A DNA stretch of 64,000 nucleotides, taken from assembly GCF_024584705.1 (NCBI RefSeq), contig NZ_CP097384.1, forward strand, positions 558,001-622,000, read 5' to 3'. Positions within the stretch are counted from its first letter, which is position 1; each line of letters opens with the position of its first letter. This DNA is from Blastopirellula sp. J2-11. GTDB taxonomy: Bacteria; Planctomycetota; Planctomycetia; Pirellulales; Pirellulaceae. The notes under the pieces are model-generated. The model was not told the origin of the DNA. It made no database searches and saw nothing but the letters and a program-made list of their open reading frames with translations. The position numbers were made by a program, and so were the translations under genes. This document shows positions 1 to 64,000 of the stretch, piece after piece.

Positions 1-1309
1 GGATTTCCGGCGCCGCCGTCACGATCACGCCATCGTTCCAAGCAACGATTCCGTTGGGAAAGTTAAGTCCATCCATAAAGAGCGTGGACTTGTCGTACTG
101 ACTGTCCGCATTGGTGTTTTCGAGAACTCGGATACGACCTCCCGGCTTCCCGTTCCCATCAAGACCGTTGGGATAGTCGGCCATTTCGACAACCCACAGC
201 CGACCATCCGCATCCCAGTCAATCGCCACCGGATCCATGGTCAGCGGTTCCGCCGCCATCAACTCGACGCGAAAGCCGTCGCGGGCTTTCCAGGCCGAAA
301 GACCTGCCTGGGGTTCCAGCGGCTTGGTAGGAGCAGGGGATTCATCGGCAGGAGTGAACGTCGTTTCCGAGAGTTGGGGATCGGGCGCTAATTCGAGCAG
401 TTCAATGTTTCGATAAAGCACTTCCGCACATTCGCATTGAAACGCGATACGGCCGGAAGTTAGCGGAATTGCCTTCCCCGGGGATTTCTGAAAAGCCTTC
501 ATGTTGACGCAAAAGTTATTGATCTGACCATTGACCAAGTGCAATGCACGATCTCCTCTTACAACGACTTCGACGGTGGTCCAACCATCCGATTCCCGTG
601 TCTGACTCTTCACCACGCGCGTGACCTTGCCGGGCTGACCAAAGGTCTTGTAGGCGCCGTTGGACGCAGCGTCGGTGAATTGCTTTTGGGAAGCATCCAC
701 CGGGCTATCGCCGCCGGTATAGACGAAGTAAAGATCTCCCGTATCCCCTTCTTGAACTTGACATTCGACGCTCGTGGGCCAGATCTTTTCGGCGCCGATC
801 GTATGGTAGAGAAGTCCCGCGTCACGTTTTTGGCGCATTCGAGGTGCGAACTTCTTCTCGCCCCAGCGATACTCGAAACGGAGACGGTAGTCGCAATACT
901 CGCGGTCGGTCAACAGAACGCCGTATGGCATGGTCTTCCCAGCCGGCGTGTCGCGATAGACGTGGATCGTATCGTCGACAGCTTGAAAGATCTTGTCCGG
1001 ATCTTCGCCCGGCTGCTGATTTTTGAGGACCACTTTCCAACCGGCGAAATTCTTCCCGTTGAAAAGTGATCGCCACGATTTCCCTGCGGAATCTTGCACT
1101 GCCTGACGATAGAAAACTTGACTTTCTGGAAGCGACGCCTGGTTCGATTCCGCCGCGATAGATATTTGCAAATCAACGCTAACGAGCGTCCAGACGACAA
1201 GCAGCGCGCACAGAAGTCTCGTCGCCTTAGAAACAGGCGCCGAGGATTGAAGATCCGTGATCAAGGGGACTCGAGTATTCCGACGAGCTCCGGTTGTCTG
1301 CTGGGTCAT
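1..1309 (-). CDS. DUF1080 plus PVC-type dehydrogenase propeller protein (3' end cut by window edge)
   Basis: Reading the minus strand from ATG at 1309 gives an open frame of about 436 codons with no stop, so the C-terminal part lies off the left edge. After a charged N-terminus there is a hydrophobic stretch (LLCALLVVWTLVSV, about residues 33-46) that can act as signal or anchor. A DUF1080 (3-keto-disaccharide hydrolase-like, LamG-fold) domain follows, starting near SLFNGKNFAGWKVV. A propeller of the PVC membrane-bound-dehydrogenase type begins near ARDGFRVELMAAEPL, with the family-like segment DPVAIDWDADGRLWVVEM. Families with this order usually continue into HEAT repeats and a cytochrome c domain, so those are expected beyond the edge but not seen. 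Same N-terminal order as the gene at 7520-11839. Role inferred: periplasmic carbohydrate oxidation. The shine-dalgarno signal is weak, so the start is moderately sure. Confidence 0.85.
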   Translation of the reverse strand, partial: MTQQTTGARRNTRVPLITDLQSSAPVSKATRLLCALLVVWTLVSVDLQISIAAESNQASLPESQVFYRQAVQDSAGKSWRSLFNGKNFAGWKVVLKNQQPGEDPDKIFQAVDDTIHVYRDTPAGKTMPYGVLLTDREYCDYRLRFEYRWGEKKFAPRMRQKRDAGLLYHTIGAEKIWPTSVECQVQEGDTGDLYFVYTGGDSPVDASQKQFTDAASNGAYKTFGQPGKVTRVVKSQTRESDGWTTVEVVVRGDRALHLVNGQINNFCVNMKAFQKSPGKAIPLTSGRIAFQCECAEVLYRNIELLELAPDPQLSETTFTPADESPAPTKPLEPQAGLSAWKARDGFRVELMAAEPLTMDPVAIDWDADGRLWVVEMADYPNGLDGNGKPGGRIRVLENTNADSQYDKSTLFMDGLNFPNGIVAWNDGVIVTAAPEI

Positions 1310-1479
1310 TGTTCCAACACTCTCAAAGGAAGTGAATGGTCGCCGTTTTCAAAGGGTGAATTTGACGCGGTGACCAAGAAGTGATTTGCCGCAGGCGCTT
1401 AGCAAGAGGGTGTTAGAGCAAGATCGATGCTTCGGTTTCTCGCTCTCTTTATCTTTCGGGGAAATCGGCAAGTAGCCAA

Positions 1480-2136
1480 TTACGTGTACAGCAGGGCGAG
1501 CGTCAAAGACAACGAATGCTCCAAGTGATGTCGCATTACATCCGCCGCTTGCACAGGATCACGGGACTTTAAACCTTCGTAGACTTCCAGATGTTTCTGG
1601 CCAGGAATTTCGGAGGTCCGTTTTTCGGTTTGATCGAGGGTCACCAGCCGATCCAATAACGGGATCAGCGACTCTCGCAACTCGGGAACGCCGCAGAAAT
1701 CGGTGATCGTCACGTGAAATGCAATGTCCGCCTGGCGACACTGATCGAGTTGATTTCCTTCCTCAAACAGTCGATCCACTTTTTCGGCCAAACCGCCTAA
1801 TACCGACAACTGAATGTCATCCGCCAGCATCGCACAGCGGCGAATCGCTTCGCACTCGATTGCGATGCGAAGAACTCCCTCGGCACGAATACGATGCAAG
1901 TCACGCGTAATGACTCGTGCTCCCGCCTTTCCTTCAAGCGTAACAAATCCTTCCGCCGCCAAAGCCTTGATCGCTTCTGAAGCGGCGTTGATTCCCGTTC
2001 CGTATTCGCTTGCGATGGGCCGGAGAGTCAATTGCGTATTGGCGTCAATCTTACGACTGAGGATTTTCGAGCGAAGGTCCAAGAAAATACGACGAGCCTT
2101 TGTAGGCGGGGCCTGCGTATCGGATTGTCTGGCCAC
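1480..2136 (-). CDS. GntR-family (FadR/FCD) transcriptional regulator
   Basis: DNA-binding regulator of 218 residues. An N-terminal winged helix covers about residues 10-75 (ARRIFLDLRSKILSRKI, then SEYGTGINAASEAIKALAAEGF). An all-helical FCD ligand domain follows, with histidines fitting the metal/ligand site (DIAFHVTITDFCG and MRHHLEHSL). FCD regulators typically sense sugar acids or carboxylates. The GTG at 2136 is preferred because AGGAG sits 8 nt upstream. An ATG at 2214 would add 26 unlikely residues and overlap the palindrome at 2171-2181. It sits upstream of the DUF1080 dehydrogenase gene in the same direction with about 170 bp between them, so it may control that gene, perhaps with autoregulation. 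Ligand unknown. Confidence 0.85.
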   Translation of the reverse strand: MARQSDTQAPPTKARRIFLDLRSKILSRKIDANTQLTLRPIASEYGTGINAASEAIKALAAEGFVTLEGKAGARVITRDLHRIRAEGVLRIAIECEAIRRCAMLADDIQLSVLGGLAEKVDRLFEEGNQLDQCRQADIAFHVTITDFCGVPELRESLIPLLDRLVTLDQTEKRTSEIPGQKHLEVYEGLKSRDPVQAADVMRHHLEHSLSLTLALLYT

Positions 2137-2170
2137 GAATGAGTCTCCTAGGAGGCGTGATTGCTTAAGA

Positions 2171-2181
2171 GTACAGTGTAC
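2171..2181. promoter_or_regulatory. Palindromic operator candidate upstream of the GntR gene
   Basis: Perfect 11-bp palindrome GTACAGTGTAC, centred 40 bp upstream of the GTG start of the GntR/FCD gene. FCD-type GntR proteins commonly bind short palindromes of this size near their own promoters, so autoregulation is a reasonable inference. No matching -35/-10 pair was convincing by eye. Confidence 0.4.
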
Positions 2182-2482
2182 CAACAGTGAGGGCTGAATC
2201 AAGAGGATGCTCAAGAAGATTGCGGCTCCAGGGATTCGCTTACTGGATTACGGCTCTCCATTGGACGAACGTACTTTCAAGGGGAATTAATCAGGCGAAA
2301 TTAGCGTATTCGCCTGCTTGGTAAGTCTTTTTTTACCGCATGCAAAGCAGTTGCTCCGGTTGTCGCCAATCGCTCGATGTCGCCTAGCGACGGCAAAACC
2401 TATGAAAATCGAGATCGAAAATTGTGGACTCGTTAGGTCATGTTGGTACGATGACGCGTCGCGTGTGCGGCGTCGACTCCGA
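2182..2482. other. Non-coding stretch between the AraC and GntR genes, with a hairpin
   Basis: Together with 2137-2181 this makes about 345 bp without a convincing gene. The only structure seen is a stem-loop at 2292-2316 (CAGGCGAA paired with TTCGCCTG, 9-nt loop), about 165 nt downstream of the AraC stop codon. It could end the AraC transcript but lacks a clear U-tract on that strand. Short frames here look like chance frames. Confidence 0.4.
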
Positions 2483-3334
2483 CTAATGTTCGCGAAACTT
2501 GGAGGGGCGGCAATTGAACCAGCGTTGGAAAGTGTCGGAGAACGAAAATTGCGAGGCATAGCCGAGTTGGCGCGCAACGGCTTCGATCGTCAGGTTGGTC
2601 GAACGCAATAGCGACGCCGCTTTCTGCATGCGCAAAAACGTCACGTGCTGAACTGGAGAACGGCCTAGCGACGTCAGGCATAATCGTCGCAGATGTTCTT
2701 TGCTGACGCAGCCAATCTCGGCGAGCGCGCCGAGGGTCCAAGGTTCATCTAAGCGATGTTCAACAATGGACCAAATCTTCGTTAATCTTTCGTCTTGTCG
2801 TTGCGGGTGAGCAAAATTCAACACGTAGTTGTGAAGCAACTCGATCCAGCGCAATATTTGGCCAGCGTCCCCGCCTTGGGTCACTTCCGAAGTAAATCCT
2901 TGAACAGCTAGTCGAATCGGAGTGACGTCATATTTTCGAAGCGCCGGCGAGTGCAGCGAAACGATTGGCTTGCGTTTGGGAAGCTCTTGGTAACGCACCC
3001 AACAAAATCGCCAGGGTACGTTGGGAATCCCCTTCAACCCATTTGGAATCAGAGGAGGCTGAATACAGGCCTGCCCGGCGGAAACTTGTCGCCATTCTCC
3101 ATCGATCAAAACCAGTCCCTCGCCGCCGAAGCAGGCCAAGAAAAACGTGCCAGACAGATTCGTGCGAGTGATCTCAATCGGAATAGTGGCTTCCATTATT
3201 CCGCAATGAGCGATCAAGAAATCACGAAGGGTAGCGCATATCGACGAACCTGCGATCCAGTCGCGTCGATCTTCGTCACTGCTGCGTACGACAGTGATTT
3301 TCGTAGTCGGGTCAACGATGTGGATTTCGCGCAT
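2483..3334 (-). CDS. AraC-family transcriptional regulator
   Basis: The C-terminal ~90 residues form the double helix-turn-helix of AraC/XylS regulators: LGALAEIGCVSKEHLRRLC for the first HTH and TIEAVARQLGYASQFSFSD followed by FQRWFNCRPSKFREH for the second. The N-terminal ~190 residues look like a cupin-type sensor (GLVLIDGEWRQVSAGQACI), as expected for sugar-responsive members. The start is uncertain. ATG at 3334 gives 283 residues beginning MREIHIVD, while an in-frame ATG at 3472 would add 46 residues of low-quality sequence. It is divergent from the plus-strand operon beginning at 3518, about 180 bp away, and is the natural candidate to control it. Effector unknown. Confidence 0.85.
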   Translation of the reverse strand: MREIHIVDPTTKITVVRSSDEDRRDWIAGSSICATLRDFLIAHCGIMEATIPIEITRTNLSGTFFLACFGGEGLVLIDGEWRQVSAGQACIQPPLIPNGLKGIPNVPWRFCWVRYQELPKRKPIVSLHSPALRKYDVTPIRLAVQGFTSEVTQGGDAGQILRWIELLHNYVLNFAHPQRQDERLTKIWSIVEHRLDEPWTLGALAEIGCVSKEHLRRLCLTSLGRSPVQHVTFLRMQKAASLLRSTNLTIEAVARQLGYASQFSFSDTFQRWFNCRPSKFREH

Positions 3335-3517
3335 GCTTTGGTGTGCCTGCTCGATGGCGGCCAGCGGCAATAAGGTCAACAATGAACGAAGTGCAGTGGA
3401 GCATTGTAGCCCCTTCTTGTCACAAAAAACGCTCGATCTTTTCTGTTCGCTACAAAATCCGCCGCTCTTCAATCAAGTCCGCTTCTCCCTCATCTGTTCA
3501 TTAGGAGTTGACGAGTC

Positions 3518-4429
3518 ATGTCGAAATCGCTTCGTTTGGGATTTACGCTGGTGGAGTTATTGGTAGTCATCGCCATTATCGGCGTGTTAATCGCTTTGCT
3601 GCTTCCCGCTATCCAACAAGCGCGTGAAGCTGCCCGCCGCATGTCGTGCACGAACAACTTAAAGCAAGTTGGTCTTGCGCTGCACAATTACCACGACACC
3701 CTCGGCCAGTTTCCGCCGGGGCATAGTCTCTCGTCGGATTGCTCGAAACAATATGGGTCTTGGGTCGTCGCAATCTTGCCGGGCATGGAACAAACCTCCC
3801 TGCGAGAACTCTATGTGGATACGACCGACTGGTGGCGCGGCGAAAACCAGCCTGCTCGTGCAATTGAGGTCGACACGCTTGTCTGCGCCTCGGACGTAAA
3901 CGTCGCCAATTACAACACGACCTATGATTTTGGTTTCCGCGGAAACTACGCCGCCAACATCGGGATCGGGACCTACAGTCGCAGTCAGTGCGGCTCTCCG
4001 GACGATCATACCGGACTAACGACGAAAGGGCCGTTTCTGTTGAACGCCAAGGTCGGGATGCGGGATATCACCGACGGCACGTCGAACACCTTCGCCATCG
4101 GAGAAATTCGTCGCGTCAACTCCAACGATTCGCGCGGCGCGCTGTTCGCCGATGCGGGGTCGAACCTGTTAGCGTTTGACTTTGGGCCGAATCCCACCTC
4201 GGCCGACATCACCGAACGTTGTGTGAATCAGCCAGAAAACGGCCTGCCTTGCTCGAGCAACGGATCCGGCGGCCCGCATCGATTGTCGGCCCGCAGTCTG
4301 CACCCCGGCGGCGTTAATATGCTGTTGTTTGACGGCAGCGTTCGCTTTGTGCCGGAGACGGTCAGTCTGACCACGTGGCAAGGGATGGCGTCCATGAATG
4401 GTCAAGAAGTGGTTGATTCGTCGTTTTAG
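3518..4429 (+). CDS. DUF1559 pseudopilin-like protein
   Basis: 303 residues. The N-terminal type IV pilin/type II pseudopilin prepilin motif [19 protein letters not shown] is followed by the planctomycete hallmark [20 protein letters not shown] and NYHDT. The C-terminus carries the DUF1559 signature [17 protein letters not shown]. These proteins are heavily multiplied in planctomycetes and are predicted to be processed by a prepilin peptidase and exposed at the cell surface or periplasm. Their function is not established. An AGGAG lies 10 nt before the ATG. It is the first gene of a plus-strand run reaching 11839. Two paralogues are in this window, at 20965 and 48101. Confidence 0.95.
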
Positions 4430-4564
4430 CGGCGGCATTCACGAACGAGACGTCAGGTTCACGGGACACTTTCATTGAAGAGGATAAGGGAAGATCGCCG
4501 CCTGTCGACTGGATTGGCCATGCAGGCGTGAAAGTTCAGGCTCAACATAAGGAGAAAACGCATC

Positions 4565-5005
4565 GTGTTGCAAAATGGAAAACAGCTAGGAATCATTGCA
4601 AGCGTCATCGCCTGTCTTGTTGCAGCCGGTTGCTTGTCCCGCAGTTCTTCGGAGGCTGCGAAGTATCCGGTCTCGGGAAGCGTGCAATGGAAAGGCGAAC
4701 CGCTGGAAGTCGGCACGATATTTTTTGTTCCGAAAACGGCGACTGGAAACGGCACGACCCTGGATATCGCAGGAGGAGAATTTGTCAGCTCAGGCGTCGC
4801 CCAGCAACTAATCCCTGGCGAATATCGCATTGAAATTACGTCCGCCAAAAAGACGGGCAAAGTGATTCCTGGACCAGGCCCCAATGGTCAAGTAGAAGAA
4901 ATCATTCAAGTAATTTCGACGCGATATAATGCAAACAGCACTCTCACTGCGCAGGTGAGCGATACTGCGGAAAACCGGTATCAATTCAAGTTGACCAACA
5001 ATTAA
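4565..5005 (+). CDS. Small lipoprotein with carboxypeptidase-regulatory-like fold
   Basis: 146 residues from GTG 4565, with AAGGAG about 10 nt upstream. A signal peptide ends in a lipobox-like LVAAGC (Cys about residue 19). The mature part begins KYPVSGSVQWKGEPLEVGTIFFVPK, typical of the small beta-sandwich lipoproteins encoded beside DUF1559 genes in planctomycetes. A paralogue with the same opening pattern is at 47627-48037, also next to a DUF1559 gene. Only 11 bp separate it from the TIM-barrel gene, so it is probably cotranscribed with the Tm-1-like genes. Function unknown. Confidence 0.8.
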   Translation: MLQNGKQLGIIASVIACLVAAGCLSRSSSEAAKYPVSGSVQWKGEPLEVGTIFFVPKTATGNGTTLDIAGGEFVSSGVAQQLIPGEYRIEITSAKKTGKVIPGPGPNGQVEEIIQVISTRYNANSTLTAQVSDTAENRYQFKLTNN

Positions 5006-5016
5006 GAGGTTTCACA

Positions 5017-5895
5017 GTGCCTAATCCTTGGACTGGTATCGGCAATCCATACACGCGACAAGAAGTTGTCGATCGTCTGCGAGCGACCATTGATCGCAAT
5101 GAGCCCATCATCGCAGGCGGGGCAGGCGTTGGCATCAGCGCCAAGCTATTGGAGAGAGGAGGCGTCGACCTAATCATCGTCTATAACTCAGGGCGTTTTC
5201 GGATGGCCGGACATGGTTCGACCGCCGGCCTGATGGCTTATGGCGACGCAAACGCGATCGCGATGGAAATCGGCGAACACGAAGTGCTGCCGGTCGTCGA
5301 AGAAACGCCGGTTATTTGCGGCGTTCATGCGACCGATCCGCGCCGCCGCATGTGGCACTGGTTGTTGCAAGTCAAAGAAATGGGCTTCTCTGGCGTCAAT
5401 AATTTTCCCACGCATACGATCGTCGACGGTGAATTCCGGCAAATCCTTGAAGAGACCGGAATGAGCGTCAAAAAAGAATTTGAGATGGTTTCGCTCGCTC
5501 GCAAGATGGATCTTTTTTCGATCGTCTATGTGGCCAGCTCTTCTGAAGCTCGGGCGATGGCCGAAGCCGGCGCCGACGTCATCATCGCGCATGTCGGTAC
5601 GACGATCGGCGGTACGATCGGCGTGGTCAACGCCGCTTGTACGCTGGAGCAAGCCGCGATGCGAACGCAGGGGATCTGCTCCGCCGCGATGCGAGTTCGC
5701 TCTGACATCATTTGTCTGTCGCATGGCGGCCCGATCCTGACTCCAGAAGACGCCGCCTATATCAACCAACATACCGATGCGGTCGGCTTCGTCGGCGCAT
5801 CCAGTCTCGAACGGATCGCGTTTGAAGACTCGCTGACCGATTTAACGCGACGATTTAAGAGCATTCCGGTCGCCAAAGCTGTTTCGGAGGTATAG
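5017..5895 (+). CDS. TIM-barrel PEP-hydrolase-like protein (C-terminal half of plant Tm-1)
   Basis: 292 residues from GTG 5017, preceded by AAGAGG. The sequence matches the TIM-barrel family (PF09370, annotated phosphoenolpyruvate hydrolase-like) that forms the C-terminal domain of the plant and fungal Tm-1 protein. Visible features are IIAGGAGVGISAKLLERGGVDLIIVYNSGR near the N-terminus (read as several short blocks), GVHATDPRRRMWHWL, NNFPTHTIVDGEFR and the C-terminal VGFVGASSLERI. The stop codon directly abuts the ATG of the next gene, which encodes the N-terminal half of the Tm-1 architecture, so the two products likely act together. The substrate has not been established for bacterial members. 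Confidence 0.9.
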   Translation: MPNPWTGIGNPYTRQEVVDRLRATIDRNEPIIAGGAGVGISAKLLERGGVDLIIVYNSGRFRMAGHGSTAGLMAYGDANAIAMEIGEHEVLPVVEETPVICGVHATDPRRRMWHWLLQVKEMGFSGVNNFPTHTIVDGEFRQILEETGMSVKKEFEMVSLARKMDLFSIVYVASSSEARAMAEAGADVIIAHVGTTIGGTIGVVNAACTLEQAAMRTQGICSAAMRVRSDIICLSHGGPILTPEDAAYINQHTDAVGFVGASSLERIAFEDSLTDLTRRFKSIPVAKAVSEV

Positions 5896-7119
5896 ATGGC
5901 CGTTATCGCAGTCCTGGGAACATTGGACACGAAGGGGCAAGAGCACGCCTTCGTCGCCGACGCTATTCGCTCACGCGGACATGACGTTCTCTTGATCGAC
6001 GTCGGCTCGGATCAGCTTCCGGCGGTTGAGCCCGATATCTCGCGAGAGGAAGTCGCCCAAGCCGCGAGTCTTGATTGGCGGACGATTTCCGCTCGCCATG
6101 ACCGGGGCGAGTGCGTTTCGGCAATGTCGCTCGCCGCTCCGGAATTGCTCTCGCGTTTCGTGCACGAACGTCGCATCGACGGGGTCATCTCCTTAGGCGG
6201 AGGAGGCGGCACGGCGATTGCCACCGCCGCGATGCGCTGCTTGCCGGTCGGCTTTCCGAAGGTCATGGTATCTACGCTCGCCAGCGGCAATACGGCCCAT
6301 TATCTGGGGACGAAAGATATTGTCATGATTCCAAGCGTGGTCGATGTGGCGGGACTCAATCGCATTTCGCGCCGCATCTTCGCGCAAGCCGCCGGCGCGA
6401 TTTGCGGCATGGTCGAGACCGAGTTAGACGAGTCGGCGGCCAAGCCGTTGATTGTCGCTAGTATGTTTGGCAATACGACGCAATGTATTGATAAGGCGAT
6501 TCCCGCTTTGGAAAAAGCGGGTTATGAAGTGCTGGTTTTTCATGCGACTGGCGCCGGCGGCCGCGCCATGGAATCGCTCATTCGCGATGGATTGGTCGAC
6601 GGAGTGTTGGATGTCACCACAACCGAATGGGCCGACGAATTGGTCGGCGGCGTTCTCTCGGCTGGACCAGATCGCTTGGACGCTGCGGCACTTGCCGGCG
6701 TACCTGCGATTGTCGCACCAGGTTGCCTGGACATGGCGAACTTCGGAGAGCGCTCCACGTTACCGCCAAAGTTTGAAGGCCGCAATCTCTACATTCATAA
6801 TCCTCAAGTCACGCTGATGCGAACCAACAAGGCGGAATGTCGTGAGCTAGGCCGAATTCTCGCCGAGAAGGTAAATCGCTACACGGCGCCGGTGACCGTG
6901 CTGCTGCCGCTGCAAGGCGTTAGCGTAATCAGCGCTCCTGGCCAACCCTTTTACGATCCCGCCGCCGATGCGGCGTTGTTCGACTCGTTGACGGAGAATC
7001 TGGATGAATCGATTGCGATTCGTCGGATCGACGCCAATATTAATGATGAAGAGTTCGCCCGGGCATGCACCCAATCGCTACTACAAAATATTCACGCCCA
7101 CCAACCGTCGACCGTTTAA
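5896..7119 (+). CDS. Tm-1-like ATP-binding domain protein (UPF0261)
   Basis: 407 residues. The N-terminus VIAVLGTLDTKGQEHAFV and the glycine-rich GVISLGGGGGTAIA followed by STLASGNTAHYLGTKDI are characteristic of UPF0261, the Tm-1 N-terminal domain that binds ATP in the tomato virus-resistance protein. Usual family length is about 400, so the gene is complete. A GGAGG lies 6 nt before the ATG, inside the end of the preceding TIM-barrel gene. In plants and fungi these two genes are fused. Here they are adjacent with zero spacing, consistent with a complex. The native bacterial reaction is unknown, and an anabolic or catabolic carbon role is inferred only from the company of DUF1080 and AraC genes. 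Confidence 0.92.
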   Translation: MAVIAVLGTLDTKGQEHAFVADAIRSRGHDVLLIDVGSDQLPAVEPDISREEVAQAASLDWRTISARHDRGECVSAMSLAAPELLSRFVHERRIDGVISLGGGGGTAIATAAMRCLPVGFPKVMVSTLASGNTAHYLGTKDIVMIPSVVDVAGLNRISRRIFAQAAGAICGMVETELDESAAKPLIVASMFGNTTQCIDKAIPALEKAGYEVLVFHATGAGGRAMESLIRDGLVDGVLDVTTTEWADELVGGVLSAGPDRLDAAALAGVPAIVAPGCLDMANFGERSTLPPKFEGRNLYIHNPQVTLMRTNKAECRELGRILAEKVNRYTAPVTVLLPLQGVSVISAPGQPFYDPAADAALFDSLTENLDESIAIRRIDANINDEEFARACTQSLLQNIHAHQPSTV

Positions 7120-7163
7120 TGGATCCCCTCTCACACGTCTCTTTTGCAAATAGGATTTCCAGC

Positions 7164-7472
7164 GTGCCTAGCGTCAAACACTTCGGCGTCTTTCAGTTCA
7201 AAGATCACATCGATTCCCAGCAAATCGAGCGTTGCTTCGCCGCTATGCATGGGATGGTCGGTGAAATTCCTGGGCTGACGGAGATGATTCACGGTCCTTA
7301 CAAAAGCGACGAGGGCCTGAATTCCGGTTATACGCATGGCTTCATTATGACGTTCGAAAGTCCGGAGGCTCGCGACGCTTATCTCCCTCATCCGTTGCAC
7401 GAACGGGTGAAAGAGATCGTGGTCCCCTGTCTTGAGCGGGTCATTGTGTTCGATTTCGATGTGAATCCATAG
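7164..7472 (+). CDS. Dabb-family (stress-responsive A/B barrel) protein
   Basis: The dimeric alpha/beta-barrel (Dabb) domain fills the protein: VKHFGVFQFKDHIDSQQIE at the start, MVGEIPGLTEMIHGP, HGFIMTFESPEARDAYLPHP and a closing ERVIVFDFDV. GTG 7164 with TAGGA upstream gives 102 residues, the usual domain length. An ATG at 7119 overlapping the previous stop (TAATG) would add 15 residues, and a still earlier ATG overlaps the Tm-1-like gene. Dabb proteins are found as small enzymes or binding proteins in diverse pathways, so no reaction can be given. Lies in the operon between the Tm-1-like gene and the large DUF1080 gene. Confidence 0.85.
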   Translation: MPSVKHFGVFQFKDHIDSQQIERCFAAMHGMVGEIPGLTEMIHGPYKSDEGLNSGYTHGFIMTFESPEARDAYLPHPLHERVKEIVVPCLERVIVFDFDVNP

Positions 7473-7519
7473 ATAGTATCGCTTCGCTTTTCCCGCGCCC
7501 TCCCAACTCCCTTGATGCT

Positions 7520-10500
7520 ATGAATCCGCTATCGCTCCCCTGTTTCGGTTGGATGACATTGCTGCTGTCGCTAACGCTGCCGACGATCGCATGCGGTCAG
7601 AAAGCGGAGAATCTGTTTGACGGCAAATCGCTCGATGGCTGGGAGACTCTCACCCGCGATCAAAAATGGTGGCGCGTGCAAGACGGATTCCTTGCCGGCG
7701 GCTCACTAACTCAAATAGTCCCGCACAATACCTTTGTCGCGACAGAAAAGAGCTATCAGAATTTTGAGTTGAAATTGGCGATCCGCATTCTAGGCGGCGA
7801 AGGCTTTATTAACTCAGGGATTCAAATTCGCAGCATCCGGGCGCCGAAAGGTTCTGAGATGGTCGGCTACCAGGTCGATGCCGGCGACGGTTGGTGGGGA
7901 AAGCTCTATGACGAATCGCGTCGTAACAAGGTGATCGCCGAGGCCAAGGATCTTGCCGCCGTCAACGCGGCCATCAAGAAGGATGATTGGAATGAGTTCC
8001 GAATTGTCGCCGAAGGCCCGCGCATTCGCTCGTGGATCAACGGCGTCGCCGCACTCGACTATACCGAAGCCGAAGCCGCGATTCCTCTCGACGGCAAGAT
8101 CGGGATCCAAGTGCATGGCGGCGGTAAGGCGCTAGTGCAATTAAAAGAGATCACGCTCCAAGAGCTTCCTCCAACTCTCGACGCGCCATCTTGGAAAGAA
8201 CGCTCGACCGAATCGCCGCAGACGGGAGCCGTTCCGCTTTCTGCCGAAGCAGAGTTAGCCGGTTTTCAGGTCCCCGATGGTTTTGAGGTGGAGCTAGTCG
8301 CCTCGGAGTCAGAGGGGATCGGCAAGTTTGTAGCGTTGGCTTTTGACGCCAAGGGACGACTTTGGACGACGACAGCGCTTGAGTACCCGGTCGATGCGAA
8401 CGAAAGTCCTGAAGAGTCACGCAGCCTATTCGCCGCAGGGGGCCGAGACAAAGTGTTGGTCATCGATAGTCCCTGTTCAGAAAAACCATCGCCGCCGCGC
8501 GTCTTTGCTAAGGGGCTCGTGATGCCGCTCGGCGTGTTGCCTTACGGCGACGGCGCTTTTGTGCAATATGGTCACGATATTCGTTTCTATCGTGACCAAG
8601 ATCAGGATGGAAAAGCGGACTCGCACGAGATTGTCCTTACCGGCTTCGGAACGCAAGACTCCCATCTCTTTCCGCATCAGTTTACGCGCGTCCCCGGCGA
8701 CTGGATCTTGATGGCCCAAGGGCTGTTTAACGCATCGACCGTCCGGCGCGCCAATGACGCTGCGTTTGCAAATGGGGAGAAGCAAATCGAGTTCAAGCAT
8801 TGCAAGTTGGGGAGATTCAACGCAGCCGGTGATCGCTTTGAGGCGCTCACGCAAGGACCGAACAACATTTGGGGACTCACCGTCTCTCGCGAAGGAAAGA
8901 TTTGGATTCAAGAAGCGAATGACATCGGACATCCGGTCAGCCCGTTTGAGCCTGGCGCCTATTATCCCACCGGATCGCGCGATCTGCTGAAGTCGTACCA
9001 ACCGCTGATGCCGCCGCCATTGGGGCCGCCGCAAATGGGTGGAACCGGCCTCAGCGGTCTTACGCTCGCCGACGATCGTCAAGGTTGGCCGTCGCCTTGG
9101 GGTTTTGACGCCGATGACCCCGCGGCGCCGCGTCGCTTCTATGTCGCCAATCCGATTACTAGTCGAATTCAATTGATTGAAGCGACGTTCGACGGCGACC
9201 GCTTTACGTACAAAAAGCGGCCTGACTTTTTGGTCTCGTCCGATCCGCGCTTTCGTCCGGTCGCCATTCAGTTTGGCCCCGATGGCTCGCTCTATGTGAT
9301 TGACTGGTACAACAAGGTGATCTCGCACAATGAAGTGCCGCGCAGACATCCCGATCGGGACAAAACGCGCGGCCGGATCTGGCGAATTCGCCACAAAGAT
9401 CAACCGCGCACCATACCGGTCGACCTGACGCAGTTGACCGTCGATCAGTTGGTCGATCGCCTAGGAGATGGGAACGCGCGAATCGCGGAACTCGCTTGGC
9501 AGCAGATCATCGATCGCCAAGCGAAAGAGGTGATTCCGCGGCTATCGCAAGTCGTGATCGATCGATCGGCGTCAGCTGATCGTCGCCTGGGAGCGCTATG
9601 GGCGCTCGAAGGGTTAACGCAGGTTCCCGCTTCGATCCTTCACGAGATCGCGCGAGCCGAAAATGCCAATCTTCGCCATGAAGCGGTTCGCATCGCCGCG
9701 GCTCAGCCGCGATCCGTCAACGAATTCCTCAAGATCGCCAAGCCGCTAGTGAACGATTCGTCGCCGCACGTCCGCGCGGCGCTAGGCGACGCGTTGCGAA
9801 GATTGCCGGCCGTCGATTCCAATGCGATTGCACTGATGCTAGAGCTGGGAAAAGCGTCGACCTCTGGGGACGTATGGACCGTTTACGATCGTGAGTTTGA
9901 ACGTTTTCTGGCCCGCTGGGCGATGGAAGAAAACCGAGAAGCGGTCGCCGCGTTCTTGAGCTCTCCAGCAGGGAAAGCCCTTCCTGTCGAGAATCGCGCT
10001 TTGGCGACTTTAGCGATTGGCGGGCGAGCAGGGGCCGTCGCTCTGGCGAATCTTCTCCCCGATTTAGAACGTCCTCTCAACGCCGAGGAAATCCGTGTCT
10101 TGGTTCCTCACTTTGCGGACAAGAGCGTCGCTCAAGAATTAACCCAGGCAATTGCCAGGAAATCGTCGCGTGACGCGATGTTGCGATCGTTTCTTCGGTT
10201 GCGCACCCAGATCGATTGGCGCCCGCTTCGCCCAGCGATCGAATTGGCTGCGGCGGAGATCCTGTCGGATCCGGCGCAAACCAGCTTCGCTTTCGAGTTG
10301 ATTCAAAACTTCCAACTGAATGGCCTAACGCCCGAAGTGATGAAGATAGCAACGGATCCGCAGGTAGATGCGGGACGAAGGATCACCGCGCTTCAGACGC
10401 TCGCCGAGTTGCCTTCCCTGGATGTGGAGCCATTGATTGAGATCGCTAATGCGACCGGTCCAAACTCCAAGATTCGCGAGGCTGCGATTCGTTGTCTGGC

Positions 10501-11839
10501 TCGCAGCTCAGCACCAGCCGCCGCGGACGCGATGCTCGATTTATTGGTGGACGGTAGTTTACAAATTCGCCAGTTGATCGTCACCGAAATGTCATCTCAC
10601 CGCGAAGGAGTCGCCGCGCTGCTAGATGCCTACGACGATGGAGATTTGCAACTGAGCGATTTCAGCCCAGAAACGCTACAGCGCATGACAGCCTTAGCGC
10701 CGGCCAGTCCGATTTTGCAAGCGATCAAAGCGAATCTGGTCCGTGAGGGCCAAACGGTATTGCAGCTGGCTGGCGGAGCGAACGACTTTGTCAACGTACC
10801 GATCGATTTGCCAGGGCCGTTCACGGTTGAAACCTGGGTGAAACTTCGTCCCGATATCAGCAACGCCGATGGTATCTTGGCGGGGCCCGGAACGCTCGAC
10901 GTCAACTTCTATAACTCTACGCTGCGCGTCTGGATCGCAGGACAACGTGACGTCGCAGTCGCCGATCGAAAAATGCTGCCGGATGCATGGACTCACATCG
11001 CCGTGACTCGCGATCCGCAAGGGGTTATTCGAATCTATATCAACGGCGAACTCTCGACCGAAAGTCGACAAACGAATTCCCGACCATTCTCTGGAGTCTA
11101 TGTAGGCCGCACCACGGTCGCCGACCAGGGAACTGACGGTCAATTGGCCGAGTATCGAATCTGGAACGTGGCTCGCTCTGCGGACGAGATTCTTCTGAAC
11201 TTTGACCGCAGCTTCGACGAAGCTGCGCCCCCCGCGGGGTTGCTGCATCAGTTCCATAACGACCACTGGGGAAAACTTTCTGGAGCGGCGACCACGTTTG
11301 CGACGCTCGATTCTCCTCCGCTCCACTCTGCGGAAGAAGCCGCTCAGCTCAATGCGCTGTTTGATCGCTATCGCCAATTGGCGAATCGGCCAGGCGACCT
11401 GGAAAATGGTCAGCAAATATTTACGAAGACTTGCCTGACGTGTCATCAGTTCGGCGGCCACGGCGGTAACATCGGCCCTGCGCTCGACGGCGTCGGCCTT
11501 CGTGGAACTGAAGCGATCCTCCGCAACGTCCTCACTCCGAGCGCGGCGATCGAAGGGGGATACCGCAATTATCAAGTGGTGACGATCGCCGGACAGATCT
11601 ACGCTGGATTGCTCGTCGCCGAGGATGAAAGTGTCGTTGTGATCCGACAATTGAACGCGCCGGACCGTCGTATCGAAAAACGGAATATCCAGCGGGGCGG
11701 ATTCACGAACATTTCCGTCATGCCAGAGGGACTGCTTAACGCACTGTCCGACCAAGAGGTTTCGGATTTATTCCGCTATCTCGGTTCGCTCAAGCAAGGC
11801 GTTTCTTCCGCCAACGCTGATTCAGCAAGCGTGAAGTAG
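7520..11839 (+). CDS. Large DUF1080 / PVC dehydrogenase / HEAT / LamG / cytochrome c protein
   Basis: 1439 residues, exported. A signal peptide covers about residues 1-26. DUF1080 (3-keto-disaccharide hydrolase type, NLFDGKSLDGWETL) spans about 30-215. A PVC-type membrane-bound-dehydrogenase propeller spans about 245-625 (FQVPDGFEVELVASE; ALAFDAKGRLWTTTALEYP; FGPDGSLYVIDWYNK). HEAT-like helices run about 635-1065. A LamG/concanavalin-like domain is at about 1075-1235 (PFTVETWVKLRP). A C-terminal haem c domain has CLTCH at residues 1305-1309 and the family motif QIFTKTCLTCHQFGGHGGN. The combination suggests periplasmic binding and oxidation of a sugar, with electrons passed to the c haem. It is the last gene of the plus-strand run and shares its first two domains with the cut gene at 1-1309. 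The substrate is inferred, not shown. Confidence 0.92.
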   Translation: MNPLSLPCFGWMTLLLSLTLPTIACGQKAENLFDGKSLDGWETLTRDQKWWRVQDGFLAGGSLTQIVPHNTFVATEKSYQNFELKLAIRILGGEGFINSGIQIRSIRAPKGSEMVGYQVDAGDGWWGKLYDESRRNKVIAEAKDLAAVNAAIKKDDWNEFRIVAEGPRIRSWINGVAALDYTEAEAAIPLDGKIGIQVHGGGKALVQLKEITLQELPPTLDAPSWKERSTESPQTGAVPLSAEAELAGFQVPDGFEVELVASESEGIGKFVALAFDAKGRLWTTTALEYPVDANESPEESRSLFAAGGRDKVLVIDSPCSEKPSPPRVFAKGLVMPLGVLPYGDGAFVQYGHDIRFYRDQDQDGKADSHEIVLTGFGTQDSHLFPHQFTRVPGDWILMAQGLFNASTVRRANDAAFANGEKQIEFKHCKLGRFNAAGDRFEALTQGPNNIWGLTVSREGKIWIQEANDIGHPVSPFEPGAYYPTGSRDLLKSYQPLMPPPLGPPQMGGTGLSGLTLADDRQGWPSPWGFDADDPAAPRRFYVANPITSRIQLIEATFDGDRFTYKKRPDFLVSSDPRFRPVAIQFGPDGSLYVIDWYNKVISHNEVPRRHPDRDKTRGRIWRIRHKDQPRTIPVDLTQLTVDQLVDRLGDGNARIAELAWQQIIDRQAKEVIPRLSQVVIDRSASADRRLGALWALEGLTQVPASILHEIARAENANLRHEAVRIAAAQPRSVNEFLKIAKPLVNDSSPHVRAALGDALRRLPAVDSNAIALMLELGKASTSGDVWTVYDREFERFLARWAMEENREAVAAFLSSPAGKALPVENRALATLAIGGRAGAVALANLLPDLERPLNAEEIRVLVPHFADKSVAQELTQAIARKSSRDAMLRSFLRLRTQIDWRPLRPAIELAAAEILSDPAQTSFAFELIQNFQLNGLTPEVMKIATDPQVDAGRRITALQTLAELPSLDVEPLIEIANATGPNSKIREAAIRCLARSSAPAAADAMLDLLVDGSLQIRQLIVTEMSSHREGVAALLDAYDDGDLQLSDFSPETLQRMTALAPASPILQAIKANLVREGQTVLQLAGGANDFVNVPIDLPGPFTVETWVKLRPDISNADGILAGPGTLDVNFYNSTLRVWIAGQRDVAVADRKMLPDAWTHIAVTRDPQGVIRIYINGELSTESRQTNSRPFSGVYVGRTTVADQGTDGQLAEYRIWNVARSADEILLNFDRSFDEAAPPAGLLHQFHNDHWGKLSGAATTFATLDSPPLHSAEEAAQLNALFDRYRQLANRPGDLENGQQIFTKTCLTCHQFGGHGGNIGPALDGVGLRGTEAILRNVLTPSAAIEGGYRNYQVVTIAGQIYAGLLVAEDESVVVIRQLNAPDRRIEKRNIQRGGFTNISVMPEGLLNALSDQEVSDLFRYLGSLKQGVSSANADSASVK

Positions 11840-11918
11840 AGCGGAGCGCGTCCCTTGGCGATGGGTACATTATATCGGATAGAAAGTTCGACAACTTGGC
11901 TTGGCTCAGACCTTCACG

Positions 11919-12860
11919 TTATTCAATTGACGACTTGCGCGCTTTTTCTAAGGCCTGATGCACATCGACAGGGAGTCCGCCATCCAAGCCTACCGCGATA
12001 AACTGGAACCCTTGCTTCAGACGTTGCTGAATCTGATCGCCATTGGATAGCAGTCCGCACGGGATCCTGTTTTTTTGAGCAATGGAAGCGACTTGCGCAA
12101 TCGCAGCTTCAAAGACTGGATCTCCCTTGTCGACTCCTAGCGAAAACGCCAGATCCGACGGGCCGATAAACAGACCTCCCACACCCGGCGTTTGGGCAAT
12201 GTCTTCACAGTTCTGCACCGCTTCCACCGTTTCAATCATGACCCAGACGACCAACTCGCCTTGGGGATCAAGCGGCCACACGTCGGCTCGTTGAGCGTAT
12301 TCTTGCGGAGTCAGCCCCCAGTATCGAGCAGCATGCCGATAGCCGACCCCGCGCTTGCCTTCTGGTTGGTAGTCTTCCGCCATTCGCTTTTGTGGAAAAC
12401 GGCAAGCCTTGACGATGGCTAAAGCCTGCTCGGCCGTATCGACATGCGGCACGATTACTCCCAGCACGCCGGCATCAAGCACTTGCTTTAACAGATGATC
12501 AACAGGCTCACGTCCAGCCGCAGGGATACGCACGAAGGGGACGACGTTAGGTTGTAGATTTCCCTTCTGCAAAATTTTCCGTTTGTTAATCATGCCCAGC
12601 AGATAGTTTTCGAGTCGAGTCACATCGTAGGGACTATGCTCCATATCGATGATGACAAAATCCAATGAACTATCGGCGATCGCTGCGCCGGTACGAGCAT
12701 TGATGTTTTGCGAGAACATGCCGAATGCCGGAGTCTTCGCTTCCATCAGCTCGATAAACCGATTCAATCGCAGGGGATTCTTCGCAGCGGATTGTGCCCG
12801 TAGATTGCCGGTATTTCCCCCCAGCAATAACGCAATCACGAAGATAAGTCGGAAAGTCAT
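11919..12860 (-). CDS. HpcH/HpaI-family aldolase with a signal peptide
   Basis: 313 residues. The body is a class II pyruvate-dependent aldolase: FVIIDMEHSPYD, the metal-ligand region VWVMIETVEAVQNCEDIA and the signature GLFIGPSDLAFSLGV. Members cleave 2-keto-3-deoxy sugar acids or 4-hydroxy-2-oxo acids to pyruvate plus an aldehyde. Odd for this cytosolic family, the first ~22 residues (TFRLIFVIALLLGGNTGNLRAQS) look like a cleavable Sec signal peptide, so the enzyme may be periplasmic. It is the last gene of the minus-strand run headed by the ECF sigma gene, 48 bp after the DUF1501 gene. Exact substrate unknown. Confidence 0.88.
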   Translation of the reverse strand: MTFRLIFVIALLLGGNTGNLRAQSAAKNPLRLNRFIELMEAKTPAFGMFSQNINARTGAAIADSSLDFVIIDMEHSPYDVTRLENYLLGMINKRKILQKGNLQPNVVPFVRIPAAGREPVDHLLKQVLDAGVLGVIVPHVDTAEQALAIVKACRFPQKRMAEDYQPEGKRGVGYRHAARYWGLTPQEYAQRADVWPLDPQGELVVWVMIETVEAVQNCEDIAQTPGVGGLFIGPSDLAFSLGVDKGDPVFEAAIAQVASIAQKNRIPCGLLSNGDQIQQRLKQGFQFIAVGLDGGLPVDVHQALEKARKSSIE

Positions 12861-12908
12861 AGAGCCTTTCGAGCGGCTAGTTTTTCAAGCGGGGAGTTCT
12901 CGTCTCCG

Positions 12909-14219
12909 TCAAATCAACAGTTCCGCAATCGGATGCCCACCGTCCGTGATGGGAATAGGCCGATCTCCATCGTAGAGATTCTTCCTGTAGTCAATTTTCA
13001 GGCTGGCTAGAATCGTGGCGAACAGATCGGATACGCCCACTGGTGAAGAGATGATCTTCTCGGAAAACTCGTCCGTTTCTCCCCAGGCGCCTTGATGGTT
13101 GAGTCCTCCGCCTGCGAGTACGCAACTGAATGCGCGCTGTTGATGTCCGCGTCCGCCGCCGCTGTCGAACTCTGCTGGGCGTCCGAATTCCGTCGTGACC
13201 GCGATCAGGGTGCGGTCGAGAAGCTTTTTCTCTTCGAGGTCGAGAATCAGCGTCGAAAGGGCCACATCGAGTTCCTGAATCAATTTGTGTTGTTCGATGA
13301 TCCCTTGGTTGTGAACGTCCCAGCCGACTCCATTGAGAAAATTGAGATTGTGAGAGACTTCGACAAATCGGACGCCGCTCTCTACCAGTCGTCTGCTCAG
13401 CAGGCACCGCTGACCGAATTCGCCTCCGTATTGGATTCTTAAATCGGCTGGCTCACGTTCGAGTTCAAACACTCGGTTGAACTGAGGACCACTTAAGCGA
13501 ATGCTCTGCTCAATCGCCGCTTCGTAGTCATGTAAAGATTGGTCATCCTGGAGAGGCGCATCCTTTCGTAAGGCAGCCAACAGGGCTTGTCTTCGATTTT
13601 GGCGAGGGAGGGTGATCCCATCGGGACGCGATAGGCCGACTGGGCCTTCGCTCGTGTTCGTAAGATAGAGGTAGTTGGCGCTTGCGCCGAGAAAACCAGC
13701 GCCTCGGGCAACATTGGGATAGCCAATCAATACATAGGGAGGCGCGATGTCGCTTGCCGCGCCGCGCTCGTGCGCCACTAACGAGCCGAGGGAAGGATAG
13801 GTAACCGTACCGCTAACCGGTCGCCCGGTATGCATTCGATTGGATGCAGCCGCATGTTCGCCGACATTGTGATGCAAGGTTCGAACGGCTGTAACGCGAT
13901 CCATGACGGCGGCCACGCGAGGCAGATGCTCACAGACTTGAACCCCCGGCACGGCCGTATCAATCGCGTCGTAGTAGGAGCCTTGCTGTTTTTTGCGGAC
14001 ATCTCCCTTGCGTTTGGGATCGAACGTATCGATCTGTCCCATTCCTCCTCCTAGCCAAATCGAGATAACATGATCGGCCTTTCCAGAGAGGAGTGCGGGC
14101 TGGTCCCCCGCATGTACGATTTTCGGGATCGCTAGTCCGCAAGCGGCGGCCGCAATACCCGTAAGGCAGTCTCGACGGGAGAGAGAATGGGAAAGCGATG
14201 AGCGGATTTCGTTCTTCAT
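12909..14219 (-). CDS. DUF1501 protein with twin-arginine signal
   Basis: 436 residues from ATG 14219. A twin-arginine type signal ([21 protein letters not shown], read as SRRDCL then a hydrophobic run) leads into the alkaline-phosphatase-like DUF1501 fold: [52 protein letters not shown] and [13 protein letters not shown]1501 proteins are encoded next to DUF1549/DUF1553 cytochrome proteins throughout planctomycetes, as here (gene at 14329). The partnership is established by context but the reaction is not known. A longer start at 14345 would overlap that upstream gene. The 14219 start is preferred because the signal is then close to the N-terminus. Confidence 0.9.
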
Positions 14220-14328
14220 GGACTTCATTTCCAAGGATAAAAAATGACTGAATGAACCCTTCTCCATCGAATCGCTGGAAGAGACCGGTTGGCGAATAAT
14301 ATCGCGATAAGCTGGGGATCGAGCACGA

Positions 14329-17300
14329 TCATGGGATCCAGACAAATTCTGGATGATTGACTAAGCTCCACACGACATCTTCATATCTTTCCCGCCATTC
14401 CGTCTGCAGACGAGGGTCTCCAGGGGGGCCTTGGCGAACGCGTTCTTCATTCTTCATTTGAATGGTGTTCGCTTCGGACTGGGCATGATTAAACCATGTG
14501 ATTTGGGGGAGTCGCGGTAACGCCGGGATGGGCTGGACTTCGCCTTCCGGAACGAGACGTTGCTCGAAATCAGAAGCCACAACCGCGACGCAATCTTCGC
14601 GTTCTTGCGGGCTCGGCGAACGGCTTAGAATCTGGAGAAATAATGATTCCACGAGTTGTTCGGCCGATTCCGCTCGCACGGCAAGATCCGCCAACGGACT
14701 ATCGCTCGATGCTCGGGTGAGGTTGGCCGTCAGGACGCTATTCGCGAGAATCCCAGGCTGGAGGACGTTGGAGTCGCTCTCCCGTTCTGCGATCGGTTCT
14801 TGTCTCGCCCCTTTCCAGCCAAAGACCTCAAGCATGTCCAACATCATGCGAGCGCGTGGGAGTGACAGGCTGGGCCGATCTCGCTCGTTCTTCAAGTCGG
14901 CCATCATCCAGGCCCTTGTCGGATTTCCCAAATTTAAGCGATAGTCCATGGTGGTGCGGCCTTCAGGATCAAACGAGAGTTCCTCGACCTCGAATGCGCT
15001 GCCGGTGGCTAGATGAAGGGAATCGACAACTTGCTCGGCCGTTAGGCGACGACGATCGGGAGCGTTAAAATATCGAGACGCGGCAGGCGCATTGGAGTTC
15101 TGGCCAATCGCGACGCGTTGATACGCATCCGACGACATGATTAGCTGCAAGATGTGCCGCGAGTCGTATCCCTGCGAGACAAACTCAGCCGCGAGCCAGT
15201 CGAGCAGTTCCGGATGACTGACTTCTTGCCCTTCCCAGTCGTGGACCGGCTCGACGAAACCGGACCCCATAAGACGCTTCCAAAGATGATTCACCACCAC
15301 GCGTGAGAAACGCCGATTCTCTGGCGAGGTGATCAATGCGGCCAGACGTTCGCGGGAATCCTCGGGGTTATGCGTCAGTTGATCGAGTTGCTGGTTATCC
15401 TTGGCGCCGGTCTGGTCTGCAAACGGCCACCCAGGCTGAATCGACTGATTCGGTTTGATAGAAACCTGAATCAAGGATTGGCGCGTCTGCTTCTCGAAGA
15501 ACGCCGCGGGAACTTGGCTCGATTTGGGAATCTTCAGTGATTTGCGTTTGAGCATCGCCCCCAACGCATACAAATCGTGTTGCGTCGAACGATGATAAGG
15601 CGAATCGTGACAGCGGGCGCATTTCAACTCGATTCCTAAAAACGCGGATGCAAGGATATGGCCTTTGGCGGCGTAGGGTGAATCGTTTTCCCCAGCTAAG
15701 GAGAACCCGGCGCTTCCTCCCTCATGAGCGCTGCCGCGCATGAGGACTAACTCTGTCACCATCCGATCGAATGGCTTGTCGTCTTGCAGGGCATCGTAGA
15801 GAAACCAGCGAAATGGCCCGGTGCTATTTAGCGTGGCGGAAATCAGAGATGGATTCTCCGCCAATAAATCTTGCCAAAAGCTTACCCAATGATCTGCAAC
15901 TCGGTCATCCGACAACATTCGGCCAATCCATTCGGACCGCTTGTCTGGATTTTCATCCAGCAGGAATTCCTGAAGCTCCTCAGTTGTCGGCGGTATGCCG
16001 ACGGTGTCAAGAAAGAGGCGACGCAAGAACGCCTCGTCACCAACACGCGTGGGAATCTCGATGTTTTTCGAATTCTTGGATTGTTGGGGCCAAACTGCGC
16101 CGTCGCGAATCCATGTTTCAATCAATGAAATTTGCTCGGCCGACAAGGGGGCGCCGGTTGGGGGCATTCGTGAAAATTCGTCATCCGATTGAATGCGATG
16201 AAGCAGTTCACTCTCGTGAGGATGTCCCGGACTCACTGATGGCAACTCCGAATCGCCTCCACGTAAAGCGTCTTCGCGTGTGTTCAGACGCAATCCTCCC
16301 TGATCTTTTTCTCCATGACAGCGAAAGCAGTTTGTGCGAAGAATCGGCAAAACTTTGCGATGAAATAGATCGGCCTGCGGAGATTCCGCTGGGCTCTTGA
16401 TGGATTGCGCTTGCTCGATTTTGGCGAAGATGAACGCGTCAACAGGGTGGATGCCCGCTCGCCCTGGAATGCTTGGAACCGCAGGGGGAGGATTTTGGTC
16501 AACCCACTTCTTCGCTCTGGCATGGCGCGCTTGCCAGAAGGGATCCTCGGATTGAGCCGCCTGGCGACGTGTCGCGGCATCCAGGTCGCGAAGGTCACGT
16601 TCGCTGCGAGCCAACGCCGGCTGCATCGCGGACTCTGTCAAAGGCAAGCGGTCTTGCCCGATTGGACGCAAGATATCAAACGAGGCGCCATCCGCGGACT
16701 GGCGTGCAAGGCAGACTTCCCCTGATTCTGTTCGAACTCCGTTCCCTCCCACGACAATCTCAAGGACCACACGACAGCACCGTTTTTGTTCCGGATCATG
16801 GGCCGCTTTTCCGGACGGCTTGACCAGATAATCGACGAACGCTTCTTTCATGTTCCCACGTCTCGGACGAACTCCCGGCAGAGGAGCCTGGGGAGGAGGA
16901 TGAATCGGATTTCGTCCCCCGTTGTAGCGCACGGTATCTGCTTTGGTGGTCGTCACCAATTGGCCGTCGATCCACAAGCGACTTAGTCCTCGCGTACGAA
17001 TCAGCAATCGCTGTTGGCCGAGCGGAAGCTCGACATCGGCTGCGATTTGCATGAGCAACGGAGCGTTCCAACTCGACCGGATTCCCCAGTCGTCGTAGCG
17101 AAGCGGAATCCGTGGCAGTAAAAAAGCGTCTCCCAGCCAGCTTAGCGTGGGTGATTGCAGCGATTCCTCTTGGCGTAACCAGCGATCGTGACGAGGAAAG
17201 TTCTCCCGCAAGGAAAACGCCACGCGGCCTGCGGGGACGCCTTCCACCTTGGGCATTCGTTCCTGCTTCGGTATGACCAGCTGCGGCCCCCCTTTACGGC

Positions 17301-18102
17301 GGAATCTCGACGCGATTTCTTCATCGCTCAATCTCTCTCGATGGATGGCCAAGCGATGGATCTGGCCATGAAAACTGACATTCGGACTCCTTCCCATCGA
17401 GGTTCCAATCCAAACATCGCCAGCGTCCACTACCGGCGGATCGGTCGTGGGGCCTGCTAGTCCCCATGCGCCATCGGTCGGAACGCCATCGATCCAGCCA
17501 AGCATCGAATCGGGATCGCCGAACTTGTAAGAAAGAGCAATGTGATGCCAACCGCTGGAGAGAGTGAATCCGATCGTGGATCGCCAGCGGTGCCACTGGG
17601 GCGCTTGGTCTCCCAGCCGCGACGTAAACAGGAAGTCGAGATGTGCGACTCCTTGCTTGTTATAAAGCCGCAGCGACCAATTTTGATTCGCCTGGTTTGA
17701 TTTTCTGGCGCCAGAACGTCCTTTGCCAATGATGTAGACCTGCTGTCCCGAGCGGATGGATTGGGGATTTACCCAAGCTTCCAGGGTGACGGTATCGCCG
17801 TTGGTGAATTGTAGATCCGAGCTTTTGCCTGCCCCGAGGGCCAACATCGAAGCTCCTTTACCATCCAAGTAGATCGCCCTGTTCTCGGAGGTAAAGTCAG
17901 GGAATTCAGGGGCCTGAGGGCCGGTCTGTTGGAACTTCACATCGCCATGGACCTCCAGTCCCTTTTGCGTCAGCGTCGTGGGAAGCTCGGGAGCCTCAAA
18001 CTCCCAGCGAGCGACCGATTCTGCTTGAACCACTCCTAAGGAAGTTGTCCAGATGATGCTGATTGCAAAAACCAGACTCGAAATCATGGAGACGGAATTC
18101 AT
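14329..18102 (-). CDS. DUF1549/DUF1553 planctomycete cytochrome c protein with LamG domain
   Basis: 1257 residues from ATG 18102, which has AAAGGAG just upstream. An ATG at 18213 would add 37 unlikely residues. The signal peptide ends near VVQAES. A LamG-like domain (about 25-270; [12 protein letters not shown] and [12 protein letters not shown]) is followed by a PA14-like or linker region. A planctomycete cytochrome C domain has CFRCH near residue 592 and a downstream [13 protein letters not shown]1549 (about 690-900) includes a second CARCH near residue 824. DUF1553 covers about 915-1215 ([40 protein letters not shown]). Predicted periplasmic electron-transfer enzyme. Similar proteins accompany DUF1501 genes, and the substrate is unknown. 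Confidence 0.92.
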
Positions 18103-18247
18103 GACTCTCCTTTGAGGCCGTCGAATCGCTGACAACAAGTCGCAACTGTTCGTTACGCGTGTCAGAGCGCATTCAGCATTTGAGTATCGAAGCGAGAAAT
18201 AACTGCAGGGCACGGCGCAACCGCGCCTGGTTTCAGCGATTACCGAG

Positions 18248-20062
18248 TCATGGTAAGCCGCCGATCAAAACTGGATCGACATAGAATTCATTGTCGTCGG
18301 CATCCTGGAAAAACAGACCTTCCGCTGCTTCGCCTGGAGCGTAGCCAAGATCGGAAAGATCAATTCCTACTGCGAGCGCCCGATACTCCAATCGCACTGG
18401 ACGAAGCGTAAAATCCGCTTGTTCCAGTTCCGTCAAAGAATCGATGCGCTGGCCTTTCGTCGCATGGACCAGCATCTGCGTTACAGGCAATGCTTCTGGA
18501 GAATAGAGAGACAAGTCGTATTCCCGGATTGTGTGGGCTTTACGCCCCGGCGACATCTGCAAGGGGCAGACATGAAACGCATCTCCATCCGTCAGGCTGG
18601 GCAATGGATGGATCTCGAAAAACACCACGTCCGGACCAGGTCCATTCTTCACGGGCTGCGCGAAACGAACGGCCATCCCTGGAGTACCGATAACGTTGTC
18701 AGCGGGAGCATGTTCCATGACAGGATTACTCTGCAGAGGCGTTTCGCTTCCTCCAGGATTGATGACCCCGGTGACGATGGAATTATCGGACAGCGCGTCG
18801 ATCGGTTTGCCGATGACCTGCTTTCCTCCCAGTACGTGATCGAATAATCCTTCATTGCGAGAAGAACGAAACCAAATCAGTTCGACCGGAATCAGGTCAG
18901 TATCTGAGTAAGTAACATCCTGCCCAGCTCGTTGGACGGTGACTGTCTTCAGCAACTCCGCTTTTCCGTCAGATTCCGCCGTGGTCGCCGTAAAAGAAAC
19001 AATCCGGTCAGGCAGGCGCATTCGATGTTTGTCTCTATCGAAAACCCCCGGAGTCAAAGTGAAGGTCGGCTCGGCAAGAACCTTCACGGCTTGATTGCTT
19101 TCTAGGCGGAGCTCATTTTCATGATTTCCTACAATCGGCGCGAACTCGTCGCCCTGTTCGTTGAAGTCTTCCGCGTTCCCCAGCAATCGACGAAGTTCAC
19201 GAGCTTTGGAGCTATTTTCATAGATATCCGCAATTCCTTCGACCACTTGAATTTTGGTCTCGTTGAACTCGCTGACATCCACCGTAAAGCGTGTTCCCCG
19301 ATCGACAACTTGCGAATCAGGAGTCTCCACGCGGAATCCTTCGGCGCCATCCGGAGCATGCACCGAACACCGCCCCAGATTCATGGCCAGACAATTTTCT
19401 GGTTCGGCGCGAAACACGGCGGGGCCCTCGATAATCGCATGCGCTCCCCCAGGAAACAGCAGCTCAACCATCCCGCTCATCAGCACATAGGACTTTTCCA
19501 ATTCCGTTTCCGAGAGAGCGGCTGGAGTCAATTCTCCAAAGAATCGGGCTTTGGCCACGCGTAGAAACTTCACCGATGGGGGCGCGGCGACGCTTGGCGC
19601 TTGCGACTCTTTCTCGGCAACCGGCGGTTGCTCTGGTTCGGGCCGTTGCGAAAACCCCGTGAGCCATACGAGACACAGCAAGCTGATCGCCAGCACGCTC
19701 GCCGCAATCAAATTTGTGGGCAGCGATCGCCAAGAGATTTGCTGCGGCCTTAATGTCGCAGAGGATGTTGATGATTCTCTTGTCTGCTGGCGAATTCGCT
19801 GCATCGCTCGTGAGCCGAAGTTTTCGCGCCGCCGCAGGATTTCTTGCATGGCGCTCTCGACAAAGCCGTCGCGACCAGCCGGTTCTTCTTGCATCACGAG
19901 TCCGAGCAGGCGGTGGGTCTGATAGAGCTCGATCGCCGTTTCTCTCAGTTTTTCATCCGCAGCCAATAGGTCGCACAATTGATCCGCATCGGCCTCTTCC
20001 AACTCCCCTTCCAGGAAGTCGTTCCAAAGCTGCTCGAACTGTTTTTGTGAATCTAAGTTCAT
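18248..20062 (-). CDS. FecR-like anti-sigma/surface-signalling protein
   Basis: 604 residues. The cytoplasmic N-terminal ~60 residues (QLWNDFLEGELEEADADQLC and LRETAIELYQTHRLLG) resemble the planctomycete anti-sigma helical domain. A single membrane segment sits at about residues 118-137 (LIAASVLAISLLCLVWLTGF). A FecR-like beta domain spans about 165-285 (EGFRVETPDSQVVDRGTRFT, KIQVVEGIADIYENS), with a long extracytoplasmic region after it. The stop codon of the ECF sigma gene is only 25 bp upstream, so this is the probable membrane regulator of that sigma factor. No kinase or protease domain is visible. A matching pair is at 53683-56069. Confidence 0.85.
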   Translation of the reverse strand: MNLDSQKQFEQLWNDFLEGELEEADADQLCDLLAADEKLRETAIELYQTHRLLGLVMQEEPAGRDGFVESAMQEILRRRENFGSRAMQRIRQQTRESSTSSATLRPQQISWRSLPTNLIAASVLAISLLCLVWLTGFSQRPEPEQPPVAEKESQAPSVAAPPSVKFLRVAKARFFGELTPAALSETELEKSYVLMSGMVELLFPGGAHAIIEGPAVFRAEPENCLAMNLGRCSVHAPDGAEGFRVETPDSQVVDRGTRFTVDVSEFNETKIQVVEGIADIYENSSKARELRRLLGNAEDFNEQGDEFAPIVGNHENELRLESNQAVKVLAEPTFTLTPGVFDRDKHRMRLPDRIVSFTATTAESDGKAELLKTVTVQRAGQDVTYSDTDLIPVELIWFRSSRNEGLFDHVLGGKQVIGKPIDALSDNSIVTGVINPGGSETPLQSNPVMEHAPADNVIGTPGMAVRFAQPVKNGPGPDVVFFEIHPLPSLTDGDAFHVCPLQMSPGRKAHTIREYDLSLYSPEALPVTQMLVHATKGQRIDSLTELEQADFTLRPVRLEYRALAVGIDLSDLGYAPGEAAEGLFFQDADDNEFYVDPVLIGGLP

Positions 20063-20087
20063 GGTTCTGTCCGGCGAATATGCCCGC

Positions 20088-20666
20088 TTAGTCCAAGCTC
20101 GCTGTTCGTAATTCGACGCACTTTCTCAGCTTGTTCCGCAGGAGCCACAGTTGTTTTTTGACGGCTGCTACCGATCGTCCGCTTCTTTCCGACATCTCTT
20201 CGAGTGATATTTCATCGCGGTATCTCCAATCGACGAATTGTCTCAGCGAATCCCCTAAACTCTCTAGGCAAAGCTTGAGGTTCTGCAAGCGAATTCCAAA
20301 CAATTCAGGCGTTTCGCTTTGCTGACGCTCCAACTCACGCGAGAGAAGATCTGAAGCCCAACGCGATCGATAGTCGGCCACACGGCGAATTCGAGTGGAC
20401 TCCGTCTGCAATTGATACCGGGCAATCGAGAACAACCAGGCGGAAAAATTCGTTCCTAGTTCGTATTGATCGAGACGCGTATACGCCGTGACAAAACTTC
20501 GCTGGGCGACTTCGTCGACATCAACGCCAGGCGCAGCTCTCCCTGCCAACCAAGCTCTTATCGGGCGTTCAAATGTTCGCACAATCGTCTCGAACGCTTC
20601 GATCTCTCCGGCCCTGACTTGCCGCAACGCTTCTTCAATGATGCTTTGTTCGTGTGTATTCGTCAT
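20088..20666 (-). CDS. ECF-type RNA polymerase sigma factor
   Basis: 192 residues. Region 2 is visible as AFETIVRTFERPIRAWLAG, DVDEVAQRSFVTAYTRLDQ and FSAWLFSIARYQLQTEST. Region 4 is LRQFVDWRYRDEISLEEMS with the helix-turn-helix SGRSVAAVKKQLWLLRNKLR. The start at 20666 is chosen because the upstream 32 codons have no sigma-like content, but no strong shine-dalgarno is seen. It heads the minus-strand run sigma, FecR-like, DUF1549/1553, DUF1501, aldolase, which it presumably switches on under control of the FecR-like protein. Confidence 0.88.
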   Translation of the reverse strand: MTNTHEQSIIEEALRQVRAGEIEAFETIVRTFERPIRAWLAGRAAPGVDVDEVAQRSFVTAYTRLDQYELGTNFSAWLFSIARYQLQTESTRIRRVADYRSRWASDLLSRELERQQSETPELFGIRLQNLKLCLESLGDSLRQFVDWRYRDEISLEEMSERSGRSVAAVKKQLWLLRNKLRKCVELRTASLD

Positions 20667-20913
20667 GACACTCTTTAATGGCACAAAGACTGGCCAGGTT
20701 ACCCTGCTCAATCCGTTTTTCGTCTGACCTAATCGCGGATCATCCAATCGCACGCAGCGCATTCATACTTGCTGGCGTCGACAATCGCCGCGTTCAAGGA
20801 AGCCCTCCGTGCAGAATGAGGACTCTCCCTAACGGCGTGACAACCCCCATGGCGCGCACGAAAGCGGCGACAGCTTGCCGGCAAATGAACGACACGTCCG
20901 ACTCGCTGACGAC

Positions 20914-20934
20914 CTGCTCACAAAACATGAGCAG
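20914..20934 (-). terminator. Hairpin after the DUF1559 gene
   Basis: CTGCTCA (20914-20920) pairs perfectly with TGAGCAG (20928-20934) around a 7-nt loop, about 30 nt past the stop codon of the DUF1559 gene. The position fits a terminator, but the U-tract is poor. Confidence 0.35.
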
Positions 20935-20964
20935 AGTGAGGACGCGTCTACCAGGCTCGCTCGC

Positions 20965-22002
20965 TTAATAATCACCAATCACTTCGCCATCGTTGCGAAT
21001 GGCCAAGCGGCGAAAGATCGCCAAGTCGATGGTATCACTCAGAAACTGCACCGAACCACTCGCCATGCAGAATTGGGCTCCGCCAGAATGTCGACTGCTA
21101 AACGCGCGACACTGAAGACAGTTGACGGCATCCGCAGCCGTAGAAGTTGTCCCCGAGCGAATCGTTCCTCGTGAATTGGCTTCGGAGGCGATGAAAACCG
21201 TGTCTTCCTTCCCGCCGTCGCCCTTCCAACCGTTGATCGGGACGTCGGTCACGCCGGCCAAGATGCCGGGAACCGGGGGAGTGCCCATTCGTAGCGAAGA
21301 CGCCCAGGTGAAATAGTGCTGACTTGCGGAGGAGTCGGTCAGCGGGGCGCGCTGGTAGATTGTCTCTCCCAGCGCTAACGTATTGGTCGAACCATCCGTG
21401 ATGCTCCGCATGCCAACTCTTGAATTTCGATAGAACATTCCGTTCTCCCACATCGCGCGGCCCAAATTGCCCCCCGTTGCGGAATAAGACGTTTCCAGTA
21501 CGCCTCCTCCCATCACGCCAAAATAATTGGTGTGCAATCCGTTGTAACCACCGTAAGAAGGACACGTAAAAGCAGGAACCGGCGTCGTCGCCACGGCTCG
21601 GTTGTCGGCATGGGCGCTGCTCGCTTCTAGTGAGTACGAATAAGCGGCTCCAGCAAAGTTATACAAATCGTAAAGAGCGCCTTGCTCGATATACGGCAAG
21701 ATCGCCACGCTCCAAGGCGAGCGCGCCGTGGTATAGCTTCCCGATGTGTACGAACTGCCTGTGTGCCCCGATCCGATGGGAAACGCGGAATGCGTGTCAT
21801 GATATAAGTGCAAAGCCAAGCCAAGCTGCTTCAACTGATTCTTGCAGGAAATGCGCCGAGCGGCTTCCCGCGCTTGTTGAACGGCTGGCAACAACAATGC
21901 GATCAGGACGCCAATGATCGCGATCACTACCAGCAATTCCACCAAAGTAAACGCATGCCGGTATCGATTCTCCCTGCTGAAATGATCGGTACGAGACATC
22001 AT
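20965..22002 (-). CDS. DUF1559 pseudopilin-like protein
   Basis: 345 residues from ATG 22002, with AGAGGGAG just upstream. An in-frame start at 22161 would add 53 residues before the pilin motif. The prepilin segment is [19 protein letters not shown], then [20 protein letters not shown] and HLYHDT. The C-terminal signature is altered: HSGGAQFCMASGSVQF, where the usual DGS is SGS. A cysteine pair (NCLQCRAF) precedes it. Those changes may be neutral in this variable family. It lies upstream of the ECF sigma gene by about 300 bp in the same direction and need not be cotranscribed. Function unknown. Confidence 0.92.
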   Translation of the reverse strand: MMSRTDHFSRENRYRHAFTLVELLVVIAIIGVLIALLLPAVQQAREAARRISCKNQLKQLGLALHLYHDTHSAFPIGSGHTGSSYTSGSYTTARSPWSVAILPYIEQGALYDLYNFAGAAYSYSLEASSAHADNRAVATTPVPAFTCPSYGGYNGLHTNYFGVMGGGVLETSYSATGGNLGRAMWENGMFYRNSRVGMRSITDGSTNTLALGETIYQRAPLTDSSASQHYFTWASSLRMGTPPVPGILAGVTDVPINGWKGDGGKEDTVFIASEANSRGTIRSGTTSTAADAVNCLQCRAFSSRHSGGAQFCMASGSVQFLSDTIDLAIFRRLAIRNDGEVIGDY

Positions 22003-22666
22003 TTCTCCCTCTAATAAGACCTGATAAGACGATGATGAAAAATATCGGAGGAGATTGAAGAATTCATGGGTAGAGTTCTTTCGAGTCTCTTCAACCTTCT
22101 TTGTGAACACGGCCAGCAGCGCTGTCTCACGGAAGGGCTTCCGCGGCGCTCGGCCAAGCATCTAGGGTGCTCCAAAAGAAAACGAGGAATGGAAAACGTC
22201 CCTTAGCGGCGGCCTTTACTTGCCCCCCTACAGTTAAAGTAAAAGACGTTTAGACGTAGGTAATGGCACGTATAACTCGGGGGTTACCCTTTTATTTTTT
22301 ATTTTCCCGCCTTATTTGCTGGTGCTTTGAAAGGACTAGCGACGTGGCGCCCGAAATGGACGTGAAAAATGACGACGCCGGTCAACGAGAACGCGGGCTG
22401 TTGGTGCGACTGCTCATGCACCGCAATCGGTCCTGTCTCAACAGCGGAATCGCAGGAATGGAGCACTTGCGATTCGACAGGATCCGTTCGAACGTTCCTC
22501 AGTGGCGCCGCGATGTCCTAAGACGCTTCTCTGACCACTTCAACAGGGGCTGGCTCTTCGGTTCCTCCGCTTTTAATCGCCAAAAAAAAGGTCGATCGGC
22601 GGAGAATTCCTTTTACAATAGGACACCAGCCCGCAGCATCCCGCCCCCATTGCTTTGAGGAATCGC
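22003..22666. other. Gap of about 660 bp with no convincing gene
   Basis: Contains the upstream regions of the divergent DUF1559 and sulfatase genes. A frame of 131 codons on the plus strand (22263-22658) has only a weak start signal and no recognisable motif, and I do not call it. An AT-rich run with a small GGG/CCC hairpin at about 22279-22306 could be a promoter or terminator element but is not decisive. Confidence 0.4.
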
Positions 22667-24277
22667 ATGTCCCGCTCTTGTTGTCTGCTCTTGCTCACGT
22701 TTGTCAGCTCACTTTGCGCGAGCGCTGCCCCCGCCGCGGAGACAGGCGATCGTCCCAACGTCATCTTCATCTTGGCGGACGATATGGGATATTCCGATCT
22801 GGGTTGCTACGGTGGAGAGATCGCAACGCCGAATCTTGACAAACTGGCCTCAGGCGGTTTGAAGTTTACGAACTTTTACAATACGGCTCGTTGCTGGCCG
22901 ACGCGTGGTGCGCTGCTCAGCGGCTACTATGCGCAGCAGATTCATCGCGACACGTTGCCCGGTTTGAAAGGGGGCGGACATGGAGTCCGCCAAGATTGGG
23001 CGCGACTGTTGCCCGACTATCTTCGTCCGCATGGCTATCGCAACTATCACAGCGGCAAATGGCACATCGACGGCAAAGTGTTAGCGGCCGGTTTCGATCG
23101 TTCGCTTGATCTACGAAACCAAGGGAACTTCTTCACGGCCAAGGGGAACTTTGAAGATGACAAGCCGGTCGTTCCGGCCGAAGATGAGTCTGGCTACTAC
23201 GCTACGACGGCGGTCGTCGATCATGCGGTCGATTGTTTGCAGGAGCATGCCGACAAATACGCCGATCAACCCTTCTTCCACTATGTTGCCTTCATCGCGC
23301 CTCACTTTCCGCTGCATGCGCTGCCGGAAGATATCGCCAAGTACCGCGACGCCTATCTCCAAGGTTGGGACAAGCTGCGCGAAGAGCGCTTCGCCCGGCA
23401 GCAGAAGCTTGGTTTGCTGCACACGACCTTGTCAGCGCTCGAGCCCGATGTCGGTCCTCCTTACGCTTTTCCAGACGCGATGGAAAAGCTGGGACCCGGC
23501 GAGGTCAATCGCCCGCTCCCTTGGACCGATCTGACCGACGAGCAGCGCCGCTTTCAGGCGACCAAGATGGCGATTCACGCGGCGATGGTCGATCGGATGG
23601 ACCAAGAGATCGGCCGCCTGATCGAACAGTTGAAAGGGATGGGGGAGTACGAAAACACGCTGATCTTCTTCGCGTCCGACAACGGCGCCAGCGCCGAGAT
23701 CATGGTGCGACACGGCGGACATGATCCGAGTGCTGCGCCCGGCAGCGCCGCGTCGTATCTATGTCTTGGCCCCGGCTTCTCCAGCGCCGCCAACACGCCG
23801 CTGCGTCGTCATAAGACGTGGGTGCACGAAGGGGGAATCAGCACGCCGCTGATCGTCCATTGGCCTGCCGGAATCAAAGCCGAAGGAGAATATCGGCAAA
23901 CTCCCGCCCATGTGATCGACATCGCGCCGACTATCTTAGCGGCGGTCGGCGTCGAAAAGCCCAACGAGTGGGAAGGCGAAGCCATTCCCGCGGCGCCCGG
24001 CAAAAGCCTGGTCCCCGCCTTCGCCCAAGACGTAACGATCAACCGCGACTTCCTTTGGTGGCTGCACGAAGGCAACCGCGCGATCCGCGCCGGCGATTGG
24101 AAACTGGTCGCCGCCAAAGGAGATCCGTGGGAACTGTACGACCTCAGCACCGATCGCGCCGAGGCGAACAACCTGGCGAAGCAGAACCCCGAAAAGGTGA
24201 AAGAACTGGAATCGCTGTGGAATCAGCAGCTCGAAGCGACCATCGACTTGGCTGCAAAAACCGCGAAGAAGAAGTAG
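22667..24277 (+). CDS. Sulfatase with Cys-type (CxPxR) active site
   Basis: 536 residues from ATG 22667, preceded by GAGG at 8 nt. A TTG four codons earlier is a less likely start. The signal peptide ends near ASAAPAAE. The alkaline-phosphatase fold opens with NVIFILADDMGYSDLG (metal ligands D38, D39). The formylglycine motif is CWPTR at residues 76-80, inside NTARCWPTRGALLSGYY, and HSGKWHI and FFASDNGAS follow as expected. The canonical C-x-P-x-R form is read by formylglycine-generating enzyme. Predicted to hydrolyse sulfate esters of algal-type polysaccharide in the periplasm. No maturase gene is in the window. It differs in motif from the second sulfatase at 45597. Confidence 0.93.
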   Translation: MSRSCCLLLLTFVSSLCASAAPAAETGDRPNVIFILADDMGYSDLGCYGGEIATPNLDKLASGGLKFTNFYNTARCWPTRGALLSGYYAQQIHRDTLPGLKGGGHGVRQDWARLLPDYLRPHGYRNYHSGKWHIDGKVLAAGFDRSLDLRNQGNFFTAKGNFEDDKPVVPAEDESGYYATTAVVDHAVDCLQEHADKYADQPFFHYVAFIAPHFPLHALPEDIAKYRDAYLQGWDKLREERFARQQKLGLLHTTLSALEPDVGPPYAFPDAMEKLGPGEVNRPLPWTDLTDEQRRFQATKMAIHAAMVDRMDQEIGRLIEQLKGMGEYENTLIFFASDNGASAEIMVRHGGHDPSAAPGSAASYLCLGPGFSSAANTPLRRHKTWVHEGGISTPLIVHWPAGIKAEGEYRQTPAHVIDIAPTILAAVGVEKPNEWEGEAIPAAPGKSLVPAFAQDVTINRDFLWWLHEGNRAIRAGDWKLVAAKGDPWELYDLSTDRAEANNLAKQNPEKVKELESLWNQQLEATIDLAAKTAKKK

Positions 24278-24491
24278 CGCCGCCCAGATGCAAATCCCGC
24301 AATTGCCGAAGCGACCGGCTCGCTCACTCGACGGAACTTGCGTTCACCCAATGACTTATCCGATTTTTGACAGCGTTCCCGCCGCGCGTTGTTTGGAGAA
24401 GGTGGAAAGTGAAAGTTCGTTGTGAACTTGCCGGTTCGGCATCGGCGGAATATGCTTAGGGACGTCGTCCACCGGATTATTATGGTTACCC

Positions 24492-24920
24492 ATGCTCCGC
24501 TTTACCCTGGCAATTTTGCTTTCGATGTCCATTACCCTCAATGGGTTTGCGGCGTCGCATTGCCATTCGGCTGCGGAACATGGCTCGAACAGTAGTCCGT
24601 CGTCCCAGACGCATCTGCACTTTGGTGGGCATCATCACCAACATTCGACGAATGCCCATTCACATGGTCGAGTGACCGAAAGTGCAAGTCTCGTCGATAG
24701 CCAGTCGGCGGAGGCGGGATTTGTCGTTTTTGTCTCCGATGGTTTTGCGACCGACTCAGGCGTTCATGTTTCGCCTGCGATCGACGCTGCATGTTCCGCG
24801 CTTTGCCTGACAAGCGAGGCCGCTGACTCCCAGCGAACGCTTCGAATGGCGTTCGCGTCGCTTTCTTTGGGACGTCCAGGCATTTCCACGTTGCTTGCTG
24901 CGCATTCCCTGCGCCTCTAA
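24492..24920 (+). CDS. Small exported histidine-rich protein
   Basis: 142 residues. A signal peptide (LRFTLAILLSMSITLNGFAAS) is followed by a His-rich stretch at about residues 23-58, including HCHSAAEH, HLHFGGHHHQHS and HSHGR. The rest has no family I recognise. It lies upstream of, and in the same direction as, the RND adaptor gene (about 105 bp apart), so a periplasmic metal-binding or chaperone role in the efflux system is inferred. The metal cannot be told from sequence, though His-rich segments favour Zn, Ni, Co or Cu. Confidence 0.65.
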   Translation: MLRFTLAILLSMSITLNGFAASHCHSAAEHGSNSSPSSQTHLHFGGHHHQHSTNAHSHGRVTESASLVDSQSAEAGFVVFVSDGFATDSGVHVSPAIDAACSALCLTSEAADSQRTLRMAFASLSLGRPGISTLLAAHSLRL

Positions 24921-25025
24921 ATCTCCTTGCGCGATGTTCGCTGTTCGCGCCTGCGGTACGTTTATCGCGGTCGTTTTTGCTGATTGCTCTTTTCTGGGGC
25001 ATGGCGTGCGGTTGGAGATTCTCAC

Positions 25026-26420
25026 GTGGTCAAGTATTTCAAAATCATTTCGTTGCTGGTCGTCATCGGCGGCATTGTTGGGTTGGCCCTCACGCACGAG
25101 CGGTGGGTTCCGCTTCTATCGACGCCGCAAAACAAAGCGGAAACTGTTTCGGCCGCATCGGAATCTTCGGCGTCGCCGCCGAATGAACAAGTGTTGTTGT
25201 CCAAGCAGGCGCAACAGAATCTTGGACTAACGTCAAAACCTCTACGCCCGACCAGTTATTGGAAGACGATCAACGTGCCGGGGATGATTGTTGATCGCCC
25301 GGGGATCAGCGACCGCGGGGTCGTCGCGCCGGTGACAGCGATCGTTACCGCGATTCATCACTATGCTGGCGATACGGTGGAGACCGGGGACGTGCTCTTC
25401 ACGCTCAGGTTGGTCGGCGAGTCGTTTCAGACTTCGCAGACCGAACTCTTCAAGGCGATCAAAGATCGCGAAATCGCCCAAGAGCATATCGATCGATTGG
25501 ATGTATTGGCCAAAGCCGGAGGCGTCGCCGGAGTTCGGATTATCGACTTGAAAAACGAGATGCGCCGCCTTGACGTGACGATCAACGCCTATCGGCAAGA
25601 CTTGCAAATTCGGGGGCTGACGCAAGCACAAATCAACGCGGTGGCCGGCGGCGAGTTGATTTCAGACGTCGTGATACTCGTGCCTGCGGTCACATCGACC
25701 GTCGACTCGCCAGATACGGCGACTCCCGAACCGGGGGTCGTCGAGCGATTGCCGTTCTTTGAAGTGCAGGATGTCGGCGTTCAATTAGGGCAGCAGGTTC
25801 AAGCAGGCGAAATGCTCTGCACCTTGTCGCATCATCAGTCGCTGTTCATCGAAGGGCACGCGTTTCGTCGAGAATTGCCGCTCTTACAAAAGGCGGCCGA
25901 AGCGGCTCTGCCGATCACGCTGGAACTGACGGAAGACGCCCAGGCCGATTGGGACTCGCCCCTTCCCACGACCACGATTCATCACATCTCCAACACGTTA
26001 GACGCCCAAAATCGGACCGCATCCTTCTATTTGACGCTCGAAAATCAATATCGAAGTTATCAGCGGGACGGCAAGCATTTGTTCATCTGGCGATTTCGAC
26101 CCGGCCAACGCGTGCGACTGCGAATCAATACCGAGCAGTTGAAAAACGTGTTTGTCCTGCCGGCCGACGCGGTCGTGCAGGAAGGCGCCGAGTCCTATGT
26201 ATTTCGCCACAACGGCGACTTGTTTGAGCGGCGGCCGGTGCGCGTGGTGCAACAGACGCAAGACGAAGTTGTCATCGCCAATGACGGTAGCGTTCCGACT
26301 GGTATCTACGTCGCTCAGTCAGGAGCGGTGCAGTTAAATCGAGCGTTGAAATCAGCGAGCGGATCGGCGCCAGCCGGCGTGCATGTGCACGCCGACGGTT
26401 CGGTCCATTCCAATCACTAA
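25026..26420 (+). CDS. RND efflux periplasmic adaptor (CusB/CzcB-like)
   Basis: 464 residues from GTG 25026, with GGAG about 8 nt upstream. The ATG at 24984 lacks such a signal. An N-terminal membrane anchor (FKIISLLVVIGGIVGLALT) is followed by the HlyD-type lipoyl and hairpin arrangement: GVVAPVTAIVTAIHHYAGD and DTVETGDVLFTLRL. A coiled-coil helix precedes the second half, and late beta domains are seen (FVLPADAVVQEGAESYVF). The C-terminus ends His-rich: GVHVHADGSVHSNH. It couples the inner-membrane pump encoded 9 bp downstream to an outer-membrane channel, no gene for which is visible here. Confidence 0.92.
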   Translation: MVKYFKIISLLVVIGGIVGLALTHERWVPLLSTPQNKAETVSAASESSASPPNEQVLLSKQAQQNLGLTSKPLRPTSYWKTINVPGMIVDRPGISDRGVVAPVTAIVTAIHHYAGDTVETGDVLFTLRLVGESFQTSQTELFKAIKDREIAQEHIDRLDVLAKAGGVAGVRIIDLKNEMRRLDVTINAYRQDLQIRGLTQAQINAVAGGELISDVVILVPAVTSTVDSPDTATPEPGVVERLPFFEVQDVGVQLGQQVQAGEMLCTLSHHQSLFIEGHAFRRELPLLQKAAEAALPITLELTEDAQADWDSPLPTTTIHHISNTLDAQNRTASFYLTLENQYRSYQRDGKHLFIWRFRPGQRVRLRINTEQLKNVFVLPADAVVQEGAESYVFRHNGDLFERRPVRVVQQTQDEVVIANDGSVPTGIYVAQSGAVQLNRALKSASGSAPAGVHVHADGSVHSNH

Positions 26421-26429
26421 GGAGCCGCG

Positions 26430-29400
26430 ATGTTAGACGCAGTCATTCGATTTTCGCTGCGGCATCGGCCGCTCATCTTGGTGCTGTCGATCGCCGTCAT
26501 GATCTATGGCAGCTATTTGGCGACGACGATGCCGATCGACGTATTTCCCGATTTGGATCGCCCGCGTGTGGTGATTTTGACTGAGTGTCCCGGTCTCTCT
26601 CCGGAAGAAGTGGAAACGCTCGTGACGCAACCGATCGAGCAAGCGGTGCTCGGCGCGAACGGCGTCGTCTCGGTGCGCAGCCAGTCCAGCACGGGACTGG
26701 TCGTGATCTACATCGAATTCGCCTGGGATACCGAGATCCGCGCGGCTCGACAGGTTGTCCAGGAACGCTTGGCGATGGTCGCTGGCGTCATGCCGCCAGG
26801 GATTCAACCGCTACTCGCTCCGCCGACGTCGATCATGGGGCAAATTATGCATGTCGGCGTGCATCGTCAAGCTGGCCCCAGCGGCGGTAAATTGGCCCCG
26901 CTTGGCGAGACAAAGTTACTTGCCGAATTGCTCCCCAGCGGACAACTGAAAGTTTGGCGACCAATCGATCGCCGCCAACCCCAGAACTGGGAAGAGTTGC
27001 CGATCGACTCTTGGGGAGAAGTCGATGTTGCGTCGATCGTCCTGGGAGAGGAAACGACGCGCCGCTTTCAAATTGTGGTGAACGGAGATGCGTATAGCGT
27101 TCCCTTCCTGTCCGACTTTGACCAAGCGATGCAGTTGCGAACCATCGCCGATTGGATCGTCCGACCGCGGCTATTGCAAATCTCAGGCATCGCCGAAGTG
27201 ATCGTATTGGGAGGAGAGAAAAAACAATATCAAGTAGCGGTCGATCCGACGGCGCTGCTCGATTTCGGCGTCAGCTTGAAGCAAGTAGAAGATGCGGTTC
27301 GTCGTAACAATGTAAACGCCAGCGGCGGATATACGCTGGAAGGACAACGAGAGCGACCGATTCGCGTCATCGGACGGTTGGGGCCAGAACCGGCGCAAGT
27401 GTTGGTTGACTTGCGGAAGATCTCGGTCGACGCCAGCGGCCGGCGGCCGGTATTGCTGCAGCAAGTCGCCGAAGTTGGAGAAGGCGCGCCTGCGAAACGG
27501 GGAGACGCCAGCATCGATGGGCTCGGCGGGATCGTCATCACGCTGGTCAAACAGCCGCATGTCGATACTCGCGGCTTGACCGATAACATTCATGCGGCGT
27601 TGGCCGACGTAGAAGCATCCTTGCCCGCAGATATTTTGGTCAATCGTGATCTGTTTCAATTAAAGAGCTTCATCGATCGCGGCATTTACTATGTTGGTGA
27701 AGCGCTCGTCATCGGGGCGATTCTGGTTGTGATCGTGTTGGCGTTGTTTCTGTTGAATTTTCGCACCACCTTCATCACGCTATCGGCGATTCCCCTTTCG
27801 TTGGCGACTACCATCCTGGTCTTTCGCGCGATTAGCTATCTGACAGGGCAAGAGCTCTCGATCAATGTCATGACCCTCGGCGGTCTGGCGGTTGCGATGG
27901 GAGAACTGGTGGATGATGCGATTGTCGATGTCGAGAACATCTATCGACGATTGAAAGAGAACAACTCACTCACGTCGCCAAAGCCGGCGCTGCAAGTCGT
28001 TTATCAGGCAAGCCGCGAAATTCGCAGCGCCATCGTCTTCGGCACGGCGGTCGTGATCCTCGTCTTTATGCCGTTGTTCGCCATGTCAGGGGTGGAAGGC
28101 CGATTGTTTACGCCGTTGGGGATTGCTTACATCGTCTCGATTTTGTCGTCGTTGGTCGTCTCGCTAACAGTGACGCCGGTCCTCTCCTACTATCTGTTGC
28201 CGCAGTCGAAAACGACTCACACGCATGACGACGGCTGGTTGCTGCGATCCTTAAAATATTGGGCCAGTTATCTGATCCGCGCGAGTCTGCGATTCGCGAC
28301 GCCGCTGCTGATCACGACCTGGATGTTGGTAGCGCTAAGCGGTTGGCTGCTGACTCAGATCGGAGCCGACTTTTTACCGCAGTTCGACGAAGGGAGCGTG
28401 CAGATCAATTTGACCCTGCCGGCCGGTTCGTCCCTGCAAGCTTCGAGCGACGCCGCGGCGATCGTCGATCAAAAACTATCTCCGCTGCTGTTGTCAGACG
28501 CAAATCCTCAGGGCGAACTGCGGCACTTCGTCCGTCGCACAGGTCGCGCCGAACTGGACGAGCATGCTCAGCCCGTCAACATGAGCGAGTACATCCTGAG
28601 CATGAATCCAAAGGTCGAGCATTCTCGCGACGAATCGATTGAGCGGTTGCTAGAGGAGTTGAAGAAAGACTTGCCGGGCGTGGATGTCGAAATCGATCAG
28701 CCGCTCGCACACTTGATCAGTCACATGCTCTCCGGCGTTTATGCGCATGTCGCGATCAAGATTTACGGCGATGATCTGAACGTCTTACAGCGATTGGCGC
28801 GACAGGTGAAAGGAGAAATCAGCGACGTGCCCGGCATCACGACGCCGGTGATCGAATCGCAGGTCTTTGTCGATGAACTGCACATCGTGTTGCGTCCCGA
28901 CGCTTTGGCGCTTTACGGTCTCGATCGGCAGGAAGTGGCCGATTTCGTCCAAACCGCTTTGCAAGGAGAAACCGTATCCCAAGTGCTGGAAGGTTCGCGG
29001 CGGTTTGATCTAGTTGTCCGACTACGAAAGCAGGAACGGACCGACTATTTCAGCTTGCAGAATCTGCGCATCGACCTTCCCAACGGCGCCGGACAGATCA
29101 AACTGGCCGATGTCGCCGATTTCACGGCCGGCAAGACGGGGCCGAATCAGCTGATGCGAGAAAACGTTCGTCGCCGGATGGTCGTCCGTTGCAATACGCA
29201 AGGGCGAGATTTGGGGAGCGTCGTCGCGGATATCGAACACCGCGTGCAAAGCCGCATTCGTCTTCCAGAAGGGTATTACGTTGAATATGGCGGTCAGTTT
29301 GAAAGCCAGCGCTCGGCGACGCTGATGATCGGCCTGATGGCGATCGTCTCGTTGGTCGGCGTCTTTGTCGTGCTGCTGATGCTGCATTCGTCGGTCCGGA

Positions 29401-29867
29401 TCGTCTTGCAGATCTTGAACGCGATTCCGACTGCCTTTATCGGCGGCGTCGCAGCACTGGTCATTACCGAACAAACGTTGACCGTGGCCAGCCTTGTCGG
29501 CTTCGTTTCGCTGGGCGGAATTGCGGTTCGTAACGGCATCTTGCTGGTGACGCACTATTTTCACTTGATGGAACAAGAGGGGGAGTCGTTCTCCGCAGCC
29601 ATGATCATGCGCGGCAGTTTAGAACGCTTGGCCCCGGTGTTGATGACGGCGCTCACCGCCGGCATGGGACTATTGCCGATCGTCGCAGGCGGCCAAAAGC
29701 CGGGGCTAGAAATTTTGTATCCTGTCGCCACGGTGATCATGGGAGGACTGATTACTTCTACATTTTGCGAATTTTTGATTCACCCCGGTCTCTTCTGGAA
29801 GTTCAGCGGCCGGGATGCGATTCGTCTCGCTCAGGGAGAGCATGACGAAGAAGCGATGCTCCAGTGA
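26430..29867 (+). CDS. CusA/CzcA-type heavy-metal RND efflux pump
   Basis: 1145 residues, near but slightly longer than the ~1040 typical of this family. The N-terminal membrane helix is followed by the family segment LATTMPIDVFPDLDRPRV (first porter domain). Membrane segment 4 carries the acidic proton-relay motif GELVDDAIVDVENIYRRL at about residues 490-507. A second half with a matching arrangement contains GADFLPQFDEGSVQI. It belongs to the heavy-metal (HME) RND class, which exports Cu/Ag or Zn/Co/Cd by proton antiport. An insertion in the first periplasmic domain (about residues 150-200) accounts for the extra length. The metal is unknown. Follows the adaptor gene by 9 bp. Confidence 0.93.
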   Translation: MLDAVIRFSLRHRPLILVLSIAVMIYGSYLATTMPIDVFPDLDRPRVVILTECPGLSPEEVETLVTQPIEQAVLGANGVVSVRSQSSTGLVVIYIEFAWDTEIRAARQVVQERLAMVAGVMPPGIQPLLAPPTSIMGQIMHVGVHRQAGPSGGKLAPLGETKLLAELLPSGQLKVWRPIDRRQPQNWEELPIDSWGEVDVASIVLGEETTRRFQIVVNGDAYSVPFLSDFDQAMQLRTIADWIVRPRLLQISGIAEVIVLGGEKKQYQVAVDPTALLDFGVSLKQVEDAVRRNNVNASGGYTLEGQRERPIRVIGRLGPEPAQVLVDLRKISVDASGRRPVLLQQVAEVGEGAPAKRGDASIDGLGGIVITLVKQPHVDTRGLTDNIHAALADVEASLPADILVNRDLFQLKSFIDRGIYYVGEALVIGAILVVIVLALFLLNFRTTFITLSAIPLSLATTILVFRAISYLTGQELSINVMTLGGLAVAMGELVDDAIVDVENIYRRLKENNSLTSPKPALQVVYQASREIRSAIVFGTAVVILVFMPLFAMSGVEGRLFTPLGIAYIVSILSSLVVSLTVTPVLSYYLLPQSKTTHTHDDGWLLRSLKYWASYLIRASLRFATPLLITTWMLVALSGWLLTQIGADFLPQFDEGSVQINLTLPAGSSLQASSDAAAIVDQKLSPLLLSDANPQGELRHFVRRTGRAELDEHAQPVNMSEYILSMNPKVEHSRDESIERLLEELKKDLPGVDVEIDQPLAHLISHMLSGVYAHVAIKIYGDDLNVLQRLARQVKGEISDVPGITTPVIESQVFVDELHIVLRPDALALYGLDRQEVADFVQTALQGETVSQVLEGSRRFDLVVRLRKQERTDYFSLQNLRIDLPNGAGQIKLADVADFTAGKTGPNQLMRENVRRRMVVRCNTQGRDLGSVVADIEHRVQSRIRLPEGYYVEYGGQFESQRSATLMIGLMAIVSLVGVFVVLLMLHSSVRIVLQILNAIPTAFIGGVAALVITEQTLTVASLVGFVSLGGIAVRNGILLVTHYFHLMEQEGESFSAAMIMRGSLERLAPVLMTALTAGMGLLPIVAGGQKPGLEILYPVATVIMGGLITSTFCEFLIHPGLFWKFSGRDAIRLAQGEHDEEAMLQ

Positions 29868-29918
29868 CGCCGCTTTCGGCGTCGCCTAGAAATGATTTTT
29901 TACAAAGGGAATTTGCAC

Positions 29919-30410
29919 ATGATTCGTTACGCAACATTTTTCGTCTTGGCGAGTTTATGGGTCGGTGTTATCGGCTGCAAAAACGACGCCGCCGTGGCGC
30001 CCGCCAACGAGCCTGCCGCCAGCGGCGGCGGAGAGGATCACGGTCATAGCCACAGCGACGGGCCCAACGGAGGCGTCGTCACCGATTGGGGCGGCGGCAA
30101 ATACCACGTAGAGTTCACCGTCGATCATGACGCCAAAGAGTCGGCGGTCTACATCTTGGGGGGAGATGCAAAGACACCGGAACCGATCGCCGCTGAGACG
30201 CTATTGCTGAGCATTCGTGAGCCCTCGTTTCAGGTGGATCTGCAAGCGGTTCCGCTTGATGGCGAAAGCGCCGGCACAAGCTCACGCTTCGTCGGCAAGC
30301 ACGACAATCTAGGAATCGTGCGCGAATTCTCCGGCGCCATTAGCGGCGAAGTCGACGGCACGCCGTACGCCGGCGACTTTCAAGAGGAAGCGCACGGGCA
30401 CGAACACTAG
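29919..30410 (+). CDS. Histidine-rich lipoprotein of the efflux cluster
   Basis: 163 residues from ATG 29919, which follows AAAGGGA. An upstream in-frame ATG at 29892 would add nine residues. A lipobox (VGVIGC, Cys about residue 19) follows a signal peptide. The mature N-terminus is His-rich (EDHGHSHSDG), then a small beta-rich domain YHVEFTVDHDAKESAVYI, and a final HGHEH. It is the third His-rich exported product in this gene run, 51 bp after the pump. Probably a periplasmic metal-handling component. No known family identified with confidence. Confidence 0.75.
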   Translation: MIRYATFFVLASLWVGVIGCKNDAAVAPANEPAASGGGEDHGHSHSDGPNGGVVTDWGGGKYHVEFTVDHDAKESAVYILGGDAKTPEPIAAETLLLSIREPSFQVDLQAVPLDGESAGTSSRFVGKHDNLGIVREFSGAISGEVDGTPYAGDFQEEAHGHEH

Positions 30411-30438
30411 GAAGGAGTTTCCCTGCGGCCTGCGCAGG

Positions 30439-30483
30439 CGGTTATTCTCGGTTGCGCAAATCAAGAGAACCGTCACTCTTTTT
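30439..30483 (+). terminator. Possible terminator after the efflux cluster
   Basis: A bulged stem between 30439-30449 and 30465-30472 (TTCTC with GAGAA, flanked by G-C pairs) is followed within 10 nt by a run of Ts at 30479-30483. It sits about 30 nt past the lipoprotein stop, where a rho-independent end would be expected. Confidence 0.4.
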
Positions 30484-30750
30484 AAGGACATTCGATTGGC
30501 TGCAATCGCCGCGTAAAGAACGCGAAAGATGGGGATGAACATCCTCCGTCGAAACCGAAGTAGCTGGGCCGCAACGGCCAACTTTGTCCGTTGACAAAGC
30601 GCACGGATCAGGGGTCCATTGACCTGGAAATCCCGTTCTTCCCCAACCGTAATCGCTCGGCGACCGAAAAGGCCGATTCGACCCGGCGCTGCTGCGCGCT
30701 GACTATTCCCGTCGCTGAACTACCGGACGATTGGAACGCAGGTGCGCTCT
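30484..30750. other. Stretch without a supported gene between efflux cluster and repeat array
   Basis: About 270 bp, extended by the repeats and IS to the right. A 99-codon frame on the plus strand (30591-30890) begins with TTG, reads through the repeats and into the IS end, and is judged a chance frame. Nothing else is recognisable. Confidence 0.4.
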
Positions 30751-30829
30751 CCAGAAAAAAACGTGATCCAGTCCAGTCCAAGGTTCCAGCCCGAAAAAAC
30801 GGTGTCCTGTCCGGTCCAAGGTTCCAGCC
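30751..30829. repeat. Left part of a 38-bp tandem repeat array (2 units)
   Basis: Units at 30751-30788 (degenerate) and 30789-30826 share the core TCCGGTCCAAGGTTCCA with three units right of the IS. The last bases 30826-30829 (AGCC) are the left copy of the target duplication of the IS3-type element. Removing the IS joins this part to 32124 and restores five units in phase. Confidence 0.85.
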
Positions 30830-30861
30830 TGCCCCAGCCCAGGACTGGTGGACGCTGAAGG
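30830..30861. repeat. Left terminal inverted repeat of the IS
   Basis: 32 bp beginning TGCCCCAGCCCAGGACTGG, identical to the reverse complement of 32088-32119. The TG start is typical of IS3-family ends. Confidence 0.92.
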
Positions 30862-30870
30862 TAGACTTTT

Positions 30871-31755
30871 TTACGCGGCCAAGTTCGTAGCGTGCCGGGC
30901 CTCGAACTGATTGGGCGTTAGGTAACCGAGCGTTTGGTGGATTCGCTCGCTGTTGTAGAACGTTTCAATGTAGCGGAAGACGCTGAGTCTGGCCTCTTCG
31001 ATGTTGGCGAATTCTTCGAACTTCGTCCGCTCGTGCTTGAGCGACCAGAAGAATCGTTCCATCACTGCATTGTCGTAGCAGCAGCCGGTGCGGCTCATTG
31101 AGCAAGTGATTCCCAGCGTTTTCAGCGTTCGCTGATACTCGTCGCTGGTGTACTGACAGCCGCGATCGCTGTGATGCAGCAACTGCTTCGTGTCGGGCCG
31201 CCGCGACTCGATCGCGTTGCGCAGCGCGTTGCTGACCAACGTCGTCGCCAGGCTTGTCGACAACTCCCACCCGACCACTTTGCGACTAAATAAATCGAGC
31301 ACCACCGCCAGGTAAACCCAGCCGGATGCGGTTGGCAGATACGTAATATCGGTCACCCATTTTTGATTCGGGGCATCAGCCGCGAACTGTTGATCGAGGA
31401 GATTGGCGGCCGGACGCTTCGTGGGATCGGCCTTGGTCGTTGTCGGGTTGAAACGGCTGAAAACCTTGCTTTTCAGGCCTAAATCACGCATCGCTTTAGC
31501 GACGGTGTTGCGACAGGGCGATTCCATCTCGTCGCTCGCCTGCAGCTTTTTCGCAATCTTTTCGCTGCCGTAAATTTGATCCGACTGCTCGAAAACGTGT
31601 TTCACCGCTTGATGAATTTTCGCGGTCCGCAGCGCCCGGGGACCAGGCTGCGCACGGAGCGAGCGATAAAACCCGCTCTTGCTGACCTGCAGCACGCAGC
31701 ACATGGTCTCGACCGGAAAGGAGTCACGATGTTGAGCGATCCAGGCGAATTTCAC
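30871..31755 (-). CDS. IS3-family transposase OrfB (DDE catalytic subunit)
   Basis: 294 residues from GTG 31755, overlapping OrfA by GTGA with AAGGAG 6 nt upstream. The catalytic triad is visible: D136 in WVTDITYL, D197 in HHSDRGCQY and E233 in CYDNAVMERFF, with the D-x35-E spacing of the rve integrase fold. The N-terminal HTH_21-like region precedes it (FYRSLRAQPGPRALRTAK, IYGSEKIAKKL). The frame stays open upstream of the GTG past the slippery A-run in OrfA, so a fused OrfAB by -1 frameshifting is also possible. Catalyses cut-and-join transposition of the element. Confidence 0.95.
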   Translation of the reverse strand: MKFAWIAQHRDSFPVETMCCVLQVSKSGFYRSLRAQPGPRALRTAKIHQAVKHVFEQSDQIYGSEKIAKKLQASDEMESPCRNTVAKAMRDLGLKSKVFSRFNPTTTKADPTKRPAANLLDQQFAADAPNQKWVTDITYLPTASGWVYLAVVLDLFSRKVVGWELSTSLATTLVSNALRNAIESRRPDTKQLLHHSDRGCQYTSDEYQRTLKTLGITCSMSRTGCCYDNAVMERFFWSLKHERTKFEEFANIEEARLSVFRYIETFYNSERIHQTLGYLTPNQFEARHATNLAA

Positions 31756-32057
31756 TGCGACTCCTTCGCAAAATACGCCGTCGCTTTTTTTAAGATTTCT
31801 CGCTCAAGTTCCGCTTGCTGCAGTTCCTTGCGCAGCCGCTTGTTCTCGGCTCGCAAATCTTCGAGCGAAGCGTCATCGCCGCACGGTTTCGGCTTCGGGG
31901 CGAGCTGCTTGTGCCATCGCCGCAGGCTCCGTTCCAGCACATTAACCGCGTCGGCCGCCGCCGAAAACGAGTAACCTTGCTTGACGACCAAGTCGACCGA
32001 GTCCTGCTTAAATTGTTGAGAGTACTTCCGTGGCATCCGATTCGATTCCTGAGACAT
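31752..32057 (-). CDS. IS3-family transposase OrfA (DNA-binding subunit)
   Basis: 101 residues from ATG 32057, preceded by a strong AGGAGG. The N-terminal HTH_Tnp_1 domain (KYSQQFKQDSVDLVVKQGY, AAADAVNVLERSLRRW) is followed by a leucine-zipper coiled coil (LEDLRAENKRLRKELQQAEL) that dimerises and pairs with OrfB. The length matches the family. It ends four bases inside OrfB. Confidence 0.94.
   Translation of the reverse strand: MSQESNRMPRKYSQQFKQDSVDLVVKQGYSFSAAADAVNVLERSLRRWHKQLAPKPKPCGDDASLEDLRAENKRLRKELQQAELEREILKKATAYFAKESQ
31784..31791 (-). other. Probable -1 programmed frameshift site of the IS
   Basis: On the transcribed strand OrfA reads TTA AAA AAA GCG. The A7G run allows a -1 slip into the OrfB frame, which is open from there through the OrfB GTG start. 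IS3-family elements commonly make OrfAB this way. Confidence 0.65.
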
Positions 32058-32087
32058 GCAGACCTCCTGAAGGGATTTTCCAAAAAT

Positions 32088-32119
32088 CCTTCAGCGTCCA
32101 CCAGTCCTGGGCTGGGGCA
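32088..32119. repeat. Right terminal inverted repeat of the IS
   Basis: Perfect 32-bp complement of 30830-30861. Inward of it the two ends diverge at once. Confidence 0.92.
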
Positions 32120-32234
32120 AGCCCGAGAAAACGGAGTCCTGTCCGGTCCAGGGTTTCAGCCCAAGAAAACGGAGTCCTGTCCAGTCCAAGGTTCCAGCCC
32201 GAGAAAACGGAGTCCTGTCCGGTCCAAGGTTTCG
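32120..32234. repeat. Right part of the 38-bp tandem repeat array (3 units)
   Basis: Three units at 32121-32158, 32159-32196 and 32197-32234 share the core GAAAACGGAGTCCTGTCC and differ at few positions. The first four bases 32120-32123 (AGCC) are the right target duplication. The array ends 8 bp from the stop codon of the metallo-beta-lactamase-fold gene, so it lies in that gene's 3' region. No spacer sequences separate the units. Confidence 0.88.
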
Positions 32235-32242
32235 TCTGGCGA

Positions 32243-33220
32243 CTAACCGAGCCAATAGGCTTGGTGACCGCGCCCGCGGAGATCGTCGACAAACCGTTTG
32301 GGACCATGCGTGCAGTAGATTCGCTGCGGCGCGACTTGCTCGATGGTTTCTAACAGTTCGGTATAGTCGGCGTGGTCGGAGAGCGGCACGACATGATCGC
32401 AGCGGTAGCGAGCCGCCAACTGCGGATTCCATCCCCAGCCGGTCATCGCGAAATGTTGGGCCAGGACGACTCCATGCACGTCGCTACCGCGCTGCGATCG
32501 AGGAGGAGAAACAATCACATGCCGCTGTTTCGGTCGACCATCGTAAAGCTCGTACTCGCCCAGCTTGCAGCCGCACGCTTCGTAGATTTGACTGATCGCG
32601 AAGACATCATGCTGTTGCTGCACGCGAATGCCGTGGTGCGTCAGGATTTTGGTCACTTCCTGCGCTTTGCCGAGCACGTAGGCGTGCACGATCGGCGTGG
32701 CGCCTTGGTGAAACGCCTGATCGATTTGCTCCAGAAACCTGGCGATCGTTTCGGCCCGCGGCGGCAGCCGATAAAAGGGATCGCCAAAGGTGCACTCCAT
32801 CACCAGCACGTCGGCCTGGGGCAGGTCAGCCTGGCCGGCGGTGTACGATTCACCCAACCGATAGTCTCCGGTGTAGAGCATCGACCCTTCGTCCTGTTCG
32901 GCCAGCAGCATCGCCGAGCCGAGAACGTGCCCGGCCGAAACGGTGGTGAGCCGAGATTGGCGAAACTCGATCGGCTCACCCAGCGGCATTTCGCGGAACT
33001 GAGTCTCGCCGATCCGATGCCGGACCAGCGCGGCGGTCTCCGGCGTGCAAAGGATCGTTTCGTGCCGCGCCGCATGATCCATGTGAGCATGCGAAATGAA
33101 GCCAAACTGCTGCCGGCGACGAACATCGAGCCCTAGATGCCCCGGCAACAGGAAGAGCCCGCGGTCGAAATAGAAGTTCTCGCGAGGCTTTGCGTCGAGG
33201 TCGAACAGCGATTTTTGCAT
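32243..33220 (-). CDS. Metallo-beta-lactamase/beta-CASP exonuclease-like protein
   Basis: About 325 residues from ATG 33220. A longer frame starts at 33280. The zinc motif HAHMDH follows GFISH, then AGHVLGSAM, LYTGDYRL (third motif) and VMECTFGDP. The beta-CASP part has HAYVLGKAQEVTKIL and a late HADYTELLE, ending YCTHGPKRF. This is the architecture of the ligase-associated DNA exonuclease and mRNA 3'-end-processing-like proteins. No ATP-dependent ligase neighbour, which often accompanies the former, is visible here, so DNA versus RNA substrate stays open. The 38-bp repeat array begins 8 bp past its stop codon. Confidence 0.88.
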   Translation of the reverse strand: MQKSLFDLDAKPRENFYFDRGLFLLPGHLGLDVRRRQQFGFISHAHMDHAARHETILCTPETAALVRHRIGETQFREMPLGEPIEFRQSRLTTVSAGHVLGSAMLLAEQDEGSMLYTGDYRLGESYTAGQADLPQADVLVMECTFGDPFYRLPPRAETIARFLEQIDQAFHQGATPIVHAYVLGKAQEVTKILTHHGIRVQQQHDVFAISQIYEACGCKLGEYELYDGRPKQRHVIVSPPRSQRGSDVHGVVLAQHFAMTGWGWNPQLAARYRCDHVVPLSDHADYTELLETIEQVAPQRIYCTHGPKRFVDDLRGRGHQAYWLG

Positions 33221-33432
33221 GAGAAGCGAACTGTCTTTGCGGCGGGGCCGCTTTCTTTGGGATCGAAACCGAGTTATCATAACACTTTACGGCATTTAGG
33301 CGGAACTTTTTCCCCCAAGATGGCGTAGAATGAAGAGGTTCGGCAAACTGGCCCGGTTCAAGTTAACCGAGCTGAATGTCGAATATCAGGAAGCTGTCGC
33401 GCGCGAGCTGCGGCGGCGACCAATGCACTTTC

Positions 33433-33798
33433 GGGGGCGAATTGGAATCGACCGGATAGCCTGAAGTGTAAGTGGCGTGTCGAGGTTGGTCAGTGGGCCT
33501 CGTTAAAAGCTGACTACAACTATAATTGCCGAGAATAATACTCTCGTCCTTGCTGCCTAGTTAAATAGGTTAGCTTGCCGGTTGAAGGTCTTTGTCGGAG
33601 AGATCTGAAAACCGGTCGCCAATTCCGACTCGTCTTCAGTCACGCAAAGCACGCTGAAGACTAAACCAAGTTCTTTGCTAGTGGGCGTCGGATCTCGTCG
33701 ATTGGAGACGTCGCCTGCAAAAATCAAATAGTCGACTACACACGTAGATGCTTGCATGAAAATATCGCGGGACGCGGGTTCAAATCCCGCCGCCTCCA
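33433..33798 (+). ncRNA. ssrA: Transfer-messenger RNA (tmRNA)
   Basis: Rescues stalled ribosomes by tagging unfinished proteins. The 5' end GGGGGCG (33433-33439) pairs with CGCCTCC (33791-33797), closing the tRNA-like acceptor. The tmRNA signature ATTGGAATCGACCGGATAGC and CTGAAGTGTAAGTGG follow. The T-arm is at 33774-33790 (GCGGG, TTCAAAT, CCCGC). The tag frame runs from GCC 33528 to the TAG at 33558-33560 and encodes AENNTLVLAA, ending in the LAA-type degron. The CCA end is not encoded: ACT follows. A single-piece (non-permuted) gene of about 366 nt. A strong terminator lies about 33 nt downstream. SmpB is not in the window. Confidence 0.96.
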
Positions 33799-33831
33799 CT
33801 TTGGGGTAACAAGCCCCTTTCAGGCAACTAG

Positions 33832-33869
33832 CAAGACCCGCCGACGATTGTTGGCGGGTCTTGTTTTTT
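33832..33869 (+). terminator. Rho-independent terminator of tmRNA
   Basis: An 11-bp stem CAAGACCCGCC / GGCGGGTCTTG (33832-33842 with 33853-33863) with a 10-nt loop is followed directly by six Ts. A smaller GGGG/CCCC hairpin at 33803-33817 sits between the tmRNA and this stem. Confidence 0.92.
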
Positions 33870-34214
33870 CGTCCGTGGGCAGCGGGTTGGGCGAGTCTTG
33901 ATATCTTTCGCAGGGTGGAATTCACGGGACGCACCCAACGAGAGACCCGTGAGGCAGCTACTGGAAGAATCGTAAAGCAAAAAAATCAACTTGTTTTTGC
34001 CGAAGAGATTGACTTTCCCAAGCCTCTCTAGACTCTTGCAGTGTGCAACGGCGTGGTCTAAAACGCCTAGATTGGGAATGTTTTTTGTTGCTGCGATGGA
34101 GTGCAATAAAATTCTCATCGCTCCTTCTTTTGATTGAAGATCTTACCGCATCGATCCTCACCGCGCCGGCCAATAAGAGTTGCAACCAATCGGCTTCGCC
34201 TTAAAGTCAATATC
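33870..34214. other. Intergenic region with no gene recognised
   Basis: About 345 bp between the tmRNA terminator and the first epimerase. I find no protein frame, RNA or repeat I trust. It must hold the promoter of the polysaccharide genes. A partial copy of the tmRNA 3' end, which an integrated element would leave, was not seen here. Confidence 0.4.
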
Positions 34215-35273
34215 ATGCAGACGATACTCGTAACAGGCTCCTCTGGATTAGTCGGTTCGGAAGTGTGTCGCTATTTTGGTGGGATCGGTTATGCGGTCCA
34301 TGGAGTAGATAACAATCAAAGAGCCGTTTTTTTTGGGCCTGAGGGGGATACGCGATGGAACCAGAATCAGCTCATTCGCACGATTGCTAGCTTTCAGCAC
34401 CACGAATTGGACATTCGTGACCGGGAAGGGGTGCTTCAATTGGTCGAGCGACTCAAGCCCGATTTGATTGTTCACACGGCAGCGCAGCCTTCGCATGATC
34501 GAGCGGCGGCGATCGCCTTCGACGATTTTGACACGAACGCAACCGGCGCCCTTAATCTACTGGAGTCGGTCCGGCGAGTTTGTTCCGATTCGCCATTTGT
34601 GTTTATGTCCACCAACAAAGTCTACGGCGACCGGCCCAACACCATTCCTCTTCGGGAATCCGCCGAACGGTTTGATTATGCGGATGAGAAGTTCGAACGG
34701 GGCGTGCCAGAATCCCTGCCGATAGACCAATGCACCCATTCGCTGTTTGGAGCCTCCAAAGCCGCCGCCGATCTCATGGTTCAAGAGTACGGCCGCTACT
34801 TCGGAATTCCTACGTGTTGTCTTCGTGCAGGCTGCGTGACCGGCCCTGCGCATTCCGGGGTTCAATTGCACGGCTTTTTGAGTTACCTCGTCAAGTGCAA
34901 CTTAACTCAGAAACACTACACGGTTTTTGGTTACCAAGGCAAGCAAGTTCGGGACAACATTCACCCTCTCGACATTGCTCGGTTTATTGAAGCGTTCGCC
35001 GCCAAGCCAAGATTCGGCGAAGTGTACAACCTGGGCGGCGGGAAAGAAAACTCTTGTTCGATTTTGGAGGCTTTCGCGCTGACGGAAGAATTGACTGGAA
35101 TCCAGCAAGTTTACAGCTATTCTGAACAGAATCGCATTGGCGATCACATTTGTTATTACAGCGACTTGGCCAAGATCAAAAGCCACTACCCTGACTGGGA
35201 GGTGAGCGTATCGCTTAAAAACTCGCTAGAACAAATTGTGGATAGTTGGCGAAAACGGCTGGCGACCGTATAA
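34215..35273 (+). CDS. NAD-dependent sugar epimerase (CDP-paratose 2-epimerase-like)
   Basis: 352 residues from ATG 34215. An extended SDR enzyme: the nucleotide-binding glycine motif [10 protein letters not shown] near the N-terminus, [10 protein letters not shown], then MSTNKVYGD, and later [19 protein letters not shown]. The usual catalytic YxxxK is FGASK (in [12 protein letters not shown]), so the tyrosine is phenylalanine. Related TyvE-like proteins may share this, so it need not mean loss of activity. Predicted to interconvert nucleotide sugars for surface polysaccharide. It heads a run of four genes, with a second epimerase 66 bp downstream. Confidence 0.88.
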
Positions 35274-35339
35274 GGCGGCTTGCGTCGCGTCGATAGCTTC
35301 CAAGATTAGGAGTGACAACGCCTGCGTTTTGGGGATGCA

Positions 35340-36404
35340 ATGAAACTTCTGATTACCGGCGTTTGTGGCTTTGTAGGGAGCGTATTGGCCAAGGCATGGT
35401 TAGAAACGTCGGCCTTCGAAATCATCGGCCTGGACAATCTCAGCCGTCTGGGAAGCGAACTTAATCGCAACGACCTGCGCAAACGGGGCGTTCGACTCAT
35501 CCACGGTGATATTAGGTGCAGTAGCGACTTGCAGGATCTTCCTGAAGTGAACTACGTGATTGATGCGTCGGCCAATCCCACTGTGTTGGCCGGAATTGAC
35601 GGCCGCAGCAACAGCCGTCAACTGGTCGAACACAATCTCCTGGGCACGATCAACCTGCTTGAGTATTGCCGCCGAGTCCAAGCCGGGTTCATTCTCTTGA
35701 GCACCAGTCGGGTGTACTCCATTGATCCATTAAAGACATTAGATCTCGTGGTGGACGATGGAGCTTGCCGGCCTGTCTTGGACGAAAACGCTCCGCCTGG
35801 GCTTTCTGCCGAAGGGGTGAGCGAAGATTTCTCAACCACTCCACCTCTGTCCCTTTATGGGGCCACCAAACTCACCTCGGAAACGTTGGCCTTGGAATAC
35901 GGGAGCGCTTATGAATTTCCGGTGTGGATCAATCGCTGCGACGTGATGGCGGGTGCTGGCCAATTTGGCCGCGCCGAGCAAGGAATTTTTAGTTACTGGA
36001 TCCACTCCTGGCAAGCCCGCAAGCCCCTCCGCTATTTGGGATACGAAGGAACCGGAATTCAGGTACGTTCGGCGCTCTCCCCACTCGACGTATCTCCTGT
36101 GTTGGAACAGCAAATGGCTTTTTCAGACACGCCTGAGCATCGCGTCTTCAACCTCTCGGGAGGTATTGAAAACTCGATTTCATTAAACAATTTAAGCCGT
36201 TGGTGCGAACAGAAGTTGGGACCTCATCAAGTCCTGGCGGACCGCACGCCGCGCAAGTTTGACATTCCTTGGATCGTTCTAGACTCAGCCCGCGCCAAGC
36301 GCGTTTGGAATTTTCAGCCGCGTATTTCCCTCGATACGCTGTTGAATCAAATTACTGACTTCGCTCAATCTCATCCTGACTGGCTCGACCTGGTTGCAGA
36401 TTGA
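35340..36404 (+). CDS. NAD-dependent epimerase/dehydratase
   Basis: 354 residues, also an extended SDR. The glycine motif GVCGFVGSVL at the N-terminus is followed by the DNLSRLGSE loop, VIDASANPTV, LLSTSRVYS and an intact YGATK catalytic pair. It resembles CDP-tyvelose/paratose epimerases and could act after or alongside the first epimerase on the same sugar nucleotide. The tandem pairing with the previous gene and the GT2 gene after it supports a polysaccharide role. The true product is not determinable from sequence. Confidence 0.87.
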   Translation: MKLLITGVCGFVGSVLAKAWLETSAFEIIGLDNLSRLGSELNRNDLRKRGVRLIHGDIRCSSDLQDLPEVNYVIDASANPTVLAGIDGRSNSRQLVEHNLLGTINLLEYCRRVQAGFILLSTSRVYSIDPLKTLDLVVDDGACRPVLDENAPPGLSAEGVSEDFSTTPPLSLYGATKLTSETLALEYGSAYEFPVWINRCDVMAGAGQFGRAEQGIFSYWIHSWQARKPLRYLGYEGTGIQVRSALSPLDVSPVLEQQMAFSDTPEHRVFNLSGGIENSISLNNLSRWCEQKLGPHQVLADRTPRKFDIPWIVLDSARAKRVWNFQPRISLDTLLNQITDFAQSHPDWLDLVAD

Positions 36405-36450
36405 TGTACGCATCCGTTTCTCGATTTTCCAAACATTTGTAACCCTCGCT

Positions 36451-37326
36451 ATGAATACTCTCAAAAAGCTCTCGGTGGTTATTCCGGCTCGCAACGAAGA
36501 GGGTTGTATTGCGTCCACCGTAGAACATCTGCACTTGGAGTTGCGCCTGCAAAAGGTGCCCCATGAAATCGTGGTGGTCGATGACGGAAGCACTGACCAG
36601 ACGTGGGAGGTCTTGCAAAAGGTTGCCGTCGATGTTCCTGAAGTCAGGCCGGTGAGCAATCCTGGGCCACACGGCTTTGGTCGCGCAGTCCAATACGGCT
36701 TGCAGCATTACACGGGCGACGCCGTGGTGATCATGATGGCGGATGAGTCGGACGATTGCCGCGATGTGGTTGTCTACTGGGAGAAACTCAATGAAGGATA
36801 CGAGTGCGTTTTTGGTAGCCGCTTCATCAAGGGTGGAGGAGTAATTGACTACCCGGCCATCAAATGGATGCTAAACCGAATGGCCAACTTGTTCATCAAA
36901 ATGGTGTTTCGCATCAAGCTGAACGATACGACGAACGCGTTTAAGGCCTATCGCCGTGAAGTGATCGACGGCTGCCGACCCCTCCTGGCGCCCCATTTTA
37001 ACCTAACCGTCGAGTTGCCACTCAAGGCGATCGTCCGCGGGTTTACCTGGACAATAATTCCGATCACCTGGCGAAATCGTCGAACGGGATTTGCAAAGCT
37101 CAAAATCCGGGAAATGGGGAGCCGCTATTTTTTCATCACAATGTACGTCTGGCTGGAGAAATACTTCAGCCGCGGAGATTACAGGCGGCAAATCGAATCC
37201 GATTTTCACTCGACTGCTTACGCTTCTGACGATCATGACGGGCGCTCTTCGGACGATGCGCCGGCACTTTCCTACGACAAGCTGTCCGATACCGAACTAC
37301 CCATCAGTGAAGAAAGCCGTCGGTAA
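36451..37326 (+). CDS. GT2-family glycosyltransferase
   Basis: 291 residues from ATG 36451. An in-frame codon at 36394 would overlap the epimerase gene. GT-A fold signature: LSVVIPARNEEGCIAST, the nucleotide-sugar site IVVVDDGSTDQTWEV, MMADESDDC as the DXD-like metal site, then FGSRFIKGGGVID and YRREVIDGC. Close to polyprenol-phosphate sugar transferases (DPM1/GtrB type), but there is no long C-terminal membrane domain. It may supply a lipid-linked sugar to the membrane protein encoded next. Confidence 0.87.
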   Translation: MNTLKKLSVVIPARNEEGCIASTVEHLHLELRLQKVPHEIVVVDDGSTDQTWEVLQKVAVDVPEVRPVSNPGPHGFGRAVQYGLQHYTGDAVVIMMADESDDCRDVVVYWEKLNEGYECVFGSRFIKGGGVIDYPAIKWMLNRMANLFIKMVFRIKLNDTTNAFKAYRREVIDGCRPLLAPHFNLTVELPLKAIVRGFTWTIIPITWRNRRTGFAKLKIREMGSRYFFITMYVWLEKYFSRGDYRRQIESDFHSTAYASDDHDGRSSDDAPALSYDKLSDTELPISEESRR

Positions 37327-37389
37327 TCGAGCAATACGAGAGCTACGCAGCTTTTTCACCGAAATTGAAGCCAAAGAAACAGCAGATTG

Positions 37390-38976
37390 ATGAGAACAAA
37401 AAAGAAGGGCTCCAAAGCGCAGGAGAGCAACTCCTCAAAACCAGCAACGGATATCGCTTCACCTCAGAACGCCCCGCAAACCGACGATTGGATTCGAGTT
37501 GTCGCCTACGCCGTGCTGGCCTGGCTTGTGGTTTGGGGCGCGTGGCAACGTGTCGAAAGTTGCGATCGGTGGCCGTCAACCTATCACATTATGCGGCAAT
37601 ACATGTCGGCGTTGCGAGCGCGGGACATCTACTTGGCGATCATGCCTTCCTCTCAACAATCCGAGAAAGAGCAAATCTACTATCAGCAAGTGTCCAGGGA
37701 GGAAGTCTACGAACCACCAATTAACGAATCGATTACCGCTCTGGCTTATCTCGTTATCGGTAAAGAATCGCCCTCTGTTTCGACCTATTTCTCAACACTT
37801 GTATGGCTAGCAGGAGGAGCGGTCTTATTTCTGATTGTCCGTCAATTAACCAAAAACCCGATTGCTCAGATGGCGGCGGTCGGTTTTTACATGAATAGTC
37901 CCCTGGGCTTGATCGTGTCCCGCACGTTCCAACCAGAGCCCCTAATGATCGCCACGTTTTTGTTGGCTCTTTGGCTTGTTCTTCGCTCGGGGTATCCAAC
38001 CACTTGGCGGCGCGTTCTCTGGTTGGGAACGGCTTGCGGAATGCTTTTACTTGCGAAACCTGGTTTTATGCTTTTTCCTCTGTGTGCGGCATTTACAGGG
38101 TTGGGGTTGGCGGAAGTGGGAATCAAACGCCTTCTGTCTGAACCGTACTGGTATGCGTATGGAATTCTCTGTGCGCTGCCCAGCTTATTCTGGATTCAAG
38201 TCGTTTGTCCGCAACAGCAGGGCGTCTCTTTTTTACCAGCGTTGCTTTGGGATATGTCTTTGTGGGGGCAATGGATTCAATACTTAGAAGATTACTATGG
38301 ATGGACAACCCTGCTGTTTGTTATCTTGGGCATCGTGCTGGCCAGTAGCGATCGATGGCGTTGGATTTACCTCGGGTTACTTGCGGGGTATATGGTATTC
38401 GTTATCGCCACCAACTACCGGAGCATGAGTCACACTTACTATTGTGCTGTGCTAATTCCACTGGTAAGCATTTGTCTCTGTCCACTGATTGATGGTCTAT
38501 TCCAGCTAACAAAGCGGAAAGCACACGCGACGATAGGGATCATGCTGCTTGCTGTCTGGCTAACGCAGATAGGCTTTTCGGCGGGACCAGAAATACAGTC
38601 CTATTATGCGCCTCTATCTGAGCTAGAATATGCTGCGATTGGCCATGCCGTTGGAGTTGGAGGTAACGTCGTGGCGATTACCGAAGATTATGCCAGGGGC
38701 CTGAAATATCACAGTTACTTGGATGCAAAACACTGGCCCCATGGCGGCGACATCAAGTTGCAGCGTGCTGCTGGCGAGGAAATAGAATCTTATACGACAC
38801 GACTCGAAAATTTCCGAACGGATGGAGCCACCCATTTCATCGTCATCTTGACCGAACGTGTGCACGGCGAACAAGAAATTCTCCAATACCTTGCCGAAAA
38901 ATACACGATATCATCAACCGTTAATGGCAAGTACGTCATTTTTGATCTGAATAAGCCAAAAGCCGATCAAGAGTAA
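37390..38976 (+). CDS. Multi-spanning membrane protein, GT39/PMT-like
   Basis: 528 residues from ATG 37390. Several hydrophobic spans, the first at about 34-54 (VVAYAVLAWLVVWGAWQRV), others at LVWLAGGAVLFLIVRQL, GILCALPSLFWIQV and FVILGIVLASSDRWRW. The topology matches the lipid-linked-sugar glycosyltransferases (dolichyl-phosphate-mannose protein mannosyltransferase-like), though I see no decisive active-site motif. Its C-terminal ~110 residues are soluble. Follows the GT2 gene by about 60 bp, so the two may form a lipid-linked sugar transfer pair. An alternative is a polymerase or flippase-type membrane protein. Confidence 0.7.
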   Translation: MRTKKKGSKAQESNSSKPATDIASPQNAPQTDDWIRVVAYAVLAWLVVWGAWQRVESCDRWPSTYHIMRQYMSALRARDIYLAIMPSSQQSEKEQIYYQQVSREEVYEPPINESITALAYLVIGKESPSVSTYFSTLVWLAGGAVLFLIVRQLTKNPIAQMAAVGFYMNSPLGLIVSRTFQPEPLMIATFLLALWLVLRSGYPTTWRRVLWLGTACGMLLLAKPGFMLFPLCAAFTGLGLAEVGIKRLLSEPYWYAYGILCALPSLFWIQVVCPQQQGVSFLPALLWDMSLWGQWIQYLEDYYGWTTLLFVILGIVLASSDRWRWIYLGLLAGYMVFVIATNYRSMSHTYYCAVLIPLVSICLCPLIDGLFQLTKRKAHATIGIMLLAVWLTQIGFSAGPEIQSYYAPLSELEYAAIGHAVGVGGNVVAITEDYARGLKYHSYLDAKHWPHGGDIKLQRAAGEEIESYTTRLENFRTDGATHFIVILTERVHGEQEILQYLAEKYTISSTVNGKYVIFDLNKPKADQE

Positions 38977-39220
38977 ATTGACATTAGATGTTCTGATAAA
39001 AAGTTGTTCGACTAGAAGCCGTTGTCGTACGTTGCTGTTGGTTATTCAGTGGTGGAAATCATGTGCGTCGTGATCGGCCAATTTTCGCCGCCTCCATGGA
39101 ACGCACTTTGCCGGTTTCGGCAAGATGCGTTTTTCATTGAGGTTACAGATTTAAGTCGACTCACAAACAGGCGGCAAACATAGCAAGGGCGATCAACTGT
39201 TGGTATGGCCATCGCGCACT

Positions 39221-40486
39221 TTAGGCGATCACGTTTTCTGGATTCAACTTCGGCAGCATTGCAAATTCATTTGTAGGCCGGGTGGATGTCTGACGTAGCT
39301 CGCGTTGAAATGCATGCGCTAATGCGGCGCCGTTCCAAGCTTCTAGCGGGACAGCTCCGTAGTTCGATTGATGGAGACCTTGCACGGCCGAAAGCAACTC
39401 GTCTGAAAGAGAGATCGATTGCAAACGCGTCGCTTGCCAACTGGCCCAGGCGATCTCGGCTTGTTGGGCGTTATTCGTACGACAAGCGTGCAGAAGCCGG
39501 CGGGCGGCGACTCGGTCTGGTGGATTTAATTTTTGCCATCGGCATGTCAACCAATTTTGGATTGGTCGATATCGCCAGGCTCCCAGAAGAATCAGAGCGA
39601 CGACAATCGCTAGTCCGACTATCCATCGTCTCAGTGAAGCGGGCGGCGATTCGGCGACAAGCGGCTGGGGGACGGCTGTCACATGGAACGTCGCTGCGGG
39701 AAGCGTTTTTGTTCCATACTCTTGCTTGACTGGATTCCACCAGGAATAGGTCGCTGCGGGAATCGTGACAGTTCCGGCGCTCTCGAATCGGTAGGTAATT
39801 TTGTCGATTCGCGTGCCGGTGAATTCACCGCGGTCGGTTTTGACTGAAACTTCTGGTTGGGCCGGGTACGCGTGGACGCCGTCAAGTGGTTGCTCCGTAG
39901 GAGGCTGCAGCGCCATGCCGGTCATTTGCTTCGCCGTTTGTGTGATGGTTTGCACGGCAATGTCCCCTTGCTTCACGTCGCCTGGTGGGGGATTCCAGGA
40001 CTCCGAAATGTCGACTATCTCGGTCGTTACCAAAAAGCCGTGCGACTCACGATCGGGAGGCGACTTGACTTCGATCCTGACGCTGGGGACTTTCTCGTCG
40101 TGGTTTGTCACGGGACCGGTAAAGCCATCATGATTGCTAAAACGCACGGGGAATTCTGGAATTTCCAGCGTCCCCGATTTTTGCGTAAACAGTGCGAACT
40201 CGTGCGTTTGCACAAACCAGGAATCGCCATCGTGGTCTTCAGAGGAAACGACCGGATTGCCGATTTTGACAAGCACGGTTTGAGGGATTTGCGGCAGCGA
40301 AAAGCTGCTTGCTCCGTCGAACGATCCAGGGGCTCTCAACTCGATGAACAATGGAATGCGTTGGCCGACCCAGTAGGTTTTCCCTTCCGCCGGCGCTTGG
40401 ATCTTCACTAATTCGACGTCCGCCCCATGCACGGCTGACACGACGCCCAGCAGTAAGACGAAGATCGCCGGTCGCAGTAGAATCAT
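39221..40486 (-). CDS. batD: BatD-like protein (Bat operon)
   Basis: 421 residues from ATG 40486, which overlaps the preceding gene's stop as ATGA and has AAGGAG upstream. The frame extends a further 116 codons upstream without coding quality. A signal peptide is followed by immunoglobulin-like beta repeats (KTYWVGQRIPLFIELRAPG; GTVTIPAATYSWWNP). A C-terminal membrane span IVGLAIVVALILLGAW is followed by a cytoplasmic tail. BatD proteins complete the Bat membrane complex thought to aid stress tolerance or protein assembly with a MoxR ATPase. Last gene of a seven-gene minus-strand operon. Confidence 0.82.
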   Translation of the reverse strand: MILLRPAIFVLLLGVVSAVHGADVELVKIQAPAEGKTYWVGQRIPLFIELRAPGSFDGASSFSLPQIPQTVLVKIGNPVVSSEDHDGDSWFVQTHEFALFTQKSGTLEIPEFPVRFSNHDGFTGPVTNHDEKVPSVRIEVKSPPDRESHGFLVTTEIVDISESWNPPPGDVKQGDIAVQTITQTAKQMTGMALQPPTEQPLDGVHAYPAQPEVSVKTDRGEFTGTRIDKITYRFESAGTVTIPAATYSWWNPVKQEYGTKTLPAATFHVTAVPQPLVAESPPASLRRWIVGLAIVVALILLGAWRYRPIQNWLTCRWQKLNPPDRVAARRLLHACRTNNAQQAEIAWASWQATRLQSISLSDELLSAVQGLHQSNYGAVPLEAWNGAALAHAFQRELRQTSTRPTNEFAMLPKLNPENVIA

Positions 40487-41064
40487 GGGCTGGCTCCTTC
40501 TGCGCTTTGAGCATGCTGGTACGAGAACTTCGCTTTCAAGAAATCTGCCGGCTTGGTCTGCACCTGTCGGAGCCAAATCGCTTGCACGGCGGCGTCTGAT
40601 GTCGCTTTCTCGCCGTCGACCTGCGTCTCTTGCCCTTGGTCGTTTTTCTTGTCGAATACAATCTCGTCCGCGCCTTCTTGCTGGTCCCCTAAGTCCCCGC
40701 CTTCTTGCTTCCGCTTTTCTTGGCGTGCCTGGGCCAGTTTGCGGTTCTCGGCGGCCTCTCGCCAGCCAGGGCGTTTCTCTAGCGACTGATCGTAGCTGGC
40801 GATCGCTTTGTCGTACTTGCCCAACATTAGCCAAGCGTTGCCCTCGTTATACTTGCCTTCGGCGGAAGAAACGCGGGCAAAGGCCTGAGTTGCTTTCTCA
40901 AATTCGCCAGCGCGATACCAGGCGGTTCCTTGCCAAAGCGGATCCTCAAACGCTTGAGCCGCTGCGGGGAACTTCTGGTCTCGGAAATAGCGCTGGCCAG
41001 CCTGATCCGGCGTGAGCCAAAGCCCTGTCCAGGCGACGCCTAACAATACGAATCCAAATCTCAT
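40483..41064 (-). CDS. batC: BatC-like tetratricopeptide protein
   Basis: 193 residues from ATG 41064, overlapping the BatB stop by ATGA. An N-terminal hydrophobic segment (FGFVLLGVAWTGLWL) is followed by TPR-type helices (WYRAGEFEKATQAFARV, NEGNAWLMLGKYDKAIASY) and a charged, low-complexity region with EKRKQEGGDLGDQQEG. Matches the TPR component of Bat operons. Family length varies. Confidence 0.8.
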   Translation of the reverse strand: MRFGFVLLGVAWTGLWLTPDQAGQRYFRDQKFPAAAQAFEDPLWQGTAWYRAGEFEKATQAFARVSSAEGKYNEGNAWLMLGKYDKAIASYDQSLEKRPGWREAAENRKLAQARQEKRKQEGGDLGDQQEGADEIVFDKKNDQGQETQVDGEKATSDAAVQAIWLRQVQTKPADFLKAKFSYQHAQSAEGASP

Positions 41065-41999
41065 GCGGCGCCTCCTCCGGCTTGGGCGGATTCGCGACGA
41101 AATGAGAACGCCATCAGCAAGGCGATCCAGGGGACCAGCCAGTAGCCAGCTTCTTGCCAATGCGTTTCTTTGCCGGTGACGCTTGCGTAAGACGCACGCT
41201 CTGAGTTGCGAACGATCGCGGCGATATCGGTATCGTCAGCGGACAATTCCATGACCGAAGCATTCAACATCTTGGCCGCATTGCGAATGGACTGAAGCTT
41301 ACTTGGGTCGTTATTCGCGATGGCCAGAAATTGCAGAGAATTGCCGGCGAGCGACTTTTGGGCGGCGGCTAATTGGGCGGCGTCCGCATTGACTGAATCG
41401 GCAATAACCAGAAACGATCCGGAGGTTTGCTCAGAAGCCATAATTTGTTGGGCCGCTTGAATCGCTAGATCCATTCGATCTCCAGCAGCTGGCATGATTT
41501 CGGGACTGATCTCCGCGGCCATTTGGGAGACCACGCTTGTGTCCTGGGTCGGCGGAAGCACCAAGTGAGCCGAACCAGCGTACGCGATCAAACCTAGCGG
41601 TTGCCCCTTTCGTTTTTCCGCCAGATCGGCAATTTTCAGCTTGGCCCGTGCCAGGCTGGTGGGCTGCTGATTGGCGGGGGCCATGGTTTGATCCGCTTTC
41701 AACAAAATCATGAGCGGCGGAGAGTCTTCGGCAAACGGGCTCGGCTCCTGGCGCCAAGTCGGTCCGGCAATCGCGACGATCGCCAGCAGCCAACCCACAA
41801 GCAACCAGCGAGCGAATGCTCCCTGGGCCGAGTGCCCGCCGATCGTCAACGCTTTCAACAGCACTGGGGAGATCTGCGATCGCCATCCGCGCAGTGGTTC
41901 CGAGCTTTTCAACCATAACCACCACAGACCAATGGCCAATGGAGCGAGCAGCAGCCAGGCGGGACGAATGAAATGAAAGTTGGCGAGCGCATCCGTCAT
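41061..41999 (-). CDS. batB: BatB-like VWA-fold membrane protein with degenerate MIDAS
   Basis: 312 residues. Two N-terminal membrane spans (WLLLAPLAIGLWWLWL; WLLVGWLLAIVAIAG) and one at the C-terminus bracket a VWA-like fold. The metal-site motif DxSxS reads D103-Q-T105-M-A107, so the last ligand is lost and metal binding is doubtful. The order BatA, BatB, BatC, BatD with ATGA overlaps leaves little doubt of identity. Its intact paralogue BatA is just upstream. Confidence 0.82.
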   Translation of the reverse strand: MTDALANFHFIRPAWLLLAPLAIGLWWLWLKSSEPLRGWRSQISPVLLKALTIGGHSAQGAFARWLLVGWLLAIVAIAGPTWRQEPSPFAEDSPPLMILLKADQTMAPANQQPTSLARAKLKIADLAEKRKGQPLGLIAYAGSAHLVLPPTQDTSVVSQMAAEISPEIMPAAGDRMDLAIQAAQQIMASEQTSGSFLVIADSVNADAAQLAAAQKSLAGNSLQFLAIANNDPSKLQSIRNAAKMLNASVMELSADDTDIAAIVRNSERASYASVTGKETHWQEAGYWLVPWIALLMAFSFRRESAQAGGGAA

Positions 42000-43033
42000 G
42001 AAACGACCTCCAGCTTGCCGGTTCGCGGATTGACGTGGACTCGACTAGCGGAGTTGACCGCCGCGCGAGATCGCTTCTCCTTGATGCTTACAAACAGCTT
42101 ATCGAGCATCGAAATCGCCAGGCCGGCCAATAGCATCCAGGCATACAAATCGCGGCGTGGGCGATGGCTAACCGTTTTCACATCGTGTGACTCGACACGA
42201 TCAAGTTCCTCATAAATCCCTTTCAGCGAATCGCGATCGGCTGCGAAGTAATAGGAGCCGCCTGTCGCGCTGGCGACATCGCGTAACGCATGCTCATCCA
42301 GCTTGTCTTCGCCAACGGTCGTCGGGTCGCCGATCGCAACGGTATGGACTTTGATTTTCCGTTGAGCGGCGACTCGAGCCGCTTCGACGGGAGGGACTTG
42401 GCTTTTGGTGTCATTGCCATCGGTCAGTGCGATGATTGTCTTCGCTGGAGCGTTGCTATTGTCAAACAGATTGACGCCCAGCCCGATCGCATCTCCCAAA
42501 GCGGTTCGCGGGCCTGCCATCCCCACCTGACACTCGTCGAGCAAGCGTTCCGCAAGGGTGAGGTCGGTGGAAAAAGGAGCTTGCAAGTAAGGAGCGTCGC
42601 CGAAGACAACCAGCCCGACTCGGTCTCCCTTGCGATGTAACAGAAAGTCTCCCAATACTTCTTGGACCGCGGTCAGTCGATTGACTTTCTCTCCATTCGC
42701 GTTGACAAAGTCCTTTTGATCCATCGAGCCGGATAGATCCACAAGCAGCAGCAAATCTCGTGTTGGAATTTCTTTGGTAATGGGAGGCTCGATCCATTGC
42801 GGCCGCGCCAAAGCGGTGGCAATCATGATCCATACCAGAACGGAAACGATAAAGGGGCGCGAAAATAGGCGGCTTGGCGAAGCGCCCGCGTCGCTTCCTA
42901 GTAACAAGGAAAGTCGCGCGCCAAAGGGAACGCGAACGGCGACCGGATCGCTTTGCCGAGGAGGCAAGAGCCGCCGAAGCAACCACGGAAGCGGCAGCAA
43001 CAAGAACAACCAGGGGTAAGCAAAGACAAACAT
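41996..43033 (-). CDS. batA: BatA-like VWA protein
   Basis: 345 residues. N-terminal membrane segments (FAYPWLFLLLPLPWLL) are followed by a von Willebrand A domain with an intact metal-ion adhesion motif DLSGS at residues 99-103 and the later IALTDGNDTKS. A C-terminal membrane helix is DLYAWMLLAGLAISML. Binds a divalent metal and probably partners with the MoxR ATPase. Start ATG 43033, 8 bp after the DUF4381 gene. Confidence 0.9.
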   Translation of the reverse strand: MFVFAYPWLFLLLPLPWLLRRLLPPRQSDPVAVRVPFGARLSLLLGSDAGASPSRLFSRPFIVSVLVWIMIATALARPQWIEPPITKEIPTRDLLLLVDLSGSMDQKDFVNANGEKVNRLTAVQEVLGDFLLHRKGDRVGLVVFGDAPYLQAPFSTDLTLAERLLDECQVGMAGPRTALGDAIGLGVNLFDNSNAPAKTIIALTDGNDTKSQVPPVEAARVAAQRKIKVHTVAIGDPTTVGEDKLDEHALRDVASATGGSYYFAADRDSLKGIYEELDRVESHDVKTVSHRPRRDLYAWMLLAGLAISMLDKLFVSIKEKRSRAAVNSASRVHVNPRTGKLEVVS

Positions 43034-43041
43034 GCGGATCC

Positions 43042-43521
43042 CTACGTCTGTTCGCTCGTATTTTCGGGGTTCTCAGGAATGCGATGGAACTTGATCCAGT
43101 TGGCCGCATAACCTCGAAGTTCGCCGAGATCCGACGCGTCATGCGCCGCCGAGTAACCTCCATCGGCAAGCTGTTGACGACACGAATCGGAGATCGGTTT
43201 CGCCACCCATTTCGCTAACCAATCAGGCCAGGCGTTTGCGGTTTGTGACGCGATTTCAGAACGGGGAGCAACCTTCAGCGCCGTGCGTCGCAAAAGTTCG
43301 GAAATAGCCGAAACGCTGTTTGCAGTGAGAAGTTCCTTCAATGCAATCCGGCGATAGGCGTTGGCGCGCCAGTCCTTCCAACTGCGGTAGAGCAAATAAA
43401 CGATTCCCGTGAGCAGCAGCGCCAACAAGACCCACCAACCAGGCGCAAGCGGCCACCAGGAGACCTCCGGCGGGACGACGATATCGTGCAGCTTGTCGAG
43501 ACTTGTCGCGTCGTCTTTCAT
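43042..43521 (-). CDS. DUF4381-like membrane protein of the Bat operon
   Basis: 159 residues from ATG 43521, overlapping the DUF58 stop by ATGA. One membrane span (WWVLLALLLTGIVYLLY) follows an opening KLHDIVVPPEVSWWPLAPG, typical of the DUF4381 proteins encoded between DUF58 and BatA. The rest is helical. Role unknown, presumably part of the Bat complex. Confidence 0.82.
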   Translation of the reverse strand: MKDDATSLDKLHDIVVPPEVSWWPLAPGWWVLLALLLTGIVYLLYRSWKDWRANAYRRIALKELLTANSVSAISELLRRTALKVAPRSEIASQTANAWPDWLAKWVAKPISDSCRQQLADGGYSAAHDASDLGELRGYAANWIKFHRIPENPENTSEQT

Positions 43522-44438
43522 GATTGAGCTGGTCTGTCTCCGAGCAAGGAGCGAATTTGTCCGGCTACGGCAGCGGCGGTAGTGATCGGCAAAACCGGTA
43601 CTCGCAGGTTGTGGAATAATTGCGTCCACCGATCCAGTCGTTGCTGGAAAGCGACGCGAAAAGCATCGGCGAACTGCGAGCTGTCCGGGATGTTCCAAGA
43701 CTTACCTCGATCGGCGGCAATCATCCCAGGCGAGCCGATCAACGATGCTCCTAGGGGATCGTAAACGGCGACCACTAGTACATCGTTATGCGCGGCAATT
43801 TGAGTCGATAACCGCTCGGTCTGTTCATCGGCTCCATCCAGATCACTCACAATCACAACAAGGTGGCTATGATTGGCGACACTTAACGCATGACGCAACG
43901 CATCGTTCAGCGCGAGTTCTCCGGTGACTTGCTCTCCTGTGGCCAGTCGCTGGTTGAAACGGACCGTTTCATGAAATAGCTGCAGCATGCGAGTTTGGCT
44001 GCGGTGAGGTCGGACCTGGACAATCTCCTGTTCATTGAAAACGATCCCGCCGACCCGATCCCCAGAGCTCAACGCTCGCCAGGCTCCAATCGCGACCAAC
44101 TCCGCCGCCGTGACGGACTTCATCGCTCTCTGACTACCAAAGAACATGGGAGAACGTTGGTCGACAACAAACAACACCGGGCGTTCGCGTTCTTCGCTAT
44201 AAACTCGAACTTGCGGAGATCGCAACCGGGCTGTGGCTTTCCAGTCAATCGTCCGAACGTCGTCTCCTTGGTGATACTGACGAAGTTCTTCGAACGCCAA
44301 ACCGCGCCCGCGTAAACGAGACGCATGTCGACCCGCCAGTAACGAAGCGACAGGCTGACGAGGTTGGAGAGAGAACCCTCGGGCCTCTGCTTTTAGCAGC
44401 AGCATTTCTTCGAGCGAGATTTGAATTCGATCTTCCAT
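43518..44438 (-). CDS. DUF58 protein of the Bat operon
   Basis: 306 residues from ATG 44438. An alternative TTG at 44459 would overlap the MoxR gene. DUF58/VWA-like: the hallmark GRGLAFEELRQYHQGDDVRTIDW with KATARLRSPQVRVYSEE and VLFVVDQRSPM. Paired with MoxR in operons throughout bacteria. Function is inferred to be MoxR-assisted metal-site or complex maturation. Confidence 0.92.
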   Translation of the reverse strand: MEDRIQISLEEMLLLKAEARGFSLQPRQPVASLLAGRHASRLRGRGLAFEELRQYHQGDDVRTIDWKATARLRSPQVRVYSEERERPVLFVVDQRSPMFFGSQRAMKSVTAAELVAIGAWRALSSGDRVGGIVFNEQEIVQVRPHRSQTRMLQLFHETVRFNQRLATGEQVTGELALNDALRHALSVANHSHLVVIVSDLDGADEQTERLSTQIAAHNDVLVVAVYDPLGASLIGSPGMIAADRGKSWNIPDSSQFADAFRVAFQQRLDRWTQLFHNLRVPVLPITTAAAVAGQIRSLLGDRPAQS

Positions 44439-44445
44439 GCCTGGT

Positions 44446-45405
44446 TTACGTAGGAACAACAGCCTTGAGCAGCGAGGTGATTACATCGGTCCGCGTGACG
44501 CCAGCGGCTTCCGCTTCGTAGGTCAAGTGGATGCGATGGGCCAGGCACGCCGGAGCGACAGCGCGAATATTGTCTGGCGAGACGAAATCTTGCCCTTGCA
44601 GCCAGGCATGCGCCCTCGCGGCGGCATCCAGCGCGATCGTTCCGCGGGGACTCGCGCCAATCCGAATCCACTGCGGCAAATCTCCTTCATATCGTTTCGG
44701 TTCGCGGGTAGCGAGAACCAGGTCGACGATATACTTTTCGGCCGCATCCGCCACATGAATTGCGTTGACTTCTTTGCGGGCTGCGAAGATCACCTCTTGC
44801 GAAATCTTGGCCGGGGCCTGTTCCGCTTGCCCTGACTTTTCGCCGCGGACGAGTCGCAGGATCGCCCGTTCGTTGTCACCGGCCGGGTAATCCACTCTTA
44901 CATAAAGCAAGAAGCGATCCATCTGGGCTTCGGGAAGCGGATAGGTCCCTTCCTGCTCGATCGGGTTTTGCGTCGCCAAGACGAGAAACAAATCGGGCAA
45001 GGGATGGGTTTCGGAGGCGACGGTGACCTGTCGTTCTTCCATCGCTTCCAGCAATGCCGCTTGGACTTTGGCGGGTGCGCGGTTGATTTCATCGGCTAAC
45101 ACCAGATTGCCGAAGATCGGGCCTGGTTGAAAATCGAACGCGCCATTCTGTTCTCGATAGATCTCAGCGCCTGTCACATCAGAAGGGAGCAGATCAGGCG
45201 TAAACTGAATTCGACTAAACTGGCTGTCGATCAGTTGGGAAAGCGTTTTGATCGAGCGCGTCTTCGCCGTGCCAGGCAGACCTTCCATCAGCACATGACC
45301 GTCGGCCAACATGGCGATCAACAAACGTTCGACGACTTCAGGTTGACCGATGACGGCCGAATTGAGCGATTGGGATAATTGCAGAAAAGAGTCGCGAGCG
45401 TCCAT
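44446..45405 (-). CDS. MoxR-type AAA+ ATPase
   Basis: 319 residues. Walker A is GLPGTAKTRS at about residues 42-51. Walker B and sensor region are LVLADEINRAPAKVQAALLE, EERQVTV and ATQNPIEQEGTYPLPEAQMD, characteristic of MoxR proteins, which act as chaperones for VWA-domain partners. First gene of the Bat operon. Upstream is a terminator-like hairpin of the neighbouring sulfatase. Confidence 0.95.
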   Translation of the reverse strand: MDARDSFLQLSQSLNSAVIGQPEVVERLLIAMLADGHVLMEGLPGTAKTRSIKTLSQLIDSQFSRIQFTPDLLPSDVTGAEIYREQNGAFDFQPGPIFGNLVLADEINRAPAKVQAALLEAMEERQVTVASETHPLPDLFLVLATQNPIEQEGTYPLPEAQMDRFLLYVRVDYPAGDNERAILRLVRGEKSGQAEQAPAKISQEVIFAARKEVNAIHVADAAEKYIVDLVLATREPKRYEGDLPQWIRIGASPRGTIALDAAARAHAWLQGQDFVSPDNIRAVAPACLAHRIHLTYEAEAAGVTRTDVITSLLKAVVPT

Positions 45406-45533
45406 GAATCGCCTTCGAGAGCGGAGTTTGAAAAGAATTGCGTTGAGTCAAATAGGCCGAGGCGCACCTTGATTACCCTCTCGTTTTACGCGCGCACGGA
45501 GAATTCTCAACTTCGCTGCAGTTGTCTGAGAAA

Positions 45534-45561
45534 GATGGCGTCCCTGTGCAGGGACGCCATC
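45534..45561 (-). terminator. Terminator-like hairpin after the sulfatase
   Basis: GATGGCGTCCC and GGGACGCCATC form an 11-bp stem around a short loop, about 35 nt past the sulfatase stop codon (minus strand). It is followed by TTTCTC on that strand. It separates the sulfatase from the Bat operon. Confidence 0.65.
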
Positions 45562-45596
45562 GGTTTTCAGATCGCTAACCTTCTTCGGTTGGCGGA

Positions 45597-47147
45597 CTAG
45601 TTGGAAGCCTCCTGCAGGCTTTCCATAATCTGATCCAGGCTAAAGCTGGCTGGCTTTTGGCGCGGCGGAAATTCTTTGAACGATTCCAGAAATTTACCGG
45701 TGTAGGCCTGAGCGGGAACCAGCAGGAACGCATGATCCAATAGCCAGTCATAGTAGGTATTGGAAGTGATATCGGCTTGTTCGTACGGATCGGCCCGCAG
45801 GTCAAACATCTTGGGAAGGCGAAGCGCCACGAACGGTTCGGCCCAGACTCGAAGCGTTCCCGGAGCGCGCTGTTCCAGGAAGACGAGTTTCCAATTCTCA
45901 AATCGCAAAGCAACGACTTGCCCATCATCGTTGAAGTAGAAGAACGATTCGCGGGGCGGTTTTTCTTCTTTCCCGGTCAGATAGGGCAAAAGGTTAAACC
46001 CATCCAAGTGGACCTTGAACGACTTGTCGCCTGCTTGATGTCCTTTCAGCAGCTTGTCGGCGATGTTCGGTTCTCCAGCCGCAGCCAGGAAGGTCGGCAA
46101 CCAGTCAAGACCGCTCACCATTGCGTTAGAAACGGTTCCCGGCTTAATGTGCCCAGGCCAACGAATCACGCACGGAACGCGGAAGGCGCCTTCCCAGTTC
46201 GAGTTCTTTTCGTTTCGAAACGGACTTAGGCCGGCGTCAGGCCACGAGTTTTTGTGAGGACCATTGTCGGTTGTGTAGAGAACAATCGTATTGTCCGCCA
46301 ACTTCAACTCATCCAGCTTGGCGAGCAACTGCCCGACGTTGTTGTCATGTTCGATCATGCCGTCGGCGTATTCCGTACGGGCCGTCAAACCAGGCTTGTC
46401 GCGATGCTCTTCGCGGACATGCGTGCGAAAGTGCATTCGCGTCGCGTTCCACCAGCAGAAAAACGGTTTGTCCGCTTTGGCTTGGCGTTCAATAAAATCG
46501 ATCGCCGCGTTGCAAGTCTCATCGTCGATCGTTTCCATCCGCTTTTTGGTCAGCGGACCGGTGTCTTCGATCTTGCCGTCAGCGCTCGATTTGATCACGC
46601 CGCGCGGACCAAACTTCTTGCGGAACTCGGGATCTTGAGGATAGTTGTGATTCTCCGGCTCCTCTTCGGCATTGAGGTGATAGAGATTGCCAAAAAATTC
46701 ATCGAAGCCGTGATTGGTCGGCAGGAATTCGTCTTTGTCTCCAAGGTGGTTCTTACCAAATTGCCCCGTGGCGTAACCCAGCGGCTTTAGCAGTTCGGCA
46801 ATCGTGGCGTCCTCTGGTTGCAAGCCGAGATCAGCGCCTGGCAATCCAACCTTGGACAGTCCTGTTCGCAGCGTGTATTGACCGGTGATAAATGTTGATC
46901 GTCCCGCGGTGCAACTTTGCTCTGCGTAGTAATCGGTGAAGATAGCGCCTTGATGAGCGATCTGATCAATATTCGGAGTTCGATAACCAACCAAACCCAT
47001 CGAGTAAGCAGATACGTTGGTTTGACCGATGTCATCGCCAAAAATCACTAAAATATTTGGTTTGTCTGCGGCGCGAAGCGTCGCGACGCCGCCTAATGCG
47101 GCGATCAATGTGATCGCGAGGGCTCGAAATACAATTCGCAATTTCAT
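45597..47147 (-). CDS. Sulfatase with CTAGR active-site motif
   Basis: 516 residues from ATG 47147, preceded by GAGG. The signal peptide ends near TLRAADK. The fold opens NILVIFGDDIGQTNVSAYS, and the formylglycine position is C79-T-A-G-R83 (SCTAGRSTFITG), a C-x-A-x-R form rather than C-x-P-x-R. FGKNHLGD, NATRMHFRTHV and YTTDNGPHKNSWPDAG follow. The alanine form is associated with the radical-SAM anaerobic maturase as well as with some Cys-type families, so the maturase is uncertain. The C-terminal 130 residues hold the second subdomain. No maturase gene is in the window. Confidence 0.92.
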   Translation of the reverse strand: MKLRIVFRALAITLIAALGGVATLRAADKPNILVIFGDDIGQTNVSAYSMGLVGYRTPNIDQIAHQGAIFTDYYAEQSCTAGRSTFITGQYTLRTGLSKVGLPGADLGLQPEDATIAELLKPLGYATGQFGKNHLGDKDEFLPTNHGFDEFFGNLYHLNAEEEPENHNYPQDPEFRKKFGPRGVIKSSADGKIEDTGPLTKKRMETIDDETCNAAIDFIERQAKADKPFFCWWNATRMHFRTHVREEHRDKPGLTARTEYADGMIEHDNNVGQLLAKLDELKLADNTIVLYTTDNGPHKNSWPDAGLSPFRNEKNSNWEGAFRVPCVIRWPGHIKPGTVSNAMVSGLDWLPTFLAAAGEPNIADKLLKGHQAGDKSFKVHLDGFNLLPYLTGKEEKPPRESFFYFNDDGQVVALRFENWKLVFLEQRAPGTLRVWAEPFVALRLPKMFDLRADPYEQADITSNTYYDWLLDHAFLLVPAQAYTGKFLESFKEFPPRQKPASFSLDQIMESLQEASN

Positions 47148-47626
47148 CGTTGCTCCTCTAGTAACTGTAGATGGGGCTCTGGCTGAATGCCGAGAGTAGG
47201 CTGCCTTTCCCACTAAGCATACCTTTGTCAGGAGAGGAAATCATCCATTCTTGCCGAATTTATCCATCCCGAAAATCTAGCCAAGAGGCGGTATTTTCAT
47301 CACAAAATAACGTCTCTCACCGATTGGCCCTCACAAACGCGATAGGCATGCTGACCGGGCGCAGCGACGATGTCGAAGAAAAGTAATTGCCGGTCCCTAG
47401 GTCCAAGAGAAGAACCCATCGGAGCAAGATGGGTTGGGAGAATACCGGAGTGAAAACTGGCCGTGCTCTATCCGGGTGATTGAATCCATGCGGAACCGAT
47501 GCTGGCTATGGGAGCAAGCGAACGATGCGAACTCAAGACGATTGACGATTTCGTCGCGTTGCAGATCGGTTCTCGCAATCGAAGCGCCGACGGCGACTGG
47601 CGCGACGCTAAGCATTGTTGGAGTTT
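47148..47626. other. Gap of about 480 bp with a hairpin and no gene
   Basis: Short frames here have no motif or clear start. A perfect stem AACCCATC / GATGGGTT (47413-47420 and 47428-47435) with a 7-nt loop may end the minus-strand lipoprotein transcript, which stops at 47627. Its distance makes that uncertain. Confidence 0.4.
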
Positions 47627-48037
47627 CTATCTTCCCGATTTGGGAATCTCCAAGTTTTGGATCGTCGCATCCTGCGGAAAATCGATGTCAAAAGTGTGCT
47701 CTGCGAGGGGCCCTACCAACTCGGCGTCTGCGGAGAGATTCGAGTCGGTCGCGATGACATGCACTTGATGAGGGCCGCCCACCGTGCCGCGTCCTGCGTC
47801 GGTGGTGTCGTAGTTGCCGTTGATGATGCGCGCGGTGCCTTGAGGACCGGCGTTTCCCTTCTGCGTATCAGGCGTGAAAATGATCGAACCGGCGGGAACC
47901 GGTTCTCCCCTAAACGTCACGTGGCCAGAGACACGGTAGCGGGGCGGTCCTTCGACTTTTCCGCAACCGCTTATCAAGAGCGTTAGAGATACTGCAAGCA
48001 GCGGAAACAGAAACGCATGGGGGGCGATTCGAAACAT
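47627..48037 (-). CDS. Small lipoprotein beside DUF1559 gene
   Basis: 136 residues from ATG 48037, preceded by AGGA. The lipobox LLISGC comes after a signal peptide, and the mature protein opens YRVSGHVTFRGEPVPAGSIIF, the same kind of small beta-sandwich as the lipoprotein at 4565. Both are encoded adjacent to DUF1559 genes, here 63 bp after one. Function unknown, and a partnership with the pseudopilin-like protein is inferred from repeated pairing. Confidence 0.82.
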   Translation of the reverse strand: MFRIAPHAFLFPLLAVSLTLLISGCGKVEGPPRYRVSGHVTFRGEPVPAGSIIFTPDTQKGNAGPQGTARIINGNYDTTDAGRGTVGGPHQVHVIATDSNLSADAELVGPLAEHTFDIDFPQDATIQNLEIPKSGR

Positions 48038-48100
48038 CAAATGATCCTGCAATAACGAGGGAATTGAATGGAGAGCTCTTCCCAGAAACGAAGAGGGCGA

Positions 48101-49081
48101 CTATTCGACCGTCTTCACTTCACCACCATTACGACTAGCGGTCGCCAGGTACGCGTCCATGTCGACGTTCTCCGAGACGAACCTCACGCTGGCGTCGGCC
48201 AGCAGCACTTGAGCGCCTCCACTGTGCATGCTGCTGAAACTCATGTTGTTGAAGTTGCCGGAAACAAATCCCTGGATATTGATCCCGAACTTAACGTTCT
48301 TGGCCATGCCGCAAGAGTGATCAGGACAACCGCGCGACCAGGCGCGGGGAGCCGCTTCTCCGGTTGGATAATTGTTGGTGGAAAGTTCACCCACCATGAT
48401 CGTATTGGACGTCCCATCGGTGATATCTCGAAAACCAATTTTACTGTTCGCGCCCAGGATGCCTTGATCCGAGATTTCGTTGCCCGAGTCGCAATTCGGG
48501 GCGGACCCGCTGTCGGATGGCTTTTTGCAAAAAAGTTTGTACCCCGGTCCGATGGGGCCCATATTGCCCACGTAGTGACCGGCATACATCTGACCAATGA
48601 CTGTGGTGCCGGAGTTAAGCAGCGTTTCGTCCACATGATCGGAACGGGGCAATGTGGAGCTGGGGCACTGATACGACTGGGGGACGGCGATCACCACGCG
48701 TCGATTCGGCTGTCCGCGCCAGCCTTGAATGTCGTTGAACTGATCGGCCATCGCCGAGAATTCGACATACGGCAAGATCGCCACCAAATAGCTGTGCGAC
48801 GTCGCGCCGAACGCCGTGTTTTCGTTGGTGCTGGACGGCATGTCGCTCATGTAGCGAAAGCCGCCGGGAGGCATCGTGTTGTAGACATCATGGTAATTGT
48901 GCAAAGCCAGGCCGATTTGCTTCAGATTATTTCCGCAACTCATACGCCGCGCCGCTTCGCGCGCCTGCTGAACCGCCGGCAATAAGAGTGCGATTAAGAC
49001 GCCGATAATCGCGATCACGACAAGGAGTTCGACGAGCGTGAATCCGCAGCGCCGTTTTCTCTCTACGATGGAACTAGTCAT
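48101..49081 (-). CDS. DUF1559 pseudopilin-like protein
   Basis: 326 residues. Prepilin motif [19 protein letters not shown], then [34 protein letters not shown] and the C-terminal [16 protein letters not shown], in which the usual DGS is DAS. Lies between the DUF1501 gene and the small lipoprotein gene. Third paralogue in the window, after those at 3518 and 20965. Biochemical role unknown. Confidence 0.93.
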
Positions 49082-49160
49082 TCGTATTTACCCTTGAAAA
49101 GACGGAATTGATAAGGAGCAGGCAGGACGCCTGGAAAGGAATCGAAATGAAGTCGGAAGA

Positions 49161-50570
49161 TCATCCGGACTTTAAAGCTTCATGAATAACTTCACCACCA
49201 AGGACGGTAGGGATTTCCTGACGGTTGTTGTGCGGATAAATCAAGCGGTGCTGGTCGATCCCCAGCGTATGCAGAATCGTCGCGTGCAGATCGTGCGGTG
49301 ATAGCGGGCGCTCGATCGGCACGAAGCCAAGTTCATCGGTCGCACCGATCACTTGTCCGCCTTGAATGCCTCCGCCGGCCAGCCACATGGTGTAGCCAGC
49401 AGGCGAATGATCGCGTCCGCGAGAATCTCCCTTGCGGCTCCCTTCGGTGGTTGGCGTACGACCGAATTCTCCTCCCCAGACGACAAGCGTTTCATCCAAG
49501 AGGCCCCGTTGCTTGAGGTCGGCCAATAACGCCGCGACCGGCTGGTCGGTGGCTCGACAGCGATTGATGTGATTCGATTTCAGAGCGCCATGTGCGTCCC
49601 AGCCGCCATTTCGCAACTGGATGAACCGAACTCCCTGTTCTACGAGTCGCCGCGCAAGCAGACATTGTCGTCCAAAGGCTGCGGTCGCTTTTTCGTGGAT
49701 GCCGTAGGCCTTTTGCAGGTCGGCCGATTCGGTTGAAAGATCAAGCACTTCCGGGGCTTCCATCTGCATACGGAAACCAAGTTCGTACGACTCGATACGA
49801 GCTAGGAGCTCAGAATTTTGAGCTTGTTGTTCAAGATGCCGCTCATTCATCCAGTGGATGAAATCCAGCTGCTTGCGGCGATCATGCTCGGAATAGAGCC
49901 GAGGCATTTCGGAGTAAGGAATTCCCTGCTGATTATCGAGCAGAGTTCCCTGGTAGCGAGCGGGAAGAAATCCAGACGCCCAACCGGGGCGTTGTGCGGC
50001 CGGACCGGTCTCCTGAGAGGAAAGCACCACAAATCCTGGTAGATTCTGAGCCGGACTTCCCAGGCCATAGGTGACCCACGATCCCATGCTGGGGCGATCG
50101 CCCAGTCCCGATCCCGTCAGCGTTAGGCATTCTCCCGGTCCATGGACGGGAATGCGATGATTGAGCGAGCGAAACACGCAGATATCATCGACATGCTGCG
50201 CCGTATGCGGCAACAGTTCTGAAACTTCGATGCCGCTCTCACCATATTTCTGAAAGCCGAACGGAGAGGCCATCAGCTTGGAATTTACGCCGGATCGCGG
50301 AATGTTAGGAACATTGGCGACAATACTTGCCGGCACCGGCTCTCCATCCATTTTTGAGAGTTGCGGCTTGGGGTCCCAAGTATCGACATGGCCTGGTCCG
50401 CCTGACATGAACAGGAAGATCACCGACTTGGCGGTCGGCTGGAAGTGAGGCTTCGTCGTGGCGCTGGTAGAGGATGGCGTGCCCCACGCCTGGTCTTGTT
50501 GCAGCAGTAAATTCAGAGCCATGGCCGCGAATCCGAGACCGGCGTCCTGAAACAGAACTCGACGATTCAT
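49161..50570 (-). CDS. DUF1501 protein
   Basis: 469 residues from ATG 50570, so that the twin-arginine-like start [17 protein letters not shown] is at the N-terminus. A longer frame to 50627 would overlap the upstream gene. Fold landmarks: [71 protein letters not shown] and [15 protein letters not shown]. Partner of the DUF1549/1553 protein encoded 40 bp upstream, as at 12909. Reaction unknown. Confidence 0.92.
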
Positions 50571-50610
50571 GGAAATGTCAAACACAGGCGGGGCTTTCAA
50601 TGGGAAAAAA

Positions 50611-53600
50611 CTAAGGCAGGTAAACAAACTCGTTGAGGTTCATCAGGGAGTGCAGCAGTTGCGTAAGCGTTCGTCGCTCACTTTCTTCGTCCGCTTCGTG
50701 TGACTCGAGCATCGCCAGGGAACGTTTGATTTCCGACTCGGTGGGTGAGCGTCCCAGAATTCGTGAGAAGGCAAGTTTGATCTGCAGGCGATGATCGTCT
50801 CTCGCTTTGTCACGAATCTGACTGGCCAACAATGTCGCCCGTTTCACCACGAAGGGGTTATTGAGCAGATAGAGCGGCTGCAGGGCTACTGTCGAAGTTT
50901 CTCGACGGGAACAACTGCGGAGAGCTTCTGGTCCGTCGAACATTCGCATCACATCAGGAAGTTCACTCCGCCGCTGCGAAAGATAGATGGTTCGCCGAAG
51001 TTGCTGTTCATCCTGATGGGGCGCTACGCTGGGGCCGCCGACTTGCCGATTGAGCTCCCCGGTGACAACTAGCAGAGAATCGCGAATCGCTTCCGCTTGC
51101 AGGCGATGTTGCGGCCAGCGCCAGAGCTGGACGTTCTCTGGATCGATGGCATAATTTTCGGCGTTGAATGTCGCACTTTGGCGATAGACGCTGGAGGTGA
51201 GGATGAGTCGTTGAATGTGTCGCGTGCTCCAGGAATTCTCCATCAATTCCACGGCTAGCCAGTCAAGCAACTCCGGATGACTTGGCAGAGAGCCATGGGT
51301 TCCAAAATCGCTGGAGGTCGCTACGATTCCGCGACCGAAGTACATTTGCCAAATTCGATTCACCCAAATCCGGGCAACCAAGGGGTTGTCACGACTGCCA
51401 AGCCACTGGGCGAGCGCCTGTCGCGGAGTGGGGGTGAGTTCGGAAGGAATCGTCCCCAAGACTGCAGGCCAACCAGGTTCGACGCGCAGACCGGGGCTTC
51501 TCACATCACCGCGAATCAGAATATGGGTTTCGACGCGCTTTAAAAATTCGGGTGAGTAGGGCAAGGGAGATCGATTGACCACCGGCAAGTATTCCAGCTC
51601 TTGGCTTCCGGTCACCGGCGAATAATAGCCCCATGTATGAGCCGGATACTCGGCGGGATCGATCTTGAGTTTTTTGGCTTCGCTCAGGTAGAACTTGTAA
51701 GAGTTCTTGGTAAACCACTGCTGGATTTCTTGGGCCGCAGGGTTCTCCGTATTCAACAAACGAATATTCCCCATCTGCCCGCGCGAGAAGAAGGCGTAAA
51801 AACGGTAATAATCTCGTTGGGTGATCGGCTCAAACTTGTGGTTATGGCATTGGGCGCATTCCATCGTCAGACCAAGCAAGGCGCTGGCCGTGTTATCGAC
51901 GATGTCGAACAGCACGTCCGTACGTTGCAGATCTTTATCCATCTGATTGCCGCTGATACGCGCCGCAGCGAGAAATCCGGTCGCAATCACCGCTTCGTCG
52001 GTGGTGGGCTGCAGTTCGTCACCGGCCAATTGCTCTTGGAGGAATTGATCGTAAGGCTTGTCGCTGTTGAAACTGTTGATGACATAGTCTCGATACCGCC
52101 AGGCGAAGGGACGTGGGATGTCGTGCTGATGCCCCTCGCTCTCGCCCCAACGAACCAGATCGAGCCACATGCGAGCCGTTCGCTCGCCGGCATGCGGTGA
52201 AGCCAGCACGTTGTCTACGAGTCGGGCATATGCCTCGGGAGATTGATCCTGCAGGAACTCTTCCGTCTCTTCTTCTGTGGGCGGCAGGCCGATCGCGTTC
52301 AGGTAGAGCCGGCGAATCTGGGTTCGTCGATCTGCTTTTTCGGATGGAGTCAGACCCAGCGCATGTTGACGAGCCGCGAGAAAGGCGTCGATCGGATTGG
52401 GATGCGCCGTTCCGTCCATTTGTGGAACTTCAGGGCGTTCGACCCGTTGAAAGGCCCAGTGCTCTGATTCGATACGCGGCTCGGGAAGCAGCTTGTCGTC
52501 CCAGTCAAGTCCCTGTTCAATCCAAGCTCGGATCAATGCGATCTGCTTTTCCGATAAGGGGTCTCCATCCGGCGGCATCCGTTCGGAATCGGAGTTCGAC
52601 GTGAGGACGTGCAGTAAGGGGTTGTTGCGACTGTCGCCGGGTATGGCCAAAGCGTGCCCGGTGCTGTGCCCGAGCAGTTCGCTACGAACGTCAAGACGAT
52701 ATCCCGAGTCGGGAAATTCACCCGCATGGCATTCAAAGCAATTTTCCAGGAGCAGCGGATAGATATCGCGTTTGAAGTCGACGGTCTCTTTCCAAGCGAA
52801 TTTCGGCTTTCCCTGCTTTTCGGACGCGGCAGGCCGAGCGGCGTACAGAAACTCGTAAGCTTCATCCCAACTCGAGGAAAGAACGAGATCGCCAACGCGA
52901 ATCTGATCCTCGACTTCGGTTTTTGCGCCGGTCGCAAAGCCGACCCAGTGAATCTGGTGGATGCCGGCCTGGCGGTTGATTTTTAGATTCGGCAACTCAC
53001 GAGATTCGGGCTCTGGGTTGATCCACAGTTCCATCTGGCTGTAGTCGTTGCGCTCTCCCGGAACTTCTTTCGACAAACGGGCGATCAACCGATAGGTTTT
53101 TCCCGGCTCCAGCTCATGCTGACTCCAGGCAGTTTGCCCAGAACCGAAACGAAGCATAAAGACGTTTCGCCCTTTGCTTGCGCCACGATCCGCTTGATGA
53201 ATCCCGATGTTGGGAATCGCAGCATTATGGACTGCGTGATCGCTCCCTTCCGTGCGATCAAGCCAGAGCACGAAGAACTCTGGATCAGGCTCAGCAGCAA
53301 GCGGATTGGGTTGGTAGACAAAGCGAAACCCGACAAATAGTTCGTCCTCAGAGTAAACGCGGCTCAGTTGACGACGCAGCGGATTATTACGCTGTCCGGT
53401 GCCGTGAATCACGACCGGCGGCCAATCCGTAGGTGGAGCGGGATCGTAGGCAGCGGGGGAGAAATTCGATAGTTTCCAACCCCCTTGCCAACCATCGATC
53501 AATTGAGTCCCAGGGATTTCCACCGAAAATTCGGTGGACGGAACAAAGCGATCGGAGACGACCGGGAAAGGATCCGCAAGTGATTCCACCGATGCCAACG

Positions 53601-53664
53601 TCACTCCAAAGAGTCCCATCAGGCACGAAAGCAATATCCTGGGCGGTGAATTCAGCAATTTCAT
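50611..53664 (-). CDS. DUF1549/DUF1553 planctomycete cytochrome c protein
   Basis: 1017 residues. Signal peptide first ([21 protein letters not shown]). An N-terminal beta-domain (about 30-270) is followed by a planctomycete cytochrome C domain with CFECH at about residue 306 ([18 protein letters not shown]) and [16 protein letters not shown]1549 (about 425-640) contains a second haem-type CAQCH near residue 600. DUF1553 is at about 725-985 ([39 protein letters not shown]). Unlike the larger homologue at 14329 it has no clear LamG module, and its N-terminal domain shares features with the C-terminal part of the FecR-like protein encoded upstream (VGVSHSAKPN-type segments). Substrate unknown. 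Confidence 0.92.
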
Positions 53665-53682
53665 GGAGGCAAGCCTTTCCGC

Positions 53683-55452
53683 TTACTTAGGGGAGATCGC
53701 AGGTGGATTCGGGGAACTGTCGGTCGATGGTCTCGCCTGCAGAACGTTTTGCAGACTGAAATCGATCAGCAAGCGATCAATCCAAAGTTTGTCTTGCGGT
53801 TCGGTGTCTTTCCCCATCCGGAATCCCAGCGTGGATAGCGACGCCGCGCCTTGTTCTGGAGGAAGTTTGACCTGGAGATCGGGCGGACCGATCGATTCCA
53901 CGTCAGGATTAATCCACAACTCCAGGTGGTTGAATTTGCCCTTGCTCGACTTGCGAACGCGTCCCACGAGAAAGAAGCGAACATCGTTCCCCATTACCGG
54001 ACGACCATCTTGATGGTCCAACTTGGCTCGAGCAAAGTATTCGCCGAAACGTATTCCCGCATTCGGTTTCGCCGAGTGGCTAACTCCCACATCCAGAGAA
54101 TTGTCGAACCAGAGTGCGAAGAAATCGTTCGGATCGAGTCCCTGATATCGGCCGAGAAAACTGAAGTAAAAATCTTGGGCAATTCGTCCCGGCAGGCGCG
54201 TTTCCAGGCGATTGCAGAGCGAGGGAAACGCGGGATCACGGCCATCCATTTCAATCACGTAAGGATCGCCTGAGATAGACTGCCAGCGCAGTGGGGTATC
54301 CAAGAGCGTAACGCGTGCAAATTTTCCGTCGACAATCCAAGGGTGGAGTCCCTCTCGTCCCGAATCGGCGTGCTGAAAGGGGGAAAAGTCTTCCGCCAAC
54401 CAGGCCTGCGAGAAATTCGACGGCTGATCGGAAGCCGAGGAAGCGCCTAAGCGTGACAGCGCTTCCGAAAGCGGCATCGATTGAATGGCCGGAGGATACT
54501 GGCCGGTGCGCACCAGCTGAAGCTGCTCCAGCGAAGGCAAGGAAACAACGTCACTGGAATCGACGCTCGCCAGGTGAATATCAGTAAAGTCGGCAGGAGA
54601 CTGAGAGTAATGGGATCTGACTTTGGAACTCAGCAGCAATGATTCTTCGGCCTCGGGAGCTTTGCGAGAACGTACGGTGACTTCCCCTTCGTACACCTGG
54701 ACCTTGGCTTGTCCGGTAGCATCGACTTCGGCCCCAAACTTCGTCCCGAGATCGACGATCTTCATGTCTGGCGTCAGAACGGTGAATCCCCGTGCATCTT
54801 CCGGAACGACCGCGGCCAGCTTGCCTCGATGTAGAACCGCTTTCCAGGCGGAACGGAGTTCCAGGATAGCCGGCCCTTTCAAGGTAACCCCAGCTCCACA
54901 TTCGAAGGCGAGTCGCACGAGTCCCGAATCTAAGGCGAGACGCTCTCCCTCTCGAAAGGACATGCCATACTTCAACTCGCCAATCGAATTGGCCCAGACG
55001 GCATCTTCGCTATCGATCAGCATAGCCACGACGGCCGGTTGCTGAGGTCCCGACACAAGGAGAGGAGCCGCGGTTTTCTTGTCCCTCGTTGGCCACAGGA
55101 ATACTGCGCAGAAAGCAACGGCCAGCAATACTGCAATCGAAGCGACTGCTCCATACCAGCTTCGGAATTCGCGCTTCACCGAAACTAGCGTTTGACTTGG
55201 CGCCAATTCAACGGGCGCTTCCAAAGCAAAATCGGGTATCAATTCAGCAGCCGCTTCTGAGCAGTCGGCGTACGTCCACCGTAGGAGCGTGTCGGACAAA
55301 ATCTGATCGACATACAGCTGGCGAAGTTCGGGCGAACTTGCCACGATTTCCATCAATCGAGCATCTTCACTGGCCGTCAAGTTTTCATTGAACATTTGAA
55401 CGATCAGTTGCTCGAATTCGAGCCGCAATTCGGTTGTAACTTGATCGCTCAT
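53683..55452 (-). CDS. FecR-like signalling protein
   Basis: 589 residues from ATG 55452, overlapping the sigma stop by ATGA. An anti-sigma-type helical N-terminus (FEQLIVQMFNENLTASEDAR) precedes a membrane segment at about 101-119 (GAVASIAVLLAVAFCAVFLW). A FecR beta domain includes GAGVTLKGPAILELRSAW, FTVLTPDMKIVDLGTKFGAE and VQVYEGEVTVRSRKA. A long extracytoplasmic part (from about residue 330) resembles a carbohydrate-binding/LamG-like module. Probable regulator of the sigma factor cotranscribed with it. It repeats the organisation of 18248-20666. Confidence 0.87.
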   Translation of the reverse strand: MSDQVTTELRLEFEQLIVQMFNENLTASEDARLMEIVASSPELRQLYVDQILSDTLLRWTYADCSEAAAELIPDFALEAPVELAPSQTLVSVKREFRSWYGAVASIAVLLAVAFCAVFLWPTRDKKTAAPLLVSGPQQPAVVAMLIDSEDAVWANSIGELKYGMSFREGERLALDSGLVRLAFECGAGVTLKGPAILELRSAWKAVLHRGKLAAVVPEDARGFTVLTPDMKIVDLGTKFGAEVDATGQAKVQVYEGEVTVRSRKAPEAEESLLLSSKVRSHYSQSPADFTDIHLASVDSSDVVSLPSLEQLQLVRTGQYPPAIQSMPLSEALSRLGASSASDQPSNFSQAWLAEDFSPFQHADSGREGLHPWIVDGKFARVTLLDTPLRWQSISGDPYVIEMDGRDPAFPSLCNRLETRLPGRIAQDFYFSFLGRYQGLDPNDFFALWFDNSLDVGVSHSAKPNAGIRFGEYFARAKLDHQDGRPVMGNDVRFFLVGRVRKSSKGKFNHLELWINPDVESIGPPDLQVKLPPEQGAASLSTLGFRMGKDTEPQDKLWIDRLLIDFSLQNVLQARPSTDSSPNPPAISPK

Positions 55453-56069
55453 TGCGCCGCCCCCGCACTCAAGGCGCGTTCGACACATTCTTTCAGCGAC
55501 TTTCGCAACCGATAGAGCGTCATCGCAACTGCCTGAGGCTGACGTCCCAAGCGTTTCGCCAACTCGTTGACCGAGACGTTATGCTGATATCGTGATTGCA
55601 GGATCGACTGCTGAGATGATGGCAACTTGGCGACGCAGTTGCGCAACTCTTCCGCTCGCTGGTCAAGTTGGTTCAGTTGCATCGTGGCTCGATTGGCTAG
55701 ATCTTCAATGACATTCTCACTTAAAGAGATCAGCGATTTCCGCCCCTTGGATTTGAGAAACGCCAGCGTCTGCAATTGGGCGATCCGACAGGCCCAGCTT
55801 GCGAATGGTCGCTCTGGGTCATATTCCTCCCGCTTTCGCCACAGAACCAGATTGGTCTCTTGCAGCACATCATCCACGTCCGCCGGCGACCTGAGAAAAG
55901 TCCTCAGAAAAGCGGTCAGCGGAAGCTGATGTCGCGCCATCGTCGTGACGAATTCCTCGTCCAACTCATTCCTTGTCGGTGCGAGTGGCGGTTGGAATCC
56001 AGGCCTGGATTCCGTCAATCGCTGGTCGTCATGGTCGGTAATGATGAATACTCCAGCTTCTAATGACAA
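55449..56069 (-). CDS. ECF-type RNA polymerase sigma factor
   Basis: 206 residues if started at TTG 56069. The N-terminal ~35 residues are unsupported and no good ribosome site or ATG is seen, the next ATG (residue 44) being inside region 2. Region 2: EEFVTTMARHQLPLTAFLRT, DVDDVLQETNLVLWRKRE and FASWACRIAQLQTLAFLKS. Region 4: LPSSQQSILQSRYQHNVSV with the helix-turn-helix RLGRQPQAVAMTLYRLRKS. Controls the downstream FecR / DUF1549-1553 / DUF1501 / DUF1559 / lipoprotein genes in all likelihood. Confidence 0.85.
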   Translation of the reverse strand: MSLEAGVFIITDHDDQRLTESRPGFQPPLAPTRNELDEEFVTTMARHQLPLTAFLRTFLRSPADVDDVLQETNLVLWRKREEYDPERPFASWACRIAQLQTLAFLKSKGRKSLISLSENVIEDLANRATMQLNQLDQRAEELRNCVAKLPSSQQSILQSRYQHNVSVNELAKRLGRQPQAVAMTLYRLRKSLKECVERALSAGAAQ

Positions 56070-56564
56070 AACGGGCGTAGCAGCGCCTAGGACCGTGTAA
56101 TCAATTCGAATCCCCCGCTAATCACAAAAGTCGCTATTGGGAGTTAGCTAAAATTCACGATTCATAACGAGAAAATGTCAGCAATTCTCGTTTTTCTCTA
56201 GATTACTAAGCGGTCACCGGAATTTGTAAGCGCAATATCGAGACGAATGTCGGATGCGAGTCGTCGATATGCCTACAAATTCATCGCGGATTCTACGCGC
56301 TGCTTTGGAGTTGCGTTTCGATCAGCAATGTGCCGCAAAAGCAGTTGGAGAACTGTGCGTTTCGTGAAATACGACCAGAAGGAATTCGTCGCTCTGGGCT
56401 TGTAAATGCGGTATAACCATCGTCCGTCCTAACTAGTTTGAATGGGTGACAAACTCTCTTTTTCTGCCTTCTCCAGATCGCGCGGCGACGTATTGTCAAA
56501 ACTTTCCGTCTTCTCCGTTTCGAATCCCTTCTTCTCAACCAGCCGGGCTCACTCGTAAGCGTCT
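56070..56564. other. Intergenic region of about 500 bp with a small hairpin
   Basis: Divergent space between the sigma gene and the SWIM gene. A stem ACGAGAA / TTCTCGT (56167-56173 with 56185-56191) followed by a run of Ts is a weak terminator candidate on the plus strand, with no gene known to end there. The rest, including a low-quality 81-codon minus frame, is unassigned. Confidence 0.4.
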
Positions 56565-57929
56565 ATGTCCGCACTAGCTCTCGATTACACCTATAACTAC
56601 TTGCAACCTTCACGGCTTGATCCTGCTGCGCAGTTGTTACAGCTCGCGACGTACTCTGCTGGCGACGATCCGCATCCCTGTTTCTTTCGCGGCAAGCTGG
56701 TGCGGCCGAAACGCGTGGCCGAGATGCTGCGTAAGCTGATGCAGGTTGTCCAGACGCGTTACCATATTCCCGCGGCCATGCTGCAGCGGATTGTCATGCT
56801 GTCGGATCCGATTGTCACCAGCAGTGATGATCGACTTCGTTTTGAAGGGTTTTCCAGCTGCTGTGGCGTCTATGCCCGGATTGACTTGCATCCCCGTGCG
56901 GTCGACGGCGAGATGTTCGGCCGCGGTACGACGAACGTTGATTTCAACGAACCGATGCTCGCGGCGCTCGCGATGGTGCGTGAAGGTGATGATATTTCAC
57001 TGTTTGTCGGCGCGGATCGCGTTGAACTGGCGAAGAACGACCAGACCGTCGTCGAGAAGAAAGTCCAACTTCCCTATCGCTGGCTGCGAGGGCTCGTCGA
57101 AGTCCAAGCCTGTCAAAGTCGGATGCAGTTGGTTCACCAGGTAAGCGGCGTCGAGGCCCGGCGGTTTTTTCGATCATTGCCACGATCGAGCACCAGTCGC
57201 CGTGAAATGTTTGTGACGACGACCGGCGGCGGTTTGCGATTGACGCAACGCGAAACGGCGAAGTCGGTTCGCGTTGGCGGACTACAGCGTCTGCGCGTGC
57301 TCGAAGATTTGACGACGCAGGCGAAACAACTGCGGATCTATGGAGACGAAGTAACAGGTGCATCGGGCTGGGAGCTGGTTTTTGACGATTCGCGATTTCA
57401 CCTGGTCATCAGCCCTGAAGTATGGCGAGGCTTTTCGGGGGAAGGTCAGGCATTGGATGCGCTTGCGCAGAGTGATAAAGATGACGCTCTGATGAAGGTC
57501 GAGTCGCAACTGCACTGGGATGCAGTCGTGGATGAAGAGAGCCTGGTGACGCAACTTGGGCTAACGCCGCAGGCAGTGCGACAGGCGTTGGTTGTATTGG
57601 GCACGCGTGGCCGAGTCGGTTTTGATCTCGGCGCATCCTCTTACTTTCAACGCGAGTTGCCGTTTCGCTTGGACGAAGTCGAAAAGTTGCAGCCGCGTCT
57701 GGTCAACGCCAGAAAACTGATTGCCGAGGGGAAAGTTCGGCTTGGCGCGAAGAACGGCGCTGCGGTCGAAGTCTTCGTTCAAAGTGGTCAAGTAGAGCAT
57801 CGCGTTCGCTTGTCGGCGGACGGCGCCAAGTGTACTTGTCCCTGGTATTCCAAGCACGCGTCGAGTCGCGGGCCTTGCAAACACATTTTGGCGGCCAGCG
57901 TTTATTGGGAAGAGAGGAGCGATGAGTAA
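56565..57929 (+). CDS. SWIM zinc-finger domain protein
   Basis: 454 residues. The SWIM zinc-finger CxCx12CxH lies at the C-terminus: C423, C425, C438, H440 in KCTCPWY and RGPCKHIL. The rest (about 1-400) has no family I can name by eye. It contains segments of mixed alpha/beta character such as FEGFSSCCGVYARID and VVVLGTRGRVGFDLGASSYF, without a nuclease or helicase motif. SWIM domains bind DNA or protein. The stop codon overlaps the start of the 1001-codon gene by 8 bases, so translation is coupled and the products probably act together. Confidence 0.85.
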   Translation: MSALALDYTYNYLQPSRLDPAAQLLQLATYSAGDDPHPCFFRGKLVRPKRVAEMLRKLMQVVQTRYHIPAAMLQRIVMLSDPIVTSSDDRLRFEGFSSCCGVYARIDLHPRAVDGEMFGRGTTNVDFNEPMLAALAMVREGDDISLFVGADRVELAKNDQTVVEKKVQLPYRWLRGLVEVQACQSRMQLVHQVSGVEARRFFRSLPRSSTSRREMFVTTTGGGLRLTQRETAKSVRVGGLQRLRVLEDLTTQAKQLRIYGDEVTGASGWELVFDDSRFHLVISPEVWRGFSGEGQALDALAQSDKDDALMKVESQLHWDAVVDEESLVTQLGLTPQAVRQALVVLGTRGRVGFDLGASSYFQRELPFRLDEVEKLQPRLVNARKLIAEGKVRLGAKNGAAVEVFVQSGQVEHRVRLSADGAKCTCPWYSKHASSRGPCKHILAASVYWEERSDE

Positions 57930-60927
57930 GCAACCGCTGGAAGACATTTTGAAGTCGGGCGATCTCGGCAAGTGTCGCGACTTTTTTCTGGGAATGCCAG
58001 AGCAAGAGCGGCGACGCTTGGCGCCGAAATGCATTGATTGGTTGCGCAAGTCGTTCGACTCGCGCACTTTCGATGCCGAGACCCGCACTTACAACTATCG
58101 AGATCACATGCCAACCGAGACCATCGCGGTAGCGGTGTTCTCTACCGGGACGGCGGCGGAGCTGAAAAAACTGGGTTGGCAGGCGCGCATCAGCGAGGAC
58201 CTGATGTACGAAATCTTCGTCGATCGACGACCTGACTGGATTGTCCAGTGGGTGCAGCAGCAGTTAGACGCAGAACGTTATTGGGGGCATTGGCGACTAA
58301 TCCGCCGGCTTGTCTTGTCAGGACTCTTGGAGAAGCCTGAGCATCCCAACTATTACTTAGGAATGATCGGCGCTCTCAAGGGGCCTCGATTGGCGAGAGA
58401 TTCTGAGCCCTCCTTAGAGGCGAAGTTGCGCAGCGATCCGACCTTGCTGGAGGACGACGTTTGGCGTTTGTTTGAATACGAAGGCGGAGGGGATAACAGT
58501 CTAGCCAACTGCGATAAGGTGAGTCTCGGGGGAAAATGGAGCGATTCGCTGATCGCGTTGGCCGCGACCGGCGATTTGTCTCGCGACCGTCTGTTGACTT
58601 GCTCGCTCGATGCGCTAGAGCGCGATTTCAATCACTATCGGGCGAAGTGGTTCCTTGATTTTCATGACGCTTTACAGCCCACGAAAGAAGAGCAGGCGGC
58701 GTTTGCTCCGCAGTATCTGCACCTACTCGGCGCTTCGGCGCCCAATGTTGTCACCTGGGCCTACAAAAAAGTGGAGCAACTTGCCAAAGCCAAAGCGATC
58801 GATCCCAAGTTGCTGATCGCGAACATTCGACCCGTGCTGCAATCTCGGCAAAAGGGGATTGTCAACAAAGCGTTGAAGCTGCTCGATACGGTCGCCAAGA
58901 AAAGCAAGGTTGAGAAATCCGATCTGGCTTTCGTTGTATTGCCGGCCTTGGGACACGAAATCGCCGAGGTGCAAGCCAATACGCTCGGCCTGATCGAAAC
59001 CTACGGTGACTCGAACAACTCGAAGTTCGTCCGCGAGTTTCAAGAGTACGCGTCGGTGATTGCTCCTTCCGAGCGAAAACGATTCGACGCCTGGTTGGCG
59101 ACGACTGGCGAATCGGTCGAAGTCGCACTTCCTGCCGAGGAATCGGCGGCGCCGGTCGACCTGCAGCAAATCAAAGCGATTGACCCCAAGCTGCGAAAGC
59201 TGTTCGCGATTGACGATTTGCTGGAAAGTCGAAAGCAAGGTACGACCACGATCCCTGCGGTCCGTTTCGATGGAACCGACATTCCTCGTTTGCCGGGACA
59301 GGCCAAGATCGCACCGATAGAAGATCTCGACGAATTGATCGAATCCTGTTCGCGACTGATTGAAGACGCGAAAGATATCGATCATGTGGAGCGCGCCTAC
59401 GACGGGATCTCACGCCTCTGTGATGTGCGACCGGATGATTTTGATAGCCGTGTCGCTCCTTTGCTGCAGCGCGTTGTCAAGCTGCTCAAGAAAGATCGTT
59501 TCCCGTTTGCGGGGATCGGCCCCGGGGATGATCTTTGCGGATTGATCTACGCTTGGTGTACAGGGATCGTGTTAGAAGGGAAGCGGAAAACGTCGAACAG
59601 ACATGCGGTCGTTCAGTACACGTTGGAAGGGGAGGAGCATTCAGCGCTGAGTGGAAATCTGGATAAGCCGATTGGGTTTCTCTCTCGACGTATTTTAGCG
59701 ATCGCCAAACGCGTCGCTGAGCGAAAACCTGCTGCGCTTTGGAGCGCGCCGACGCACCAGGGAGCTTGGATTGATCCCCACGTACTTGTCGAGCGCGTGC
59801 GCGCCAGCGGCAAAAGTGAGCCTGATCTTTACGATGTGATCCTCGCATTGTTACGGCTTGCCCCCGATGATCGCAAAGGAGCGCTGGCTCAACTAAAGAG
59901 CAATTCCTCGGAGCTTACCCAGGCCGTCCGTTACGCATTGGGAGCCCCCAAAGTTGCGATCGGCGAGACGGCGCCGCTGTGGTTCGCAGCGGCCCGTTGT
60001 CGTGCGCCCTGGAACAACGACGTTCAAGTCGCTGCGGCGTTTCCCGATCAAGGTCCCGATACGGCGCAGGCGGCGAAGCATGAGTTGATCATTGAGAAGA
60101 CTCGATCCAAAAGATTGCGGATCGGGCTTCAGTCCCTTCCACCGGCGCCCAAAAAGCTTGACCCGTATTGCGTCACCGCTTGTTATCGGGCCATCAATGG
60201 AACCTTGGATCACTGTCGGTTTGAGTTGGGTGGAGCAGGGGGGCGCAGTAGCGACGCAGTTGCTTGGACGGCGTCGATTTGGCCTCAGGCCCGCGAATCG
60301 TACTTCGCCGTCGCCGCCTTCGATTTGGCCGAAAACCTGGATTGGTGGGGCGCAGAATGGCAGAACAAGACATTTCTAGAGCCGCTGTTCGAGCCGACCA
60401 CGCCGCTGCGCGAGATGGGACTGCTGCTGCTGGCGATCGGCCTGGGCGCTAAAGATCCCGGCGAGCATGGCCTGGCGACCGACGTCACGATTGCGACGAT
60501 TGAAGATGGACGACTAGGCAGCGACAATCTCGGCCAAATCCTGCACCAACTATTGCCCACGGGCTTAGTGAAGCCGGTGCGTTGGGCCAAGACCTTGGCC
60601 GAAGCGGCGCGGATTTCAACCGTTCACGCAGCCGTGATCCAACAATCGCTGCAGCAAGCGCTTTCGATCGATGAGAAGTCGCTCCCACGAGATTGGGCCA
60701 AACTGCTGGAACTGCTGCTGCAACTTTCGATCGACCTGGAGCAATCGATCTCGCACCCCGGATGTCTGGAGCTTTTAAGAAGTTTAAAAGGATCTGGCAA
60801 AGGGCCCAAGATCGCCAAATTGCTCCTGCAAAGAACCGCATCGCCTGAGTCCTCTCAGCGGATTATCGATCTTGCACTTCAACATCGGATTCATACTTTA
60901 GAAGCAAGGATGGCCAAAGCGGTTTGA
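57922..60927 (+). CDS. Large protein of unknown function paired with SWIM protein (DUF6493-like)
   Basis: 1001 residues from ATG 57922. I do not recognise a catalytic motif. The whole length is rich in helical repeats suggesting HEAT-like or TPR-like scaffolding: RQKGIVNKALKLLDTVAKK, EIAEVQANTLGLIETYGD, DALERDFNHYRAKWFLDFH. It has no signal peptide or membrane span, so it is probably cytosolic. The N-terminal pattern (FFLGMPEQERRRLAPKCIDWL) and its position 3' of a SWIM gene resemble the DUF6493 family. That assignment is from memory and unchecked. E. coli also places a SWIM gene beside a large DUF-type gene in its yeh locus, but homology is not claimed. Confidence 0.75.
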   Translation: MSKQPLEDILKSGDLGKCRDFFLGMPEQERRRLAPKCIDWLRKSFDSRTFDAETRTYNYRDHMPTETIAVAVFSTGTAAELKKLGWQARISEDLMYEIFVDRRPDWIVQWVQQQLDAERYWGHWRLIRRLVLSGLLEKPEHPNYYLGMIGALKGPRLARDSEPSLEAKLRSDPTLLEDDVWRLFEYEGGGDNSLANCDKVSLGGKWSDSLIALAATGDLSRDRLLTCSLDALERDFNHYRAKWFLDFHDALQPTKEEQAAFAPQYLHLLGASAPNVVTWAYKKVEQLAKAKAIDPKLLIANIRPVLQSRQKGIVNKALKLLDTVAKKSKVEKSDLAFVVLPALGHEIAEVQANTLGLIETYGDSNNSKFVREFQEYASVIAPSERKRFDAWLATTGESVEVALPAEESAAPVDLQQIKAIDPKLRKLFAIDDLLESRKQGTTTIPAVRFDGTDIPRLPGQAKIAPIEDLDELIESCSRLIEDAKDIDHVERAYDGISRLCDVRPDDFDSRVAPLLQRVVKLLKKDRFPFAGIGPGDDLCGLIYAWCTGIVLEGKRKTSNRHAVVQYTLEGEEHSALSGNLDKPIGFLSRRILAIAKRVAERKPAALWSAPTHQGAWIDPHVLVERVRASGKSEPDLYDVILALLRLAPDDRKGALAQLKSNSSELTQAVRYALGAPKVAIGETAPLWFAAARCRAPWNNDVQVAAAFPDQGPDTAQAAKHELIIEKTRSKRLRIGLQSLPPAPKKLDPYCVTACYRAINGTLDHCRFELGGAGGRSSDAVAWTASIWPQARESYFAVAAFDLAENLDWWGAEWQNKTFLEPLFEPTTPLREMGLLLLAIGLGAKDPGEHGLATDVTIATIEDGRLGSDNLGQILHQLLPTGLVKPVRWAKTLAEAARISTVHAAVIQQSLQQALSIDEKSLPRDWAKLLELLLQLSIDLEQSISHPGCLELLRSLKGSGKGPKIAKLLLQRTASPESSQRIIDLALQHRIHTLEARMAKAV

Positions 60928-61047
60928 AGAGACGGCAAGGCAATTCCCTTCGTAGTCTGAAACGCCAGTTCTGAATTTTTTGGAATTGCGCTAGTGCAGC
61001 GATTCCGAGGGCGTAGACATGATGATTCTCTCTTTGCATGAAACGTG

Positions 61048-61092
61048 AACTGCCGAACTCCCCTTGGTCGGATCCAAGAGGAGCCGGCAGTT
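61048..61092 (-). terminator. Long hairpin after the alpha/beta hydrolase
   Basis: AACTGCCG (61048-61055) pairs with CGGCAGTT (61085-61092), with further pairing CTCC/GGAG and CTTGG/CCAAG inside. The gene stop is 8 nt upstream of it. There is little U-run after it on the minus strand, so it may end the operon or protect its 3' end. Confidence 0.6.
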
Positions 61093-61099
61093 GGATCGG

Positions 61100-62065
61100 C
61101 TACTTGGTAACGTGCTTGCCTAGGAAGTTTCGCATCAGCGTAGCGATCTCGGCGCCGTTCGATTCTAGAGCGAAGTGCCCAGCGTCGAGCAGGTGGAACT
61201 CCAGCGTCTTCAGGTCTCGCTTGTAAGGCTCCGCACCTGCGGCCGGGAAAATCAAATCGTTCTTGCCCCACGCGATCAGCATGGGAGGCTGATGCTTGCG
61301 GAAATATTCTTGCCACTTTGGATAGAGCGGCGGGTTGCTGCCGTAGCTGAGAAACATGTCAAGTTGAATCTCGTTGTTGCCGGGACGATCCAGCAGAAAC
61401 TGATCTTCCGCCGGTCCGTCAGGACTGACGAGCTCTGGGTTTTTCACACCATGCACGTACTGCCACTTGGTGGCGTCGTAAGTAAGCAGTTTGCGCAGCG
61501 AGTCTCGCTTCTCTTGGCTCGTCGGCTGGTTCCAGTAGGCTTTGACCGGCTGCCAGAAATCGTTGTCGAGACCTTCGTCATAGGCGTTGCCGTTTTGTAC
61601 GACGATGGCCGTGATTCGCTCGGGGTGCTGCGACGCCAGACGAAACCCGATCGGAGCGCCATAGTCCTGCACATACAACGCGTAGTTCGTCAGGCCGACT
61701 TGTTCCGTGAATTTATCGATCACTTGCGCCAGGTGATCGAAGGTGTAGGAAAACTTGTCATGCGACGGCATCGAACTATGACCGTAGCCGGGATAGTCGG
61801 GCGCAATCACATGATACTTGTCGGCCAACGCGGGGATTAAATTACGAAACATCTGCGAACTGGTGGGGAAACCATGGAGCAACAAGATCGCGGGAGCGTC
61901 CTTGGGGCCGGCTTCTCGGTAAAAAATATCGAGATCGCCGACCTTAGCCGTTTTGTATTTCACGACGGACGATTGCTGCGCGAGCGCAGAACCGGGAAGG
62001 CCTAAGGCCAATGATGTCAGCATCGCGAGAGCGAACGCTAGATTCCATTTCGTTCTATGTGTCAT
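61100..62065 (-). CDS. Exported alpha/beta hydrolase (epoxide hydrolase/haloalkane dehalogenase-like)
   Basis: 321 residues, ATG 62065. Signal peptide of about 29 residues ([18 protein letters not shown]). Catalytic triad by position: nucleophile D134 in VQDYGAPIG, acid D270 in AWGKNDLIF and base H297 in DAGHFALE. The oxyanion region is [13 protein letters not shown]. An aspartate nucleophile at QDYG indicates the epoxide-hydrolase/haloalkane-dehalogenase branch rather than an esterase. Substrate unknown. Last gene of a minus-strand run that also includes AhpD-like, DUF417 and DUF1348 genes. Confidence 0.9.
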
Positions 62066-62184
62066 TTTTTATTACTCCAGGAAAGTTGGTGGAAGGTCGT
62101 GACTTGAACTTGAGCTTTTGAGTCGATTGAAGACGACTTCAAAGCACTTGGCGATGAAACTTTGGAAAGCAAAGCAGTGAGTTC

Positions 62185-62673
62185 CTATTGGATCTCTGAA
62201 ATGCCTGGATGATCCGCAGGCCGCGGACCTGGCGCCGGCCAGAAGAACTTGCGGTCAGATTTGTGAATCGGCACGTCGTTGATGCTGGCTTCGCGGCGTC
62301 GCATCAATCCCTGCTCGTCAAACTCCCACAGCTCGTTGCCGTAGCTACGGAACCAATTGTCTGCCGCGTCATGCCATTCGTATTGAAAGCGGACCGCGAT
62401 GCGATTGTCGGTGAACGCCCACAGCGATTTCGTTAGCCGATAGTCGAGCTCGCGGTCCCATTTGCCGGTGAGGAACTTGACGATCGCATCACGTCCAATG
62501 ATAAACTCGCTGCGGTTTCGCCAGACCGAGTCTTCGGTGTAGGCCAACGCGACACGATGGGGATCTCGCGAGTTCCAGCCATCTTCCGCCATGCGAACTT
62601 TTTGGATTGCGGTCTCCAGCGTGAACGGCGGCGCGATCACGATGGGACGAGTCGAAGCAAGATTGGTGGTCAT
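62185..62673 (-). CDS. DUF1348 / SnoaL-like (NTF2-fold) protein
   Basis: 162 residues. NTF2-like fold: [56 protein letters not shown], and WRFRYE-type segments seen as [19 protein letters not shown]. Family DUF1348 is small, cytosolic and without an assigned reaction. The NTF2 cavity suggests binding or modifying a small hydrophobic ligand. Operon partner of the hydrolase (about 120 bp). Confidence 0.88.
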
Positions 62674-62714
62674 TTTCTAACTCCTAATTTGCGGTGAGAG
62701 ATTGCGTTGTGCGA

Positions 62715-63338
62715 TCATTGAGCGATCGCGCGTTGTTGCGATTCTGAATTGGTCGCCATCGTGATCGGATCGGCTTGCCGTAGGTAGGTCTTGGCTGCGT
62801 CGGCCATCGTGACCAGCGCGGCGCCTGCCATGATTGCGTCTTTCACTACCAAGCACCCTGCGCCGGACAAAAGTGGAAACCCGTGTTCTGGACTCCCGTG
62901 CGCCGGCACCCAGCACTCTGGCGTCGTGATTAAAAATGACAACGTCACCAGCGACATGCCGAAGACCAGAAAGCTGCCGACCGCCGAAACCTGGGGAAGC
63001 CAAGGGTAAGTTGCGATCAGCAAGCCCAGGCAAACGATGACGGAGCCGAGGCCGTAAGCGAATAAATAGGCGCCATTTTGTTGATGCCACTGTTGATTGG
63101 TTGGCGATAGTTCCCCTTCTCGGTTCCGATGCAGCCGGTATTCCCCTTCAGGCTGTTGATAGAAGAAGCTCATCAGGGGACTGTTGGCGACAAAAGGAAC
63201 GATTCCTTCATCTTCATAGCGGAACGCTTTGAGGCCGCCGATCCAAACCAGGACGATTACCAGTCCGATCCGAGTTAGGTTCATGCCGACGCGATCGAAC
63301 TTTGCGGCCCCAACAAAAAGTGTCTTCATTCGGTTCAT
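62715..63338 (-). CDS. DUF417 (YkgB-like) membrane protein
   Basis: 207 residues. Four hydrophobic spans: LTRIGLVIVLVWIGGLKAF, LFAYGLGSVIVCLGLLIAT, FLVFGMSLVTLSFLI and DAIMAGAALVTM. The hallmark KAFRYEDEGIVPFVANSPL identifies DUF417, the inner-membrane family of E. coli YkgB and RclC, which is linked to reactive-chlorine and redox stress in some bacteria. The flanking AhpD-like gene fits such a role. Direct function unproven. Confidence 0.9.
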   Translation of the reverse strand: MNRMKTLFVGAAKFDRVGMNLTRIGLVIVLVWIGGLKAFRYEDEGIVPFVANSPLMSFFYQQPEGEYRLHRNREGELSPTNQQWHQQNGAYLFAYGLGSVIVCLGLLIATYPWLPQVSAVGSFLVFGMSLVTLSFLITTPECWVPAHGSPEHGFPLLSGAGCLVVKDAIMAGAALVTMADAAKTYLRQADPITMATNSESQQRAIAQ

Positions 63339-63440
63339 GGATAGTCTCTTTAATTACCATTTCTAAGCGAACGGACATGACTCGCAGGAGTGAGCCGCAC
63401 ATGATGCGGCCATAACTCCTTCGCGAGCACGCTAAATCTG

Positions 63441-63977
63441 TTAGAGAGATGAAGCGCGAGGAAAATCGACCTCGGTATCCGCGACGATGTTGAAATAGTT
63501 GGTAAAGATATCGAGTGCGACACCGGCGATGACTTCGGCGATAGCGCCCTCGTCAAAACCGGCGTCGCGGACTGCTTGCACATCGGCGTCGCTGACCTGC
63601 CCGCGTGTTTCGACGATCTGGCGAGCGAACCGAAGCAAACTGTCGGTCGCGGGATCAATCGAACGGCCGTTGCGACTATCACCGATTTGGTCTGAGGTCA
63701 GGCCGACCATCTTGCCGACCGCCGAGTGGGCGGCCAGACAGTAATCGCATCCGTTCGCTTGGGCGACCGCCAGGGCGATTTGTTCGCGGACTTTGGCGGA
63801 GAGTTTTCCGTGTCCCAGGGCGCCGCTCAGCGACAGGTAGCCCTCCAAAACAGCAGGCGAGTTCGCCATGGTACGCATCATGTTGGGAACCATGCCGAGC
63901 TTTCGACCGACCGTTTCCAGCATCTCTTTGGACTTCCCTTCAGCGTTCTCTGGGGCGATTGCGTTCAGGCGTGACAT
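63441..63977 (-). CDS. AhpD-like carboxymuconolactone-decarboxylase-family peroxidase
   Basis: 178 residues. The AhpD active-site pattern E-x11-C-x2-C-x3-H is present: E65, C77, C80, H84 in the segment NGCDYCLAAHSAVGKM. This points to a thiol peroxidase or its reductant adaptor. The N-terminal MSRLNAIAPENAEGKSKEML is typical of the peroxidase-related members. First gene of the minus-strand run AhpD-like, DUF417, DUF1348, hydrolase. AAGGGAG lies about 8 nt before the ATG. The window ends just upstream, so its promoter and regulator are not seen. Confidence 0.9.
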   Translation of the reverse strand: MSRLNAIAPENAEGKSKEMLETVGRKLGMVPNMMRTMANSPAVLEGYLSLSGALGHGKLSAKVREQIALAVAQANGCDYCLAAHSAVGKMVGLTSDQIGDSRNGRSIDPATDSLLRFARQIVETRGQVSDADVQAVRDAGFDEGAIAEVIAGVALDIFTNYFNIVADTEVDFPRASSL

Positions 63978-64000
63978 AGTTCGTTCTCCCTTGCGTAGCG

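What the first reader, a model, noticed from the sequence alone, without database searches (positions are those of the whole stretch)
57922..60927. 1001-residue protein of unknown function translationally coupled to a SWIM zinc-finger protein
Eight-base overlap, no catalytic motif recognisable by eye, helical-repeat character, cytosolic. The pairing suggests a two-component complex whose role is not described to my knowledge. The nearest MoxR/VWA genes (Bat operon) are about 11 kb away and probably unrelated.
Basis: partly seen in the sequence, partly recalled or inferred. Interest (0 to 1): 0.55.

Follow-up and report, generated by a model that had tools for sequence, protein, structure and literature searches.

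The report
Clamp-like SWIM protein with HEAT partner
Two overlapping bacterial genes encode a protein predicted to fold like the ring-shaped DNA clamp of replication, plus a long helical-repeat partner; the clamp-like protein is a cousin of one found in type XIII retrons (candidate virus-defence systems), but here no reverse transcriptase is encoded beside it.

Summary
In detail: a 1001-residue ORF (57922-60927) overlaps a 454-residue SWIM protein gene by eight bases. It carries DUF6493, DUF7824 and DUF7825 and is predicted to be a HEAT/ARM-like solenoid without a recognisable enzyme. The pair is a real two-gene module: the SWIM gene was found near it in 50 of 58 related loci, across at least seven phyla, and no other gene family recurred. 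MoxR/VWA genes look unrelated. Two results were not foreseen. The SWIM protein is homologous over its whole length to the SWIM protein of type XIII retrons (hhalign E 1e-53), whose large partner is also a HEAT-repeat protein; but no reverse transcriptase was found beside any pair. And its residues 39-287 are predicted with high confidence to have the fold of a PCNA-type sliding clamp (Z 19), followed by a winged helix and the zinc finger. Best reading: an RT-less sister of the type XIII accessory module, in which a clamp-like DNA-binding protein is controlled by a HEAT solenoid. Homology and fold are well supported; DNA binding is inferred; defence is plausible from kinship and patchy distribution, but defence genes were not enriched nearby. 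Nothing is tested experimentally.

The parts
56565..57929 (+). SWIM protein, 454 aa: predicted PCNA-type clamp domain (residues 39-287), winged helix (about 303-370), SWIM zinc finger (412-444)
   Evidence: ORF; SWIM Pfam; PADLOC SWIM_XIII; AF2 mean pLDDT 89, pTM 0.86; Foldseek/VIA clamp matches; weak winged-helix matches
57922..60927 (+). DUF6493-DUF7824-DUF7825 protein, 1001 aa, predicted HEAT/ARM-like solenoid; H612, W616, R625 and R645 invariant in 48 aligned sequences
   Evidence: Pfam; AF2 mean pLDDT 90, pTM 0.87; fold search; alignment A3
57922..57929 (+). 8-base overlap of the two genes (likely translational coupling)
   Evidence: sequence; similar tight spacing in relatives
56679..57425 (+). 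coding region of the predicted clamp domain (residues 39-287)
   Evidence: VIA-align model range 39-287
57798..57896 (+). coding region of the SWIM zinc finger (residues 412-444); the only PF04434 match at E <= 0.01 in the 6.43 Mb genome

Best explanation
A self-contained two-gene accessory module. Protein 1 (454 aa) is a predicted PCNA-type sliding-clamp domain fused to a winged helix and a SWIM zinc finger; protein 2 (1001 aa) is a HEAT/ARM-type solenoid made of DUF6493-DUF7824-DUF7825, probably made together with protein 1 by translational coupling. SHOWN by computation: the conserved pairing, the full-length homology of protein 1 with the SWIM protein of type XIII retrons, no reverse transcriptase found beside the pair, and (as a high-confidence prediction) the clamp fold. 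INFERRED: protein 1 assembles on DNA, perhaps as a ring or partial ring held by its basic inner helices plus winged helix and zinc finger; protein 2 binds it and acts as sensor or gate that opens or blocks the clamp when DNA replication is disturbed, for example by a phage. In type XIII retrons the RT and its DNA product would be a second control layer on the same kind of clamp/HEAT module; here that layer is absent, so the solenoid would sense directly. A defence role is the most likely purpose, but is the weakest step.
For: Pairing: SWIM gene in 50 of 58 loci; in a sample of 294 genomes of the phylum, 7 of the 8 genomes with DUF6493 have a strong SWIM match next to it, and none of the other 286 has a strong one. 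No other gene family recurs as a fixed neighbour. Homology: hhalign of 39 pair SWIMs against 11 type XIII SWIMs, probability 100, E 1e-53, 444 columns. Type XIII loci: PADLOC RT_XIII, WGR_XIII, HEAT-ARM_XIII proteins, an RT in 11 of 17 regions, RVT_1 in three tested neighbours. Helices corresponding to PCNA's inner ones have net positive charge in 39 of 39 sequences, K/R at 172, 175 and 242 wherever a residue is present. HEAT-like solenoid. Accessory and mobile: 6 of 40 near genomes have the genes; elsewhere in one sister species, decayed in place in another; on plasmids.
Against: No experiment. PCNA similarity is structural only: no clamp among the 10 PDB-sequence matches or the 25 of 27 Pfam families shown. 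The large proteins of the two systems are not detectably homologous (hhalign probability 2.6%); HEAT-type solenoids are common, and Z 11.8 with rmsd 14.8 may be only a common arrangement. Four loci with room for it lack a recognisable SWIM gene (L033, L052, L067, L068), and one plasmid SWIM gene has no DUF6493 gene next to it (L095). Neighbours within 2.5 kb are not richer in PADLOC families than genes over 5.5 kb away. No phage record was found with either gene and no viral contig with the SWIM gene. Several carrier genomes are fragmented, so an RT beyond a contig end cannot be excluded there. Complex formation, ring formation and DNA binding were not testable here.
Confidence: 0.55

Rival explanations
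1. An accessory DNA-repair or replication module: the clamp-like protein is an alternative processivity factor or lesion-site platform, and the solenoid a scaffold; no role in defence.
For: Clamp fold plus winged helix and zinc finger; no defence-gene enrichment nearby; no phage or viral copies found. HEAT scaffolds of DNA machines (FANCI/FANCD2, Pds5, condensin) appear among the weak fold matches, but so do importins and others.
Against: Rare and patchy (8 of 294 genomes in the phylum sample), at different places in two species of a genus and decayed in a third, and its SWIM protein is kin of a retron accessory protein. No polymerase or repair family recurs among the neighbours.
Confidence: 0.25
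2. A degraded or RT-less type XIII retron, i.e. the pair is the leftover of a retron whose RT and ncRNA were lost or lie elsewhere and act in trans.
For: Full-length SWIM homology; the own genome has one RT elsewhere.
Against: The pair SWIMs form one side of a branch with SH-aLRT 100, not scattered among retron SWIMs (quick tree); a different large protein and gene order; carrier genome G003 has no RT at E <= 0.001, and in the other nine carriers searched no RT lies within 80 kb on the pair's contig, though some of these contigs are short; the own-genome RT matches generic and CRISPR-type RT models, not RT_XIII.
Confidence: 0.08
3. A regulatory pair: the SWIM/winged-helix protein is a transcription regulator and the solenoid its co-factor.
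For: Winged-helix similarity to GntR-, TrmB- and TFE-type regulators, all weak.
Against: No recurrent neighbour that could be a target operon; the clamp domain and the retron kinship stay unexplained.
Confidence: 0.08

Closest known systems
Type XIII retron accessory proteins (PADLOC SWIM_XIII, WGR_XIII, HEAT-ARM_XIII with RT_XIII)
   Same: Full-length homologous SWIM protein, paired with a large HEAT-repeat protein.
   Different: No RT found beside the pair; the large partner is DUF6493-type, not detectably homologous; gene order SWIM then solenoid, whereas L073, L074, L076, L077 and L088 have HEAT-SWIM-RT; separate SWIM clade.
PCNA / sliding DNA clamps
   Same: Predicted clamp fold over residues 39-287, Z 19.1 to archaeal PCNA; basic inner helices.
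   Different: No sequence match; extra winged helix and SWIM finger; ring formation unknown; found in bacteria, whose own clamp is the three-lobed DnaN (recalled).
DUF6493 / DUF7824 / DUF7825 Pfam families
   Same: All three domains above cut-off.
   Different: These families carry no function; this report adds the partner, the fold and the kinship of the partner.
YehL-YehM-YehP-YehQ (MoxR, DUF5682, VWA, SWIM) of E. coli
   Same: A SWIM protein encoded near a large protein of unknown function.
   Different: YehM is DUF5682; YehQ and YehM are not detectably related to the pair; YehQ has no SWIM_XIII match; no MoxR or VWA family recurs in the pair loci.

Membership tests
Type XIII retron | SWIM protein of the SWIM_XIII family | tested here: met
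   PADLOC E 2.1e-57; hhalign E 1e-53 over 444 columns. That '_XIII' means retron type XIII is recalled and agrees with a PADLOC-based passage in PMC11953036
Type XIII retron | Reverse transcriptase beside the accessory genes | tested here: not met
   0 of 59 regions L013-L071 at E <= 1e-4 by a profile of four type XIII RTs; 10 carrier genomes by PF00078, none beside the pair, none at all in G003
Type XIII retron | HEAT/WGR partner of the same family | tested here: not met
   No PADLOC match of the large protein at E <= 1; hhalign probability 2.6%; a HEAT profile from three type XIII loci finds nothing in the pair regions at E <= 10. Folds of the type XIII partners were not predicted
Type XIII retron | msr-msd noncoding RNA | tested here: inconclusive
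   No Rfam match at E <= 0.1 in 55400-61200; DNA similarity to the sister-species pair begins 5 bases before the SWIM start codon and ends inside DUF6493
DUF6493 (PF20103) with DUF7824 and DUF7825 | Scores above Pfam gathering cut-offs | tested here: met
   89.3, 73.4 and 53.0 bits against 25, 27.5 and 27.4
Sliding DNA clamp (PCNA) | Clamp fold | tested here: met
   As a prediction:
Sliding DNA clamp (PCNA) | Ring assembly around DNA | not testable with these tools
   Single-chain prediction only
Sliding DNA clamp (PCNA) | Processivity role with a polymerase | not testable with these tools
   No polymerase family recurs among the neighbours
YehLMPQ-type MoxR/VWA/SWIM system | MoxR ATPase and VWA genes in the operon | tested here: not met
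   No such family recurs in three or more of 59 regions; the window's MoxR gene is 11 kb away
YehLMPQ-type MoxR/VWA/SWIM system | DUF5682 protein | tested here: not met
   YehM is DUF5682; the large protein has no DUF5682 match at E <= 1

The most novel reading that the evidence does not exclude
A so far undescribed family of bacterial clamp machines: a PCNA-fold protein with winged helix and SWIM finger grips DNA, gated by a HEAT-type solenoid, spread by horizontal transfer as a phage or plasmid guard. Type XIII retrons would be the branch of this family that acquired a reverse transcriptase, so that their effector, too, is a DNA clamp rather than a nuclease or membrane toxin.
Probability: 0.4. 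Interest if true: 0.82.

Novelty: new variant of a known kind. Interest (0 to 1): 0.64.

Why it matters
It joins an orphan DUF pair to a retron type by shared descent of a whole protein, and gives that shared protein a concrete predicted fold, the sliding clamp. This makes a question testable: what do type XIII retron accessory proteins do? A PCNA-like protein in bacteria that is not DnaN would also be unusual, and the RT-less pair is a simpler system in which to study it.

Tried and rejected
MoxR/VWA link (YehLMPQ): rejected, no detectable sequence relation of either protein and no recurrent MoxR/VWA neighbour. DUF4132 protein YehI: no relation. The conserved C-terminal G-S-G-K stretch (957-960) is not a Walker A pattern as I recall it; not pursued. 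Defence-island test: 120 neighbours within 2.5 kb (sampled from 238, left of 249 after dropping 11 of 900 aa or more) against 120 genes over 5.5 kb away (sampled from 187 of 188, one dropped): 30 against 37 PADLOC families at E <= 1e-15 (25 shown of each), no enrichment; gene calling there was naive (longest ORFs of 100 aa or more), and the tally counts families, not systems. Promoter/terminator scan: about as many as in shuffles. Rfam: nothing. Viral contigs with pair SWIM and with retron SWIM alignments: 2 and 116 pattern matches, none confirmed. For the four loci with room but no SWIM gene (L033, L052, L067, L068), eight neighbours tested gave no SWIM match. Papers: DUF6493 none; SWIM+MoxR+VWA two listed, one seen in passages; YehLMPQ two listed; SWIM zinc finger+DUF+operon+bacteria none; at least three of retron/SWIM/WGR/type XIII none; retron+type XIII one, passage seen; retron/SWIM/HEAT/WGR 9,028, the 15 listed off topic; retrons+effector+reverse transcriptase+HEAT repeat+zinc finger none; retron with sliding clamp 7 listed, off topic by title, not read; SWIM/WGR/PCNA-like/retron 5 listed, plant and animal papers. 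The paper that named the retron types (Mestre and colleagues 2020) is not held and is recalled.

Full report
OBSERVATION. The ORF at 57922-60927 (+) encodes 1001 aa and overlaps the SWIM-protein ORF 56565-57929 by eight bases. Pfam assigns DUF6493 (4-308), DUF7824 (461-696) and DUF7825 (776-961) to the large protein and a SWIM finger (412-444) to the small one. There is no NCBIfam match for either and no solved structure by sequence for the large protein, all at E <= 1. The genome, a 6.43 Mb single contig, has one copy of the large protein and one SWIM match. A MoxR gene lies 11 kb off, beyond a sulfatase, a DUF1559, a DUF1501 and a planctomycete-cytochrome gene.

A CONSERVED TWO-GENE UNIT. 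A scan of genome contigs gave 52 loci; with seven regions of unnamed relatives 59 regions were read, of which 58 hold DUF6493 at profile level (L014 holds only remnants). 50 of the 58 also encode the SWIM protein: directly upstream on the same strand in 47, and in another arrangement in three (L016 convergent, L034 downstream, L059 divergent). Of the eight without it, four begin at or within 0.5 kb of a contig end (L028, L037, L039, L071); L033, L052, L067 and L068 lack it. Taking the longest ORF as the gene, the overlap is 8 bases in four loci and 4 bases in eleven. Clustering the neighbours found no other gene family tied to the pair: the next clusters were sulfatases (8 loci), sensor-kinase-like proteins (6) and sets in four or three loci, at variable distance and strand (the names are my reading of the sequences, and neighbours seen in one or two loci were not annotated). 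Six of 58 loci have two or more nearly complete DUF6493 genes, and a Diaphorobacter plasmid has two annotated ones, with a site-specific integrase gene just upstream of the SWIM gene.

A PHYLUM SAMPLE. Among 294 genomes drawn evenly from the phylum, 8 have DUF6493 at E <= 1e-10 (one of these, G079, only a piece in a 154-aa frame) and 19 have a SWIM match. The seven strong SWIM matches (385-861 bits) are in seven of the eight DUF6493 genomes and lie next to it. Twelve further genomes have only weaker matches (42-140 bits); G052 and G083 have both kinds.

MOST OF THE WEAKER RELATIVES ARE TYPE XIII RETRONS. Seventeen regions from 14 genomes were fetched for these matches. The four SWIM proteins tested there hit PADLOC SWIM_XIII with E from 5e-139 to 7e-187; three large neighbours (L073, L074, L076) hit WGR_XIII and HEAT-ARM_XIII, two others (L077, L088) a 1972-position HEAT-ARM_XIII model, and one RT (L077) hits RT_XIII. 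Three more neighbours have Pfam RVT_1. An RT profile built from four of them finds an RT in 11 of 17 regions, the four seeds and a piece at a contig end (L089) included; a HEAT profile built from three finds its kind in 13 of 17, seeds included. Of the six regions without an RT, L078, L081 and L084 are short contigs and L086 ends just behind its SWIM gene; L079 has a HEAT-type hit but no RT, and L087 holds only a SWIM fragment with no HEAT or RT hit. In the 59 pair regions the RT profile (E <= 1e-4) and the HEAT profile (E <= 10) find nothing. That the suffix XIII stands for retron type XIII is recalled, and agrees with a paper that reports 'retron type XIII' from PADLOC (PMC11953036, passage). 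Window SWIM to SWIM_XIII: E 2.1e-57. Profile against profile, 39 pair SWIMs and 11 retron-type SWIMs align over 444 columns with E 1e-53. Shared positions conserved in nearly all of both sets include D81-P82, E94, F96, S97, Y103, G121-T-T-N124, D126, E164, P170, W173 and R242. A tree of these 50 sequences puts the two sets on the two sides of one branch (SH-aLRT 100); inside the pair set planctomycetes occur in several places, some within a group with Pseudomonadota (97) and one beside a Chloroflexota sequence (88, weaker), as expected from transfer between phyla (quick search, and the program warns of long branches near the root). The large proteins of the two systems show no significant similarity.

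NO REVERSE TRANSCRIPTASE FOUND. In ten carrier genomes searched with PF00078, nine have RTs but none beside the pair: they are on other contigs or, on the same contig, about 84 kb (G219) or megabases (G021) away; G003, a species of the same genus with the pair, has none at E <= 0.001. Several of these genomes are in many pieces (the pair contig of G012 is 8.6 kb), so in them an RT past the contig end is not excluded. In G052 and G083 an RT sits at the separate type XIII locus. The window's own genome has one RT elsewhere, which matches generic, CRISPR-type and weakly Drt9 models but not RT_XIII.

A SLIDING-CLAMP FOLD. AlphaFold2 with 39 sequences gives mean pLDDT 89 and pTM 0.86 for the SWIM protein. 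Foldseek against the PDB: 478 matches at E <= 0.001, the 50 shown all from sliding-clamp entries (PCNA, DnaN, 9-1-1, a viral PCNA), best E 7e-10. VIA-align: best 2izo_B, archaeal PCNA, Z 19.1, rmsd 2.9, 213 residues, model 39-285 onto chain 1-244. Sequence searches do not see it: no clamp among the Pfam families shown for 39 members or among ten PDB-sequence matches, most of which point weakly to winged helices at about 300-359. The four helices that, by order, correspond to PCNA's DNA-facing helices carry mean net charge +4.3 over 52 residues, against +2.1 over the other 194 residues of the domain; the sum is positive in 39 of 39, with K/R at 172, 175 and 242 wherever a residue is present. 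That these helices face DNA in PCNA is recalled.

THE LARGE PROTEIN. AlphaFold2 with 48 sequences: mean pLDDT 90, pTM 0.87, nearly all helix with small strand insertions. Fold matches are HEAT/ARM-type solenoids: Foldseek best E 5e-5, VIA best Z 11.8 with rmsd 14.8. This is a common arrangement and says little about function. H612, W616, R625 and R645 are invariant in 48 of 48; H612 and W616 lie in a motif with consensus P-T-H-x-G-G-W-I-D-P. In 36 loci with both proteins aligned (first DUF6493 copy taken) the SWIM protein is the more conserved in 630 of 630 comparisons (means 44% and 26%), and the two identities rise together (r 0.82).

MOBILITY. Six of 40 near genomes carry the genes (own included; in G012 in two overlapping frames), and G002 a scrap. 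In G002, whose flanks are 86.5% identical DNA over 8.8 and 3.0 kb, two short pieces of DUF6493 remain at the same place: loss in place. In G003 the pair is elsewhere: within the compared 17 kb only the two genes, not the flanks, are similar, from 5 bases before the SWIM start. Records of the plasmid collection: DUF6493 in 3, SWIM in 9, some of them megabase replicons and one of 11.9 Mb. Six SWIM records were opened: three have SWIM and annotated DUF6493 side by side, one a large hypothetical gene there, S. cadmiisoli has SWIM without such a gene next to it and one record is unannotated. On the Asticcacaulis plasmid the pair lies about 5 kb from genes that match IetA and IetS; this is one case. 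Phages: none.

MECHANISM. Shown or strongly supported: two-gene unit, SWIM kinship with type XIII retrons, no RT found beside it, predicted clamp, zinc finger, solenoid; the winged helix rests on the model and weak matches. Inferred: DNA gripping by the clamp protein, gating by the solenoid, relief or triggering when replication is disturbed. Speculative: phage defence. The near/far test for defence genes was negative, so the defence step rests on kinship and on the patchy, mobile distribution. I found no paper that links DUF6493, or a clamp fold, to retrons (listings and one passage), but most subscription papers and preprints are not in the library.

VERDICT. A real, conserved, unexplained pair, now tied to a retron type and given a surprising predicted fold: a new variant of a known kind, interest 0.64.

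Noticed in passing
L014:9765-12482 (G002, same genus): At the place of the pair a sister species keeps only two short DUF6493 pieces (9818-10002) between flanks 86.5% identical to the window's; another ORF fills part of the gap.
   Followed up: partly
L077:10683-16883 and L088:2342-8695: Type XIII-like retrons with a HEAT partner of over 2000 aa (HEAT-ARM_XIII; in L077 with weak beta-propeller matches), against 846-1015 aa in L073, L074 and L076: the HEAT partner of type XIII retrons is itself variable.
   Followed up: partly
L090:1099-3536 (own genome, G000:C1 near 1,439,890): A 448-aa reverse transcriptase overlapping an upstream 384-aa ORF with no PADLOC match; best RT matches are generic and CRISPR-type models, weakly Drt9.
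   Followed up: partly
L015 and L016 (G016 contig C10, about 83 kb apart): One genome carries two DUF6493-SWIM units, the second in convergent orientation and with a divergent large protein.
   Followed up: no
L061:9836-20462 and L053 (Solirubrobacter): Several shortened DUF6493 genes around one SWIM gene (naive ORF ends).
   Followed up: no
L058: A contig titled Klebsiella pneumoniae (MAG) carries the pair; it may be mis-binned.
   Followed up: no
L052:12655-14454: A 600-aa ORF without Pfam or PADLOC match overlaps the end of a DUF6493 gene that has no SWIM neighbour; possibly another partner.
   Followed up: partly
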